Below, piece by piece: positions 1 to 52,166 of a DNA stretch of 52,166 nucleotides. Position 1 is the stretch's first letter. Every line of letters begins with the position of its first letter. The notes under the pieces were generated by a model, which made no database searches, was not told the origin of the DNA, and saw nothing but the letters and a program-made list of their open reading frames with translations. Location of the stretch: positions 1 to 52,166 of the IMG/VR virus record IMGVR_UViG_3300032288_002130. One strand, given 5' to 3'. The DNA comes from a virus. Made by a program: the position numbers and the translations under genes.

Positions 1-1743
1 CCTAGTACATTTACAGATGCTACTGATTCGACCAGCACAAGCACAGGGTCGGTTGTTATTTCTGGTGGATTAGGTGTAGCCAAAAACTTATACGTAGGTG
101 GAAACTTAATTGTATCCGGCACTACAACTACTATTAACACAGCTAATTTAAACATTGCCGATAATCTTATAACTTTAAACAGCGATTTTACCAGCGGTAC
201 ACCTACTGAAAATGCAGGTATTGAAGTTAAACGTGGCGCACAAGCTACCACTGCAATTCGTTGGTTAGAAAATGGAACCAGCGGTAAGTGGCAAATTACC
301 AATGACGGAACAAACTATTACGATATCCGTTTTGGTTCAGCAACTATCAGTTTGAGTACAGAAACATCTGGAAATTATGTGGCCGCAGTATCCGCAGGAA
401 CAGGTATTACAATTAGCGGTAGCGGAGCAAGCAATGCTACTGTTACTGTTACTAACGCAGGTGTAACCAGCAACGTAGCAGGTACAGGTATTAGCGTAAG
501 TGGAGCAACTGGCGCTGTTACAATTACCAACACAGGCGTAACTAGTATATCTGCTACAAGTCCAATTGTGGCCAGTGCCAGCACAGGCGGTGTTGCACTA
601 AGCCACGCAAACAGCGGTGCTGTTAGTGGAACATACGGAGCTGGTAATGCTATTCCAGTTATTGCAGTTAACGCTACTGGACATATTACAAGTCTAAGTA
701 CAACGACATTAAGCGCACTACAAACAGTACAAGCAGTCGATAGTGATAGTGGATATTCATGGAGCTCAACTGGAACCAGCGCAGTTGGAACTAACCTCCG
801 TGTAGTCAGCGGTACTGGTATTGACGTTGACGTAGATACTGCTAACGTTGCTTTACGTGTAACTAACACTGACAAGGGTAGCAGTCAAAGTATTTTTAAA
901 AATATTGCGGATAGTGGCGGCACAGTACAATTCAGTGCAGGATCAAACAGCGACAATCTAAGATTTGCAGGAGGCGGCATTGCTAGTGTAAGTTTTAATA
1001 GTACCAATAAGTCAGTAACTATTACAGCAACAGAAGCAGATACATTAAGTAGCGTAACTGGCCGCGGCAATAGTACAGGTAGTGCAATCAGTATTACTAA
1101 TACAACAGGTAGCTCAGGTACAACTACTGGTGCTTTAGTAGTCAGTGGCGGTATTGGAGCAGGCTATAGTAACTTTGCTGGCCTAGGCACAACTGCAAAA
1201 ATTACACCGCGTATGACAGGTGTGTCATTGGCCTCAGGCAACAGTAGTCAACTTGAAATTAACAACGCAGGTAGCGGAGCATGTAACATCAGTTTCCATA
1301 GAGAAGGCGTATACGGTGCTCACTTTGGTTTAGACACCGATAACTGGTTCAGCACATATGGCTGGAGTGCAGGCTCTGGTTATACAGCTATGCGCCACGG
1401 TGAACTAGATGTTCGTGGCGGCATTACTGCTACAGGCGAAGTTACTGCTTATTCGGATGTTAGACTAAAAGAAAATATTCAGTTAATTCCAGATGCTCTA
1501 AACAAAGTCCTTCAACTTCGTGGTGTAACATTTACTCGTATTGACACTAAAACACATGGCACTGGTGTAATTGCTCAGGAAGTACAAAAGGTATTACCAG
1601 AAGCAGTTAAGGTTGGACATGAAGATGATATTCTAACTGTTAACTACGGAAGCATGGTAGGTCTATTGATTGAAAGTATCAAAGACCTTAAAGCAGAACT
1701 AGATGCTGTAAAAGCAGAATTAGCAGAATTACGCGGCCAGTGA
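1..1743 (+). CDS. Tail fibre protein with C-terminal S74 intramolecular chaperone (5' partial)
   Basis: The frame is open from base 1, so the gene starts upstream of the window; 580 codons are present. The visible part is a Gly/Ser/Thr-rich fibre shaft with repeated units such as GTGITISGSG and GTGISVSGATG. The last ~100 residues carry SDVRLKENI, GVIAQEVQKVLPEAV and VNYGSMVGLL, the signature of the peptidase S74 domain that trimerises phage fibres and then cuts itself off. In this family the cut lies just before the Ser of SDxRxK, here codon 1453-1455. A coiled coil (IKDLKAELDAVKAELAELR) ends the protein. It is probably a host-recognition fibre. The 3' end overlaps the convergent gene by 15 bp. 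Confidence 0.85.
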   Translation, partial: PSTFTDATDSTSTSTGSVVISGGLGVAKNLYVGGNLIVSGTTTTINTANLNIADNLITLNSDFTSGTPTENAGIEVKRGAQATTAIRWLENGTSGKWQITNDGTNYYDIRFGSATISLSTETSGNYVAAVSAGTGITISGSGASNATVTVTNAGVTSNVAGTGISVSGATGAVTITNTGVTSISATSPIVASASTGGVALSHANSGAVSGTYGAGNAIPVIAVNATGHITSLSTTTLSALQTVQAVDSDSGYSWSSTGTSAVGTNLRVVSGTGIDVDVDTANVALRVTNTDKGSSQSIFKNIADSGGTVQFSAGSNSDNLRFAGGGIASVSFNSTNKSVTITATEADTLSSVTGRGNSTGSAISITNTTGSSGTTTGALVVSGGIGAGYSNFAGLGTTAKITPRMTGVSLASGNSSQLEINNAGSGACNISFHREGVYGAHFGLDTDNWFSTYGWSAGSGYTAMRHGELDVRGGITATGEVTAYSDVRLKENIQLIPDALNKVLQLRGVTFTRIDTKTHGTGVIAQEVQKVLPEAVKVGHEDDILTVNYGSMVGLLIESIKDLKAELDAVKAELAELRGQ

Positions 1744-2124
1744 TCGGCAAGCTACAAACTTGCCTTTCCAGCGTTTTAACTTCGGCATCCAATATAAAGC
1801 CGCTGGCTCGTATTCTTCATATTGGGAATAATATTGACACCTGCTCATGTCTAAGTCACAGGCACGAATTAAACTTTCTCTGAAGTCGTGATCATAAATT
1901 AGTTGCTTTGATACTGCTGTAGGATTTTCTATATTAAAGCAATGAGATACTTCAAAGTACCATCTTTGAACATAACTGACATTGTCCCGGTAAAGTCGAT
2001 TAAGATAAGGATTAAAAAATTGTTTAGACCAACAATGAAGAAGATCTATACTTCTAAATTCGACTAGTTTATACTGCGGCTGAGCGGGCGGCGTAATAGG
2101 GAATGGTATTACTTTCGCTGTCAT
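1729..2124 (-). CDS. Conserved-looking hypothetical protein (131 aa)
   Basis: Not recognised. The protein is rich in aromatic residues and has no signal peptide or membrane segment. It is the last gene of the minus-strand group that begins with gp14, and its start lies 56 bp inside the Nudix gene. The only in-frame ATG is at 2124 until residue 94, so this start is preferred although no strong Shine-Dalgarno is seen. Its 3' end overlaps the convergent fibre gene by 15 bp. Confidence 0.6.
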   Translation of the reverse strand: MTAKVIPFPITPPAQPQYKLVEFRSIDLLHCWSKQFFNPYLNRLYRDNVSYVQRWYFEVSHCFNIENPTAVSKQLIYDHDFRESLIRACDLDMSRCQYYSQYEEYEPAALYWMPKLKRWKGKFVACRSLAA

Positions 2125-2560
2125 AATCTTTTGTTCTTATATGTTTGATCATTGCATCTAATTTGTTTCTAAAACTTTTACTCAGCAATAAATTTCTAGC
2201 ACCCTGATGCAATGGTTTGGGCCATTGACCTAAATTAATCCAGCAGTAACCTGCACTTTCGTGATTAATATTTGGAATGAATTCTTCTTGAACTACACAA
2301 CAAAAACTGTCATAAACAAATCCGCCGTCTTTGCTTTTATATTGATGCAATGGATATACTTTGATTAAGTCGGGAACAAAACCAACTTCTTCTTGAATTT
2401 CTCTCATTAGTGTTTGAATGGGTCGCTCACCTTTTTCTCTTTTACCGCCCCATAGGCTCCATGTTAAAGGAAAACTAGAATCTGTACTACGCAACTGCAT
2501 TAACACTCTGTTAGTGTCTATGCTATAAAAGATTGCACCAGTTGCGCTAATAGTTTTCAC
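2069..2560 (-). CDS. Nudix hydrolase
   Basis: A 163-residue protein with a complete Nudix box at residues 39-61, fitting G-x5-E-x7-R-E-U-x-E-E-x-G-U (GKREKGE then REIQEEVGF). Family members cleave nucleoside diphosphates linked to another group, such as oxidised dNTPs, NADH/ADP-ribose or capped RNA; the substrate cannot be read from the sequence. The start ATG overlaps the gp15 stop (ATGA), so it is translationally coupled to tail genes. T4 carries NudE with the same fold, but this gene is placed among late genes. Confidence 0.88.
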   Translation of the reverse strand: MKTISATGAIFYSIDTNRVLMQLRSTDSSFPLTWSLWGGKREKGERPIQTLMREIQEEVGFVPDLIKVYPLHQYKSKDGGFVYDSFCCVVQEEFIPNINHESAGYCWINLGQWPKPLHQGARNLLLSKSFRNKLDAMIKHIRTKDYDSESNTIPYYAARSAAV

Positions 2561-3906
2561 AAATACAGTCTCCAGTAACCTTCTTTATAAATGCCTTGAT
2601 AAACATCGATCCATTCGCCGCCAACCCATTTGTATTTTAACATTGTGTTAGCATTAGTAACAATATTTAGTTCCTGTTCTGTTTGACTGTTAAATGCAAC
2701 ATACCAGTTAGTTCCATTGAACTCGATGATATCATTGGCCTTAGCTCCTACATTATTCCACTGAGGAATATTAGGAGTATCTGCAACTAACAAGTAACGT
2801 TGTCCTATAGCCGCGTTAGGCAAATTACCAGTACCGGGTGCATTTTTACTAGGATCAATAATACCATTGACTAAGTCTAGTGTGTCGTTTGGCATAGTAT
2901 TTTGGTCAATAGTAAAATGTAGTCTAGTAGGATCACTGTCATAGGCTATAGTGCCAATGATATCTGTATCTTTGAATCCTGGATTTGGAGATTCGCTGGG
3001 CCTTAGTCTAAGTTGACTAACTCCAGGACGAAGTTCTCCGTACGGTTTAATTTCGTTTAACCATTCTAAGCCAACATTTTGTCCTGTGCTGTTTAACAGA
3101 TATACTTTATTGCCTTCTACTTCTATTTTGCGATTTTCATAAGTCAATACCAGATATGATTTAGTAGTTGGTTCGTCGGTGGTAAAAGTTTCTGGAAAAG
3201 TATCTAAATCATATCCGCTAGTAGCAGTTTGAATGCTACCTATAATGTTATAGATAAGAACTTGACGTTTAACTTTAGCAGGAGGATTGATCCAAATTGG
3301 CATTATAAAAGTTACTGTAGCAAAATCTAGTTGCTCGTCATTGCCTACTGGTAAACTACGATTACTCCATTGCACATTAGTCATTTCAACGTAAGTTAAA
3401 GCACTCCAATCAAACACGTTTCCGCTACTGCGAATATTAACACCAGGATTAAATGCCACTGCCAATTGCTCTAAGATCTGCATTTTTTGGTCAGTATTAC
3501 TGGTACAAATGTCGCAAACAACTTCTAAATCATAAGGTACTGGCATATAGCGTTCAACTGTATAAGTGTCACCGGTACTGCTTTCATATACTCCGAGATT
3601 TTTATTGTAAGTTTTTTCGTAGACTTGTACTTTGTCTTGATAAGTAGGATTGTTTCTGCGAGCCGAATTCATACTAAATGATTGAATATGAACACTGATC
3701 ATGGGCACAGTATTCAATGCATTTTCACTGTTATTGGACAATATATGTGCTACCATTCGACTAGTGTCACCGTAACGCACAGGAACTCGTTGAAAAATTT
3801 CTGTGCCATTTTTATCTACACCCATGCGAACACTTAGTCCTGCAAACAGGCGCATAAATTGTTCTAGATATCTTTTTATCTGCTGATCATAAAAAAACTG
3901 TTGCAT
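2557..3906 (-). CDS. 15: Tail sheath stabiliser / tail completion protein, gp15-like
   Basis: The 449-residue protein starts MQQFFYDQQIKRYLEQFMRLF and continues with FQRVPVRYGDTSRM. It resembles the N-terminus of T4 gp15 (YFYNSSFRRYATLMGDLFSN, then a VPITYAS segment). gp15 forms the hexameric ring that caps the tail tube and sheath for joining to the neck. It is longer than T4 gp15 (272 aa). The extra C-terminal part includes a GTNWYVAF segment like the small domains inserted in the sheath protein of this genome. It follows gp14 with a TAATG overlap, giving the T4 order 14-15. The identification comes from recalled family sequence, not a search. Confidence 0.75.
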   Translation of the reverse strand: MQQFFYDQQIKRYLEQFMRLFAGLSVRMGVDKNGTEIFQRVPVRYGDTSRMVAHILSNNSENALNTVPMISVHIQSFSMNSARRNNPTYQDKVQVYEKTYNKNLGVYESSTGDTYTVERYMPVPYDLEVVCDICTSNTDQKMQILEQLAVAFNPGVNIRSSGNVFDWSALTYVEMTNVQWSNRSLPVGNDEQLDFATVTFIMPIWINPPAKVKRQVLIYNIIGSIQTATSGYDLDTFPETFTTDEPTTKSYLVLTYENRKIEVEGNKVYLLNSTGQNVGLEWLNEIKPYGELRPGVSQLRLRPSESPNPGFKDTDIIGTIAYDSDPTRLHFTIDQNTMPNDTLDLVNGIIDPSKNAPGTGNLPNAAIGQRYLLVADTPNIPQWNNVGAKANDIIEFNGTNWYVAFNSQTEQELNIVTNANTMLKYKWVGGEWIDVYQGIYKEGYWRLYL

Positions 3907-4913
3907 TAGTTGTCCGCCTTAGGTTTTCTACTGGTAACAATCTTACTAAGGGCTTGTCTTTCTTCAAACTCGCGTTTGCCAATGGCTGTAAGATTTTCGT
4001 TATTAATAAATCCACCGGCATTAATTGTTTTACTGGTCCATGTACTAGTATCAATATTGTCGTACATTCTATGCCAGCGTTTACCTCTGAATTGGAATAA
4101 ACGATGCGGTTTAAAGTCATTGCGAATATACAAGTCACCTTGATTAGGATCTAACGGAAAGCTGTCGCCAATGGGCACCGGTTGGCCAGGCTCCCATCCA
4201 GGAGTTTCATCTGCATAGTTTACTAAATGCTGAGTCAATGGAGTTACTGTCGGACTATTAGATTCCGCTTCAGCAACAATAGCATCTGTAATATCCAATA
4301 AAGTGTTTAGTGTTCCTTGATTAGCAGTAATACTATCGGGATCATTAGGATCGCCTAAAATTTGTTTGTATTCTTGACTGTCTGTTAACGGTACACATTT
4401 AACACGCCAAATATGCGGCCACCAAGTAGGACTATATCCCTCTTGACCTTTGGCCGCATCTTGCACAACGTAAAACTTACGCATAGGCGCTTTGGTAGTA
4501 TCTAATGCTGTATCATCAATTTGATGTGGTAGCTCTAGTACATCACCTGCCATGAGTTTTCTGCCCATGCGAGCTATCATGTCGTTGATATGAAAAGTAA
4601 TAAAAATTGTATCAGTTTGTAAAAATAATCCAAACTGGCTAAGGTCAAAATCAGCATCGCTTACTTGGTAAACACCCCTAAGCTCATAGATATCCTGTTC
4701 ATACTTGCGGTCCCTGTTTTCCATGAAAATAACGTCTTGAATAGTAATTTCAGGGATGTCTTTGTTTTTTATCTTTTGATCGCTGACATCGGGGCCCAAG
4801 TACTTGTGTACATAAACACCAGTACCACCTATTTCAAACTGATTTTTTACGGCACTATCAATGAAATAATAGTCCTTACTTTTATAGTTTCTCCAAAGCG
4901 ATAAACGTGCCAT
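3906..4913 (-). CDS. 14: Neck protein, gp14-like
   Basis: 335 residues from ATG 4913 (MARLSLWRN). This start is preferred over an upstream TTG because AGGA lies 5-8 nt before it. The segments QFGLFLQTDTIFITFH and AGDVLELPH match the layout of T4 gp14, a neck protein that closes the filled head before tail joining. The C-terminal half contains a short module (GDLYIRND...LFQFRGKRWHRMY) like the units inserted in the sheath. It is the first gene of the minus-strand late unit, behind a GGTAAATA box at 4932-4939. The head-to-head early promoter for the plus strand starts only 5 bp further on. Confidence 0.72.
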   Translation of the reverse strand: MARLSLWRNYKSKDYYFIDSAVKNQFEIGGTGVYVHKYLGPDVSDQKIKNKDIPEITIQDVIFMENRDRKYEQDIYELRGVYQVSDADFDLSQFGLFLQTDTIFITFHINDMIARMGRKLMAGDVLELPHQIDDTALDTTKAPMRKFYVVQDAAKGQEGYSPTWWPHIWRVKCVPLTDSQEYKQILGDPNDPDSITANQGTLNTLLDITDAIVAEAESNSPTVTPLTQHLVNYADETPGWEPGQPVPIGDSFPLDPNQGDLYIRNDFKPHRLFQFRGKRWHRMYDNIDTSTWTSKTINAGGFINNENLTAIGKREFEERQALSKIVTSRKPKADN

Positions 4914-4931
4914 TTCTTGTCCTAATAGCAA

Positions 4932-4939
4932 TATTTACC
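4932..4939 (-). promoter_or_regulatory. T4-type late promoter box for the 14-15 unit
   Basis: Minus-strand GGTAAATA, one of many TAAATA boxes before virion genes here, 18 nt from the gp14 ATG and followed by an AGGA ribosome site. It lies immediately beside the divergent early promoter at 4944-4972. Confidence 0.6.
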
Positions 4940-4943
4940 TAAA

Positions 4944-4972
4944 TTGACTTTAATAAAAGTATGCGTTATAAT
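4944..4972 (+). promoter_or_regulatory. Sigma70-type early promoter, leaderless
   Basis: TTGACT (4944-4949), 17-bp spacer, TATAAT (4967-4972). The ATG begins at 4979, exactly where transcription would start (7 nt after the last -10 base), so the mRNA should have no leader. Confidence 0.8.
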
Positions 4973-4978
4973 AGCAAA

Positions 4979-5236
4979 ATGGAAATCAATACCAGCTTAG
5001 ATTGGGCCAGCGTAAGTGCAAAATTGCGAGAAAACGCTAGTGCAGTCGGATCCGATCCAAAATTTAACAAAATGTTAAAACATTTGGATGACCTTGTGCG
5101 TGTAATAAGTAATTTGGAAGTTGAAATCCGTAGAACCAAAAAAATCCCGTCAAACTATCACAGTTTAGTATCCAAAATTAACGAAGAAATTGCCGAAGTA
5201 GAAATGATACTAATGCTAGCGGCACTTTACAAGTAA
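4979..5236 (+). CDS. Small early protein, unknown (85 aa)
   Basis: Not recognised. A mostly helical, charged protein (DDLVRVISNLEVEIRRTKK, then INEEIAEVEMILMLAALYK), probably a coiled coil. An in-frame ATG at 4961 exists, but it lies inside the promoter spacer; ATG 4979 coincides with the predicted start of transcription, so the shorter form is chosen. It is the first of two early genes running away from the gp14 unit. Confidence 0.65.
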   Translation: MEINTSLDWASVSAKLRENASAVGSDPKFNKMLKHLDDLVRVISNLEVEIRRTKKIPSNYHSLVSKINEEIAEVEMILMLAALYK

Positions 5237-5265
5237 TTGACAAAAACTTATTTTGACTATATAAT
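5237..5265 (+). promoter_or_regulatory. Consensus sigma70-type early promoter
   Basis: TTGACA (5237-5242), 17-bp spacer, TATAAT (5260-5265): a perfect match to the bacterial consensus. It is followed by a normal leader with CGGAGA before the ATG at 5288. Confidence 0.88.
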
Positions 5266-5287
5266 ACTACTTTTACCGGAGACCTGA

Positions 5288-6436
5288 ATGGCAACTCGTA
5301 AGTCTGTAGACCCTAATACCAAACATTTTCCAAAACAAGTTCATGCTAGAACAGGAGAAGCCAAATTTGTAGGCGACGAACCAGTATGGCACGAAATGCC
5401 CTTTAATCGTCAATCCGGATTGCTACGAGCATTAAATTGGTATAATTATAACTGCGACAGCAAACAGGCCAACGAATTTGTCTATCAGTTTCTAGCGCAA
5501 TATCCTAAGCGCAAAAAACAAGCAGATTATTTTAAAGCCAACGGCAGTATTCCTACTACGTTCGGCTGGCTAGCCCGTATGATTCGTATGGGTTGGAAAC
5601 CTACGCTGACTGAGTCAAAACGACTAGTTAAAGCAATTTCTGCCGCTACCCCCGAGACAGTTAAAAAAGTAGAAAAGAAAACTGAAGTAGAAACTTACAA
5701 GCCCAATATTCAAGACCGCTTGCGAGAAATGATGCACGAATGTGCAGGAGACATTGAAGGTGGCATTGATGACTTTGTGCTCAGCGGTTGTAAAGAAGAT
5801 AACATTAGGGCATTTGCTATTTTAAAACAGCACAATTTGCCACAGGTCCAGGCAAATAAAATGCTGACTATGTTTACTCCTAGAATTGCTGAAATTGCAG
5901 AAACTCTCGAAGGCAAAGACAAACAACTAGTAGAAGGCTACAGTAACTTTACTAAGGTACAGCTCAAGGCCCTGCTTAAAGCCTACGGACTAATTGTTAA
6001 AGATATTGAAAGTTACGTCAATACCAAAAAAGTAACAAGAAAGCCTCGCTTGGCCAAGCCCAAGAGCGCGGAAAAACTCACAGCTAAAATTAAGTTCAAG
6101 AAAGAAGATACTGCACTTAAGGTAGTATCGGCACAGCCAACCCAAATTATTGGGGCCAGCGAAGTATGGGTATTCAATACCAAAACACGGAAACTAGGTG
6201 TATACGTAGCAGACAGCATCACGGGGCCGTTGGGAGTCAAAGGTACTAGCATTACTGGTTTTGATACAGCTTCTAGCATTCAAAAAACTATGCGTAAGCC
6301 CGTAGAACAAGTTAAGGAGTTTATGGGTATGACCAAAGCCGGTGCTAGAAAATGGCTTAAAGGTGTACGTAGCGTAGACACAAAACTTAACGGCAGAATG
6401 AACGAAGATATTCTAATTCTCCGCGCATTCAAGTAA
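5288..6436 (+). CDS. Early protein of unknown function (382 aa)
   Basis: Not assigned. It starts after a consensus early promoter and a CGGAGA ribosome site. The N-terminal ~110 residues contain a basic, aromatic region (RALNWYNYNCDSKQANEF, YPKRKKQADYFKANG). The middle is helical, and residues ~240-275 are strongly basic (TKKVTRKPRLAKPKSAEK), suggesting nucleic-acid contact. The C-terminus (GASEVWVFNTKTRKLGVY and following) looks like a small folded domain. A strong early promoter and a basic linker fit a host-takeover or DNA-associated protein, but that is inference. Confidence 0.75.
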   Translation: MATRKSVDPNTKHFPKQVHARTGEAKFVGDEPVWHEMPFNRQSGLLRALNWYNYNCDSKQANEFVYQFLAQYPKRKKQADYFKANGSIPTTFGWLARMIRMGWKPTLTESKRLVKAISAATPETVKKVEKKTEVETYKPNIQDRLREMMHECAGDIEGGIDDFVLSGCKEDNIRAFAILKQHNLPQVQANKMLTMFTPRIAEIAETLEGKDKQLVEGYSNFTKVQLKALLKAYGLIVKDIESYVNTKKVTRKPRLAKPKSAEKLTAKIKFKKEDTALKVVSAQPTQIIGASEVWVFNTKTRKLGVYVADSITGPLGVKGTSITGFDTASSIQKTMRKPVEQVKEFMGMTKAGARKWLKGVRSVDTKLNGRMNEDILILRAFK

Positions 6437-6449
6437 CGACTCCAAGAGC

Positions 6450-6457
6450 TATAAATA
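6450..6457 (+). promoter_or_regulatory. Late promoter TATAAATA for gene 13
   Basis: Exact T4 late consensus TATAAATA, predicted start near 6463, 13 nt before the ATG at 6476, with TAAGGA as ribosome site. Confidence 0.78.
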
Positions 6458-6472
6458 GTCAATAAGGACTAT
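6455..6472 (+). promoter_or_regulatory. Hairpin over the gene 13 ribosome site (present only in read-through RNA)
   Basis: ATAGTC (6455-6460), AATAAG loop, GACTAT (6467-6472). The right arm takes part of the TAAGGA ribosome site. RNA started at the late promoter (about 6463) would lack the left arm, while RNA read through from the early gene upstream would contain the whole hairpin. T4 genes e and soc are known to use this arrangement. Confidence 0.45.
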
Positions 6473-6475
6473 ATT

Positions 6476-7213
6476 ATGGCTCAAAGAGATAAAGTAATTG
6501 ACGAATTAGAACGCCGTTTAGGCGGTAGCATGGTCGACGTTGAACTAGACCGAGAAGACTATGATTTGTGTATAGATAAAGCTCTCTCAAAATTTCGTCA
6601 ACGTTCCAGCCGAGCAGTGGAAGAAGCTTATCTTGTTTTAGATTTAGAACAAGGTAAAAGCGAATATATTTTACCTACTGAAGTTATGGAAGTAAGGGTA
6701 ATATATCGAAGGGTTGCGGGTGGCTTGGCCACAGCAGGACAAGATATCGAGCCTTTTGAAGCTGGCTTTTTGAATACATATTTGCTTAACAGCGCACGAG
6801 CCGGCGGCCTTTTAACTTTCGAACTTTACAGTCAATATCGAGAACTAGTAGGACGTATGTTTGGCGCCCATGTTATTTTTAATTGGTACCCACAGCGCCA
6901 TACCTTACTAATTCATAGAAATATTAGAGCAGACGACAGCGTAATTTTACATGTTTATATGCATCGTCCAGAAGAATATTTGCTAGACGATCCATACGGT
7001 GCTCCATGGATCAAAGACTATGCACTTGCACATTGTAAAATGATATTAGGACAAGCTCGTAGTAAATTTGCACAAGTTGCTGGACCCGGCGGTGGCACCA
7101 CACTTAACGGCGATGCACTAAAAACCGAAGCTCAAGCCGAAATCGAAAAGTTAGAAACCGAACTAACCCAATACATCGAAGGCGGAACACCATATACATT
7201 TATTATTGGTTAA
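6476..7213 (+). CDS. 13: Neck protein, gp13-like
   Basis: A 245-residue protein starting MAQRDKVIDELERRLGGSMVDVELD, followed by a helical DLCIDKALSKFRQRS segment and a mixed-strand body (FNWYPQRHTLLIH). This is typical of gp13-type neck/head-completion proteins, which bind the portal and, with gp14, close the head. It sits next to gp14/gp15, though on the opposite strand and separated from them by two early genes, unlike T4 where 13-14-15 are contiguous. It is expressed from a consensus late promoter. Confidence 0.68.
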   Translation: MAQRDKVIDELERRLGGSMVDVELDREDYDLCIDKALSKFRQRSSRAVEEAYLVLDLEQGKSEYILPTEVMEVRVIYRRVAGGLATAGQDIEPFEAGFLNTYLLNSARAGGLLTFELYSQYRELVGRMFGAHVIFNWYPQRHTLLIHRNIRADDSVILHVYMHRPEEYLLDDPYGAPWIKDYALAHCKMILGQARSKFAQVAGPGGGTTLNGDALKTEAQAEIEKLETELTQYIEGGTPYTFIIG

Positions 7214-7221
7214 ACTTGTTC

Positions 7222-7250
7222 TTGTAGGAAATTGACCCCGGTGCTAAAAT
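7222..7250 (+). promoter_or_regulatory. Probable early promoter for dNMP kinase
   Basis: TTGTAG (7222-7227), 17-bp spacer, TAAAAT (7245-7250), start predicted near 7257. A TTGACC at 7232 is an alternative -35 with a poorer -10. The -10 lies in the loop of the terminator-like hairpin at 7235-7274. Confidence 0.5.
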
Positions 7251-7274
7251 ATATTATTCATACTGGGGTTTTTT
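7235..7274 (+). terminator. Terminator-like hairpin around the dNMP kinase promoter
   Basis: ACCCCGGTG (7235-7243) pairs with TACTGGGGT (7261-7269): 9 bp including two G-U pairs, directly followed by six T. It would end late transcripts from gene 13, and it hides the GGGG ribosome site. RNA started at the local early promoter (~7257) starts inside the loop and escapes. Confidence 0.62.
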
Positions 7275-7916
7275 ATGATTATCGGAATTTGCGGTTTTAT
7301 TGGTAGCGGTAAAGATACTATTGCAGATTATCTAGTTAACACACACGAATTCAGACGAGAAAGTTTTGCTAACACTCTTAAAGATGCAGTTAGTTCTGTG
7401 TTTAACTGGGATAGGACGTTATTAGAAGGACGAACTAAACAGGCCCGTGAATGGAGAGAACAGCCCGACGAATGGTGGAGTAAACGTCTAGGACGAGAAA
7501 TTACACCCAGGTGGGTATTACAGTACTGGGGCACAGAAGTTTGCCGTAAAAGTTTTCATGACGACATTTGGATTGCTAGTTTAGAAAATAAAATTAGACA
7601 GAGCCAAGACAATGTTGTTATCACCGACTGTAGATTCCCTAACGAAATTAAAAGTATAAAATCTGCTGGCGGATATATAGTTAGAGTAAAAAGAGGCGAA
7701 GAACCCGAGTGGTACGATGCGGCCCTTAGCTACAACAAAGGCGAATGGTCAAATATGACTTGGGCTCTGAGCAGGGGTAGATTACAGCAATTAAACGTTC
7801 ATGCCAGCGAATATTCTTGGGTTGGTACGGAGTTTGATTTTGTGTTTGATAACAACTCGACGCTAAGTAGTTTATACGATCAAGTAGAATTAGCCCTAGA
7901 TACGATGCAGGCATAA
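7275..7916 (+). CDS. 1: Deoxynucleoside monophosphate kinase (T4 gp1 family)
   Basis: 213 residues with a P-loop GFIGSGKDT at 7-15 and the dNMP-kinase pattern W..R...LGREITPRWVLQYWGTEVCR, then VVITDCRFPNEI. The family converts dNMPs to dNDPs for phage DNA synthesis in the cytoplasm. The ATG follows GGGG and six T. It is an early-type gene lying between two late genes (13 and 18) and is flanked by its own promoter/terminator-like element. It is close to the usual family length of about 240. Confidence 0.92.
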   Translation: MIIGICGFIGSGKDTIADYLVNTHEFRRESFANTLKDAVSSVFNWDRTLLEGRTKQAREWREQPDEWWSKRLGREITPRWVLQYWGTEVCRKSFHDDIWIASLENKIRQSQDNVVITDCRFPNEIKSIKSAGGYIVRVKRGEEPEWYDAALSYNKGEWSNMTWALSRGRLQQLNVHASEYSWVGTEFDFVFDNNSTLSSLYDQVELALDTMQA

Positions 7917-7937
7917 TTCTAAAAAACCTATGTTTAG

Positions 7938-7944
7938 CTAAATA
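7938..7944 (+). promoter_or_regulatory. Late promoter box 1 before the sheath gene
   Basis: CTAAATA, first of three boxes within 70 bp upstream of gene 18. Confidence 0.55.
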
Positions 7945-7966
7945 ACCCGGTTTTCCGCTAGGTAGC

Positions 7967-7974
7967 GATAAATA
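7967..7974 (+). promoter_or_regulatory. Late promoter box 2 before the sheath gene
   Basis: GATAAATA, start predicted near 7980. Confidence 0.6.
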
Positions 7975-7997
7975 TTTGGACATCCAAGTATTTGGAC

Positions 7998-8004
7998 CTA
8001 AATA
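7998..8004 (+). promoter_or_regulatory. Late promoter box 3 before the sheath gene
   Basis: CTAAATA, start predicted near 8010, 9 nt before the ATG. The box touches the AGAGG ribosome site, so RNA from it may lack most of that site. Confidence 0.5.
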
Positions 8005-8018
8005 GAGGAAAACACAAT

Positions 8019-10406
8019 ATGGCAACATTAGTTTCTCCAGGCGTAGCGGTAAGTGTTATTGACGAAAGTGCGTATGCAAGCGCAGGTCAAGGAACAGTTC
8101 CACTTATTATCCTGGCTACAGCGGAAAATAAATCGGTACCTGGCGGAACAGGACTAGCCGCAAAAACACTTAAGAGTGCGGCAGCACAACCTGTACTTTT
8201 AACTAGTCAACGCGAACTAGCGCAATTATTCGGCGCCCCAGAATTCAAGAGTTTAAATGGCACACCATTGCATGGTAGTGAATTAAACGAATATGGTCTA
8301 TTAGCAACTTACAGCTATTTAGGTCTAGCAAACCGTGCTTATGTATTACGTGCAGACGTAGACCTAGCACAATTAGAAGCTACAGCAACTGAACCCGCAG
8401 GATTACCAGCTAACGGCACTTACTGGTTAGACACAGCCGATACAGTTTGGGGCCTATTCGAAGCGTCTGATGACAAATGGATAGCAAAAGACATTACAGT
8501 ATTCGGCGCAGGCCAAGTTACAAATAACAATGTACCTTTAAGCAACTTAGGGGTAAACGGTGACTATGGTGTTGTAGTAACTACCACAGCCAACAACTAT
8601 TTTAAGAAAATCAACGGTGCATGGTTTGACGTTAACAGCGGTGCCCTAACAACTGCTAGAGGCATTTTCACAACAGTTACCGTTGCTCCTCACTATAATG
8701 TTCCTAGTGCAGCCAATGAAGGTGATGTATGGTTTAAAACTACAACACCTAACAAAGGTTTCTCTCCAGCAGTTAAGCGTTACAGTAGCACTACTGGTCA
8801 GTTTGCCAGTGTGCCTGTTAGCGTTTATGACAATGACAATGCAGCCGAAACAGCATTTGGTACAGGATTACAAACAGGTAGTGTTTATGCTAGATCTACA
8901 GCAAACAATGCTCAGTTTGAACTACGTCGTTATAGTGCCGGTGTATGGGATACACTAGTATACGAAGCAAAAGCTACAGAACCAGTTGGCCCAACAGCAG
9001 ACGGCACACTATGGTATAATACTGAACTAGTAGCTGACATTTATGTTAAAGCCAATGGCCAGTGGAGAAGCGTTGTTCAAAATGGTAATAGTGTAACTAT
9101 TGATACAGCTGAACCAGAAAATGCACAAGTAGCTGACATTTGGGTTGATACTAACGATTTAGAAAACTATCCACAAATTAAAGTATATGATGGTAGTGCA
9201 TGGCAATTGCGTAACAATGCTGACCAAACAACTCCTGATGGTGTAGTATTTGCTGACTTAACAGCTACTCCTGCTGACAATAGCATGATGGGCTTTGGAG
9301 CAACTCCATACAGCGAAGAAGATACACCAGATCCATTAACACATCCAGATGGCATGTTACTATGGAACAGCATGGTATCTACTTATAATGTTAAACAGTA
9401 CAATGCAGCCGAAGGTCAATGGCATACTGTCAGTGGTAACATTAGCGCAGGTCCTAAGGCCGGCGCACCTTACATGGGACGTAAAGCACAACGTCAAGTT
9501 GTAGTACGTGCTATGCAAAAAGCTATTACTGAGAACCAACAGATCCGTGAAGAAACAATGGCATTTACATTGATTGCGGCTCCTGGCTATCCTGAATTGT
9601 TAGATGAAATGTTAACATTAAATGTTGACCGTAAAGAAACAGCATTTGTTATCTGCGACAGTCCATTGAGATTAGGACCTGATGCATCGGGTTGGGTTGA
9701 ATGGGTAAACGGTACTAATGCTGGAACAAACGGCGAAGACGGTATTGTTACTAAATCTAGCGAAGCCGCTGTGTACTATCCAAGTGTATTGACCACAGAC
9801 TTGAACGGTTATGATGTAGTTGCTCCTGCTAGCCATGCAGTATTGCGTACCTATGCTTACAACGACAGCATTAGTTATCCATGGTTCGCCCCAGCTGGTC
9901 TAACACGCGGTGTTGTAACTAACTGTTCTAACTTTGGTTATATCAACGGTGAAGGCGAGTTTATGCCATTGGCACTAAACAACGGCCAACGTGATACATT
10001 GTATGCTAACAAGATTAACCCAATGGTTAACTTCCCTGGTACAGGCCTAGTAATATTTGGTCAAAAGACTCTAAGTCCTATTGCCAGCGCACTAGATCGC
10101 ATTAATGTAGCCCGCTTAGTTGCTTACTTGCGTGAACGTTTTGATCCACTAGCTCGTCCGTTTATCTTTGAACCTAACGACACAGCTACAAGAGCAAACG
10201 TTAAAACTCTGTTTGATGGCTTCTTAGGAGACATTTTAACCAAGCGTGGTGTCTATGACTTCTTAGTAGTCTGCGATACAACAAATAACACCCCATCACG
10301 TATTGATGCTAATGAACTATGGATTGATATTGCAATTGAGCCTACCAAGGCCGCTGAATTTATCTATATCCCAGTACGTATCGTTAATACAGGCGCATTA
10401 TCATAA
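8019..10406 (+). CDS. 18: Tail sheath protein, gp18
   Basis: 795 residues from ATG 8019 (MATLVSPGVAVSVIDES), which follows AGAGGA; an upstream in-frame start at 7992 lacks this. The N-terminal VSPGV...E start and the C-terminal domain (DILTKRGVYDFLVVCD, then IDANELWIDIAIEPTKAAEFI) are those of contractile phage sheaths, the outer cylinder that shortens during injection. Residues ~120-475 are an insertion of about six related short units (for example GTLWYNTELVADIYVKANGQW and VADIWVDTN...KVYDGSAWQL), probably small beta domains exposed on the sheath. Three late promoter boxes precede it, as expected for a high-copy protein. A terminator follows. Confidence 0.93.
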   Translation: MATLVSPGVAVSVIDESAYASAGQGTVPLIILATAENKSVPGGTGLAAKTLKSAAAQPVLLTSQRELAQLFGAPEFKSLNGTPLHGSELNEYGLLATYSYLGLANRAYVLRADVDLAQLEATATEPAGLPANGTYWLDTADTVWGLFEASDDKWIAKDITVFGAGQVTNNNVPLSNLGVNGDYGVVVTTTANNYFKKINGAWFDVNSGALTTARGIFTTVTVAPHYNVPSAANEGDVWFKTTTPNKGFSPAVKRYSSTTGQFASVPVSVYDNDNAAETAFGTGLQTGSVYARSTANNAQFELRRYSAGVWDTLVYEAKATEPVGPTADGTLWYNTELVADIYVKANGQWRSVVQNGNSVTIDTAEPENAQVADIWVDTNDLENYPQIKVYDGSAWQLRNNADQTTPDGVVFADLTATPADNSMMGFGATPYSEEDTPDPLTHPDGMLLWNSMVSTYNVKQYNAAEGQWHTVSGNISAGPKAGAPYMGRKAQRQVVVRAMQKAITENQQIREETMAFTLIAAPGYPELLDEMLTLNVDRKETAFVICDSPLRLGPDASGWVEWVNGTNAGTNGEDGIVTKSSEAAVYYPSVLTTDLNGYDVVAPASHAVLRTYAYNDSISYPWFAPAGLTRGVVTNCSNFGYINGEGEFMPLALNNGQRDTLYANKINPMVNFPGTGLVIFGQKTLSPIASALDRINVARLVAYLRERFDPLARPFIFEPNDTATRANVKTLFDGFLGDILTKRGVYDFLVVCDTTNNTPSRIDANELWIDIAIEPTKAAEFIYIPVRIVNTGALS

Positions 10407-10432
10407 AAGCAAAACCCGTGGGATGGGAAGAA

Positions 10433-10446
10433 GCCTAGCAATAGGC
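10433..10446 (+). other. Small stem-loop between genes 18 and 19
   Basis: GCCTA-GCAA-TAGGC just upstream of the terminator. No ribosome site or start codon is involved. Confidence 0.35.
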
Positions 10447-10449
10447 ATT

Positions 10450-10476
10450 AAAAGCCAGGAGAAATCCTGGCTTTTT
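10450..10476 (+). terminator. Rho-independent terminator after the sheath gene
   Basis: AAAAGCCAGGA (10450-10460), GAAA loop, TCCTGGCTTTT, then T: 11-bp stem with T-run. Confidence 0.85.
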
Positions 10477-10509
10477 CTATATGTACATAATTTTCTGCTG
10501 AGGTTTTGG

Positions 10510-10516
10510 CTAAATA
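10510..10516 (+). promoter_or_regulatory. Late promoter box for gene 19
   Basis: CTAAATA, start predicted near 10522; AAGGAG follows at 10531-10536. Confidence 0.65.
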
Positions 10517-10546
10517 AATGTATGTCCGTAAAGGAGTTATTATAAC

Positions 10547-11179
10547 ATGGCACAATTATCAAAATTCGGAGTTCCTGGTGGCGATTCACCTCTCCTAATG
10601 CCCAAGCTAAAATATAGATTTCGTGTAGTCTTTATTGGTGCAGGTAATGGCTTAATGCCAGGCGCAAACACATTTACTAGTCAAATCGTAAGTGTCGGTC
10701 GTCCACAACTACAGCACCAAGCAGTTGAACTAGACGTTTACAACAGTAAAATCTATGTAGCCGGTAAGCACACATGGAGCCCAATTAGCATTACTGTTCG
10801 TGATGATGTCAGCAACAGCGTAACTAGTTTAATCTCTGCACAGTTAGGTCGTCAGATGGATCACGCAAATCAAAGCGGTCCATTAGCAGGCGCTAACTAT
10901 AAATTTGGTTTGTTAATTCAAAGTCTAGACGGCAGTCAAGACGATGTAACTGGCGTAATCGATACATGGAGCTTAAACGGTTGCTTCTTGCAAGACGTTC
11001 AGTTTGGCGACATGGACTACAGTTCTAGTGATGCTATGACGATTCAGATGACTGTTCAGTACGATGCCGCAGACTATCAGATTGGTAACGCAGTTGTTCC
11101 AAATCTACCTGGTCAGCTAGGCGAACTAGGCTTAGGCCCATCGCTACGTACTACAGGTTCTTCTGCAACAAATGGCTGA
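10547..11179 (+). CDS. 19: Tail tube protein, gp19
   Basis: 210 residues. The body (KLKYRFRVVFIG, TFTSQIVSVGRPQL, VAGKHTWSPISITVRDD and a C-terminal MTIQMTVQYDAADY) follows the T4 gp19 pattern of a beta barrel with the inner-tube loop and ends with the conserved strand before the C-terminus. It polymerises into the inner tail tube inside the gp18 sheath. It lies directly after gp18, behind its own terminator/late promoter pair and a strong AAGGAG site, so tube can be made independently of sheath read-through. It overlaps the next gene by 8 bp. Confidence 0.88.
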   Translation: MAQLSKFGVPGGDSPLLMPKLKYRFRVVFIGAGNGLMPGANTFTSQIVSVGRPQLQHQAVELDVYNSKIYVAGKHTWSPISITVRDDVSNSVTSLISAQLGRQMDHANQSGPLAGANYKFGLLIQSLDGSQDDVTGVIDTWSLNGCFLQDVQFGDMDYSSSDAMTIQMTVQYDAADYQIGNAVVPNLPGQLGELGLGPSLRTTGSSATNG

Positions 11180-12647
11180 TTTTGAGCTTAAACAGGATCC
11201 TCACTACGCATTTGGTTATTATATTCCGGGGAATAACAAACCCCCGGAATCCCGTGACAAAGACCTTGCTACAACCAACTGGGTTAAATTTAGTAGGATT
11301 CCTAGACTTAAACATAACTGGACAGTTGGCTTTGAGCTAAGTCCGGGTGCTACTCAGCTTTTGTCTAAAAAAATAGGATCAGATAGAGTTGATCAATTAT
11401 TAAGTGAATTAACTCTTAGAGCGCAAAGTGTAGACTTGCCAACTTGGAATATAACTACACAAACTTTAAATCAATATAATAAACAGAGACACGTTCATAC
11501 TCGTGTTGATTGGCAACAAGTACAAGTAAAATTCCTCGATACTGTTGACAATGCCTTTCAAGCGTTGTTGACGGCCTACATGGAATATTATTTCCCTAAC
11601 AACTTTAATGATGTTGGCTTCAATGCCATGCAACCAGATCAACTTAAATTAGGTTTTAAAGGCGAATACGGTTTAGCCAGTATCAATGATGCAAATAATA
11701 ACTTCTTTATCACTATGGTTGTTAATAGGGAGTACGGTGGTTGGGTCGACCAAACATTATTGATCAATCCTAAGATTACAGCAGTACAACACGATACATT
11801 AGACTATACAGATGCTGGAAGTACACTTACTTGGACTATTACACTACAGTATGAGTCAGTGGTATTTCGTCCTTCTACAGAACACGAAGATCAAAAGAAA
11901 TATAGTTCTGCTAATAGCGCGGCCAACGAACAAGGCGGAGAAATGCCAGATGTCAGTAACGACGATCCTAGCGGCTTCCCTCCCGAAGATGAATGGCCCG
12001 ATGATCCAGAACCAGGCCTGACTGAACAAGAGCCCGGATGGACCACTGGTGGCGCCGGCGATCTTATAACAGGTCCAACTCCTATTCAAGCTCGTGCAGC
12101 CGCGGCGATAGCACAAACTACTGCTACTGTTATAGCAGGAACAGCGGCAGTAGCTGGAGTTATAAGTCCAGGTGGCGCAGTAACAACTCCTAATTTAGGT
12201 AATAAACCTCCTGCAAACTTAGCAGAACAAATAGGCGACAAGTTAAGTCAGTTAAACAAAAATATTACACAACAAGGCGGTCAATTCTTAGATAAAATAA
12301 GTGGCGGAAATATTGGAGTAGGTAAAGCTATTAATCCCACTACTATAGCAGGAGCATTGAGCTTGGTAGCTATGGTCAAACGAAACGGCGTACAAGGCAT
12401 TATTAAGAATCCAGTTGCGGCCGCTGGAATCGCTGTAGCAGTAGCAAAACAACTACCTGCACTAGGTGGCACTAAACTTGGCGGCGGCAATTCATTCGGC
12501 GGACTAACCGACGGCAAAATTAATAAACAAGCAAGCGTATATGAACAGGCCGCGTTAGACTTAGCGGCGGCTTCAGGGAAAAACGTTAGTTCTATAACTA
12601 ACATGGCTAATCTAAGTTCATTGCAAAAATTTATAAAGTTAGGTTGA
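11172..12647 (+). CDS. Tail-tube-like protein with Ala-rich C-terminal extension, possible baseplate tube initiator (gp48/gp54 type)
   Basis: Residues ~30-240 look like a second tube-type domain: ISRIPRLKHNW-like start, SVDLPTWNITTQTLNQYNKQR, then VKFLDTVDN and a terminal LTWTITLQYESVVF strand. In T4 the tube cap and initiator proteins gp48 and gp54 share the tube fold and join the baseplate, so this is a plausible role. The C-terminal half has an acidic/proline linker (residues ~245-295) and long Ala/Gly stretches (VIAGTAAVAGVISPGGAV, NPVAAAGIAVAVAKQL). It overlaps gp19. It could instead be an additional tube-terminating or ejected protein. Confidence 0.5.
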   Translation: MADFELKQDPHYAFGYYIPGNNKPPESRDKDLATTNWVKFSRIPRLKHNWTVGFELSPGATQLLSKKIGSDRVDQLLSELTLRAQSVDLPTWNITTQTLNQYNKQRHVHTRVDWQQVQVKFLDTVDNAFQALLTAYMEYYFPNNFNDVGFNAMQPDQLKLGFKGEYGLASINDANNNFFITMVVNREYGGWVDQTLLINPKITAVQHDTLDYTDAGSTLTWTITLQYESVVFRPSTEHEDQKKYSSANSAANEQGGEMPDVSNDDPSGFPPEDEWPDDPEPGLTEQEPGWTTGGAGDLITGPTPIQARAAAAIAQTTATVIAGTAAVAGVISPGGAVTTPNLGNKPPANLAEQIGDKLSQLNKNITQQGGQFLDKISGGNIGVGKAINPTTIAGALSLVAMVKRNGVQGIIKNPVAAAGIAVAVAKQLPALGGTKLGGGNSFGGLTDGKINKQASVYEQAALDLAAASGKNVSSITNMANLSSLQKFIKLG

Positions 12648-12648
12648 T

Positions 12649-12963
12649 ATGTTAACTACAATAGCTGGCGACAATCCACAAAATTATGCTATTAATCAGC
12701 AAACTTATGATTTGGTTGTAGCGAATTTAGAAAGAAAAGGAATTACTGCTCCGATGGCCAGAGTATTGGCTTACGAAATTTTGCTTATTTCTAAAATTAC
12801 AGAACAGCCTTACAATGCAATATTATCTAAGATTTCATCAAACGGATTGAATATAGACCAAGAATTTATTGACCAGCTGAATTTATTACGCGGCGCCGGC
12901 AACAAATTAGGAGTCGAGAATTTAGCTAAGACTAATAAGTTTATTTCTCGTGCAATAGTCTAA
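12649..12963 (+). CDS. Hypothetical late protein (104 aa)
   Basis: Not recognised. A mainly helical protein (LVVANLERKGITAPMARVLAYEILLISKI segment, split here: LVVANLERKG / ITAPMARVLAYEILLISK). It lies one base after the tube-like gene and overlaps the gp4 start, inside a late structural operon, so it is probably a virion or assembly protein. Confidence 0.65.
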   Translation: MLTTIAGDNPQNYAINQQTYDLVVANLERKGITAPMARVLAYEILLISKITEQPYNAILSKISSNGLNIDQEFIDQLNLLRGAGNKLGVENLAKTNKFISRAIV

Positions 12964-13406
12964 TGGCATCAAATTATAGACAGGGAAGATATACTGTACT
13001 AAACCCAGACAAGTATATCGGCAACAGTACGCCAAAATATCGTAGTGGTTGGGAATTGACGTTTATGCGATTTTGCGATAACCATCCGGGGGTTATCAAT
13101 TGGGCCAGTGAAAGTTTGCGTATACCTTATATAAATCCCTTTACAGGTAAACAAACATTTTATGTTCCTGACTTTGTTATAATGTATCAAAATAAACAAG
13201 GTCAAAAAATGACAGAAGTAATTGAAGTTAAACCTCGTGGACAAGCCAGATTAGAAGAAGCACGTAGTCAACAACAAAAGGCGGCAGTGGTATTAAATAT
13301 GGCTAAGTGGGAAGCCTGCAAAGCGTGGTGTAAAAAACACGGTGCAGTTTTCAGAGTAGTCACAGAGGAAGACATTTACAACAGAATGGGACAGAAGAAA
13401 AAATGA
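12963..13406 (+). CDS. 4: Head completion protein, gp4 family (nuclease-like)
   Basis: 147 residues. It opens MASNYRQGRYTVLNPDKYIG and continues YRSGWELTFMRFCDNHPGV, closely following T4 gp4. The family is restriction-endonuclease-like: E31 in WELTF, D70 in YVPDF and E88-x-K90 in IEVKP form the expected catalytic set. In T4, gp4 (also called gp50/65) is needed to finish DNA-filled heads for tail attachment. It overlaps the small terminase gene by 4 bp, placing it in the packaging operon. Confidence 0.88.
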   Translation: MASNYRQGRYTVLNPDKYIGNSTPKYRSGWELTFMRFCDNHPGVINWASESLRIPYINPFTGKQTFYVPDFVIMYQNKQGQKMTEVIEVKPRGQARLEEARSQQQKAAVVLNMAKWEACKAWCKKHGAVFRVVTEEDIYNRMGQKKK

Positions 13407-13957
13407 CACGTAAATTAGAAGAATTGTTTGGGTTGCCACCCAATGATTCTACAATTAATCAGCAAGATCCGGAATGGGATCTTGCAAATCAAGATGCAGA
13501 CGTTGAAAAAGAAGTAACAGGTACCGACGTTGTGCCACCGGAACAATTGAAAGCAACTTTAGATTTAGCTGAAAAAATTGAACGTGCATTGCCTCAAGTT
13601 AGAGATGTTGATAGCACCGACGCCGACTTAGACGAATATGCTAAAAAAGCCATGGAAACTTATGATAGGCTAGTTGATTTGGGGATGAATGTAGATGACA
13701 GAAATGCAGGCATGATATTCGATGTTGCCAGTAAAATGATGTCAAACGCAATTACAGCCAAAAACAGCAAACTAGATGCAAAATTACGCAGAATTGAACT
13801 ACAGCTAAAAGCCAGCAAGTTGCAGTTAGACAAAGACAAGTTTCAAAGCGGCAAAACCCCAGGTGCAGGGGATATAGTAGAAGGCGAAGGCTATATAGTA
13901 ACAGATCGAAATGCCCTACTTCAAGGCATAGTTAATAAAATCAAAAACGATAAATAA
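13403..13957 (+). CDS. 16: Small terminase subunit, gp16
   Basis: 184 residues with an acidic N-terminus. The two-helix core (YAKKAMETYDRLVDLG, ASKMMSNAITAKNSK, LRRIELQLKASKLQ) matches the central coiled coil by which T4 gp16 assembles into rings. It regulates the gp17 packaging motor and recognises DNA for the first cut. The context agrees: it lies after gp4 and two genes before gp17. The stop codon overlaps a GATAAATA late box. Confidence 0.75.
   Translation: MTRKLEELFGLPPNDSTINQQDPEWDLANQDADVEKEVTGTDVVPPEQLKATLDLAEKIERALPQVRDVDSTDADLDEYAKKAMETYDRLVDLGMNVDDRNAGMIFDVASKMMSNAITAKNSKLDAKLRRIELQLKASKLQLDKDKFQSGKTPGAGDIVEGEGYIVTDRNALLQGIVNKIKNDK
13949..13956 (+). promoter_or_regulatory. Late promoter box overlapping the gene 16 stop
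   Basis: GATAAATA, start predicted near 13962; CGGAGA ribosome site and ATG 13976 follow. Confidence 0.55.
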
Positions 13958-13975
13958 CACATCGGAGACTATGCA

Positions 13976-14575
13976 ATGAAGACCCTATTAGAATACATAG
14001 AAGCTAACCAAAAAGATTATAAAATTCGCTTAAAATTTGCTTTTGAGCCCAGTAAAGATCAAATGGCAACCTTAGAGCGTCACCTTAAAAAGTATGACGT
14101 TAAAGACGTTAGTAATGTAGCACGACTAATGCTACAAAGCCAACCAACAGATTTTCCCGACTATAAAGGATACGAAATTTATTTGGTAGATGCAGTAACA
14201 GCATTGCCTGTTAGTTATGATTCTTTAAAGCAAGAAATTTGTGATTTATTATGTGTAGATCCTAGTCAAATTAAAGTACGTAATCCTGACGCTCCACGTG
14301 AAGAAGAAGTAGACCAAGAAGAAGCCAAAGAAGAAGAGTATGTACCTAGACTAACAGATGAAAAATATTCTGAAATAGAACAAACAAAAACAAAGCCTGC
14401 ATTTGGCGATGACTTTAATGCAAGTTTTCTAAAAGACTTAGCTGGGCAAAAGCGCAAGCAAGAGTTTGCTAAACGTCCCGACGTTAAACCTTCTAAGCCT
14501 CTCAAAGCAGAGAAATCCTTAAGTCCGATCAGCGGAAGAAATACTATCCCTGATCCAATGAAGATAGGAAAATAA
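13976..14575 (+). CDS. Late protein of unknown function (199 aa)
   Basis: Not recognised. The N-terminus MKTLLEYIEANQKDY resembles the capsid-targeting sequence of T4 internal proteins (MKTYQEFIAE-A), although the P3 residue of a YIE/A cut would be Tyr. A small folded domain follows (IRLKFAFEPSKDQMATLERH; about 100 residues), then an acidic stretch (EEEVDQEEAKEEE) and a Lys/Pro-rich tail. It is expressed from a late promoter between the two terminase genes. It may be an internal head or assembly protein. Confidence 0.65.
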   Translation: MKTLLEYIEANQKDYKIRLKFAFEPSKDQMATLERHLKKYDVKDVSNVARLMLQSQPTDFPDYKGYEIYLVDAVTALPVSYDSLKQEICDLLCVDPSQIKVRNPDAPREEEVDQEEAKEEEYVPRLTDEKYSEIEQTKTKPAFGDDFNASFLKDLAGQKRKQEFAKRPDVKPSKPLKAEKSLSPISGRNTIPDPMKIGK

Positions 14576-14578
14576 ACC

Positions 14579-15760
14579 ATGGCATTTAAAGATAACAAAA
14601 CAGTAGGCGAAGAAGTATCTAACATCCTACGTCTAGCTAAAGTAAAGTTCAATGAATCCGCACTAAAAGAATGCGGTATGGATTGGCAAGCTCCTTTAGA
14701 TCAACAACAAGAAGATCGTTACAATCTAACAATCACAACCAAAGACAAAACTGTTACAGTTAATACAACCAATCCCGAAGACATTATTCATTTAATGAAG
14801 CTAGGCGGTATGGATGTTGGCAGTCATACAGTTGCCCCAGCACCAGTTGCTGATATTGGATTTGGCTCAGGAGAACTAACAGGCCTAGGACTTCCAGGCA
14901 TGTCCGGAGAACCAGCAGCCGAAGGTATCCCTGTACAGATTGATGTATTAAGTGACATGGGTGACGAAGAAGGCGAAGAAGAGCACGGCGACATGGATAT
15001 GGGCAGTGACGAAGAAGGTGACGAAGGCGATGAAGAAGCCGAAGACGATGAAGATGAAATGAAAGAAGAGTCTGCTGACTGGGCCAATACCCCTGCAGGC
15101 TCTGATGGCCAGCAACGCAGTCATGGCGATATCGCTGATCAAAGTGCGGCTGGCACAGGCGAAGGCAACAAAACTTATGGACAAAATAAGGCCCCAGGTC
15201 AAGGAGACAATCCATTGGCCTATGAATCAATGATGGAAAGTTATAAACAATTCAAGGCAGAAAGTGCAGATATGGATAAGATCCCTGCATACATTAGAAA
15301 AGCTAAAGGCAAAAGTCAAGAAGTAGCACAAAAAGAAATAGATAAACTAAACGACAAGTCTGGTGCCAAAGTTTGGAGCAGTCCTCGTTTACCAAAAGGC
15401 AAAACTAACGAAGCAGACATGGAAGAAGGCAACGAATTCTCCGGTGAATTAGCGAAAGCTAAAGCCAGCGGTAAAGAAGAGTTCGAAGTCGACGGCAAAA
15501 AGTATAAAGTCAAAGAAGCGGCCAAGCCCGACTTCCTAGACGTTGATAAAGATGGCGACAAAAAAGAACCAATGAAAAAAGCAGCCAAAGACATGAAGGC
15601 TCCTCAGGCAAAAGTAAGTCAACATAGTCTATTGAAGCCGACAGGCAAATCAAAGAATGGGCTCTCAGGACAAGTTCCCCAGGACAAAGAAGAAGATAAG
15701 AAAACTAACGAATCAGCAGAACAATTGGCATACATGCGTAAACTAGCAGGCTTAAAGTAA
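14579..15760 (+). CDS. Highly acidic late protein, possible head-core or scaffold component (393 aa)
   Basis: Not recognised. A short N-terminal domain (SNILRLAKVKFNESAL; YNLTITTKDKTVTVNT) precedes a long disordered region with an Asp/Glu/Met-rich block at residues ~120-163, then Lys/Glu-rich sequence with FLDVDKDGDKKEPMKK. The composition resembles phage scaffold/core proteins. The protein contains E-A and E-G bonds that a prohead protease could cut (for example VKE-A). It starts 3 bp after the previous gene and is followed by a terminator. Confidence 0.6.
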   Translation: MAFKDNKTVGEEVSNILRLAKVKFNESALKECGMDWQAPLDQQQEDRYNLTITTKDKTVTVNTTNPEDIIHLMKLGGMDVGSHTVAPAPVADIGFGSGELTGLGLPGMSGEPAAEGIPVQIDVLSDMGDEEGEEEHGDMDMGSDEEGDEGDEEAEDDEDEMKEESADWANTPAGSDGQQRSHGDIADQSAAGTGEGNKTYGQNKAPGQGDNPLAYESMMESYKQFKAESADMDKIPAYIRKAKGKSQEVAQKEIDKLNDKSGAKVWSSPRLPKGKTNEADMEEGNEFSGELAKAKASGKEEFEVDGKKYKVKEAAKPDFLDVDKDGDKKEPMKKAAKDMKAPQAKVSQHSLLKPTGKSKNGLSGQVPQDKEEDKKTNESAEQLAYMRKLAGLK

Positions 15761-15776
15761 ATTAACTAAAACATGG

Positions 15777-15800
15777 AAAAGGTGCTCAGCACCTTTTCTT
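15777..15800 (+). terminator. Rho-independent terminator before the large terminase
   Basis: AAAAGGTGC, TCA loop, GCACCTTTT, then CTT: a 9-bp perfect stem, symmetric enough to act in both directions. Confidence 0.75.
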
Positions 15801-15814
15801 ATCTGTGAAAAAGG

Positions 15815-15821
15815 TTAAATA
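15815..15821 (+). promoter_or_regulatory. Late promoter box for gene 17 (near-leaderless)
   Basis: TTAAATA. By T4 spacing the start is ~15827, only 3 nt before the ATG at 15830; no ribosome site lies between. Confidence 0.5.
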
Positions 15822-15829
15822 CTTACATA

Positions 15830-17386
15830 ATGGCACACCTTCAAGAAAATATATTAGTCAAAAAACCTTATCAACAAGAACAGTACACGCACGAACAAAT
15901 CGAAGAACTTATTAAGTGCGCCAATGATCCTGTGTACTTTTTGACTACACATGCATACATTCAACACCCCACAAAAGGTCGTGTTAAATTTGATTTATTT
16001 GACTATCAAGTAGAGCTAATTAACTGTTATCACGAAAATCGTTACAGCATTAATATGCTGGGACGTCAAATGGGTAAGTCAACTTGTGCTGGCGGCTACT
16101 TATTATGGTTTGCAATGTTTAAACCAGACAGTACGATTTTAATCGCCGCACACAAACATACTGGCAGTCAGGAAATTATGCAACGTATTCGTTTCATGTA
16201 TGAAAGTTTGCCTAATTATCTGAGGGCTGGTGCAACTAGTTATAACAAAGGCAGTATTGAATTTGACAATGGTAGCCGTATTGTCAGTGCCACAACAACA
16301 GAAAATACCGGTCGTGGTATGTCATTGACACTAGTTTACTTAGACGAGTTTGCATTCGTACCACCACGCATTGCCAGCGAATTTTGGACTTCGTTGAGCC
16401 CTACACTAAGCACCGGCGGTAAGTGTATTATTACCAGTACCCCAAACCAAGACGACGACCAATTTGCACAAATTTGGCGCCAAGCCTGCAAAACAACCGA
16501 CGAGTACGGCAACGATACTGGCATTGGTGCTAACGGTTTTAAAAGCATTAAATTTATATGGAATGCACATCCAGAGCGAGATCAAGCATGGGCCGACGCA
16601 GAACGTTCTAAGATTGGAGAAGAGCGTTTCCGTCGTGAACATTTATGCGAGTTTGTTGTCTACGACGAAACTCTTATTAACAGTCTTAAATTGTTTACTA
16701 TGTACGGTGAGGATCCTTTGCTTAAAGCAGGACAAGTACGCTATTATAAAAACATAGATTCTAGTTGCAGTTATATACTAGGATGGGATCCTAGTTTAGG
16801 CACAGGCGGCGATAATGCAGCCATACAAGTTATTGAGTTACCTACAATGTTACAGGTAGCAGAATGGCAACATAATAAAACAGATATCAGAGGACAGTTG
16901 CGAATAGTTCAAAGTATTCTTGGCTATATAGACCACGAAGTTAAGAAAAGCAGTAAAAAATCAGAAATATTTTGGAGTGTAGAAAACAATACACTGGGCG
17001 AAGCCGCGCTAATGGCTATTAGTGAATTTGGGGAAGAAACTATTGCTGGAACATTTGTCAGCGAACCCGGTAACAAGCGCAGAGGTTTTACTACTACAAA
17101 CAAAAGCAAAATTGCGGCTTGTGCTAAATTAAAACATTGGATCGAAAGCGACAAATTAATACCCAAAAGCAAAAACCTAGTCAGGGAGTTAAAAACATTT
17201 GTTGCTAAAGGAGCTAGTTTTGAAGCTAAAGAAGGAGAAACAGACGATTTAGTAAGTGCTCTATTATTAACAACTAGAGTAATTCAATATCTAAGTAATT
17301 ATGATGAAAAATTGTTTAATGCTTTAACTGATAAATCTGGGCTAAATCCAGACATAATTATGCCCATGCCAATTGGTGTCCTTTAA
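15830..17386 (+). CDS. 17: Large terminase subunit, gp17 (packaging ATPase-nuclease)
   Basis: 518 residues. Walker A GRQMGKST is at 78-85, Walker B LVYLDEF has the acidic pair at 172-173, and a coupling motif ITSTPN follows. The C-terminal RNase-H-like nuclease has ILGWDPSLGTGGDNAAI, WSVENNTLGEA and ETDDLVSAL acidic motifs. It drives DNA into the prohead through the portal and cuts it at headful. It is slightly shorter than T4 gp17 (610 aa) at the N-terminus. It has its own terminator and late promoter upstream. Confidence 0.95.
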   Translation: MAHLQENILVKKPYQQEQYTHEQIEELIKCANDPVYFLTTHAYIQHPTKGRVKFDLFDYQVELINCYHENRYSINMLGRQMGKSTCAGGYLLWFAMFKPDSTILIAAHKHTGSQEIMQRIRFMYESLPNYLRAGATSYNKGSIEFDNGSRIVSATTTENTGRGMSLTLVYLDEFAFVPPRIASEFWTSLSPTLSTGGKCIITSTPNQDDDQFAQIWRQACKTTDEYGNDTGIGANGFKSIKFIWNAHPERDQAWADAERSKIGEERFRREHLCEFVVYDETLINSLKLFTMYGEDPLLKAGQVRYYKNIDSSCSYILGWDPSLGTGGDNAAIQVIELPTMLQVAEWQHNKTDIRGQLRIVQSILGYIDHEVKKSSKKSEIFWSVENNTLGEAALMAISEFGEETIAGTFVSEPGNKRRGFTTTNKSKIAACAKLKHWIESDKLIPKSKNLVRELKTFVAKGASFEAKEGETDDLVSALLLTTRVIQYLSNYDEKLFNALTDKSGLNPDIIMPMPIGVL

Positions 17387-17394
17387 GATAAATA
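17387..17394 (+). promoter_or_regulatory. Late promoter box, leaderless
   Basis: GATAAATA beginning 1 nt after the gene 17 stop; predicted start 17400 is the A of the next ATG. Confidence 0.5.
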
Positions 17395-17399
17395 AAAGC

Positions 17400-18689
17400 A
17401 TGACTGTAAATTACAAAAACGTTAGTAAAAGAATATTTGATCTGTTAACAGGCACAGATCGCAAGTTTATTATGGGCGACGATTCTGCAAAGAAAACTCT
17501 AAACCCAAATGAAGCAGTGAGATTTTATGTTGAGGATTTACATTCTTTAATTTTTGTAGATCAAGCCAATGGAAAAGTCGAGCTAAGTGCTAGCAATCAC
17601 GCTGATCCAGATGCAATCGACCAGTTAAAAAATGCTGTGAAAAATACAGCTGAACATTATATGCTAGGTTTTACAGTTAAAAACTTCGGCAAAAAATTAG
17701 AACCTAAGAATTTTGCATTTATGAACGTTGAACAAGTAGATGAAAGTTTTAGCCCTATGTCAGGCACTAGTCGTAGCAGTTATCAAAATACAGGTTCTGC
17801 ACGACTAATAATTAGACACAGTAAACCAGTCAACGAAGAAATTCGTGGCTCACGTAGTCGCAGTATCAAAGCAATTTACATTGAAAATGCAATAGGCGAA
17901 CGTTTTCAATTTCCTATGCGCTGGCTAACTGGCGCACGTAGTATGGCCCGCCATATTGCTGAAGGCGGCTACCCGCACGATGAACGTGGGCAAATGATTT
18001 TAGGCCTATGCGAACAATACGCTAGTTTGCGTAAGTTTGTACGACATGCTAACGGTCAAGGTTTTATTAACGAAGAAACCAGCGACCTAGTTGAAATGGC
18101 CAATACACGCAGTGAAGAAATTCTACGTGCTATTCGAACAAATAATTTTGAAGCTATTAAATATCAACCTGTTCAATTAAGCGAAACAGATGATGTCAGT
18201 GAAATTACAAATAAATTTACTAGACATACAGTTAGTCAAGCAGTTGAAAGTGCGGCTCCTTTCCTTTACAGCATGGTAAAAGAAAGAGAACAAGTAGAAG
18301 TCAGCCAAAAAGCGTTAAGGGACCTAGTAGATTTAGTGGACAGTAAACCAAAATTTGACATTAGGGATTTGGATGAACATGATCCAGATAATCCAATTAA
18401 TTTGACATTTACTGACCACGATGCTAAACTTAAACACTTGGCACGTTACATCAGTGATCACTTAGCAGACACTGAAGAAAAGAATGTAATCGATTCGGCA
18501 GCTGAACACTATGTTAGTATGGACACTGACAGCAAGAATCAATTTCATGACGCAATTAGAAATCTGATTAGAAAATCTAAAAGCGTAAATAAAGAACACG
18601 TGGAAACACGTAGTTTGGATGAATCAGTTTTTGATTTGGTACGCGGCATAAGCCAAAAGTATTCGGTAAAATCTGTTTTAACCAAATAA
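17400..18689 (+). CDS. Late protein of unknown function (429 aa)
   Basis: Not recognised. ATG 17400 (MTVNYKNVSKRIFDLL) is preferred over an upstream in-frame TTG at 17373 because the late box lies between them. Two halves are visible: an alpha/beta N-terminal part with GSRSRSIKAIYIENAIGERF and FPMRWLTGARSMARHIA, and a helical C-terminal part (LKHLARYISDHLADTEEKN). The late promoter and position behind gp17 suggest a virion or assembly protein, but no enzymatic motif is visible. Confidence 0.75.
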   Translation: MTVNYKNVSKRIFDLLTGTDRKFIMGDDSAKKTLNPNEAVRFYVEDLHSLIFVDQANGKVELSASNHADPDAIDQLKNAVKNTAEHYMLGFTVKNFGKKLEPKNFAFMNVEQVDESFSPMSGTSRSSYQNTGSARLIIRHSKPVNEEIRGSRSRSIKAIYIENAIGERFQFPMRWLTGARSMARHIAEGGYPHDERGQMILGLCEQYASLRKFVRHANGQGFINEETSDLVEMANTRSEEILRAIRTNNFEAIKYQPVQLSETDDVSEITNKFTRHTVSQAVESAAPFLYSMVKEREQVEVSQKALRDLVDLVDSKPKFDIRDLDEHDPDNPINLTFTDHDAKLKHLARYISDHLADTEEKNVIDSAAEHYVSMDTDSKNQFHDAIRNLIRKSKSVNKEHVETRSLDESVFDLVRGISQKYSVKSVLTK

Positions 18690-18697
18690 AAAATAAC

Positions 18698-18727
18698 TTG
18701 ACTTACATTGAGTAGGACAGTTATAAT
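18698..18727 (+). promoter_or_regulatory. Sigma70-type early promoter for gene 32
   Basis: TTGACT (18698-18703), 18-bp spacer, TATAAT (18722-18727); start predicted near 18734, leaving a ~55-nt leader. Confidence 0.8.
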
Positions 18728-18730
18728 CGT

Positions 18731-18753
18731 GAGACTTACATAAAGTAAGCCTC
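18731..18753 (+). other. Stem-loop in the gene 32 leader
   Basis: CTTAC (18735-18739), ATAAA loop, GTAAG (18745-18749), extendable past one mismatch by GAG/CTC, though the GAG (18731-18733) lies just before the predicted start site. ACTTACAT also occurs in the promoter spacer (18701-18708). T4 gene 32 mRNA carries a leader pseudoknot for autogenous repression; this could be the counterpart. Confidence 0.4.
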
Positions 18754-18788
18754 TCTAGGCAAACAATGGCACATTAAGGAGAAAAATT

Positions 18789-19778
18789 ATGGCATCATTG
18801 GCAGACATTCGCGCAAGACTTCTTCAAGAAGAAAGCAAATCTAAAGGCAACAGCCGAGGCGGTATGGATAATGCAATTTATCCGTTCTGGAACATCCCAG
18901 AAGGTTCGACCGCAACACTTCGTTTCTTACCAGATTTAGACGAAAGCAACACATTCTTTTGGCGTGAGCGTCAAATGATTCGTATTGGCTTTGCTGGTAT
19001 CAAAGGCGGAGAAACAAACAAGCAAGTAACTGTAACTGTACCTTGTGTTGAAATGTGGAACGAAACTTGTCCGGTTCATGCGGCAATTCGCCCATGGTTC
19101 AAAGACAAGCGTATGGAAGAAACAGCACGTAAGTATTGGAAAAAGCGTAGTTACTTGTTCCAAGGTTTTGTTGTTAACAGCCCGTTGGCTGAAGACAGCT
19201 TGCCTGACAATCCAATTCGACGTTTTGTCATCAACTCTAGTATTTTCAACATTATCAAGACCGCGCTAATGGATCCTGAAATGGTTGAACTTCCTACAGA
19301 CTATGTGCAAGGTACAGACTTCCGCCTTGCCAAAACTACTAAAGGTCAATACGCAGACTACAGCACTAGCTCGTGGGCACGTAAAGAACGTAGCTTGAAT
19401 GAAACCGAACTAGGCGCTATCGCGCAGTTTGGTTTGTACAACTTAAACGACTTTATGCCCAAGAAGCCAACCGCAGAAGAACTAAATGCTATCTATGAAA
19501 TGTTTGAAGCATCTGTTGAAGGCGAGCTATACGATCCAAGTCGTTGGGCTAATTTCTATAAGCCCGCAGGCTTTAGTACTGGTAGCGGAACTACTGCTAA
19601 CACAGACGACATGGATGAAGATACACCAGTAGTAGCTAGCCGTCCTGCTCCTGCTCCGATGGCACCTGCACCTGCACCACAAGCACCAGTTGAAACTGCC
19701 AGCGTAACTACCGGCGGCACTGGTAAGCCCAGTGTAGACGATCTCTTAAACATGATTCGTAGTCGTAAACAGGCTTAA
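18789..19778 (+). CDS. 32: Single-stranded DNA-binding protein, gp32
   Basis: 329 residues with gp32 architecture: N-terminal self-interaction segment (MASLADIRARLLQEES), a core OB-fold beginning YPFWNIPEGSTATLRFLPD, and an acidic/Pro-Ala-rich C-terminal tail ending in VDDLLNMIRS that would recruit replication proteins. Zinc ligands C86, C94 and H97 are visible; the fourth T4 ligand (His64) is not obvious. It coats single-stranded DNA in replication, recombination and repair. AAGGAG precedes the ATG. A hairpin terminator follows. Confidence 0.92.
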   Translation: MASLADIRARLLQEESKSKGNSRGGMDNAIYPFWNIPEGSTATLRFLPDLDESNTFFWRERQMIRIGFAGIKGGETNKQVTVTVPCVEMWNETCPVHAAIRPWFKDKRMEETARKYWKKRSYLFQGFVVNSPLAEDSLPDNPIRRFVINSSIFNIIKTALMDPEMVELPTDYVQGTDFRLAKTTKGQYADYSTSSWARKERSLNETELGAIAQFGLYNLNDFMPKKPTAEELNAIYEMFEASVEGELYDPSRWANFYKPAGFSTGSGTTANTDDMDEDTPVVASRPAPAPMAPAPAPQAPVETASVTTGGTGKPSVDDLLNMIRSRKQA

Positions 19779-19779
19779 T

Positions 19780-19802
19780 AACAAGGGCTTCGGCCCTTGT
19801 TT
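19780..19802 (+). terminator. Terminator after gene 32
   Basis: AACAAGGGC, TTCG loop, GCCCTTGTT: a 9-bp stem with a stable UUCG loop but a short T-run, so probably partial. Confidence 0.65.
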
Positions 19803-19829
19803 GACTTATGTTTAAAAAACGATTACTAG
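19801..19829 (+). promoter_or_regulatory. Weak candidate early promoter
   Basis: TTGACT (19801-19806), 17-bp spacer, TACTAG (19824-19829). The -10 is poor. It abuts the terminator stem and would serve the uvsX cluster. Confidence 0.35.
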
Positions 19830-19849
19830 CTAAAAGCAGAGAGTATCCA

Positions 19850-20143
19850 ATGACACTACCAGACGAACGATATCGTGCTGTGATGTGGGCCGAAAGATTC
19901 TTAAGAGAACTTGCCCACGATAGAACAAAATATCCTCGTATATCAAAAGCTGTGCGCCGAGAAGCATATAGTATTCTGAGGCATTATCCAAGCAGTTGGG
20001 ATATGCAAAGAGCATCAACTGCCGCTCCGGAAGTATTTCAAGAGCGTATGGAACCAGTGACCAGGATGTTTATGGTATACGACAAAGAACAAAAGGAAGA
20101 ACAAAATGGCGAACAAGAAAACCTCAGTGAAAAAAATCAGTGA
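19850..20143 (+). CDS. Small BPSL0761-like protein (97 aa)
   Basis: The pattern MTLPDERYRAV...AERFLRELAHDR, VRREAYSILRHYPSSWDM and an ending of acidic residues resembles the BPSL0761 family of small proteins (TPDERTRAV...RREA..LLRHYPS), whose function is unknown. ATG 19850 is chosen over ATG 19808 because the family starts here and GAGAG precedes it; the longer form would begin inside the candidate promoter. It is the first gene of the uvsX cluster, and the next gene starts 38 bp inside it. Confidence 0.65.
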   Translation: MTLPDERYRAVMWAERFLRELAHDRTKYPRISKAVRREAYSILRHYPSSWDMQRASTAAPEVFQERMEPVTRMFMVYDKEQKEEQNGEQENLSEKNQ

Positions 20144-20318
20144 CAAGTTGAAAAAAGTCAGCGACTCGTTTACGATCAATATGTACGACAACGGCTATAT
20201 GCTGGAAATCGGCGGTCGAAATCAAAATGATGATTGGGCTAATGCAAAAATTTTAGTTGGAACTATCGAAGAACTAACTGCATTAATTCAAGAAGCTAGC
20301 GAAATGGAAAGGGACTAA
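20106..20318 (+). CDS. Small hypothetical protein (70 aa)
   Basis: Not recognised. It has a basic N-terminus (ANKKTSVKKISDKLKK) and a small beta-rich remainder (SFTINMYDNGYMLEIGG). AGGAAG lies 6-11 nt before the ATG. It ends one base before uvsX, so it is probably translated with it. Confidence 0.65.
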   Translation: MANKKTSVKKISDKLKKVSDSFTINMYDNGYMLEIGGRNQNDDWANAKILVGTIEELTALIQEASEMERD

Positions 20319-20319
20319 T

Positions 20320-21387
20320 ATGACTAAACCATTTGATGTTAGTAAGTTTAGAAAAACAATTACTAAGAGTATTGAAGGTCTTAGCATTGGTTTTAACGAT
20401 CCTACAGATTGGATCAGCACAGGCAACTATGCATTGAACTATCTTGTAAGTGGCGATTTCCATAGAGGAATTCCATTGGGTAAGGTAACTGTGTTTGCTG
20501 GAGAAAGTGGCGCTGGCAAAAGTTTTATCTGTTCAGGTAACTTAGTGCGTCACGCACAAGAGCAAGGCATTTTTGTAGTTTTAATTGATACAGAAAACGC
20601 ACTAGATGAAGCATGGTTACATGCACTAGGTGTTGATACAAACGAAAGCAAACTGCTTAAATTGAACATGGCTATGATTGATGATGTGGCTAAAATGATT
20701 AGTGAGTTTGTAAAAGAATATAGAACATTGCCCGAAGACGATAGGCCAAAAGTTCTTTTTGTATTAGACAGCTTGGGTATGTTATTGACGCCCACAGATG
20801 TTAATCAATTTGAAGCAGGCGATATGAAAGGTGACATGGGCCGTAAGCCTAAGGCGCTGACAGCACTTGTTCGTAACTGTGTTAACATGTTTGGTAGTTT
20901 AAATCTTGGATTGGTTGCTACTAACCACACCTACGCAAGCCAGGACATGTTTGACCCAGATGATAAAATCTCAGGTGGTCAAGGATTTATCTATGCCAGC
21001 TCGATTGTTGTTGCTATGCGTAAACTTAAACTCAAAGAAGATGACGACGGCAATAAAATTTCAGAAGTGCGAGGTATTCGTGCGGCATGTAAGATTATGA
21101 AAACACGGTATGCCAAGCCGTTTGAAAGTGTTCAAGTTAAGATTCCTTACGAGTCGGGCATGAACCCTTACAGTGGTTTGGTAGATATGTTTGAAGAAAA
21201 AGGCCTTTTAAAGAAAGAAGGCAACAGCTTGGTCTATACTACCATAGACGGAGAAATCATCAAACAGTTCCGCAAAGCATGGGAAAGAAATGACAATCAA
21301 AGCCTTGACAAAGTTATGCAAGACTTTACACTACGTAGCTTAAACGCACCTGAAATAAATAGCGAGCAAACTACTGTAGAGGAATAA
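20320..21387 (+). CDS. uvsX: RecA-like recombinase UvsX
   Basis: 355 residues. Walker A GESGAGKS is at 61-68, Walker B KVLFVLDSL at 144-152, and the conserved NHTY and SGGQGFIYASS segments follow in the DNA-binding loop region. UvsX forms filaments on single-stranded DNA and drives strand exchange for recombination-dependent replication with UvsY and gp32, both encoded nearby. Its length is near that of T4 UvsX (391). Confidence 0.95.
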   Translation: MTKPFDVSKFRKTITKSIEGLSIGFNDPTDWISTGNYALNYLVSGDFHRGIPLGKVTVFAGESGAGKSFICSGNLVRHAQEQGIFVVLIDTENALDEAWLHALGVDTNESKLLKLNMAMIDDVAKMISEFVKEYRTLPEDDRPKVLFVLDSLGMLLTPTDVNQFEAGDMKGDMGRKPKALTALVRNCVNMFGSLNLGLVATNHTYASQDMFDPDDKISGGQGFIYASSIVVAMRKLKLKEDDDGNKISEVRGIRAACKIMKTRYAKPFESVQVKIPYESGMNPYSGLVDMFEEKGLLKKEGNSLVYTTIDGEIIKQFRKAWERNDNQSLDKVMQDFTLRSLNAPEINSEQTTVEE

Positions 21388-21392
21388 TTGTT

Positions 21393-21668
21393 ATGCACGA
21401 TCCAGATTTTCTAGTAAATCTTTGGCTTACACTAAAGCCTTATATCCAAAAAAAGGAAGCTCTCGAAGCAGCCGTATCTATGCTTAGAACGGCGGAAGAA
21501 TTCGGTGATGTCGAAAGTATCAGCGCCGATATGCGAGGCCAAGACAATACACTAGATTCTGCATTAAATGAGCTTTACGACTATAGCGATCCTGCCGACG
21601 AGTATGAAGACGAGGATGGCTTTGAAAGTGACCTTGCTGACTACGACGACTACGACGAAGACGAATAA
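21393..21668 (+). CDS. Small acidic protein between uvsX and uvsY (91 aa)
   Basis: Not recognised. A helical N-terminal half (LVNLWLTLKPYIQKKEALEA) is followed by an Asp/Glu/Tyr-rich tail (ADYDDYDEDE). Such tails can mimic DNA or bind single-strand-binding partners. Its stop overlaps the uvsY start (TAATG), indicating co-translation with the recombination mediator. Confidence 0.7.
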   Translation: MHDPDFLVNLWLTLKPYIQKKEALEAAVSMLRTAEEFGDVESISADMRGQDNTLDSALNELYDYSDPADEYEDEDGFESDLADYDDYDEDE

Positions 21669-22129
21669 TGTCAACTTGGTTTAACACAGTCACACAAGAT
21701 TTAGCTCAGATAGCAAACTGTATAGAGTACTACGAAGCCGAAATTATTGCCGCAAAAAGCGATATTAGGCTTCGTGGTAACGTCGAAATAGCTAGCAGAG
21801 AAATGCCGGGAATCTTTGAGCATAGGTTTAATCAGCTACAGGATATTGAAGCTATTCTAGAACATCTTAATATTGATTTACGTAAATTACGCAGTGATAA
21901 ATTTAAGAAGTTTATTGAACACTATAACAGAGCACTAACCAGCAGAGACGCTGAAAAGTACGTGGACGGCGATCCTGAAGTAGTAAGCCTAAGCAAATTG
22001 ATCAATGAATTTGCACTATTACGCAACAAGTTTTTGGGTGTAATCAAAGGCTTAGATACTAAGCAATGGCAAATTACTAATATTGTCAAACTCAGAGTTG
22101 CTGGCATGGAAGATGCTACCCTAGGCTAA
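21668..22129 (+). CDS. uvsY: Recombination mediator UvsY
   Basis: 153 residues, mainly helical. It shows the UvsY layout: a central MPGIFEHRFNQLQDIEAILE helix, a basic RKLRSDKFKKF segment, and a C-terminal KGLDTKQWQITNIVKLRV stretch resembling the FRTNQIKNAIEW region of related mediators. UvsY displaces gp32 and loads UvsX on single-stranded DNA. Synteny with uvsX supports the call. Confidence 0.75.
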   Translation: MSTWFNTVTQDLAQIANCIEYYEAEIIAAKSDIRLRGNVEIASREMPGIFEHRFNQLQDIEAILEHLNIDLRKLRSDKFKKFIEHYNRALTSRDAEKYVDGDPEVVSLSKLINEFALLRNKFLGVIKGLDTKQWQITNIVKLRVAGMEDATLG

Positions 22130-22167
22130 TAAAATCAGCTAAATAGCTGATTACGGGGTTTTCCATG
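22105..22167 (+). promoter_or_regulatory. Two-tier stem structure over the start of the 529-aa gene
   Basis: Outer stem: CATGGAAGA (22105-22113) with TTTTCCATG (22159-22167, containing the ATG), 9 bp with one G-U. Inner hairpin: AATCAGCT (22133-22140), AAAT, AGCTGATT (22145-22152), with the late box in its loop. RNA from the late promoter starts near 22151 and lacks both left arms. Confidence 0.45.
22139..22145 (+). promoter_or_regulatory. Late promoter box inside a palindrome
   Basis: CTAAATA at the centre of AATCAGCTAAATAGCTGATT (22133-22152); CGGGG lies at 22153-22157, before the ATG at 22165. Confidence 0.6.
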
Positions 22168-23754
22168 AATTTACGCAAATACATTGATATTATCAACGAA
22201 GCATCTAAGTCTCCGGACTTATCAGATATCGATCCTGAGTTACAGGACGTAGCAGAATATGTTGTTAGCCATGATATTAGCCAAAACGTTATGGCTAGTA
22301 TGGTTCAGTATCTAACTAAGATGGTACAAGCTGACCAGCAAGCTGATCAGCAACAAGTAGATCAACCCGACCAAGAACCTGTAGAACCAGAAGTAGTGCC
22401 TAGTCCAGAACCAGCAGAAGAGCCAGCTGTAAAAGAAGCCGAAGAAGCAGAAGCTGATCAAGGTACTAAAATGCAATTTCTCAGTCTGTTGAGTCAAGTT
22501 GACCCTAACAGAAAAGACCAAATTTGGGCCTACATGAACAAAGAGCAAATTGAAGATTATATTGTTCCAGCTTTAATAGAAAAAGATATTAATAGAGAAG
22601 ATGATCATCAGCGCATAGTTAGTTTGTTCGTTGAAGCTCCTGGTTCGTTAGAAGACAAGGTTGCTCTTGCAATGAAATTAGATACTACTGGGGAACGTCC
22701 TAACACTGGCGGCGGCATTATCAATACTAAGAAACTTACCACACAAGGTAAGGGTAGTATTAATGATTTAATTAATGTTAAGAAAACTCCTTTAATTGAT
22801 TACATTAAAGAACGTTTGATTAGAATGCGTGTGTATCCAAGTACAACATCTGCCGCAACTGGCGACGGCGAAGCGTTCTTTTTGATTTTAGGTGCTGGTA
22901 TTAGTAAGCGAGGCAAAGGTGACTTAAACGTTGCTAATATGAATAAAAAAGACAAGCTACACAATCCAAGTCCTTTAGAAATTAACGGTAAAGAAGTTGA
23001 AGTTAAAGCTCTGGGCGCACGCCTTAAAGGCTTTGGTGGTAAGGGTACTTACGGTGACGGTGCTTCTTATTACAAAACATTCAATCAAGATCTTATTAAT
23101 ATCATTGGCCAGGAAGGTAACAATTATCTAGGTCAATTATTACCAGGATCAAAAGCCACTGGCGGTTGGGGCAACGGTAAAAACCCATTACACTTTGGAT
23201 TACAAAACCTTCATGCACTATCAACCGTACTAAAAGAATTCTCAAAGAAAAATGGTGCTACACCTAAAGACGTTAGAGCTATGTTCTTAGGAATGATCAA
23301 ACATGTCTATCCTAAAATTGAACCAGACATGTACAACGACTTATTAAAAACTATTGACAAGTTTGGTAGTTTTAACGTCGAGGAGTTCCGCAAGCAATGG
23401 TTCTTAATGACCTACAAGTATTATATGGAAACCAGCAGAGACGATACTGGGCAGACCTATGATGGTATCTTGTTTATTCACCAAGGTGATTTTACTTACT
23501 CTTATATCAAAGGCCCCGAAGCAATGAGTGAACAATGGGGCGATTTTGAATTAAGTACAACATTGTATAACTGGACCGATACGCAAAGTGTTGCTCCGAA
23601 AATTACCTACGGTAAAGAAGACAGACCTAGCAAGAAGCCTAAGAAATCAGCCAAGACAGGATCTCCTACAAAAGATCTAGCACCAGAGTTAGCCAAAACT
23701 ACAGCGGCCCGGACTAAAAAAGCTCCAGTGGCCATGACTCGAACACTAAAGTAA
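22165..23754 (+). CDS. Late protein with possible capsid-targeting peptide and PD-(D/E)xK-like motif (529 aa)
   Basis: Not a recognised family. The start MNLRKYIDIINEASKS resembles the T4 capsid-targeting peptide, with a prohead-protease-type bond INE/A at residues 12/13. An acidic, Gln/Pro-rich linker (about 55-100) leads to a globular domain containing GDL (D253) and, after an NGKEV strand, E279-V-K281, spaced like a PD-(D/E)xK nuclease core. A basic tail (KKPKKSAKTG and following) ends the protein. Its late promoter and position after the early uvsY gene agree with a virion role. A packaged nuclease is inference; no known domain is clear. Confidence 0.65.
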   Translation: MNLRKYIDIINEASKSPDLSDIDPELQDVAEYVVSHDISQNVMASMVQYLTKMVQADQQADQQQVDQPDQEPVEPEVVPSPEPAEEPAVKEAEEAEADQGTKMQFLSLLSQVDPNRKDQIWAYMNKEQIEDYIVPALIEKDINREDDHQRIVSLFVEAPGSLEDKVALAMKLDTTGERPNTGGGIINTKKLTTQGKGSINDLINVKKTPLIDYIKERLIRMRVYPSTTSAATGDGEAFFLILGAGISKRGKGDLNVANMNKKDKLHNPSPLEINGKEVEVKALGARLKGFGGKGTYGDGASYYKTFNQDLINIIGQEGNNYLGQLLPGSKATGGWGNGKNPLHFGLQNLHALSTVLKEFSKKNGATPKDVRAMFLGMIKHVYPKIEPDMYNDLLKTIDKFGSFNVEEFRKQWFLMTYKYYMETSRDDTGQTYDGILFIHQGDFTYSYIKGPEAMSEQWGDFELSTTLYNWTDTQSVAPKITYGKEDRPSKKPKKSAKTGSPTKDLAPELAKTTAARTKKAPVAMTRTLK

Positions 23755-23783
23755 TTGACAGAAAACCATACTTGTACTACAAT
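23755..23783 (+). promoter_or_regulatory. Sigma70-type early promoter, leaderless
   Basis: TTGACA (23755-23760), 17-bp spacer, TACAAT (23778-23783); ATG 23790 is exactly at the predicted start. Confidence 0.8.
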
Positions 23784-23793
23784 GCAAGTATGG
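23766..23793 (+). promoter_or_regulatory. Inverted repeat around the -10 box and start codon
   Basis: CCATACTTG (23766-23774) and CAAGTATGG (23785-23793): a perfect 9-bp repeat with 10-nt spacer. The right arm contains the ATG. Read-through RNA from the late gene upstream could fold and hide the start; leaderless RNA could not. Confidence 0.6.
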
Positions 23794-24029
23794 CTACATT
23801 TACTCAATCCAAAACAAAATTGGTTTCGTTAAAGCAAGGCGAACCCGATTTTTTCTTTTCTGACGACAATATCAAACTAGTGCCCAGGGCTAGCGTTGAA
23901 ATTCCCGCAGGAACCCCTTCACACGTTGTTAGTCAAATTGAATACTATGTTAGTCGCGGATATATAAGATCTGTGGCCTATATGACAGAGCAAGAATATT
24001 TGATGTCCAAACTTGCTAAACCCTATTGA
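23790..24029 (+). CDS. Small early protein, unknown (79 aa)
   Basis: Not recognised. MATFTQSKTKLVSLK, then a beta-type segment and a helix (SHVVSQIEYYVSRGYIRS). No ribosome site is possible because the ATG coincides with the predicted transcription start. It is followed by a further early promoter for the next gene. Confidence 0.7.
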   Translation: MATFTQSKTKLVSLKQGEPDFFFSDDNIKLVPRASVEIPAGTPSHVVSQIEYYVSRGYIRSVAYMTEQEYLMSKLAKPY

Positions 24030-24054
24030 CCTTTAATGCTTAATAAGCTATAAT
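24026..24054 (+). promoter_or_regulatory. Sigma70-type early promoter
   Basis: TTGACC (24026-24031), 17-bp spacer, TATAAT (24049-24054). The spacer holds the palindrome GCTTA-A-TAAGC (24038-24048). A normal leader with GAAAGGA follows. Confidence 0.82.
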
Positions 24055-24084
24055 TTGCTATCACTTCCTATGAAAGGATATATT

Positions 24085-24243
24085 ATGCTTGAAGCATTAG
24101 AAGTTCGCAAAGCCAAAAACGGTGTTATCGTTGTTGTTAACACTGAAGACGGGCAAGAGGAATTTGTGTTTGACAATCAACGCAAAGCACTTCGATTTAT
24201 TAAAATTGTAATTGAAACAGATAAAGTTCCTGAAAAGGCTTAA
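24085..24243 (+). CDS. Small early protein (52 aa)
   Basis: Not recognised. ATG 24085 follows GAAAGGA at good spacing; an upstream in-frame start is disregarded. The protein is a small beta/alpha unit (NGVIVVVNTEDGQEEFVFD, then LRFIKIVIE). It is the first gene of a tightly packed run of small early genes ending at 25631. Confidence 0.65.
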   Translation: MLEALEVRKAKNGVIVVVNTEDGQEEFVFDNQRKALRFIKIVIETDKVPEKA

Positions 24244-24244
24244 T

Positions 24245-24679
24245 ATGAAATTACTAGATGTTGTTACTGCGGCTAATGGTCGAGTATCAGGCGGAGATCC
24301 GTATCTATGGAACAGTTTTGGACCCAATGCACAATACATGGAGTTCAGGGATGCCAATGGTGATGGTTTTGCTCACTGCATTTATGACACTAATAATTAT
24401 GAAGTTTATCAAGTCCATCTAGAAATCCCCGACCAAGACGTTGCACTATTATGGAACAATCCCAAGTATGTGCAACAGTACCTCGATGAGTGTAAAGATC
24501 GAGAAATGGATCCTTATATTGCATGGGATGCTGTTAAATATCAGGTTGTTGACTACGGCGACCTTATGCTAAAATATTTGGCCGATGCGGCCGAAAGAAA
24601 CTACAATAACTTTCCGTTGACCATGGAAATGCCGGGTACGTTGGGTAGTGCTCGCATTGCTATGACCAATAGTTCATGA
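24245..24679 (+). CDS. Hypothetical protein (144 aa)
   Basis: Starts MKLLDVVTAANGRVSGGDPY and has WNSFGPNAQYMEFRDANGDG. I recognise this opening as a conserved unknown of T4-type marine phages but know no function. AAAAGG precedes ATG 24245, one base after the previous stop. No transmembrane segment or catalytic motif is visible. Its stop overlaps the start of the next small membrane protein (ATGA). Confidence 0.75.
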   Translation: MKLLDVVTAANGRVSGGDPYLWNSFGPNAQYMEFRDANGDGFAHCIYDTNNYEVYQVHLEIPDQDVALLWNNPKYVQQYLDECKDREMDPYIAWDAVKYQVVDYGDLMLKYLADAAERNYNNFPLTMEMPGTLGSARIAMTNSS

Positions 24680-24849
24680 CATCGGTACTTACTTTTTCTT
24701 TTATATTTTTATTATTTCTAATCAGCAGTTTGGCTTTTAGAAATACTGATCTCCGGGCTCGTTGGTCTTTGGCCAAAGTTTTCGGATTCAGCATAGCATG
24801 TGCTTCGCTGGCTACTATAGCCATGTTGTTGTTTGTAATATTTTATTAA
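24676..24849 (+). CDS. Small two-helix membrane protein (57 aa)
   Basis: Overlaps the upstream gene by ATGA and ends four bases before the next ATG. The translation has two hydrophobic segments: residues ~4-21 (VLTFSFIFLLFLISSLAF) and ~35-57 (VFGFSIACASLATIAMLLFV), joined by a charged RNTDLRARW turn. It is probably an inner-membrane protein of the early host-takeover phase. Holin-like topology is possible, but an early position argues against a lysis role. Confidence 0.6.
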   Translation: MTSVLTFSFIFLLFLISSLAFRNTDLRARWSLAKVFGFSIACASLATIAMLLFVIFY

Positions 24850-24853
24850 GTCA

Positions 24854-25060
24854 ATGATAGAACTAACTCTTTATCCTACCGGCGCCCCGTTACTGGTCAA
24901 TTCCAAACACATAGTTGCAGTCAGGGAAAACCCTGCCGATGACCAAGAACAGCCTAATAGGATAATTTATATCAATCACATGATTGACAGAAACTATACT
25001 ATCTTTTATGTGTTCGATACTTACGAGGATATTAAAAGAAAACTGAATGGAAAAACATGA
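24854..25060 (+). CDS. Small early protein (68 aa)
   Basis: Not assigned. MIELTLYPTGAPLLVNSKHIV followed by RIIYINHMIDRNYTIFYV: an all-beta small protein of a type common in phage early regions. It overlaps the next gene by ATGA. Confidence 0.7.
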   Translation: MIELTLYPTGAPLLVNSKHIVAVRENPADDQEQPNRIIYINHMIDRNYTIFYVFDTYEDIKRKLNGKT

Positions 25061-25437
25061 CTATTGATGATGTTGTTGTACTAGCTGGAATGTTAATTTT
25101 ATTTCAGCTCAAGCATTGGCTTATTGACTTTGTTATGCAGTCTGATGCACAGATAAAAAACAAGGGCATTTACGGAGACTTAACCGGTATTAGTCATAGT
25201 TTTGAACATGCCTTAGGTACTGCTCTAGTACTATTGGTCTTTATTAAAGAATATCCTATACTTTTAATTTTTGTTGCTTTGCTGGACGGAGTTTTGCACT
25301 ATCATATCGATTGGGCTAAATCAAATTGGGGGAACCGAGACATAAGTACAAAACAATTTTGGAGTCATTTAGGCTTAGACCAAATGGCTCATCAAGTTTG
25401 TTATGTATTGTACGTTACAGGACTACTTTTAGTATGA
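25057..25437 (+). CDS. DUF3307-type membrane protein (126 aa)
   Basis: Several hydrophobic segments (LAGMLILFQLKHWLIDFV; LGTALVLLVFI; ILLIFVALLDGVLHY; VCYVLYVTGLLLV) with conserved polar positions KH...DF..Q, H..EH, LD...H..DW.K and FW...GLDQ..H, a pattern I associate with DUF3307 membrane proteins. The His/Asp residues could bind metal. The function is unknown. Translation is coupled on both sides by ATGA overlaps. Confidence 0.7.
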   Translation: MTIDDVVVLAGMLILFQLKHWLIDFVMQSDAQIKNKGIYGDLTGISHSFEHALGTALVLLVFIKEYPILLIFVALLDGVLHYHIDWAKSNWGNRDISTKQFWSHLGLDQMAHQVCYVLYVTGLLLV

Positions 25438-25631
25438 TACAAAATTATTCGAATCCAGGCCTAATACATTTTGCCGGACAAAGTCAACAAGAGCTAGAAC
25501 TTAAAAAAGAGTCTTATATGCAAAATACTTCTTATACAGTAAAATGGGACTTGCCTAATTTTGACACAATACGCAATAAGTGGACTATCAAAGGCTACGT
25601 TAATCCACCGGTTGACAATAAATCCAATTAA
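25434..25631 (+). CDS. Small hypothetical protein (65 aa)
   Basis: ATG 25434 overlaps the previous stop (ATGA); a longer reading from 25326 lies inside the upstream gene and is not needed. The protein is short and polar (MIQNYSNPGLIHFAG; VKWDLPNFDTIRNKW) with no recognised domain. Its 3' end contains the promoter for the next small gene. Confidence 0.6.
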   Translation: MIQNYSNPGLIHFAGQSQQELELKKESYMQNTSYTVKWDLPNFDTIRNKWTIKGYVNPPVDNKSN

Positions 25632-25640
25632 TTGTATAAT
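25612..25640 (+). promoter_or_regulatory. Early promoter P1 with palindromic spacer
   Basis: TTGACA (25612-25617), 17 bp, TATAAT (25635-25640). Bases 25616-25634 form an imperfect 19-bp dyad (CAATAAATC-C-AATTAATTG). Confidence 0.85.
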
Positions 25641-25665
25641 TAGCCTATTGCAACGGAGAACACTG

Positions 25666-25776
25666 ATGCTACGATGGATTGGTATTATTGCTATTATATG
25701 GTTCCTATTCCATTTTGGTATAGCCCAGGCTTTGTTGCTATGGATTGCGGCTTTAGGCACGGCAATTTTTGGTTGA
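25666..25776 (+). CDS. Small single-span membrane peptide (36 aa)
   Basis: Very short but supported by promoter P1, CGGAG at 25654-25658 and an ATG at good spacing. Nearly the whole peptide is hydrophobic (LRWIGIIAIIWFLFHF, then ALLLWIAALGTAIF). It is probably an inner-membrane peptide. Promoter P2 begins within its last codons. Confidence 0.55.
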   Translation: MLRWIGIIAIIWFLFHFGIAQALLLWIAALGTAIFG

Positions 25777-25801
25777 CAATTAATTCAATTAATTGTATAA
25801 T
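25773..25801 (+). promoter_or_regulatory. Early promoter P2 with perfect palindromic spacer
   Basis: TTGACA (25773-25778), 17 bp, TATAAT (25796-25801). Bases 25777-25795 are a perfect 19-bp dyad, CAATTAATT-C-AATTAATTG. Confidence 0.85.
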
Positions 25802-25857
25802 ATACACATACTAAGAAAGCAGGGAAAAACCCCGCCAAAACCCCAAAAAACGTGGTA

Positions 25858-25886
25858 TTGACAATAAATCCAATTTATTGTATAAT
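25858..25886 (+). promoter_or_regulatory. Early promoter P3 with palindromic spacer
   Basis: TTGACA (25858-25863), 17 bp, TATAAT (25881-25886). Bases 25862-25880 form a dyad (CAATAAATC-C-AATTTATTG, 8 of 9 pairs). Confidence 0.85.
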
Positions 25887-25919
25887 ACTTGTATAGAAAC
25901 TACTGCAAGAGGATCAAAA

Positions 25920-26951
25920 ATGGCTGTATACGTTACTATTAAAAACGGCGAGTACCGCAAGTATACTGTAATGAACCGTACCCTGCGTATGGTTCAGGAC
26001 TATCGCGAAGCTAGCAAAGGTGGCTATGTCACTGTTATTGCTGATGACTTTTTTGGCGAATACGAAGGCAAGCAGATTCGCGTGAAAGTTTCTAGTCGCA
26101 AGGACTATGAAATCGCTGAAGGTCAAAACGAACTGGCAGGTGCTATTGCAGGCACTAGCAAAGAATCCAAAGTTGAAGAAAGCGAAGAAGCGGCTATTGC
26201 TCGCATCCGTGACCGCTTTGAAATTCTCAACGAAATGACACAGGCCTCTGTTGATGGTACTGTTCGTGCTATGATTGTTAGTGGCCCTCCCGGTGTTGGT
26301 AAATCCTTTGGTGTTGAACGTGTTCTTGAACAGAACGCTCTGTTTGACAAGATCGCCAACAAACGTGCTCGTTTCGAAGTTGTCAAGGGCGCAATGAGTG
26401 CTATTGGTCTGTACTGCAAACTGTTCAGCTTCGCTGACAGCGGCAACGTGCTGGTGTTTGACGACTGTGACAGCATCCTGCTGGACGACCTGTCGCTGAA
26501 CATTTTGAAGGCCGCACTTGACAGTGGTAGCAAACGTACTATTTCTTGGAACACTGACAGCTCCATGTTGCGTCGTGAAGGCGTGCCGGATCGCTTCGAG
26601 TTCAAAGGTACTGTAATCTTTATTACTAACATCAAGTTCGAGCACGTTCGTAGCCAAAAGCTCAAGGATCACTTGGACGCACTGGAAAGCCGTTGTCACT
26701 ATCTGGACCTGACGCTGGATACTCCCCGCGACAAGCTTCTGCGTATCAAGCAGATCATCCAAGATGGTATGCTGGACAAGTATGATTTTACTGACGACGA
26801 GAAGGCTCGTGTTATTGACTGGGTGTGGGCCAAGCGTGAGCAGTTGCGTGAACTGAGCCTGCGTACTGTTCTTAAGGTTGCTGACCTTGCTAAAATGAAG
26901 CCCATGGGTTGGGAACGTTTGGCAGAGATCACGGTGCTCAAGCGAGCATAA
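25920..26951 (+). CDS. AAA-type ATPase (343 aa)
   Basis: Walker A GPPGVGKS is at 122-129 and Walker B VLVFDDCDS at 177-185, followed by a sensor-1-like VIFITNIKF and a C-terminal helical lid. The N-terminal ~80 residues form a separate small domain (VYVTIKNGEYRKYTVMNR). The exact function is unknown; similar ATPases occur in T4-type phages. ATG 25920 follows AGAGGA. Two or three strong promoters precede it and a strong terminator follows, so it is a separate, highly transcribed early unit. Codon choice is unlike its neighbours: many C/G-ending codons (CTG, CGT/CGC, AAC, GAC). Confidence 0.88.
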   Translation: MAVYVTIKNGEYRKYTVMNRTLRMVQDYREASKGGYVTVIADDFFGEYEGKQIRVKVSSRKDYEIAEGQNELAGAIAGTSKESKVEESEEAAIARIRDRFEILNEMTQASVDGTVRAMIVSGPPGVGKSFGVERVLEQNALFDKIANKRARFEVVKGAMSAIGLYCKLFSFADSGNVLVFDDCDSILLDDLSLNILKAALDSGSKRTISWNTDSSMLRREGVPDRFEFKGTVIFITNIKFEHVRSQKLKDHLDALESRCHYLDLTLDTPRDKLLRIKQIIQDGMLDKYDFTDDEKARVIDWVWAKREQLRELSLRTVLKVADLAKMKPMGWERLAEITVLKRA

Positions 26952-26977
26952 CTAATCTACCTTGCAGTAGATCTTTG

Positions 26978-27002
26978 ACCCGCTCCGGCGGGTCTTTTTT
27001 TT
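26978..27002 (+). terminator. Rho-independent terminator after the ATPase gene
   Basis: GACCCGC, TCCG loop, GCGGGTC, then seven T. Confidence 0.92.
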
Positions 27003-27065
27003 GACTTTGGTAAAAATAATTTGGAAAAAACTAGGTCAAAAAGCATATATACTATACTACCACTC

Positions 27066-27094
27066 TTGATTCTTCATTAAAGATCGTGTACACT
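27066..27094 (+). promoter_or_regulatory. Early promoter for uvsW, leaderless
   Basis: TTGATT (27066-27071), 17-bp spacer, TACACT (27089-27094) within GTGTACAC; ATG 27102 is 7 nt after the -10. Confidence 0.65.
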
Positions 27095-27101
27095 AGCGAG
27101 T

Positions 27102-28556
27102 ATGACAAATTGCGTAATACAGATTAAAGATGAAGTAAACGTAAAAATACATGGACTCGATCCCGGAATTCGACGGGACTTGGAAAAGAAGCTAAAGTTT
27201 TTTCAGCCTCATGCGTATCATACACCTGCATACAAGTTAGGTCGATGGGACGGATGCGTAGGCTTCTTTAGTTTATCGGGCGCCACTTATTTAAATTTAC
27301 TTGATCGAATACTGCCTACTATTATCGACGAAGGCTATGCAGTAGAAATACAAGACGATAGACCAAGTCACGACTTCAAATTTGATGTTGTTACCGAAGA
27401 GTTTCATGAAGGCAAAGTGTGGCCAAAAGGGCATGTTAAAGAAGGTCAGCCTATTGAGCTTAGAGACTATCAAGTAGAGATTTGCAATAACTTTGCTAAC
27501 AACTTACAATGTATCCAAGAAGTAGCAACAGGCGCCGGCAAAACTATCATGACTGCGACTATGAGCATGATGGTGGAGCCCTATGGACGCACTATTGTTA
27601 TAGTGCCAAACAAAGATCTTGTTAGGCAAACAGAAGAAGATTATATTAATTTAGGATTAGATGTAGGTGTATATTTTGGAGACAAAAAAGACTTAGGCAA
27701 AACACATACTATTGCTACTTGGCAAAGTTTGATGAGCTTAGAGAAACGGTATGCTGAAGGTACCAGCGAGTTGAGCCTAGATGAATTCGCAGAAGGCATA
27801 GTAGCAGTAATAGTCGATGAAGTACATATGGCCAAAGCTGATGTGCTAAAAAAGCTATTATCGGGCTCTTTTGCCAAGTGTCCTATTCGTTGGGGATTGA
27901 CTGGAACCGTACCTAAGGCAGATTATGAACAGGCTACTCTAACAGCCTGCATAGGTAATGTTATTCATTATCTAAGTGCTAGTCAATTGCAAGAGCAAGG
28001 CGTACTAGCAGAGTGTCAAGTAAACATTGTGCAGTTACAAGACACAGTAGAGTACCCAACATATCAAGAAGAACTGACCTATTTAACAACTAACGCAAAG
28101 CGAATTAACTATCTAGCTACACTGATAAAAACTATCAGTGAAAGCGGTAATGTGCTAGTACTAGTAGACAGAGTAAAGTCTGGAGAGATGCTAGTAGAGC
28201 AATTAGATGACAGTGTATTTGTCAGCGGCACAATGAACAGCAAGAACAGAAAGTCCGAATATGACGAAGTTAAAACAGCTACTAATAAGATTATTGTGGC
28301 GACTTATGGTGTGGCCGCTGTGGGTATTAATATCCCTAGGATTTTTAATTTGGTTCTGGTGGAACCCGGAAAGAGCTTTGTCAGAGTTATACAAAGCATT
28401 GGGCGAGGTATTAGGAAAGCAGAAGACAAGGACTTCGTCCAGATCTGGGATATAACTAGTACAGCAAAATTTGCCAAGCGTCACCTAACAGTTAGGAAAA
28501 AATACTACCAAGAGGCCAAGTATCCTTATGTAATAGAAAAAGTACAATATAGATGA
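27102..28556 (+). CDS. uvsW: UvsW-type SF2 helicase
   Basis: 484 residues. Motif I ATGAGKT is at 142-148, motif II DEVH at 239-242, motif III GLTGT at 265-269, and motif VI is QSIGRGIRKAEDKD. The N-terminal domain before the helicase core (WDGCVGFF, then LPTIIDEGY) is typical of UvsW. T4 UvsW remodels branched DNA and R-loops and shifts the phage to recombination-dependent replication. Its start coincides with the predicted transcription start, and the previous unit is closed by a strong terminator. In T4 uvsW is late, whereas here it appears to have an early-type promoter. Confidence 0.93.
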   Translation: MTNCVIQIKDEVNVKIHGLDPGIRRDLEKKLKFFQPHAYHTPAYKLGRWDGCVGFFSLSGATYLNLLDRILPTIIDEGYAVEIQDDRPSHDFKFDVVTEEFHEGKVWPKGHVKEGQPIELRDYQVEICNNFANNLQCIQEVATGAGKTIMTATMSMMVEPYGRTIVIVPNKDLVRQTEEDYINLGLDVGVYFGDKKDLGKTHTIATWQSLMSLEKRYAEGTSELSLDEFAEGIVAVIVDEVHMAKADVLKKLLSGSFAKCPIRWGLTGTVPKADYEQATLTACIGNVIHYLSASQLQEQGVLAECQVNIVQLQDTVEYPTYQEELTYLTTNAKRINYLATLIKTISESGNVLVLVDRVKSGEMLVEQLDDSVFVSGTMNSKNRKSEYDEVKTATNKIIVATYGVAAVGINIPRIFNLVLVEPGKSFVRVIQSIGRGIRKAEDKDFVQIWDITSTAKFAKRHLTVRKKYYQEAKYPYVIEKVQYR

Positions 28557-29056
28557 GTAGAATTTTAACAATAGACAACGAGTTATTCGATATGAATAAC
28601 TTGCCAGATGAGATAGACGATTTAAGATACGGCGTACTAGATTACAGTGATCCAAACAATGTAGATTATTTGTTTGTACCCTTAGTGTTTTTAGAAAGCT
28701 TCAATGCCCCTAGTGCAGTAATGCGTATAGGTCGTCATCAATTTCAAATGCCATTAGATTGGAGTATGATTATTGGGGAGCCAGAAATAGGAGAACCAGA
28801 AATTGTTCCGATTATGAGTTTGAACGATAGGGGTTTTAAAGCGTTTATCCTAAATCCTTTTACTGCTTACATGCCTAAGTTTGAAACAGTAGAGATTGTA
28901 AATGTCTATCCAGAGATCAAGTGGTATTTTCCTAAACTCAAATACGGACATTTATTAACTGTACCGTTATGCGAAGGACCAAATCCTCCCTGCGCTTATT
29001 TCGTCAAAGAAACACAAAAGTTACCTGAAATACTTGAACTGCATAAACTATTCTAA
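28553..29056 (+). CDS. Hypothetical protein (167 aa)
   Basis: Not recognised. Starts within the uvsW stop (ATGA). The sequence is acidic at the N-terminus (NNLPDEIDDLRYGVLDYSD), followed by beta-type segments (FVPLVFLESF; KFETVEIVNVYPEIKWYF). Co-translation with uvsW and position before the replication operon hint at DNA metabolism. The promoter for the next gene overlaps its last codons. Confidence 0.7.
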   Translation: MSRILTIDNELFDMNNLPDEIDDLRYGVLDYSDPNNVDYLFVPLVFLESFNAPSAVMRIGRHQFQMPLDWSMIIGEPEIGEPEIVPIMSLNDRGFKAFILNPFTAYMPKFETVEIVNVYPEIKWYFPKLKYGHLLTVPLCEGPNPPCAYFVKETQKLPEILELHKLF

Positions 29057-29062
29057 TATAAT
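29034..29062 (+). promoter_or_regulatory. Early promoter, leaderless
   Basis: TTGAAC (29034-29039), 17-bp spacer, TATAAT (29057-29062) immediately after the upstream stop; ATG 29068 is 5 nt after the -10. Confidence 0.65.
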
Positions 29063-29067
29063 ACAAT

Positions 29068-29544
29068 ATGGCTACCGTAAAAGATCATAAGATTAATCTA
29101 ACAACAATGCTAGGGGCAATGGACCGCCGCCAAGTAGATTGGTTTGATAAGTTAGACGAAGATCAAAAGAAGGAATTTGAGCCGTGGATGGCTATGCGTT
29201 TTTGTAGTAGTGCTGATGGCAGTCAAGGCATCAAAGAGCATTACTTACTATGCACTAATGATTTTGTTAATAAGAATTTCGGTGCTATTAGTCTTAAAGA
29301 ACATAAAGAGTTACACTGGTTAAGTTTGCGTACAGTAGGTATAGGTAAAAGTGTTATACATCCTTTTATCAAACCACCCAAACGTGCTCCAAAAAATAAA
29401 CTACAAACTTGGCTAACTGAACAGTTTCCACACCTTAGCAATGACGAAATAGATCTTATGATTTCTGTTAACACTAAAGAAGCGTTAATGGATTATGCTA
29501 GACAATTAAACCTTGACCCAAAACAAATTAAAGAATTGTTTTAA
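29068..29544 (+). CDS. Possible clamp-loader small subunit (gp62-like)
   Basis: 158 residues. The arrangement FEPWMAMRFCSS, LLCTNDFVNKNF, a basic IKPPKRAPKNKL stretch and a C-terminal helical LMISVNTKEALMDYARQL resembles small phage gp62 clamp-loader subunits (a F-x-P-W-M...R...S start, N..N, K-rich middle). gp62 works with gp44 to load the sliding clamp gp45; neither partner is in this window. Similarity is weak and from memory, so this is tentative. First gene of a four-gene overlapping early operon with the DnaE-like gene. Confidence 0.45.
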   Translation: MATVKDHKINLTTMLGAMDRRQVDWFDKLDEDQKKEFEPWMAMRFCSSADGSQGIKEHYLLCTNDFVNKNFGAISLKEHKELHWLSLRTVGIGKSVIHPFIKPPKRAPKNKLQTWLTEQFPHLSNDEIDLMISVNTKEALMDYARQLNLDPKQIKELF

Positions 29545-30218
29545 TGCATCAATGTAAGTATTGTAAAAAATCATTTGCCAAAGAGTCTACACTAATGACT
29601 CATATGTGCGAGAAAAAACGTAGGAAAATGGGCGAGTATGATAAAGTTAATCGCTTGGCATTTAACATATGGTTAAAGTTTTGTAAGTTTGCCAGTCCTA
29701 CAAGTAAGAAACAAAAAACATATGATGACTTTATTGACAATAGATATTACACTGGTTTTTTAAAATTTGCCAGACATTGTATGGACCTAAGTCCTTATGA
29801 TTTGGAAAGTTTTGTAGACTTTATATTTCGCAATGCAGTAAAGATGGATGACTGGTGCAAGAACTATGTCTATGAAATGTATGTGAGAGAAAACAATAAA
29901 AAGGAATCTGTTGACAGAGCCGCAGAGCGTGTTATATTATTAATGCAAAACTGGAGCGAACAAACAGGCCATCCTTGGACAGAGTTCTTTGATCAAGTAA
30001 ACACTAATCAAGCTACCCAGTGGATTATTACTGGTAGAATCAGTCCATGGATAATATATGGCAGTCAAGCAGGACAACGATTAGTTGATAGATTAAATGA
30101 AGAACAGTTAATGTTAGTAGCAGAAAACATAGAGCCAAAGTATTGGCAGTTTAGACTAGCACGTAACAAACAAGACACAGAGTGGATTGAACAAACTTTT
30201 AATAAGGCAGGAATATGA
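29544..30218 (+). CDS. Zinc-finger protein of unknown function (224 aa)
   Basis: The N-terminus MHQCKYCKKSFAKESTLMTH plus a nearby Cys gives a C2HC-type finger (C4, C7, H20, C22), probably DNA- or RNA-binding. The rest is mainly helical and aromatic (AFNIWLKFCKFASP; VYEMYVRENNKK; WIITGRISPWIIYG) and unknown. Joined to neighbours by TAATG and ATGA overlaps in an operon with the clamp-loader-like and DnaE-like genes, so a replication or transcription role is plausible. Confidence 0.75.
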   Translation: MHQCKYCKKSFAKESTLMTHMCEKKRRKMGEYDKVNRLAFNIWLKFCKFASPTSKKQKTYDDFIDNRYYTGFLKFARHCMDLSPYDLESFVDFIFRNAVKMDDWCKNYVYEMYVRENNKKESVDRAAERVILLMQNWSEQTGHPWTEFFDQVNTNQATQWIITGRISPWIIYGSQAGQRLVDRLNEEQLMLVAENIEPKYWQFRLARNKQDTEWIEQTFNKAGI

Positions 30219-30457
30219 ATTCAAATCAGTATAATAAACCTATGCCCAAACGCACACCAACACCTAAGCCAGCCATGCAGGTTGCAGTACTTAACGAAGC
30301 AGTCAAAGAAGTAACCATTGACGGCAAAAGTGTAAAGTTAGCCGACCCCAAGTATGTTAAAAAGTTAGAAACTAGGATTGAAAGACTAGAAACTAAGTTA
30401 GCTAATTTGGCTGAACAAAATCGTTGGCTTATGCAACAAGTTAAGAAAATTAAATGA
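30215..30457 (+). CDS. Small coiled-coil protein (80 aa)
   Basis: A Pro/Lys-rich N-terminal part (PMPKRTPTPKPAMQ), a short beta unit (KEVTIDGKSVKLAD) and a C-terminal coiled coil (VKKLETRIERLETKLANLAE). No known family. ATGA overlaps on both sides in the replication operon. Confidence 0.7.
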   Translation: MNSNQYNKPMPKRTPTPKPAMQVAVLNEAVKEVTIDGKSVKLADPKYVKKLETRIERLETKLANLAEQNRWLMQQVKKIK

Positions 30458-31041
30458 TTAACAGTACCGACATTGATATTGACGTAGCAGACAGAGATCA
30501 ACTGCTAAAATTAGTTCCCCATGTGTCGGCAATGCAACGCGACGGAGAACGTCAGCGTAAACATAATACCGGGGTATATTTTCACCAAGCTCCTATTAAT
30601 CCACTAACAGGTATGTGTAGCATCGACTATAACGAAGCCGAGCAAGTTGGTTATTTTAAGATAGACATACTTAATGTTGGACTTTATAAAAACATTACCG
30701 ATCCTAATCACTTAGACAAGTTGGCTGCTCAAGAACCTATGTGGGAGTTGTTGGAGCAACCTGAAATTGTAAGCCAACTGTTTCATTTAAGCAACCACAG
30801 TGAAATTACTTGTGCGATGAAACCCAAGAGTCTAGAAGAATTAGCTATGTTGCTGGCTATCATTCGTCCAGGGAAAAGTCATTTGAGATATAAGCCATGG
30901 TCGGAGGTTCGCAGTCAAGTGTGGAACAAGCCTGAAGATGGCAGTTATTACTTTAAGAAAAGCCATAGCTTTGGATATGCAATGGCCATTGTAGTGCAGT
31001 TGAATTTAATAGTAGAGCAACTATTAAACGCTAAAACTTGA
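30454..31041 (+). CDS. Compact DnaE-like (C-family polymerase) protein, 195 aa
   Basis: Motifs of bacterial Pol III alpha occur in order: D6-I-D8-I-D10 then RDQLL (like PDIDIDF...RR.EVI), [12 protein letters not shown] at 38-49 (like the GVHAAGVVI segment), [10 protein letters not shown] at 64-73 (like GLLKFDFLGL, third catalytic Asp), QLFHL at 108-112, [19 protein letters not shown] at 123-141 (like KP..FEDLIAL.ALYRPGP) and [10 protein letters not shown] at 168-177 (like NKSHSAAYAL). The palm aspartates remain, but the sequence between motifs is drastically shortened and PHP, fingers end, beta-binding and OB domains are absent. It lies last in an early operon. Activity is unknown; it may be a degenerate or regulatory relative. 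Confidence 0.72.
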
Positions 31042-31347
31042 TCCGCAACCGCAGGTTGTTTGGGCATTGGGATTGTTAATTACAAACTGCTTGCTCATAA
31101 AGTCGTCCAAGTAATCAATCTGTGCTCCTTCCAAATACTGAGCACTCATACTGTCTACTAAAATATCAATTCCTTCGCGACCTACATTCCAGTCATCTTC
31201 GGCTTTTTCAGTATCTAGAGCAAACCCATATTGAAATCCCGAGCATCCTCCGCCTTGTACAAATACCCTAAGACAGGTTCCAGCAGGTTCTGATACCAAA
31301 ACTTCCCGGACAGCATTTATTGCAGATTCGGTGATAACTAAGTTCAT
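31024..31347 (-). CDS. A-type iron-sulfur carrier (IscA/ErpA/HesB family)
   Basis: 107 residues with the three cluster-binding cysteines: C35 in GGGCSGFQY and C99/C101 in TTCGCG. Family members hold and deliver Fe-S clusters to target proteins; here it could support a host or phage Fe-S enzyme during infection. The length is normal for the family. It overlaps the next minus-strand gene by ATGA and the convergent DnaE-like gene by 18 bp. The unit is probably late, from the box at 31752-31758. Confidence 0.93.
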
Positions 31348-31727
31348 TCCATTTTCCTTACTAGTTGAATTTGTCTACGTTTAATTCTCTTGGTAATAAT
31401 ATTGCTAAGGCTAACAGTGGGTCCGTATAAAATTTCAAAATCTTTAGGGTTAAATGTCCTTAGGCTGTAGCTAAAGACTTTAAACTTTTCGCCCAAGATT
31501 AAATTAATAGGCAACATTCGATTGCTGGCCCACCACCACTCGTCTCCCATTTCTAAAAAGCTCTGCTTATGCTCATTGCTGTGCAATAAGTTGTACATAT
31601 ACATAGAGACAATGGTGGAGTCTTGATTTTGTATAATACCTACGTATTCGTTCCCGCCGTACCTGCATAGGCTTAAAAATGGGAATCGATCTAGTAATTC
31701 TTGGTATTCTTCCTTCAATGTTGGCAT
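31344..31727 (-). CDS. Hypothetical protein (127 aa)
   Basis: Segments [36 protein letters not shown] and [18 protein letters not shown] followed by [13 protein letters not shown] recognise this as a conserved unknown of T4-type marine phages. ATG 31727 (MPTLKEEYQ) is chosen; a GTG at 31748, seven codons upstream, is also possible. It precedes the Fe-S carrier gene with ATGA overlap. Confidence 0.68.
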
Positions 31728-31751
31728 ATTTTGTATAAGTTTATCCACATC

Positions 31752-31758
31752 TATTTAG
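31752..31758 (-). promoter_or_regulatory. Late promoter box, minus strand
   Basis: CTAAATA on the minus strand for the hypothetical/Fe-S carrier pair, back to back with the plus-strand box at 31760. Confidence 0.55.
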
Positions 31759-31759
31759 C

Positions 31760-31767
31760 AATAAATA
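31760..31767 (+). promoter_or_regulatory. Late promoter box, plus strand
   Basis: AATAAATA before the fibre cassette. A second box (GTAAATA, 31784-31790) lies only 4 nt before ATG 31795. Confidence 0.5.
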
Positions 31768-31794
31768 TTTTGGAAAAATTAAGGTAAATACAAG

Positions 31795-32343
31795 ATGATT
31801 ACAATATTCCAGCATGTACCACGAATTCAGGTTCTGCTAGCAACCGATCACAAAAACTATAATACGCCTATGAACGACATTAAATTACAAGCAGTCAAAG
31901 GGCTAGACAATCCTTTAGAAATTCAAATATTAAACAGCGACCGAAGGGCTGTAAAATTGCCCGGAAAAACTGTAAAAATGGTACTAAGCAAAGTTGCTGA
32001 CAATAGTGTCTATTTAGAAAAAGCAATGCTAACGGTCAATGCAGATCAGGGAATTTTTCGTAGCGAACTAGCGGGAATTGAGTTAGAAGATGTTCCCGTT
32101 GGGCTAGCACAAATTGCGTTTTATGTGGAAGATCATGCAGGGAAAAAGACTCCGTTAACAAAAAATCTAGCCGGCAAATATGCAGTTGATATCAATATTG
32201 TACAAGGTCCATACACGATTCCTGTAGATGACCTTGAAGATGATTATGGTTTAGTTTCAACAGAAAATAATGCTATAGAAGATTTTGGTTCTATTACAGA
32301 ACCTGTAGAACAATTAGAAGACGAGTTTAGGGATACGCTATGA
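31795..32343 (+). CDS. Putative baseplate/fibre attachment protein (182 aa)
   Basis: The first gene of the fibre cassette. The N-terminal ~140 residues (LEIQILNSDRRAVKLPGKTV, KMVLSKVADNSV, VGLAQIAFYVEDHAGKK) are beta-rich and recall the BppU-type N-terminal domain by which receptor-binding proteins sit on baseplates; similarity is weak. The C-terminus is acidic. Its stop overlaps the next gene's ATG (ATGA). Confidence 0.6.
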   Translation: MITIFQHVPRIQVLLATDHKNYNTPMNDIKLQAVKGLDNPLEIQILNSDRRAVKLPGKTVKMVLSKVADNSVYLEKAMLTVNADQGIFRSELAGIELEDVPVGLAQIAFYVEDHAGKKTPLTKNLAGKYAVDINIVQGPYTIPVDDLEDDYGLVSTENNAIEDFGSITEPVEQLEDEFRDTL

Positions 32344-35300
32344 CCCAAAGAACAACAAAACAATTAAAATTGCGCCGCGGCAATACAGCCGAGCATTCAA
32401 ATTTTGTAGGAGCAGTAGGAGAAATAACTGTTGATACAGATTTAAAAACCATTAGAGTTCATGACGGTTCTACAGCAGGCGGCTTTCCTTTAATGCGAGG
32501 TGATGCCACTATAAATTCTATACCGTGGACAAGCGTTACTAACCGCCCAACTTTGTTCAGTGGTGCTTATGCTGACTTAACTGGTAAGCCTACATTGTTC
32601 AGCGGTGATTATGCAGACTTAACTAACAAACCTACATTGTTTAGTGGTGATTATGCAGACTTAACTAATAAGCCAACTATTCCTGAAGTTCCAACAGATG
32701 TCAGCGCATTCACTAATGATTCTGAATATGTTACATCTACACAATTGTCTAATTCAACAGCCGGTCTAGTCCAATTGCTAACAAATAGCCTTGCGCTAAA
32801 AGCTAATATTAATCAAATTCCTGTAGTCCCCACCGATGTTAGTGCATTTAATAATGATGCCAACTATGCTACAGAAACGTATGTTAACAATGAAATTAAT
32901 TCACTTATAAATGGTGCTCCTGGTGCGTTAAACACGTTAAACGAACTGTCATTAGCACTGTCGAACGATGAAAACTTTTCAACAACTGTTGTCAACTCTT
33001 TAGCAAACAAAGTAAACTCTGACGATCTTGCACTAGTAGCAACAACAGGTAGTTATACAGACCTAACCAATAAACCGACGGTATTGGCAATTGCTCCGCA
33101 GTGGACTGCCAATCATACATTGTTACCTGGCGGAGAAAATACACGTTATCTAGTAGGAGATGCAGTATATAACAATGGAAATATCTATGTCGCTAATTAT
33201 GAAAACGAAAGCATGCCTGTTAGCGATCCTATATACTGGACAAACATTGGTACAGGAAACCGATTGAATATAGACGGTCGTGATATTCCTAACATTACTT
33301 ACGACCAGTTAACTAATAAGCCAACTATACCAGCTGACGTTAGTGACTTAACTGATACAACTAACTTATTGAGTGGCGGCGGCATTAATACGGGCTATTT
33401 TAGATTTAATAATAACATTTTATATACTAATGCCGGACAAAGCATTTACATTGACCCTAGCAACGACGAAGGAGATACCGGATTTATCTTTGTGCCTGGG
33501 CCAGGCACAGCTGATATAGATCCTGTACAAATTTACAATCAATTGTCAGGCGGTGTACGAATTGGTAGTAGCGATAGTCTTTGGACATTTGGTTCAAGTG
33601 GTACATTGACATTACCAAATAACACAACTGTCGGCAACAATCTAGAAGGTACATATTCAAGTTCGTTCCTTTGTTTACCATGGGGTGTCAACGATCAAAC
33701 CAGCGGACTCTTTTCATCTAATAGTATTACCCGTCCATTGTTTAATCCACTTATCTCCACAATATCCGTTGGATGGTTTGTAAGTGGGCCAGGGTTAAGT
33801 GGCGTTAAAGAAATCACAGATATAGTAGAAATGGGCGAGGGAGATCGAGCATTCATAGTAGATCTAACCGATGGATCACTTTGGGCAGATCTCAGCGTTA
33901 ACATTCCTTACAGATTCTATTCACCAGATTATGCTCTTACACTCAATGGTACTAAATTAACAGTTAATTCAAATGAATGGAAGTTCAATCAAGCCGGTCA
34001 TCTAACTGTACCCGGTGACATTCATGAGAAGGTAGGCAATGATTTAGAAATAGCCGTTCACAATAATCGAAACAATGATGGTACACCCGGTAGTGCAGTT
34101 TTATCATTAACAAATAATGATGCGGTTGACTCCCAGACCTATACAACTCTTGAAGTAGGTGCTTATGGTATTAAGTTAAACACTGACTACGAGGGTGTGT
34201 TTACTGGTGCTAGACGCACATGGGAATTTAAACGAAACGGTACATTAACATTTCCAGATTTAACAGAACAAACTACCGCTTGGACTGGTTCAGTATCTTT
34301 AATAAGTAGCGGACCTACAGCACCCGGTAGTGCTGTTGTGGCTGGAGAAAATGATGTAGATTTTAATTTTAGTGATGGCGTTAGCACAGCAGTTAGTGTA
34401 ACTAGAAACAGTGAAATTGTTTCATCAAAGCCAGCAGGATTAACACTGGCGTCAAATTTTGATGTAAAAATTGTAACAGATTTTACAGATAACAATCGTA
34501 CCTGGACATTTGAAGGCTCAACAGGAAATGTAGAGTTACCGAGAGGTAGTATTATTGGAGAAACAAGCAATACTACAATTATCACACCTCCTACAGCAAC
34601 TCCAGACCAAAGTCTAGTTATTCGTCCAACTGCATCTCAGTGGACTATAGAGTCTAGTGGTTTTGTTGTTTATGGTAGTCCTATTACAATTACTTTAACC
34701 TTGCAAAGCTGGACATACTTTGGAACAGTTAACTATGAAATCACTGGTCCGGGTGTAACCGAGCAATCGCTGGGTCGTCCATTGACTGGTAAATTAATTT
34801 ATGCAGGAGTTTATGGAGGCCCTGATGCACAGTCAGTTACTTGGACTATACCTGCTCAAAGCAATATAACAGAATTTACTTTTACAGTAACTGGAGTTGA
34901 TGGTGTACCATCAACTGGCCCAGGTGAAACAGATCCGGCGTTGTATTATAACTTTGAATTCAATGCAATGCCTACTGGTTATGCTACTACAGTAACTAAC
35001 AACGGCATATCTAACACAGAATTCAGTCATATACATTTAGTAGCCGGAGATCCTGTAACAGTTGACCTTTATCTAGGCGATGACGATCAATATGTTAAGA
35101 TTGAAAAGAATGCTGGCGATGTAGTAATTGGCACTAACGCAAATACTAAAAATTGGAGATTTGGCACAGACGGTATATTAACATTTCCAGGCGGAGCCAA
35201 TATAATAGATCTACCAGGAGCAACATTAGACGATAGTGCATTGATTTTAGGTGCAGGCACTACGATCAATGAAAATGTAAGAGCGGCTCGCATAGCAGTG

Positions 35301-36155
35301 AATGGTAGTGTAGAAGGTGTAGCCATTGGTGCTGGTGCTAATGATTGGACATTTACCAATGACGGCAAACTACATTTGCCCACAGGTGGAGACATTGTAG
35401 ACAGTGGTGGCGTCAGCGTATTGGGCGGTGGTGGTGGCTTTAGCGGTAACTATAATGATCTTACAAACAAGCCAACTTTATTTGATGGAGCTTACAGTAG
35501 CCTAACAGGAACACCCACACTAGCTACAGTAGCAACCAGTGGCGCTTATGCTGACTTAACTGGTAAGCCAACACTAGCTACAGTAGCAACCAGCGGCAGT
35601 TATACTGATTTATCTAATACTCCTGCTCCTTACAGTTTACCAACTGCAACAGGATCAGTGCTAGGCGGTGTTAAGATTGGGCCGGGAATTTCTATCGACG
35701 GTAACGGAGTAATCAGTACCACTAACACCACTAACCAAAATACATCTACAACTAGCAACGTAACATTTAACAACGTTACAGCAACAGGACAGATTGTAGA
35801 AAGTTTCCAAACATACAGTACTTCTATAGGATCCGGAGAAACCGTTACACTTAATTGTGCTAACGGAAATCTATGGAACGTAACAAGTACTGTAGCAGGT
35901 AACTGGACTGCCGCAGTAACTAACTTTGCAATAACCTTAGGACAAGCATCTAGTGTAACATTAATCATTAATCAAGGTGCTACGGCGCATTTGCCAACTA
36001 CATTGACAATTAACGGCACAGCTACAACTATTAACTGGCAAGGTGGCGCTGTTCCTGTAGGTAACAATAACAAAAAAGATATCATGTCCTTTAGTGTTTT
36101 ACAAACAGGAGCAAGTGCATATCTAGTATTTGGTCAATTGGTAACGTTTGGATAA
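32340..36155 (+). CDS. Large tail fibre protein (1271 aa)
   Basis: The N-terminus TTKQLKLRRGNTAEHSNFVG, then GEITVDTDLKTIRVHDGST, is the small head domain found at the start of many fibres. Residues ~70-115 contain three 14-residue repeats (DYADLTNKPTLFSG type) encoded by 42-bp DNA repeats, and similar ones recur near residue 1060. The central part alternates beta-rich shaft with WKFNQAGHLTVPG-like units (also WTFTNDGKLHLP), a recurring pattern. No S74 or enzymatic domain is seen. It is probably a trimeric host-binding fibre shaft, with the small lectin-like protein encoded next as a possible tip. Confidence 0.82.
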   Translation: MTQRTTKQLKLRRGNTAEHSNFVGAVGEITVDTDLKTIRVHDGSTAGGFPLMRGDATINSIPWTSVTNRPTLFSGAYADLTGKPTLFSGDYADLTNKPTLFSGDYADLTNKPTIPEVPTDVSAFTNDSEYVTSTQLSNSTAGLVQLLTNSLALKANINQIPVVPTDVSAFNNDANYATETYVNNEINSLINGAPGALNTLNELSLALSNDENFSTTVVNSLANKVNSDDLALVATTGSYTDLTNKPTVLAIAPQWTANHTLLPGGENTRYLVGDAVYNNGNIYVANYENESMPVSDPIYWTNIGTGNRLNIDGRDIPNITYDQLTNKPTIPADVSDLTDTTNLLSGGGINTGYFRFNNNILYTNAGQSIYIDPSNDEGDTGFIFVPGPGTADIDPVQIYNQLSGGVRIGSSDSLWTFGSSGTLTLPNNTTVGNNLEGTYSSSFLCLPWGVNDQTSGLFSSNSITRPLFNPLISTISVGWFVSGPGLSGVKEITDIVEMGEGDRAFIVDLTDGSLWADLSVNIPYRFYSPDYALTLNGTKLTVNSNEWKFNQAGHLTVPGDIHEKVGNDLEIAVHNNRNNDGTPGSAVLSLTNNDAVDSQTYTTLEVGAYGIKLNTDYEGVFTGARRTWEFKRNGTLTFPDLTEQTTAWTGSVSLISSGPTAPGSAVVAGENDVDFNFSDGVSTAVSVTRNSEIVSSKPAGLTLASNFDVKIVTDFTDNNRTWTFEGSTGNVELPRGSIIGETSNTTIITPPTATPDQSLVIRPTASQWTIESSGFVVYGSPITITLTLQSWTYFGTVNYEITGPGVTEQSLGRPLTGKLIYAGVYGGPDAQSVTWTIPAQSNITEFTFTVTGVDGVPSTGPGETDPALYYNFEFNAMPTGYATTVTNNGISNTEFSHIHLVAGDPVTVDLYLGDDDQYVKIEKNAGDVVIGTNANTKNWRFGTDGILTFPGGANIIDLPGATLDDSALILGAGTTINENVRAARIAVNGSVEGVAIGAGANDWTFTNDGKLHLPTGGDIVDSGGVSVLGGGGGFSGNYNDLTNKPTLFDGAYSSLTGTPTLATVATSGAYADLTGKPTLATVATSGSYTDLSNTPAPYSLPTATGSVLGGVKIGPGISIDGNGVISTTNTTNQNTSTTSNVTFNNVTATGQIVESFQTYSTSIGSGETVTLNCANGNLWNVTSTVAGNWTAAVTNFAITLGQASSVTLIINQGATAHLPTTLTINGTATTINWQGGAVPVGNNNKKDIMSFSVLQTGASAYLVFGQLVTFG
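32549..32676 (+). repeat. Three 42-bp tandem repeats in the fibre gene
   Basis: Copies begin near 32550, 32592 and 32634 (ACNTTGTTCAGNGGTG...). They encode YADLTNKPTLFSG units. Confidence 0.85.
35520..35627 (+). repeat. Two 54-bp repeats in the fibre gene
   Basis: CTAGCTACAGTAGCAACCAG starts at 35520 and again at 35574, encoding LATVATSG...YADLTGKPT units. Confidence 0.8.
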
Positions 36156-36158
36156 CAT

Positions 36159-36938
36159 ATGGCCTTTGGTATAACATCTATTTTTAGTAAAGGTTTTACG
36201 GCAGGGCAACGTCCTTTAGTTATTTCCGGCGCTGGCCAGCTACCTAATTTGGAAGTTTGGTACTACGCTGATGTTAACACTAACTTAAATGGTATTACTT
36301 CGGGCAGTGATGTAACAGCATGGGCTAACGCTGGCGGACTAACGTCGCACGATTGGAACTCCACCGGAGGCCGTCGACCAACGTGGGTAAGCAACGTTCA
36401 AAACGGCAAAGGCGTTGTTAGATTTAATCCCGCTGGCAGTACAACACAATATCTGTCTATTAATCCAATAGCATATCTACAAGCATTACCTGCGGTTACC
36501 ATGGTTTTGTTATTTAGAACATTATCAACTGCGGCTGGCAGAAGAATTGCAACATCTACAAATACTGGAGGATTCCAGTGGGGCCAAGATGGCTCGCAAT
36601 GGGTCGGCCAGTTTTCCGGAGCTTCGTTTACAGTAGATAATCACACCGTAGACACTAGTTTCCATCATGTAGCAATCACTTTTAACGGGTCTCAAACCGG
36701 TAACACTAACAGACTTAAAGTACGTTTAGACGGCACAGACACTCCTATTACATATCTAACCAACGTTAATGCTACTACTAGCGCCTCGGCGTCAACATTT
36801 TATGGCGGGCTTGATCAAACTGGTAACAGCGGATATTGGCAGGGCGATATCGGCGAACTAATGATTTGGACTAGAGCATTAAACACCGGTGAGATAGTTG
36901 CTGTTGAAGAATACTTAACTAAAAAGTGGAATGTATAA
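36159..36938 (+). CDS. Lectin-like (concanavalin/LamG-type) adhesin (259 aa)
   Basis: After a short N-terminal linker, LPNLEVWYYADVNTNLNG, SDVTAWANAGG, TMVLLFRTLSTAAGRRI, FHHVAITFNGSQTGN and YWQGDIGELMIWTRALN follow the jelly-roll pattern of LamG/concanavalin A-like domains that bind glycans. It ends EEYLTKKWNV. Located between two large fibres in the late cassette, it may be a separate fibre tip that binds surface polysaccharide. Confidence 0.75.
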   Translation: MAFGITSIFSKGFTAGQRPLVISGAGQLPNLEVWYYADVNTNLNGITSGSDVTAWANAGGLTSHDWNSTGGRRPTWVSNVQNGKGVVRFNPAGSTTQYLSINPIAYLQALPAVTMVLLFRTLSTAAGRRIATSTNTGGFQWGQDGSQWVGQFSGASFTVDNHTVDTSFHHVAITFNGSQTGNTNRLKVRLDGTDTPITYLTNVNATTSASASTFYGGLDQTGNSGYWQGDIGELMIWTRALNTGEIVAVEEYLTKKWNV

Positions 36939-36940
36939 CC

Positions 36941-36948
36941 AATAAATA
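36941..36948 (+). promoter_or_regulatory. Late promoter box for the second fibre
   Basis: AATAAATA, start ~36954; AAGGAAA precedes ATG 36978. Confidence 0.6.
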
Positions 36949-36977
36949 TTGAATACAGTCCAAATCAAGGAAATAAA

Positions 36978-39900
36978 ATGACTACTAAGCAGGTAAGATT
37001 AAGAAGAGGAACTACCCAACAGCACCAAAACTTTACAGGTGTTCAGGGAGAAATAACAGTTGATACAGATAAGAAAACAATTATAGTTCATGACGGTACT
37101 ACTGTTGGCGGAACTCCTTTAGCCACTGAACAGTTTGTTCAAAATAGTTTTGTTGACATAACACAAGGTCCAGTGGGCCCGCAAGGCCCTGCAGGTGTAA
37201 CTATTGCCAGTGCTACTGTTAGTTCACAAGGCAGGTTGTTAGTTACTTTAACAAATAATACAGTAGTTGATGCAGGAAACGTTTCGGGCATTGCTTCAGC
37301 AACAGTTAATGGCGCCGGGCAGTTAATTTTAACAAAACAAGATGGTACCACAATTAATGCAGGCTCACCAATTGGACCTCAGGGCGAACAAGGAGAAGTT
37401 GGCCCCCAAGGACCACCGGGCACTACTGACTATGAACAATTAGTAAACAAGCCCAATTTAGCACCGGTAGCAACTTCTGGTAGTTATAATGATTTGACTG
37501 ACACGCCTAGTATTCCAAGCATTGCTGGTTTGGCAACAGAGTCTTATGTAAACAATGCAGTCAACAATTTAGTTGATGCCGCACCTTCGGCTTTAGATAC
37601 ATTAAAAGAATTAGCAACAGCACTGGGTAACGACAGTAATTTTTCTGCTAGTATTAGTACACAATTAGGAAATAAAGCCAACACCGCAGACTTGGCCGCA
37701 GTAGCAACTTCTGGTAGTTATACCGACTTAATAAACACACCTACACTTTCTTCTGTCGCAACAACTGGAAGTTATACTGACTTAGGGGATGTTCCAGTTG
37801 GCAGATCTGTAAGTTTAGTAAATACGGCCACGTATCAGTGTTCAGGCGAAGTCGAAGAATTGCTAGTTAATTATGCTGGGGACTGTGTAATTACATTGCC
37901 TGTGACCGCTGTAAACGGCATGAAGATTAAAATCAGGGATATCAGTGGTAACTTAGGAAAAATTAAAAAAATACAATCAGCACAATATGGAGTAAGTCGT
38001 CCTGGTTTAAGTATTAGAATTCAAGTAGCAGAAGGATCTAATCATAAAATTGCAGGTCGAGACTATGACGCAGATTACATAGGAGTACCTGCTCCGAATG
38101 CAGGCCGTGAATTTGTGTTCTTTAATAATAAATGGTATTTAGAAAATTTAAACAGTTTAGTAGAAGATTCGTGGTGGCCAACTAAGTTAGGTGGTGTTGA
38201 ATTTATTGACACTAATCAACCAGGCAGTGACTTGGGAGGAGCCGGACTAATACCATTTAATAAAGGTCGTAGCGCATGGGACCTGGAGTTAGGTGCATAT
38301 TCTTCTGATCATATCGATCGCAGTTATTTCATTCCAGGAGATACTTACGGTGCTCCAGAATCATGGTCGAGAATTTGGTTAAGCAATCGCGGAGCTATCA
38401 TTGGCGGACAAATGTACAGCGGCGCTTCGTTGACATTGGCAGGCGGAACATTAAATCTAAAAAGTCCTTTAGATATAACAACTCCTAACGGAATTTCTGC
38501 ATCCAACGTACATGTAGCACCTAGCAACTTATGGGAGTTCGGTAGGGTAACGATCGATTCTGGTCTAAGTTATAGTGATACAACTAGATTAGATTTTACT
38601 AATAGCCGCGGCGGCACAAGATGGATTGCCGTAGGCGGCAGTAGACAAGGTGGACAATATACATTCAGTCCAGATACCACTGGCATTTGGAAATCATTTG
38701 ACGGTATGAACTTTACACCTGTACCAAATCCTTTTAATGAAACTGGATCAAGTGCAAATATAGTAACAGTGGCACATATCAGTACTGGTGGATCATGGGG
38801 TACACTATTAGCCGCAAGTAGTTCTAATAGGTATTTTAAAAGCACAAACGGTGGCGACACTTGGACAGAAGTTACTACTTCGGGTATCGGAGCTCCTACT
38901 CCTGGACAATACTACTTTCAAAGAAAACTATTTGGGGCAGGCACAAGATTTTATTTACTAGAAAGCAGAAACATTTATCAGTCCTTAGATGGTGGTTTGT
39001 CTTGGACTAATGTTGTACCAACTGAAGTCACATTAGATAATCAAATTGTATTAAATGACATGGCTTATAATCCAACATCTAATACAATTATTGTAGTGGG
39101 TGGCCGCTGGGATCCTAGTTCTTTTGGTTGGAAAGGTAGTTATGCTATACGTAGTGATCTAACAGCCACCGACGAAACACAATGGACAACAATCATTGAC
39201 TCTAATGAAGGTGGTATTCTAAGTGTTGCATCTACTACGGATTACGATGGTGTAGATCGTTGGGGCATGGTAAGACAAAAATCTTGGAATGAAAATTTTC
39301 ACGGATGGGGCGTAGCCGCACAATTGTGGAATGAAGGCAATAGATTTACCACTGCACAATTTAGTAAAAAACTTTCTACAGTAATACCAGAAGTAACCGA
39401 CGGAAATAAAGAAATACCATGGTGGGAAAGTGCTCTTGGACGTCAAGGCGGCGGCGCTGGCTGGACTAATCACCCTACATTGAAATGGGAGGATCCTAAC
39501 TTCTGGCAGCAAGAAGTAGTCAAATCCGTTATGTGCATGGACAGAGTTGGAGTGCCCTTGATGTTTGTTGCAACAATGGAATGGATGGGCGGCAGCAGTG
39601 GCGGTAGTGAAGGTGGCGGCGGAGAAAGCACTAGTGTAGTAGTCAGCCATATCTATACAGTACCTGACAAATCAGTAGTAAATCCTCATGAGGATTTAAC
39701 AGAAAGTTTTGTAGCAGGTGCAATCAAAACCCTTGCAGTTCATCAGTCTGGCGTTAACATGTTTGTAATGGCTGACGGGGATTTTGCATTGTATGCGGCT
39801 GGACGATCAGTTTCAGCAGACGGAAGAAACTGGCAAACATGGTGGAGTTTGTCTGGATACTATGACGAATCTGATCCTGCATTTGAGGGAGAACAATACT

Positions 39901-40577
39901 TGGGCTTGCAACGTGCTCCGGTATATGATGTTATTGCGATAGATTCAACAGACGTAACTCAGATTAATGAAGCAATAGTGGGTAGTATTAGTGCAGAACC
40001 AAGTCAAGGTACTTTTAGAATTCAAGGCAAACAAGTTGGATCAGCAGTAATGATTGATACTAGAGATGCTACCGGTGTTTTAAGTTATAATTTAGCCTGC
40101 TACGACAACAAAGTATATGCTAAGAATCTAACCTTAGATGGCGGATTGACATCTATGTCCAACGTTATCAATTTAAATAATTTGACTTATGCTAATATTG
40201 GACTTGGACTAAAAGGACAGTATGGTATATATCATAACCCAACAGGAACAGCTATAACAGTACCAGCCGGGCAACTAGTAACTTTGGCTACATATAGTGA
40301 AAGTTTTACTACTGTTAAGTATTTGGTCAGTGCTTATTCATCGGATGGTGTACATAGTCAAACTTCTGAAATTTTAATCAGCGGTTTAACTTACAATATT
40401 AACAATCCAAATGGTACTGTGACTTCTATTACTAACGATGGCAGTGGTGCTTGGTTAGCATTTGGAATTGTTCGAAATCCTGATAATATAATGCAAATTC
40501 AAATAGTTTGCGCGGCTTCGTATTCATGTAAAGTTAGTATGTTGCCAATTATGATGATTTCGCCACAATACTCATAA
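36978..40577 (+). CDS. Large tail fibre with collagen-like and Asp-box segments (1199 aa)
   Basis: The N-terminal LRRGTTQQHQNFTGVQGEIT domain is closely related to that of the 1271-aa fibre. Collagen-like GPVGPQGPAG and GPQGEQGEVGPQGPPG stretches follow, then an ALDTLKELATALGNDSNF segment shared with the other fibre. Around 38687-39015 three Asp-box-like units (SFDGMNFTP, STNGGDTWTEV, SLDGGLSWTNV) suggest a beta-propeller of the sialidase/BNR type. Later residues are beta-rich. It could bind or cut surface glycans; the catalytic residues of sialidases are not identified. Confidence 0.82.
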   Translation: MTTKQVRLRRGTTQQHQNFTGVQGEITVDTDKKTIIVHDGTTVGGTPLATEQFVQNSFVDITQGPVGPQGPAGVTIASATVSSQGRLLVTLTNNTVVDAGNVSGIASATVNGAGQLILTKQDGTTINAGSPIGPQGEQGEVGPQGPPGTTDYEQLVNKPNLAPVATSGSYNDLTDTPSIPSIAGLATESYVNNAVNNLVDAAPSALDTLKELATALGNDSNFSASISTQLGNKANTADLAAVATSGSYTDLINTPTLSSVATTGSYTDLGDVPVGRSVSLVNTATYQCSGEVEELLVNYAGDCVITLPVTAVNGMKIKIRDISGNLGKIKKIQSAQYGVSRPGLSIRIQVAEGSNHKIAGRDYDADYIGVPAPNAGREFVFFNNKWYLENLNSLVEDSWWPTKLGGVEFIDTNQPGSDLGGAGLIPFNKGRSAWDLELGAYSSDHIDRSYFIPGDTYGAPESWSRIWLSNRGAIIGGQMYSGASLTLAGGTLNLKSPLDITTPNGISASNVHVAPSNLWEFGRVTIDSGLSYSDTTRLDFTNSRGGTRWIAVGGSRQGGQYTFSPDTTGIWKSFDGMNFTPVPNPFNETGSSANIVTVAHISTGGSWGTLLAASSSNRYFKSTNGGDTWTEVTTSGIGAPTPGQYYFQRKLFGAGTRFYLLESRNIYQSLDGGLSWTNVVPTEVTLDNQIVLNDMAYNPTSNTIIVVGGRWDPSSFGWKGSYAIRSDLTATDETQWTTIIDSNEGGILSVASTTDYDGVDRWGMVRQKSWNENFHGWGVAAQLWNEGNRFTTAQFSKKLSTVIPEVTDGNKEIPWWESALGRQGGGAGWTNHPTLKWEDPNFWQQEVVKSVMCMDRVGVPLMFVATMEWMGGSSGGSEGGGGESTSVVVSHIYTVPDKSVVNPHEDLTESFVAGAIKTLAVHQSGVNMFVMADGDFALYAAGRSVSADGRNWQTWWSLSGYYDESDPAFEGEQYLGLQRAPVYDVIAIDSTDVTQINEAIVGSISAEPSQGTFRIQGKQVGSAVMIDTRDATGVLSYNLACYDNKVYAKNLTLDGGLTSMSNVINLNNLTYANIGLGLKGQYGIYHNPTGTAITVPAGQLVTLATYSESFTTVKYLVSAYSSDGVHSQTSEILISGLTYNINNPNGTVTSITNDGSGAWLAFGIVRNPDNIMQIQIVCAASYSCKVSMLPIMMISPQYS

Positions 40578-40580
40578 TAT

Positions 40581-40609
40581 TTGACTTATCCTGCACAAGA
40601 GCATAAAAT
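40581..40609 (+). promoter_or_regulatory. Early promoter for primase, leaderless
   Basis: TTGACT (40581-40586), 17-bp spacer, TAAAAT (40604-40609); ATG 40616 is exactly at the predicted start. Confidence 0.8.
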
Positions 40610-40638
40610 ATATACATGAGCCTTGTGCAGGATTTTTT
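40588..40638 (+). terminator. 12-bp inverted repeat plus T-run across the primase promoter and start
   Basis: ATCCTGCACAAG (40588-40599) and CTTGTGCAGGAT (40622-40633), a perfect 12-bp repeat with 22-nt loop, then T-rich sequence to 40638. Late RNA coming from the fibre genes would form a terminator inside the primase gene. Primase mRNA starting at 40616 lacks the left arm. Confidence 0.7.
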
Positions 40639-41626
40639 ACGACAGCATTTACCTAGTCAGAAAGTAAACCCCAGCGGATGGGTTAGCTTTAACTGTCCTG
40701 TCTGCACGAGTAACGGGCAAGCAAGACCAGACACTAAACGTAGAGGCGGCGTTAGATTTCCTGACTCAGACAGCTTTCAATATAATTGCTTTAACTGTCA
40801 TTTTACAACTGGATGGAGCCCGGGCAAAAATCTCAGCAGTAGAGTCAAGCAGTTGTTTAAAGGACTGGGAGTCAGTGAAGCAGACGTTCAACGACTGCAA
40901 ATTGAACTGATGCGAGAAAATGAAACTAAGGCATTTTTAGAACAGTCATTTAAAAATGCCAATAGAGAAAAATTCAATCCCAATTGGAACACAGTTAAGT
41001 TACCCTATGGTAGTGTTCCTATAAACAGTGTCTCTAATGAATACACGCAGGCTGCTCAGCAATATTTGTCTAATAGGAAAATCTTAAATTATGCTGATTG
41101 GTATTGGGCAGACAGCGATGTGCATAATTTATACAATAGAATTGTCTTGCCCTTAACATATCAAAATAACATAGTAGGCTATCATGCACGTTGGATAGGC
41201 AAGCCGCCTACAAAAGAAACAGCTAAGGTTATCAAAGAGCAACCAAGAGATTATGTATACGGTATTGACCAACAAACAGACTTGCGTAAATATGTTCTCG
41301 TCATGGAAGGCGAATATGACGCAGTAGCAATCAGCGGAGTTAGTACTGGTAGCAATCGTATAAGTCGTAATCAAGCTGACATAATCGAAAGCCTTGGTAA
41401 AACAATCATAGCTGTACCTGACAGAGATAGAGCAGGTCGAGACTTTGCAGAAGATGCCATTGAATACGGATGGAGCATTAGTATCCCCGAATGGGACAGC
41501 GGAATTAAAGACGTTGCAGATGCAGTAGAACAATATGGTAGACTGTTTGTGTTAAAAACGATAATTGACAGCCAAGAGTCTAATCCTATAAAATCAAAAG
41601 TAATAGTGAGAACACATTGTGAGTGA
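40616..41626 (+). CDS. 61: DNA primase, gp61-like
   Basis: 336 residues. The zinc-binding domain has C27-P-V-C30 and C58-F-N-C61. The Toprim domain has VLVMEGEYDA (E231/E233) and VPDRDRAGRD (D269/D271), the metal-binding acids of DnaG-type primases. It makes RNA primers for lagging-strand synthesis with gp41, whose gene overlaps by 8 bp. The promoter, start codon and inverted repeat are overlapping. Confidence 0.93.
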   Translation: MSLVQDFLRQHLPSQKVNPSGWVSFNCPVCTSNGQARPDTKRRGGVRFPDSDSFQYNCFNCHFTTGWSPGKNLSSRVKQLFKGLGVSEADVQRLQIELMRENETKAFLEQSFKNANREKFNPNWNTVKLPYGSVPINSVSNEYTQAAQQYLSNRKILNYADWYWADSDVHNLYNRIVLPLTYQNNIVGYHARWIGKPPTKETAKVIKEQPRDYVYGIDQQTDLRKYVLVMEGEYDAVAISGVSTGSNRISRNQADIIESLGKTIIAVPDRDRAGRDFAEDAIEYGWSISIPEWDSGIKDVADAVEQYGRLFVLKTIIDSQESNPIKSKVIVRTHCE

Positions 41627-43121
41627 CACAAAAGAATATCTAGAAGACATACAAAAACTATTTTTGGAGTTCCTGATCAGCGACAAGGAACTATTAGCAC
41701 GTACTAATGCGATTATTAATCCTGAGTATTTTCATAGGACATTAAGACCCGCTGCCGAGTTTTTAGTTAGCTATGCTAACGAATATACTGCGGTTCCCAG
41801 TCCCGAACAAGTCAAAGCAACCACAGGCGTTGATCTAGCAGTACATCCTACTTTAAACTCGGACCATCATCAGTGGTTTTTAGATGAGTTTGAACAATTT
41901 TGCAAGTACAAAGCCCTTGAGAAAGCTATTCTTAAATCAGCAGACTTGCTAGAGAAAAACGACTATGGTAAAGTAGAACGTCTAATCAAAGAAGCAGTAG
42001 AAGTAGGACTGGCTAAGAGCTTTGGTACAGATTACTTTGAAGATCCCGCAGCCAGACTGCAAGCACTAAAAAGTCGTAACGGCGGAACAACTACAGGTTG
42101 GAAATCAGTAGACGACAAACTATATGGTGGTTTTAATAGGGGTGAGTTAAACATCTTTGCTGGTGGATCTGGCGCAGGTAAATCCTTATTCTTGCAGAAC
42201 TTGGCTTTAAACTGGAGCCAAGCAGGATTTAACGTAGTGTATCTAAGTTTAGAACTTAGTGAAGGATTATGTAGTTTACGTATGGACAGTATGTTAACTG
42301 GGACCAGTACTAAAGAAATCTATAGGAACTTAGACGATGTTGATTTGAAAGTTCGTATGGCAGGCAAAAAGTCTGGAAAATTACAAATTGTACAGTTGCC
42401 AAACGGCATTAACGTTAATGATTTAAAAGCATGGCTTAAAGAATATACCATTCAAAAGGGTGTTAAAGTAGACTGCATTGTCATTGATTACTTAGATTTG
42501 ATGATGCCCGCAGGCCAAAAGATCAGCGTATCGGACTTGTTTATCAAAGACAAACTAGTATCAGAAGAATTGCGTAACTTTGCTATGCAGGGCAATTACT
42601 TTTTAGCCACAGCATCGCAGTTAAACAGGGCCGCAGTAGAAAGTGTAGAATTTGATCATAGCCATATTTCGGGCGGTTTAAGTAAGATTCAAACAGCGGA
42701 TAACGTTATTGGTATCTTTAACAGCATTACTATGCGCGAACGCGGACGTATTCAAATACAGTTTATGAAAACACGTAGTAGTAGCGGTGTTGGCCAAAAA
42801 GTAGAATTAGCCATTGATATTAATACTTTGCGTATTTCCGATGTTGATGAAAATGACGTTGCTCCGCCCAGTAGTGCTGATGTGATGTTTAACAAACTAA
42901 AACGTCAAGCACAGCAAGAAACAGCAGGATCAACTAGTGGTCCGTTGGATGTAACAAAAGCACCATGGGCGGGTGACCGCCCTACTGGCACACCTGCTTG
43001 GGAAAAACCAGCTCAGCAACTGGGCCAACAAGCAGAATTGAATGCTATTAGACGAGAAAATAGTACCGTTTCCTCTGTTATAGACCGCAGTGAGCAATTA
43101 AGAAATCTGTTGAAAAAGTAA
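41619..43121 (+). CDS. 41: Replicative helicase, gp41 (DnaB-like)
   Basis: 500 residues from a GTG start inside the primase 3' end. Walker A GGSGAGKS is at 182-189 and Walker B CIVIDYLD at 286-293, followed by an SQLNRAAVES-type motif and HISGGLSKIQTADN as in DnaB-family helicases. It unwinds DNA 5'-3' on the lagging strand and couples to gp61. The C-terminal ~80 residues are polar and probably flexible, with a final basic/acidic helix. Normal family length. Confidence 0.95.
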   Translation: MSDTKEYLEDIQKLFLEFLISDKELLARTNAIINPEYFHRTLRPAAEFLVSYANEYTAVPSPEQVKATTGVDLAVHPTLNSDHHQWFLDEFEQFCKYKALEKAILKSADLLEKNDYGKVERLIKEAVEVGLAKSFGTDYFEDPAARLQALKSRNGGTTTGWKSVDDKLYGGFNRGELNIFAGGSGAGKSLFLQNLALNWSQAGFNVVYLSLELSEGLCSLRMDSMLTGTSTKEIYRNLDDVDLKVRMAGKKSGKLQIVQLPNGINVNDLKAWLKEYTIQKGVKVDCIVIDYLDLMMPAGQKISVSDLFIKDKLVSEELRNFAMQGNYFLATASQLNRAAVESVEFDHSHISGGLSKIQTADNVIGIFNSITMRERGRIQIQFMKTRSSSGVGQKVELAIDINTLRISDVDENDVAPPSSADVMFNKLKRQAQQETAGSTSGPLDVTKAPWAGDRPTGTPAWEKPAQQLGQQAELNAIRRENSTVSSVIDRSEQLRNLLKK

Positions 43122-43179
43122 AAATTTAGCTAGAATTAATTTTAGAAAATAGCTAAATATTCGAATATCGCAGGATTTC
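43102..43179 (+). promoter_or_regulatory. Nested stems over the gp41/late-gene junction
   Basis: Inner: ATTTAGCTA (43124-43132) and TAGCTAAAT (43150-43158), perfect 9 bp; the right arm contains the late box. Outer: GAAATCT (43102-43108) may pair with GGATTTC (43173-43179), which contains the ribosome site. RNA from the late promoter starts near 43165. Confidence 0.4.
43153..43159 (+). promoter_or_regulatory. Late promoter box
   Basis: CTAAATA; CAGGA then ATG 43181. Separates the early primase-helicase unit from the late block. Confidence 0.65.
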
Positions 43180-43180
43180 C

Positions 43181-43432
43181 ATGAAAAAGCAAACTAGATC
43201 TATTCTCGAAGAAATCAGTAGCATTATTCCTACCAGAGACGTTCATAGCGTGGTAGAAAGTAAAGCTACTCACGTAATTGCCAGCGTCACTAATCTAGTT
43301 ACTCTCATTGAAAACTCGTATCCCGAAGCTGAGCGAACAGAGTTACTTAAACGTCTGTACAACAGCATCAAAACAGGGGACGAGCGTAAATTTCTGCGTG
43401 GTATAAAAGCCATTAAGGAAAGTAAAAAATGA
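43181..43432 (+). CDS. Small late protein (83 aa)
   Basis: Not recognised. Mainly helical (HSVVESKATHVIASVTNLVTL, split: HSVVESKATH / VIASVTNLVTL) with a basic C-terminus (RKFLRGIKAIKESKK). First gene of a late operon and joined by ATGA overlap to the next. SIIPTRDV and the MKKQTRSILEE start give it the same short N-terminal look as its neighbours. Confidence 0.7.
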   Translation: MKKQTRSILEEISSIIPTRDVHSVVESKATHVIASVTNLVTLIENSYPEAERTELLKRLYNSIKTGDERKFLRGIKAIKESKK

Positions 43433-44166
43433 AAATCAATGACTTAGGTATATTGTCCGAAGGTCCTTTAGATGCTCTAAAACAGTTTGGCCGAGCAATC
43501 GTTGACCCCACAGATAAGTCTGGTAAACAAGAATTTTACAAATATAAAACCAGTATGCAGACTCAGTTCCAACGCTGGGCCAATCAAACAGGCGCTGGTA
43601 AGCCAGATTTAAAAAACGAAGAATTGATTTGCCAATGGTTAACTGATCAGTATGGTCTAAGTCAAAAAGAACTAGCTGAAATAGGTTTAAACTGTGCCGC
43701 GGCAAAACCAGGTGCGGAAAAACCTGCAGGACCAAAAGGACAAGAAGAGCCAGGAAAAACTCCTCCCACCGAAGAACCCAAAGGACAAGCTGGGCCAGGC
43801 CCAACTCCAGGCGGCGAAACTCCAGCAGGCGAAGAACCTAAGCCAGGCGAAACTCCAGCAGGCGAAGAACCTAAAGCGGGAGAAACACCTAAGGCAGGCG
43901 AAGAACCTAAAGCAGAAGAAAAACCCGGACAGTTTGATTTTAAAGATCCTGCTAAGTTTAAAGCAGAATACGACAAGTACGTTGCGGCACAAAATGCAAA
44001 AAACAAGTCTAACGGCATGGGACCATTCCAACTTGGATCAGAACCACAATTACTATCTGTATTAAAACAAATGTGGATGCAAACAGGCGGAACAAAAGCA
44101 GAATCGACCACAAATAAAGGTCCAATTCTAAATGAATTTAAAAAGATATTGGCGGCAAAAAAATGA
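43429..44166 (+). CDS. Late Pro/Glu-repeat protein, possible capsid-internal protein (245 aa)
   Basis: The start MKINDLGILSEGPLDAL has a prohead-protease-type bond LSE/G at residues 11/12. A helical domain (FQRWANQTGAGKPDLKNEEL) is followed by repeats of GETPAGEEPKP type (about residues 90-165), and a C-terminal helical domain (FKAEYDKYVAAQNAK). No enzymatic motif is visible. It overlaps both neighbours by ATGA and shares repeat sequence with the next gene. Confidence 0.65.
   Translation: MKINDLGILSEGPLDALKQFGRAIVDPTDKSGKQEFYKYKTSMQTQFQRWANQTGAGKPDLKNEELICQWLTDQYGLSQKELAEIGLNCAAAKPGAEKPAGPKGQEEPGKTPPTEEPKGQAGPGPTPGGETPAGEEPKPGETPAGEEPKAGETPKAGEEPKAEEKPGQFDFKDPAKFKAEYDKYVAAQNAKNKSNGMGPFQLGSEPQLLSVLKQMWMQTGGTKAESTTNKGPILNEFKKILAAKK
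43804..43921 (+). repeat. Degenerate GETPAGEEPK-coding repeats
   Basis: About six copies of a 15-24-bp unit (GGCGAAACTCCAGCA / GGCGAAGAACCTAAA type). Confidence 0.8.
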
Positions 44167-46973
44167 AAATAAATCAGATTACAATAAACGCTCATAGACC
44201 TTTATTTGAGTCTTATGGTCTAACAGATCAATACTTCGAAACTTGGCAAAGAGATATTCATCCTGTGCTATGTGAAGTAGCAATGGATCCTGCTCAAATT
44301 GAAAACTTATTCAAATCTGTAGAAAAAGGCGCCGGCCGTAGCGGAATAGGTAAAGGGATAGATGCAGTCAAAGGTGCCGCAAGTAAAATCAGTGATGTTT
44401 GGTTTAATAAATTAGGTGGCATGCTACAAAGCAGTGACATTGTACAAGGCTTTGATGCCAAGTGGGAACAAATTAAATCTAGTGTTGCCGAAAAACACCC
44501 TGACCTAGCTAAGTCTTTAGCCAAGTATAAACAGTTTGCAGATAACAACCCTAAAACACAAAAATTCTTATTAGCTATTGCGGCTTCGGTTGCGGCCGCG
44601 GCAGGTGTAGCACTTGCAGGCGGTATTGGTGCTAGTGCATTGGCAATTGGTTCTGGAACCGGTATTGCTGTTGGTATCATTAACATTGCCGATAGATTGC
44701 TAAAAGACGAAAAACTATCTACTGCCGTAGGCCGCGGAGCAACTGCCGGACTTGCAGCCGGTGTTACAGCAATGATTGGCGCAGCCGCGGCAAAAATACT
44801 GGGCGGGATGGTACAAGGTGTTGTCAAAGCAGTAGCAGGCGATGGCCGAGTAATGAAATATCAATTTATTAATACATTCGGGGAAAGTATTTCAGCAGTT
44901 GGTACTCCTGACGATATTAATATGTTTCAAAAATTAGTAAGAAAAATCGCAGATGCATCAAGTGATGGCGCGGCACAATCAGCTGCCGAAGCACTAGTAA
45001 GACTACAACAAAAAATGACTTCTCCTGAATATCTAGAAATGTTAGGTAAGGTAAGAGAAGCCAGAGCACTATTAGGTACAGCTAAAGAAGTAACAAAAGT
45101 TGTTAGTACTCTAGCAACTAGCATTGCAAGCGGTACTGCCGGCACAGCGGCGGCTGGAGCAGGCCAAAAGAAAGAATCAGTGTACCGAGTATCTTCTAGA
45201 AAATTAACAGAAGCTCAACTCAATGAATTATTTGGCATCACAGGTAATAAAGTTGATGCATCGACGTTAATGAAAGCATGGAAAAAAGCCGGTAGTCCAA
45301 CTGACAGCGAAGCAGTAGGAAAACTATTAACAGATAATGGTGTTGACAGTGGAGTAGTTTCTAAAGCATTTACTGATATTGGCGCTGAAGTACCTGCCTC
45401 GGTTAGCGGAACTAAAGCAGAACCTCGAATCGACGATCCTACTGGATCACCCACTGGAGAAACACCAGCACCAGCCCCAAGTGGAGAAACACCAGCACCA
45501 GCCCCAAGTGGCGAAACACCAGCAGGAGAAACACCTGCTCCTAAACCAGGAGAAGAAACTATGCCGGGAGAAACGGACAAAGCACCCGCAGCCTCTAGCG
45601 GAACAATCTTCGATGACTATAAAAAATTATATGTAATGTGGAATGATTACAGAGATAATGACGGTAAAATTATTCCTCAATTCCGCGGAGTTCTAAGAGA
45701 TATCTTATTAACAGCACTAAAAACAGTCGAAGGTAAACAAGTCTTTAACAATGCTGAAAGAATTTTAGCAGAAGCAATATTAAACGAATTAGGAAATAGA
45801 CCTAATGACTCTACTGTCCCAGGAGTTGCAGGCGGCGTTCCTAATGCAGTTGGTAACTTAAAAGACAGACGTCGTCAACGTGCTGATACATTAGCGAAGA
45901 ATCAAGCTAAAGATGCACCAGCACCTGGTCCAACACCTGGTCCAACACCTGGTCCAGCACCAACTCCAACACCTGGTCCAGCACCAACTCCGGCACCTGG
46001 TCCAACACCTGCTCCGGCACCTGCTCCGGCACCAACTCCAGCACCTGGTCCAACACCAGAACCAGAACAAAGTCCTATGCCTGGTCCTGCTAAAGGTAGC
46101 GGCGATTTATGGGATAAGATTGTACAGAGTTTTTATAGGTCTGGTAGAATTACAACTAATCCAAGAGATAACCTAGCACAAAAATTAGGTAACTGGGCTA
46201 CTAAGGCTGGAGGCTATACAGTAGGTTATGATAGCAAACCTGGCACAGGAGACAACCTGGACGGTGACAAAGGTGATACTTACGGTGGCGGCGGCGATAC
46301 AGGCGGAATCAAAAAAGGTGGCGGCTATAACATGGGCGGTCAGCAACAAGGTAATGGCGGGGGAGGCGGCGGCCCAGCCCCACGTCCAGGTCCAACACCT
46401 GCACCTGGTCCAACACCTCCAGGCCCAACACCTCCAGGCCCAACACCTCCAGGCCCAACACCCCCAGGTCCAACACCAGCACCTGCTCCGGCCCCAGGCG
46501 GCGAAACTCCAGCACCTGCTCCAGCTCCAAGTGGCGAAACTCCAGCACCAGCTCCTGGTAAAAAACATACAGGCGGTAAAGTTGCAGGACAGTTAAGTCA
46601 AACTCCAGGCGCAATTAAAAAACGTGCCGCAAGAGCAGCCGCAGGTGGCAAAGCACCAGCAGATGCAGGTGCAAATGCGTTCGGACAAATGGCCACAACA
46701 TTGGGTGGTACAAATACTACAACATCTAGCACAGGTGGAACTACAACAACTACACCAACTGGAAAAGTTCATAAAGCCAGTCCTAACAACCCAAATAATA
46801 CTCAAGCTAAAAAGGCAGAACCAGCAAAGCCCACAGATGATGAAATCGAAGCAGATCGTAATCGTTTAATGGGCAACTTTACAGATAGTTACGATAATCA
46901 AAAAAATCCTGTACTTGAAAGTTTTGCTAGATTAAATAAAGCCATTATAAAAAATATGGAATCTAAGAAATGA
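44163..46973 (+). CDS. Large late protein with membrane-active and Pro-rich segments, possible ejected protein (936 aa)
   Basis: N-terminal MKINQITINAHRPLFESYG has an LFE/S bond at 16/17. Residues ~135-176 and ~188-226 are long Ala/Gly/Ile stretches (LLAIAASVAAAAGVALAGG; GIGASALAIGSGTGIAVG; ATAGLAAGVTAMIGAAAAK) able to insert in membranes. Pro-rich repeats occur at ~440-480, ~585-635 and ~740-805, with small globular segments between. It is not recognised. Such an architecture fits a protein carried in the head and ejected into the envelope, but this is inference. Confidence 0.65.
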   Translation: MKINQITINAHRPLFESYGLTDQYFETWQRDIHPVLCEVAMDPAQIENLFKSVEKGAGRSGIGKGIDAVKGAASKISDVWFNKLGGMLQSSDIVQGFDAKWEQIKSSVAEKHPDLAKSLAKYKQFADNNPKTQKFLLAIAASVAAAAGVALAGGIGASALAIGSGTGIAVGIINIADRLLKDEKLSTAVGRGATAGLAAGVTAMIGAAAAKILGGMVQGVVKAVAGDGRVMKYQFINTFGESISAVGTPDDINMFQKLVRKIADASSDGAAQSAAEALVRLQQKMTSPEYLEMLGKVREARALLGTAKEVTKVVSTLATSIASGTAGTAAAGAGQKKESVYRVSSRKLTEAQLNELFGITGNKVDASTLMKAWKKAGSPTDSEAVGKLLTDNGVDSGVVSKAFTDIGAEVPASVSGTKAEPRIDDPTGSPTGETPAPAPSGETPAPAPSGETPAGETPAPKPGEETMPGETDKAPAASSGTIFDDYKKLYVMWNDYRDNDGKIIPQFRGVLRDILLTALKTVEGKQVFNNAERILAEAILNELGNRPNDSTVPGVAGGVPNAVGNLKDRRRQRADTLAKNQAKDAPAPGPTPGPTPGPAPTPTPGPAPTPAPGPTPAPAPAPAPTPAPGPTPEPEQSPMPGPAKGSGDLWDKIVQSFYRSGRITTNPRDNLAQKLGNWATKAGGYTVGYDSKPGTGDNLDGDKGDTYGGGGDTGGIKKGGGYNMGGQQQGNGGGGGGPAPRPGPTPAPGPTPPGPTPPGPTPPGPTPPGPTPAPAPAPGGETPAPAPAPSGETPAPAPGKKHTGGKVAGQLSQTPGAIKKRAARAAAGGKAPADAGANAFGQMATTLGGTNTTTSSTGGTTTTTPTGKVHKASPNNPNNTQAKKAEPAKPTDDEIEADRNRLMGNFTDSYDNQKNPVLESFARLNKAIIKNMESKK
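45917..46065 (+). repeat. Pro-rich coding repeats, block 1
   Basis: Tandem 12-bp-like units CCAGCACCTGGT / CCAACACCTGGT encoding PAPGPTPGPTPG. Confidence 0.85.
46374..46556 (+). repeat. Pro-rich coding repeats, block 2
   Basis: Units GGCCCAACACCTCCA repeated about four times (PPGPTPPGPT), then GGCGAAACTCCAGCA units shared with the upstream gene. Confidence 0.85.
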
Positions 46974-48298
46974 AAATAAGTGAAATTACATTAGCTGGCT
47001 CACGCAAACGCCCAAAACGTTTGCGTCAAGAGCGTGTTAAACAAAACGACTTAATGATCAAGGAAGCCGCTGAAGGTAAAAATACTCACCTAGAACATTT
47101 AGAAGATGAAATTATTAATAAAGGCTATGCAGGTATTCAACAAGTAACAGATACTTTGCAAGGCCTAAGCAACATGCTGGCCGGTAGCGCAGATAAGAAA
47201 TATAAAATTTCCACTAAGTGGGATGGCGCCCCTGCTATCATTTGCGGTATAGATCCTACTGATGGCAAGTTCTTTGTAGGTACAAAAAGTGTATTTGCAA
47301 AAAATCCTAAGCTAGTAAAAAGCAAACGAGATGTCGCTACAATGTACGGTGAACAACCTGAATTGGCTGCAAAGTTATTAACATCACTGACATACCTTAG
47401 TAAGATTGGAATCGAAGGTGTATTGCAGGGAGACTTGTTATATGCTGGGCCCGAAGATTTAACACAAGCCACTATCGAAGGTCAAGAATATCTTACATTT
47501 AGACCAAACACAATTACATACGCTGTTCCAGCCGGTAGCGAACTAGCTAATAAAATATTATCTACTAAAATGGGCATTGTATTCCACACAGAATATGTTG
47601 GAGGTCCTACACTAGCAGAAATGACAGCGCAATTTGGTTACGATGCTAGTCCTTTTTCCCATAGTAGAAATGTATGGGTTAATGATGCACTAGTCAAAGA
47701 CTTATCTGGCACAGCAACAATGACAGAGGAAGAAACTACCAATGTTAATACAGCGATTGCCAATGTACACAGTGCCGCAGAATCTATAAAACCAGAAACG
47801 TTTGAGTGGATTAATCATGATTTAAGCGGTGTTGATTTTAAAACAGATTTAAAAGCACACATTAACAGTATGATTAGAACTGCTGGTAATTTTGAAAGCG
47901 ACCCAGGGCAGTTTGCAATCGGTTATATCAATCGCTATAGAACTAAAATGCAACAGGCTATCGAAGTTATGAAGTCGGAAAAAGGCCGTCAGGGTAAACA
48001 GCAGGCTCTAGAAGATGGTTTAAATTTTTTAAATAGTCATGTAAATGATCTCAAAGCATTTTATAATTTGTACATGAGAGCAATGACAGCCAAATTATTC
48101 TTAGTTAAAAAATTAGCCCAAGTTAAGAGTTTGGATAGTTTCTTAGAAACAGGCCCAGGTGAATATAAAGTCACACCCGAAGAAGGCAAAGTTATTATTG
48201 ATCATATGGGCAACGCAGTTAAGCTAGTAGACCGTTTAGAGTTTAGTCGTGCTAACTTTACAATGCCTAAAAATTGGGGCGCCAAAGGTGGACAGTAA
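46970..48298 (+). CDS. KxDG-type nucleotidyltransferase-like late protein (442 aa)
   Basis: ISTKWDGAPAIICG has K83-W-D-G86, the nucleotidyl-lysine motif I of ATP ligases and capping enzymes. Downstream, KFFVGTKSVF (100-109) resembles motif III, and GIEGVLQGDLLY (147-158) and GIVFHTEYVG could supply motifs IIIa/IV. The KWDGAPA pattern belongs, as far as I recall, to DUF6267 proteins of T4-type phages. It may be a DNA or RNA ligase. An IKE/A bond at 32/33 after a basic N-terminus could be a prohead-protease site, so the protein might enter the capsid. Activity untested; the later ligase motifs are not clear. Confidence 0.68.
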   Translation: MKISEITLAGSRKRPKRLRQERVKQNDLMIKEAAEGKNTHLEHLEDEIINKGYAGIQQVTDTLQGLSNMLAGSADKKYKISTKWDGAPAIICGIDPTDGKFFVGTKSVFAKNPKLVKSKRDVATMYGEQPELAAKLLTSLTYLSKIGIEGVLQGDLLYAGPEDLTQATIEGQEYLTFRPNTITYAVPAGSELANKILSTKMGIVFHTEYVGGPTLAEMTAQFGYDASPFSHSRNVWVNDALVKDLSGTATMTEEETTNVNTAIANVHSAAESIKPETFEWINHDLSGVDFKTDLKAHINSMIRTAGNFESDPGQFAIGYINRYRTKMQQAIEVMKSEKGRQGKQQALEDGLNFLNSHVNDLKAFYNLYMRAMTAKLFLVKKLAQVKSLDSFLETGPGEYKVTPEEGKVIIDHMGNAVKLVDRLEFSRANFTMPKNWGAKGGQ

Positions 48299-48944
48299 TT
48301 TATTAGAAGAACTAGCCAGTAGGAATATAAGTTCTACTTACATGGAAAGTAAGTTTTATCTATATGCAGGCAACGTTCAAAATATTACATTTAGGGAGTT
48401 AGCAGACTTAGCATTTATGGGTATGCTATCTTTGTATGTTTTATACCAAGAATCTCATACCAGGCAGTTTGCATCTGACTATGCAGAAAATACCATTAAA
48501 TGGGATATGACTGCTAAGTTCAAACCGCATAGAATTAATGCATCAGATCTATACATTACTATGCAAGCTATCATGGATTATGAAAAAAGCATGATAGCAG
48601 GCAAACTAAAATTTACACCCGAAGAAGAAACTATTAGAAACCGATTCAAACCTAGAATTTTAACTGCTGATTTGCGTAGACTTTTAGTAGAAATGAAAGA
48701 TTTACAACTAAGTACACGCGACACTTGGTTACGCTATTTTTGGTTTAAACTAAATCAAGCATTATATGTAGAAGATACTACTATGATGAATTTACGTAGA
48801 AAAGTATCAAGCTGGCACTCTTTACCAAAAAGCGAAAAAATATATGTTATAGCCAGGTTAAACAACTGGTTTAACACTCATGGACGTAGATTTGATCTGC
48901 GCCCTGCACTCAATCAACTAGCTAGAGCTAGGGATATAGAATGA
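48288..48944 (+). CDS. Hypothetical late protein (218 aa)
   Basis: Not recognised. A GTG start at 48288 (VDSNLLEELASRNISSTY) is preferred, overlapping the ligase-like gene by 11 bp; an ATG at 48342 is possible. Helical, basic body with TFRELADLAFMGMLSLYVLY, RRLLVEMKDLQLSTRD and a C-terminal RRFDLRPALNQLARARD. Possibly nucleic-acid binding; expressed in the late operon. Confidence 0.68.
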   Translation: MDSNLLEELASRNISSTYMESKFYLYAGNVQNITFRELADLAFMGMLSLYVLYQESHTRQFASDYAENTIKWDMTAKFKPHRINASDLYITMQAIMDYEKSMIAGKLKFTPEEETIRNRFKPRILTADLRRLLVEMKDLQLSTRDTWLRYFWFKLNQALYVEDTTMMNLRRKVSSWHSLPKSEKIYVIARLNNWFNTHGRRFDLRPALNQLARARDIE

Positions 48945-48952
48945 TGCATTTC

Positions 48953-48971
48953 TTTGGTATAAAATACCAAA
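48953..48971 (+). other. Perfect inverted repeat upstream of a late promoter
   Basis: TTTGGTAT, AAA, ATACCAAA between the end of one late gene and the next late box. No T-run follows, so terminator function is uncertain. Confidence 0.5.
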
Positions 48972-48975
48972 TCTG

Positions 48976-48982
48976 CTAAATA
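48976..48982 (+). promoter_or_regulatory. Late promoter box for the 97-aa gene
   Basis: CTAAATA; start ~48988. A small stem AACCTT-GT-AAGGTT follows (48991-49004), then TTAGGAG before ATG 49030. Confidence 0.65.
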
Positions 48983-49029
48983 AAAGTAACAACCTTGTAA
49001 GGTTATAAAATAATTTAGGAGTCATAATT

Positions 49030-49323
49030 ATGGCAACAGTAACTCGTGTAAACGGCGCAGCCGGTAGTTTTCAGGCTTTCGGCCGTAGCATTCGCTTCTT
49101 GACAGTAGCTCAAAGCGATGCAACAGCTTTAGAATTAGAAGCTATCGTTAGTGCTATCACAGCTCAAGGCTTAACAGTAGAAGCTATCGGTGCTTTCACA
49201 GCCGGTGTAAGCGATACAGTTAACATCATCGTTAGCGGTAACGAAGCAGTAGCTACATCTGCTCTACAGACAGCAGCCGCTGCCGCTGTAGCTGGTACAA
49301 CTGTAAGCGACATGGCATTCTAA
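49030..49323 (+). CDS. Small, probably abundant late virion protein (97 aa)
   Basis: Not recognised. Ala/Val/Thr-rich (MATVTRVNGAAGSFQAFGRS; AVATSALQTAAAAAVAG). It has its own late promoter, TTAGGAG ribosome site and strong terminator, a single-gene unit typical of highly made virion proteins such as head decoration. The role is inference. Confidence 0.72.
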   Translation: MATVTRVNGAAGSFQAFGRSIRFLTVAQSDATALELEAIVSAITAQGLTVEAIGAFTAGVSDTVNIIVSGNEAVATSALQTAAAAAVAGTTVSDMAF

Positions 49324-49346
49324 TCCTTAGGATTAATGACATAAAC

Positions 49347-49374
49347 ATACCCTGCTTCGGCAGGGTATTTTTTT
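49347..49374 (+). terminator. Rho-independent terminator
   Basis: ATACCCTGC, TTCG loop, GCAGGGTAT, then T-run: 9-bp stem. Confidence 0.92.
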
Positions 49375-49375
49375 G

Positions 49376-49382
49376 CTAAATA
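49376..49382 (+). promoter_or_regulatory. Late promoter box
   Basis: CTAAATA just after the terminator; TTAGGTGG precedes ATG 49409. Confidence 0.6.
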
Positions 49383-49408
49383 TCTATAACTATAATTAGG
49401 TGGTAGAT

Positions 49409-49876
49409 ATGGCTACAGTAATAAAACCAAACGGTACAGCAAGAAGTACAGAAAACATTGGCGGAGACCCAGACTTTTTCACAGTCTATTCTCTAGTCGA
49501 TATAACAGATACAGGTGTTAGTGACAGCAGAGTAACACCTGCCAAACCCTACAACCAGGCACAGAATCTAAACAGTTTAATTCAGTGTGTGAGCCTACGT
49601 GTTCAACCCAACCTTATCAGTGTTGATAAGTTAACGGGAGAAGCAATGGCTGATCATGAATTTGGCTCGGCATTCACTGGATCTCAAACAGTATGGGTTT
49701 TAAAATTTGCCACTGAACGTAGCGGATACACAGACGAAGCAAGACTAAAAATAGATGTTGACGGATTGCCTGTCATAACAGGATTAGATGAAACAGCCAC
49801 TTTAAGTACAGCAGTTTTTAATAGCCTGAGCAATACTAATAGAAATATCTACTTTATACAGCACACAACACTATAA
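49409..49876 (+). CDS. Late protein of unknown function (155 aa)
   Basis: MATVIKPNGTARSTENIGGD at the N-terminus resembles the MATVTRVNG start of the previous gene. The body is beta-rich with SLIQCVSLRVQPNLIS, TVWVLKFATERSG and IDVDGLPVITGL. Probably a virion component. ATG 49409 follows TTAGGTGG; an upstream start is rejected. Confidence 0.68.
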   Translation: MATVIKPNGTARSTENIGGDPDFFTVYSLVDITDTGVSDSRVTPAKPYNQAQNLNSLIQCVSLRVQPNLISVDKLTGEAMADHEFGSAFTGSQTVWVLKFATERSGYTDEARLKIDVDGLPVITGLDETATLSTAVFNSLSNTNRNIYFIQHTTL

Positions 49877-49879
49877 ATA
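49872..49879 (+). promoter_or_regulatory. Late promoter TATAAATA overlapping a stop codon
   Basis: Exact consensus; the TAA of the upstream gene is part of the box. Predicted start ~49885. Confidence 0.72.
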
Positions 49880-49938
49880 ATAATTAATCTGACTCAAAAA
49901 TGCAAGTTTCCCGAAGAAACGGAGAAAGAATAGAAAAT

Positions 49939-50223
49939 ATGAGTGACTTAGAAAAACAGAATCTAGAAGCGCATGTGGATTTGTGTGCAGAACGATATAA
50001 GAGATTAGAAGAAAAGTTCAACACTGTTGAGCTTCGTTTAAGCTCTTTAAAACAAGATGTTGCACTACTAGAATCCAACATGGATAATAAACATAAAGAA
50101 CTAGTTTCCATGATTCAAGAATCTTCTAGTAGTCGATTTAAAGTGTTAGTTGCCACTACAGGTACCATAGTAGCATCGTTGCTAACAGTATTAGGTTATT
50201 TGATTTTAAATTTAAAACACTGA
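49939..50223 (+). CDS. Coiled-coil protein with C-terminal membrane anchor, XhlA-like (94 aa)
   Basis: Starts MSDLEKQNLEAHVDLCAERY, with heptad-type residues ~20-60 (LEEKFNTVELRLSSLKQDV) and a C-terminal span VLVATTGTIVASLLTVLGYL. This layout resembles XhlA-type proteins found beside holins, but a baseplate or head role cannot be excluded. ATG 49939 follows GGAGAAAG; ATG 49900 lacks a ribosome site. Confidence 0.6.
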   Translation: MSDLEKQNLEAHVDLCAERYKRLEEKFNTVELRLSSLKQDVALLESNMDNKHKELVSMIQESSSSRFKVLVATTGTIVASLLTVLGYLILNLKH

Positions 50224-50224
50224 T

Positions 50225-50518
50225 ATGTTAATAGAAGATATTGTACAAGAACAAGAACTAATTGTCGAAGCCCGAATGGTTTGGGCCCGCAAAGGAAAGA
50301 AACTTGTTCGCAAAATTCGTTGTACATCGGGACGTAAAAAAGGTCGTACAGTATCCAAAGCCAGTGCATGTGGTAAAGCAATTGATTTAAAAAAGCGTTT
50401 TTTGATGCGTAAACTGTTACGTACCAAAGGCTCACAAATGAGACGCAAAGCATTAAGAACGAAACGTACTAGTGCTTTAAGCAGACGTTTACGTAGCATG
50501 AACAAGAGAAAAAAATGA
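50225..50518 (+). CDS. Small, strongly basic late protein (97 aa)
   Basis: N-terminal MLIEDIVQEQELIVEARMVW with an IVE/A bond at 15/16, then Arg/Lys-rich KGKKLVRKIRCTSGRKKG and RTKRTSALSRRLRSMNKRKK. It resembles a conserved small basic protein of T4-type marine phages. Cleavage would release a basic, DNA-binding peptide, consistent with packaging with the genome. Overlaps the next gene by ATGA. Confidence 0.7.
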   Translation: MLIEDIVQEQELIVEARMVWARKGKKLVRKIRCTSGRKKGRTVSKASACGKAIDLKKRFLMRKLLRTKGSQMRRKALRTKRTSALSRRLRSMNKRKK

Positions 50519-50718
50519 GAGCAATAACTTTAGAAAACAATACCGCAGTATTGGTAAACAATGAAGAACATAAGTTATACGAGCGCATTGCTGTTGCTCC
50601 GGTGGCTCTTAAAGAATTAGACAGCAGGGACAAAGAAGTCAGTAAGCAGTTATTCATGAAGGGTCTGCTGAAAAAAGTTAAAAACGAAAATACAATTTAT
50701 TTTAAGGCAGTCAAATGA
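50515..50718 (+). CDS. Small hypothetical protein (67 aa)
   Basis: Not recognised. Beta start (MRAITLENNTAVLVNNEEHK) and a helical, basic C-terminal half (SKQLFMKGLLKKVKNEN). It overlaps both neighbours by ATGA in the late operon. Confidence 0.65.
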   Translation: MRAITLENNTAVLVNNEEHKLYERIAVAPVALKELDSRDKEVSKQLFMKGLLKKVKNENTIYFKAVK

Positions 50719-52166
50719 AAGCAAAAAACCTACTAGGCGAAAAAATGATTGACAATCATAAAGCAGCCATTCCTGGTATGTCGAAGTTAAAAACAGATCA
50801 GTACTACGGTACATACCAATGGAGTAAGGATGTTGCCGGTCATGACGGAAAAAAACAAACAGCACCTAAAATTGATAATGATGAATTTAATGATACCGCT
50901 GTAGTAGGTGGATTAAGCAACACAGAACATACCATGGCTAAAAAAGCAGCCAACGGAAAAGTAACAACAGTAACAGGACCTGGAAGTAAAGAAAATAAAG
51001 ACATACAAACTAAAAGTCCACTGACCAAAGTCAAAGAAAATAACATGAGCGAAGCACGTATGAGTGCCGCAGTTAAACTACAACGTGCATGGGAAAGAGA
51101 AAAAGCCAAAAGCGATGCTAGCCGTAAGCGAGGCGAAGAGATAATGGCCCAGGCTAAGAAGGATGCTGAAAAGAAATCTAAAGAGCAAAGTGCGGCGGAA
51201 GGCTTGAATGAAATGGACAAAACACAAACTCCACCAGGACGAGATGGTGATATCGATTGGACTAAGAAACAAATACACTTAGGCCCAGAGCGTATGATGA
51301 AAGCCAAAGATGTTGCCAAACATGCTCTAAAGGCCTTAGACAAGACAATGAAAAAAAGTACACCCAAGAAAAAAGGTGTGGCGGAAGGCGCAATGCCAGC
51401 CAGCGTGATAAAACAAAAAGAAAGTATTCGTTTAGCCAGTGACGAAGAAAACAAAAAACGTTTCAAAGGCAAAACTAAAGCTGAACTAGCACAAATGGCC
51501 CGCAGGCACGGTTACAAAGATAAAAACCCATACGCTAAATTTCACGATGGCATAACAGAATCTATTCAAGGTGTGGCGGAAGGCTTTAACGAATCATTCT
51601 CATCCGACGAACTGTCGATACTGAATCAATACCTAGACGATGAAATCAGTTGGCACGAACTAAAACGAGGTTATAGAGATTTAGTAGTCAAAGCCATTAA
51701 ACGTTTTGATGTTGTGTCAATGTCCGGCGTCCCGATGGAATTTCAGTTCCATGATCGTTTAGTACAGGCCCGTGATGAAGGTGAACTCAGTAAGCAAGGT
51801 GTAACGGAATTTGCTCCTGCGGGTGGCGGCACGCCTCCACGTGGTCCTAAAACTCCTGGTAAAGATCCATGGGGCGGTAATGACGGCCCGGGCGATGATC
51901 CTTACAGCAGACCTGAGCCAGAATATTATAGTCGTAGTATAGACTTCTTTGGAAAGTTTGAAGCAGACCACTTTGACAAAGAAGACTTTAATGAAAAGAC
52001 TGGTGTGTTCAAAGGCTATTGGGAAAATAATGACGGCAGTTTAGTGCAGATTGCTTATTTCAAATTTGATGATCCTCGACAGGCTGCTAGAGAATTTGAC
52101 GACTCTCCTGGCATGGGTTGGTATTACGAGCCCGTTGATGAAAGCGTTAAAGAAGATCCAGACCGC
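50715..52166 (+). CDS. Long late protein with repeated VAEG sites (3' partial)
   Basis: 484 codons are open to the window edge. It starts MKAKNLLGEKMIDNHKAAI. The sequence is Lys/Ala/Glu-rich and largely disordered: GVAEG occurs at residues ~221-225 and ~286-290, SAAEG at ~159-163, and GVTEF near 363. [VA]-A-E/G resembles bonds cut by the T4 prohead protease, so the protein may be a head-core or internal protein processed in the capsid. Toward the end a folded domain begins (FNEKTGVFKGYW; DGSLVQIAYFKFDD). Confidence 0.7.
   Translation, partial: MKAKNLLGEKMIDNHKAAIPGMSKLKTDQYYGTYQWSKDVAGHDGKKQTAPKIDNDEFNDTAVVGGLSNTEHTMAKKAANGKVTTVTGPGSKENKDIQTKSPLTKVKENNMSEARMSAAVKLQRAWEREKAKSDASRKRGEEIMAQAKKDAEKKSKEQSAAEGLNEMDKTQTPPGRDGDIDWTKKQIHLGPERMMKAKDVAKHALKALDKTMKKSTPKKKGVAEGAMPASVIKQKESIRLASDEENKKRFKGKTKAELAQMARRHGYKDKNPYAKFHDGITESIQGVAEGFNESFSSDELSILNQYLDDEISWHELKRGYRDLVVKAIKRFDVVSMSGVPMEFQFHDRLVQARDEGELSKQGVTEFAPAGGGTPPRGPKTPGKDPWGGNDGPGDDPYSRPEPEYYSRSIDFFGKFEADHFDKEDFNEKTGVFKGYWENNDGSLVQIAYFKFDDPRQAAREFDDSPGMGWYYEPVDESVKEDPDR
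51189..51812 (+). repeat. Dispersed 15-bp repeat encoding (G)VAEG
   Basis: GGTGTGGCGGAAGGC is identical at 51375-51389 and 51570-51584, AGTGCGGCGGAAGGC at 51189-51203, and GGTGTAACGGAA near 51798. Confidence 0.75.

Follow-up and report, generated by a model that had tools for sequence, protein, structure and literature searches.

A hairpin enclosing the promoter of a phage primase gene as a putative terminator of read-through transcription

How might a compact phage genome insulate its replication genes from late transcription of the structural genes that precede them? The question is raised by a junction in a freshwater phage (IMG/VR record IMGVR_UViG_3300032288_002130; the whole stretch analysed, 52,166 nt, is called the window below), where a tail-fibre gene is followed by a primase gene and a helicase gene (Table 1). 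The first-pass annotation of this DNA had described a perfect 12-bp inverted repeat at the primase start, with one arm in the promoter spacer and the other in the first primase codons, followed by a T-rich run. All of this is exact in the sequence, with the small correction that arm base 40633 doubles as the first T of the T6 run.

Table 1. Features of the tail-fibre/primase junction, in window coordinates
Feature	Position	Strand	Basis or remark
T4-type late-promoter-like motif, AATAAATA	36941..36948	+	~30 bp before the tail-fibre gene
Tail fibre gene, 1199 aa	36978..40577	+	PHROGs tail fiber/tail protein; transcript proposed to be stopped
-35 hexamer of the primase promoter, TTGACT	40581..40586	+	Promoter conserved in relatives
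Left (5′) arm, ATCCTGCACAAG	40588..40599	+	Primase promoter spacer, between -35 and -10
-10 hexamer, TAAAAT, in hairpin loop	40604..40609	+	Promoter match
Primase ATG, in loop, at predicted transcription start	40616..40618	+	6 nt past -10
DNA primase, 336 aa	40616..41626	+	34% identity to PA5oct DNA primase; phrog_47
Right (3′) arm, CTTGTGCAGGAT	40622..40633	+	Primase codons 3-6
T6 run, predicted release point	40633..40638	+	Sequence
DnaB-like replicative helicase	41619..43121	+	phrog_19; downstream in primase unit

A hairpin with a promoter and a start codon in its loop

The two arms (40588-40599 and 40622-40633) enclose both the -10 box and the primase start codon in a loop of 22 nt, which shrinks to 17 nt if two extra inner pairs are counted. 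No other perfect inverted repeat of at least 12 bp with a loop of at most 30 nt exists in the 52-kb window, and 200 dinucleotide shuffles gave a mean of 0.17 such repeats per window, or 0.025 when at least five G/C per arm were required. As RNA the hairpin folds to -21.1 kcal/mol (z -5.6), a value that none of 200 shuffles equalled. With a stem more stable than shuffles and a U-run directly 3′ of it, the element has the marks of an intrinsic terminator, except that its loop of 22 nt, or 17 nt, exceeds the 3-13 nt allowed by TransTermHP, a limit that is a search rule and no strict definition but that still counts against plain membership in the class. A standard terminator scan of loops of 3-8 nt missed the hairpin. 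The U-run is partly fixed by the Asp-Phe-Leu codons of primase, and because the minus strand has no T-run beyond the repeat, any terminator here acts on rightward transcription only.

The enclosed promoter, TTGACT-17-TAAAAT, is sigma70-like and not of the T4 late type (TATAAATA), from which we infer early transcription of primase. A promoter of the TTGACA-17-TATAAT type occupies the matching place in ~40 related junctions from IMG/VR, and in many of these, by reading, it overlaps the last codons and the stop codon of the upstream gene. Spacing between the -10 box and the ATG is 6 nt in the window and, among relatives with the promoter, mostly 5-6 nt, and the best Shine-Dalgarno match before the primase ATG is a poor one of 3 nt. 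Leaderless genes are recognised by a start codon that follows the -10 box by 5-8 nt, without a Shine-Dalgarno, and primase has this arrangement; because only 6 nt separate its promoter from an ATG that no good Shine-Dalgarno precedes, the primase mRNA is probably leaderless. The lambda cI transcript from PRM is a leaderless sigma70 transcript whose start codon lies at or beside the transcription start, as predicted for primase, but unlike primase it has no hairpin around it.

Leaderless-looking starts were frequent beyond this gene. In nearly half of 97 de-duplicated promoter/gene pairs from the window and its relatives the -10 box ends 4-7 nt before the ATG, a frequency unusual for phages, and the set includes many primase homologues. 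Within the window, leaderless-looking sigma70-type promoters lie at 4944-4963, 23755-23792, 29034-29070 and 40581-40618.

The best named relatives of the primase belong to jumbo phages, such as PA5oct (34%) and SCTP-2 (31%), and in PA5oct, RaK2 and 121Q a structural gene is likewise annotated before primase and helicase. The motif TAAATA occurs 26 times on the plus strand and 10 times on the minus strand of the window, often 15-60 bp before structural genes; this strand bias and placement suggest T4-like late promoters, by which the tail-fibre gene would be transcribed late. In PA5oct (1440-1500), the annotated GTG start of primase directly follows TATAAT, and an imperfect 8-bp dyad, ACGTGCAT/GTGCGCGT, surrounds this -10 box.

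Coordinated change of the two arms among relatives

We compared the window with four relatives, L002, L003, L004 and L006, whose primases are 86, 83, 65 and 63% identical to that of the window; a contig (L001/L010) that matches the window at 99.96% identity along 10.8 kb was not counted as independent. The full hairpin is present only in the window (with its near-identical contig), L002, L003 and L004, which form one clade. It folds to -25.3, -24.2 and -22.1 kcal/mol in these three relatives (z -5.8 to -6.9), and the stem leads into a T-rich run in 4/4 of the full-hairpin genomes (TTTTTT in L002 and L003, TTTTCT in L004). L006 has only a weaker hairpin, with the lower stem lost and no U-run behind it.

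The first-pass annotation had proposed comparing whether related genomes keep the complementarity through compensatory changes, and such changes are found in L002, L003 and L004. Between the window and L002/L003, one left-arm base has changed; its pairing partner, in the Val4 codon, is the sole right-arm base to have done so, and C-G has become U-A. In the same two genomes the Ser2 codon has gone from AGC to AGT, which brings one extra pair. In L004 the Val4 pair is lost (A·A) and one pair is G-U, while three inner pairs are gained. Across the genomes the Val4 wobble pair thus appears as C-G, U-A and, in L006, G-C. Pairing cells make up 85.7% of the five-sequence alignment and 24-44% when the partner is slid, and the covariation score was matched by 7/500 shuffles.

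Exchanging arms between genomes weakened the fold in nearly all combinations, and an arm's own partner was the best or within 0.5 kcal/mol of the best. The window left arm folded to -21.1 kcal/mol with its own right arm, but the right arms of L002-L004 gave only -14.4 to -14.5 and that of L006 -8.6; the L006 left arm reached -14.6 with its own partner and -7.3 to -8.8 with the others, and the L004 left arm folded 0.5 kcal/mol better with the window right arm than with its own. The codons are also tuned to this pairing. When primase codons 2-9 were randomly recoded with synonymous codons according to the window's codon usage, 0/2000 recodings folded as well as the window, and the corresponding fractions in the four relatives were 0.55%, 0.45%, 0.75% and, for L006, 0.1%. 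The covariation and recoding numbers come from five sequences, related ones counted, and are suggestive rather than final; at that strength, they suggest that the noncoding left arm and the coding right arm changed in coordination in L002-L004, keeping their pairing.

These data bear on whether the match arose by accident, through coding constraint on the right arm and a conserved promoter spacer that happens to be complementary to it. The right arm does encode a conserved stretch of protein, and repeats straddling promoters are not enriched at the other promoters of the group, as an accident would have it. We nonetheless regard chance as very improbable and already disfavoured, given a shuffle expectation of only 0.025-0.17 per window, arms that covary in relatives and the small share of recodings (0-0.75%) that fold as well in each genome compared.

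Symmetric changes are likewise what one would expect if the arms were operator half-sites, or two sites, of a repressor that shuts off primase transcription; a dimeric repressor had been offered in the first-pass annotation as an alternative. The dyad is symmetric around the -10 box, 34 bp separate the centres of the arms, and each arm is itself partly palindromic (CYTGTRCARG). We found no second copy of either arm in the 52-kb window at up to one mismatch, as the sites of a regulon would provide, and this did not favour the proposal, a repressor with a single target being possible. The L004 arms differ at their centre and compensate with pairs further in; since neither arm recurs in the window and what L004 keeps is fold energy and not site sequence, a repressor site is the less likely explanation, and we judge it improbable. 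It would also leave the U-run without explanation, and what the recoding test finds tuned is the RNA pairing energy. Least probable of all, in our estimate, is a DNA-level hairpin or cruciform serving as a replication signal: location alone, beside primase and helicase, speaks for it, whereas the repeat sits within a promoter, the T-run is on the coding strand only, and the G-U pairs of relatives suit RNA and not a DNA cruciform.

Proposed termination dependent on where the RNA begins

We propose, with a probability of about two in three, that the hairpin is an intrinsic terminator that ends the late tail-fibre transcript and encloses the promoter of primase, an early and apparently leaderless gene. 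Late RNA leaving the tail-fibre gene would contain both arms, form a hairpin of 12-14 bp and, at the U-run (40633-40638), terminate without entering primase and helicase. At the sigma70-type primase promoter, RNA polymerase would start at or beside the ATG at 40616, 17 nt past the left arm, and its RNA, unable to form the hairpin, would read through to yield a leaderless primase mRNA. The left arm stops 4 nt short of the -10 box and is therefore missing from every transcript of the primase promoter; RNA from 40616 onward forms no such hairpin (-5.8 kcal/mol, z +1.5), in agreement with the earlier claim that primase mRNA lacks one arm. Since the promoter lies inside the arms and only upstream RNA carries both, hairpin formation would depend on the origin of the RNA, and since U6 directly follows the stem, we infer intrinsic termination as the simplest output.

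The same logic is known from T4, in which genes e, soc, 49 and I-TevI have a promoter between the arms of a hairpin that silences read-through RNA at translation (PMC3014915, PMC2988022). There, too, the repeat brackets the promoter, both arms occur in read-through RNA only and the 5′ arm is missing from transcripts of the inner promoter; at primase, the -10 box (40604-40609) likewise falls between arms that end at 40599 and start at 40622. In T4, however, the inner promoter is late and the read-through RNA early or middle, whereas the primase promoter is sigma70-like, hence early, and its read-through RNA would be late. The T4 hairpin hides a ribosome binding site, whereas primase has no real Shine-Dalgarno and its ATG is in the loop and not in the stem; and at primase a U-run follows the stem. 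With an inner promoter that would be early, no real Shine-Dalgarno and a U-run, the output at primase is, unlike that in T4, most likely termination.

The T4 geometry (PMC3014915, PMC2988022) can equally be taken to mean that the read-through hairpin acts on translation, by hiding the start region, or on RNA stability, by protecting a processed tail-fibre 3′ end, and not on termination. The primase ATG, in the loop beside the stem, would fit such an action, as would L006, whose hairpin is weaker and lacks a U-run yet is codon-tuned (0.1% of recodings as good). We hold this to be unlikely. The start codon is outside the stem, the best Shine-Dalgarno match of 3 nt leaves no good site to hide, so that a read-through copy would translate poorly anyway, and the U6 directly after the stem would be superfluous. 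As read-through RNA has no ribosome site at the ATG that would merit covering, a block of translation alone is the less likely output.

Termination thus remains our preferred output, and its main doubt is efficiency. The element resembles a canonical Rho-independent terminator in its G+C-bearing stem, its immediate U6 and its place at the end of a transcription unit, but its 3′ arm and U-run lie inside the next gene's codons, and its loop, which contains a -10 box and a start codon, measures 17-22 nt against a Term-seq median of 4 nt and a TransTermHP limit of 13 (PMC12207403). Of the conditional terminator in the first-pass annotation, then, the promoter between the arms, their covariation and the T-rich run in all four full-hairpin genomes speak for the model, whereas the loop falls outside the usual range. 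The weaker L006 hairpin, with no U-run, is likewise something that termination would leave unexplained.

At the transposase start of IS10 and IS50, transcripts from outside form a hairpin and the element's own transcript lacks one arm. Only outside transcripts would form the primase hairpin as well, but the insertion-sequence hairpins act on translation, in mobile elements, and involve no terminator. A small literature search found no described case of termination as the output where an early replication gene begins; the promoter-between-arms logic is already known from T4, and termination as its output would probably be new. On balance we lean towards the view that one stretch of ~50 bp terminates a late operon, drives the early operon after it and encodes the opening codons of that operon's gene, with stopping set by RNA origin and the noncoding arm tracking synonymous changes in the coding arm. 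If this is true, the primase start would be a one-way gate that stops tail-fibre RNA and passes RNA from the primase promoter, and terminator, promoter and codons would share one sequence, insulating replication genes from late transcription without extra DNA. The read-through-hairpin logic of T4 would then extend from translation to termination, in a small, testable design for termination that depends on transcript origin.

Distribution of the hairpin and related elements

Because ~40 other relatives keep the promoter and lack the hairpin, the putative gate is an optional, dispensable feature within the phage group. Two DNA-pattern scans for further hairpin-bearing relatives returned only the four known by protein, other pattern hits having been sifted by primase similarity only, and a protein scan of bacterial genomes found one distant primase (39%), without the hairpin. 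Ordinary small-loop terminators occupy this junction in Vibrio phage 2.275.O and in one further relative (L058), and in Salicola SCTP-2 an ordinary terminator hairpin, by reading, overlaps a -35-like sequence; most marine relatives have neither an enclosing hairpin nor an ordinary terminator there.

The gene upstream of primase, judged from its end, is a tail-fibre homologue in L002 and L003 and has an unrelated end in L004. The L006 alignment skips from 36941 to 40581 (L006 4965/4966), with the junction exactly at the primase -35 box, and because of this skip the whole tail-fibre gene and its late motif are absent from L006, a difference that suggests gain or loss of a module. Read in this way, the junctions show the promoter/hairpin unit staying with primase while the upstream tail-fibre genes are swapped. 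Neighbouring tail genes of L006 are up to 93% identical to those of the window.

The same logic had been claimed for an element before the dNMP kinase gene (window ~7235-7274), which reads CCCCGGT...ACTGGGG and TTTTTT, then the dNMP kinase ATG. It is terminator-like and resembles the primase hairpin in outline, but it is weaker (7 pairs, including one G-U); TTGACC overlaps its left arm, and the -10 is poor, with none clear. Own and swapped arms paired alike among 22 promoter-bearing sequences (p = 0.42, no covariation), and relatives carry a Shine-Dalgarno leader instead; the swap result led us to reject it as a second conserved case. Among the 97 de-duplicated promoters of the window and its relatives, the primase clade supplies the top three for straddling complementarity, and once it is removed 5/94 reach p ≤ 0.05, as chance predicts, so promoter-straddling hairpins were also rejected as a general feature. 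With no covariation at dNMP kinase and no enrichment elsewhere, the claim fails as a general rule.

Some individual promoters carry related structures. A perfect 9-bp dyad, CCATACTTG/CAAGTATGG, surrounds a -10 box at 23766-23793 of the window, and a small ORF has its start codon (ATG 23790) within the right arm; because no T-run follows, it is closer to the translation-blocking type of T4. In relative L268 (~2951-2995), the dNMP kinase promoter has perfect 9-bp arms, CCCCTGTAA/TTACAGGGG, and read-through RNA would hide the Shine-Dalgarno because the right arm contains it. Strong gene-start hairpins (z -3 to -4.4) at window positions 6450-6480, 7960-8020 and 13926-13976 carry T4-type late motifs (TATAAATA/GATAAATA) in an arm or the loop and are candidates for T4-like silencing of read-through RNA. 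At 49347-49382 lies a classic UUCG-loop terminator, ATACCCTGC-TTCG-GCAGGGTAT, whose T-run is followed at once by the late-type motif GCTAAATA.
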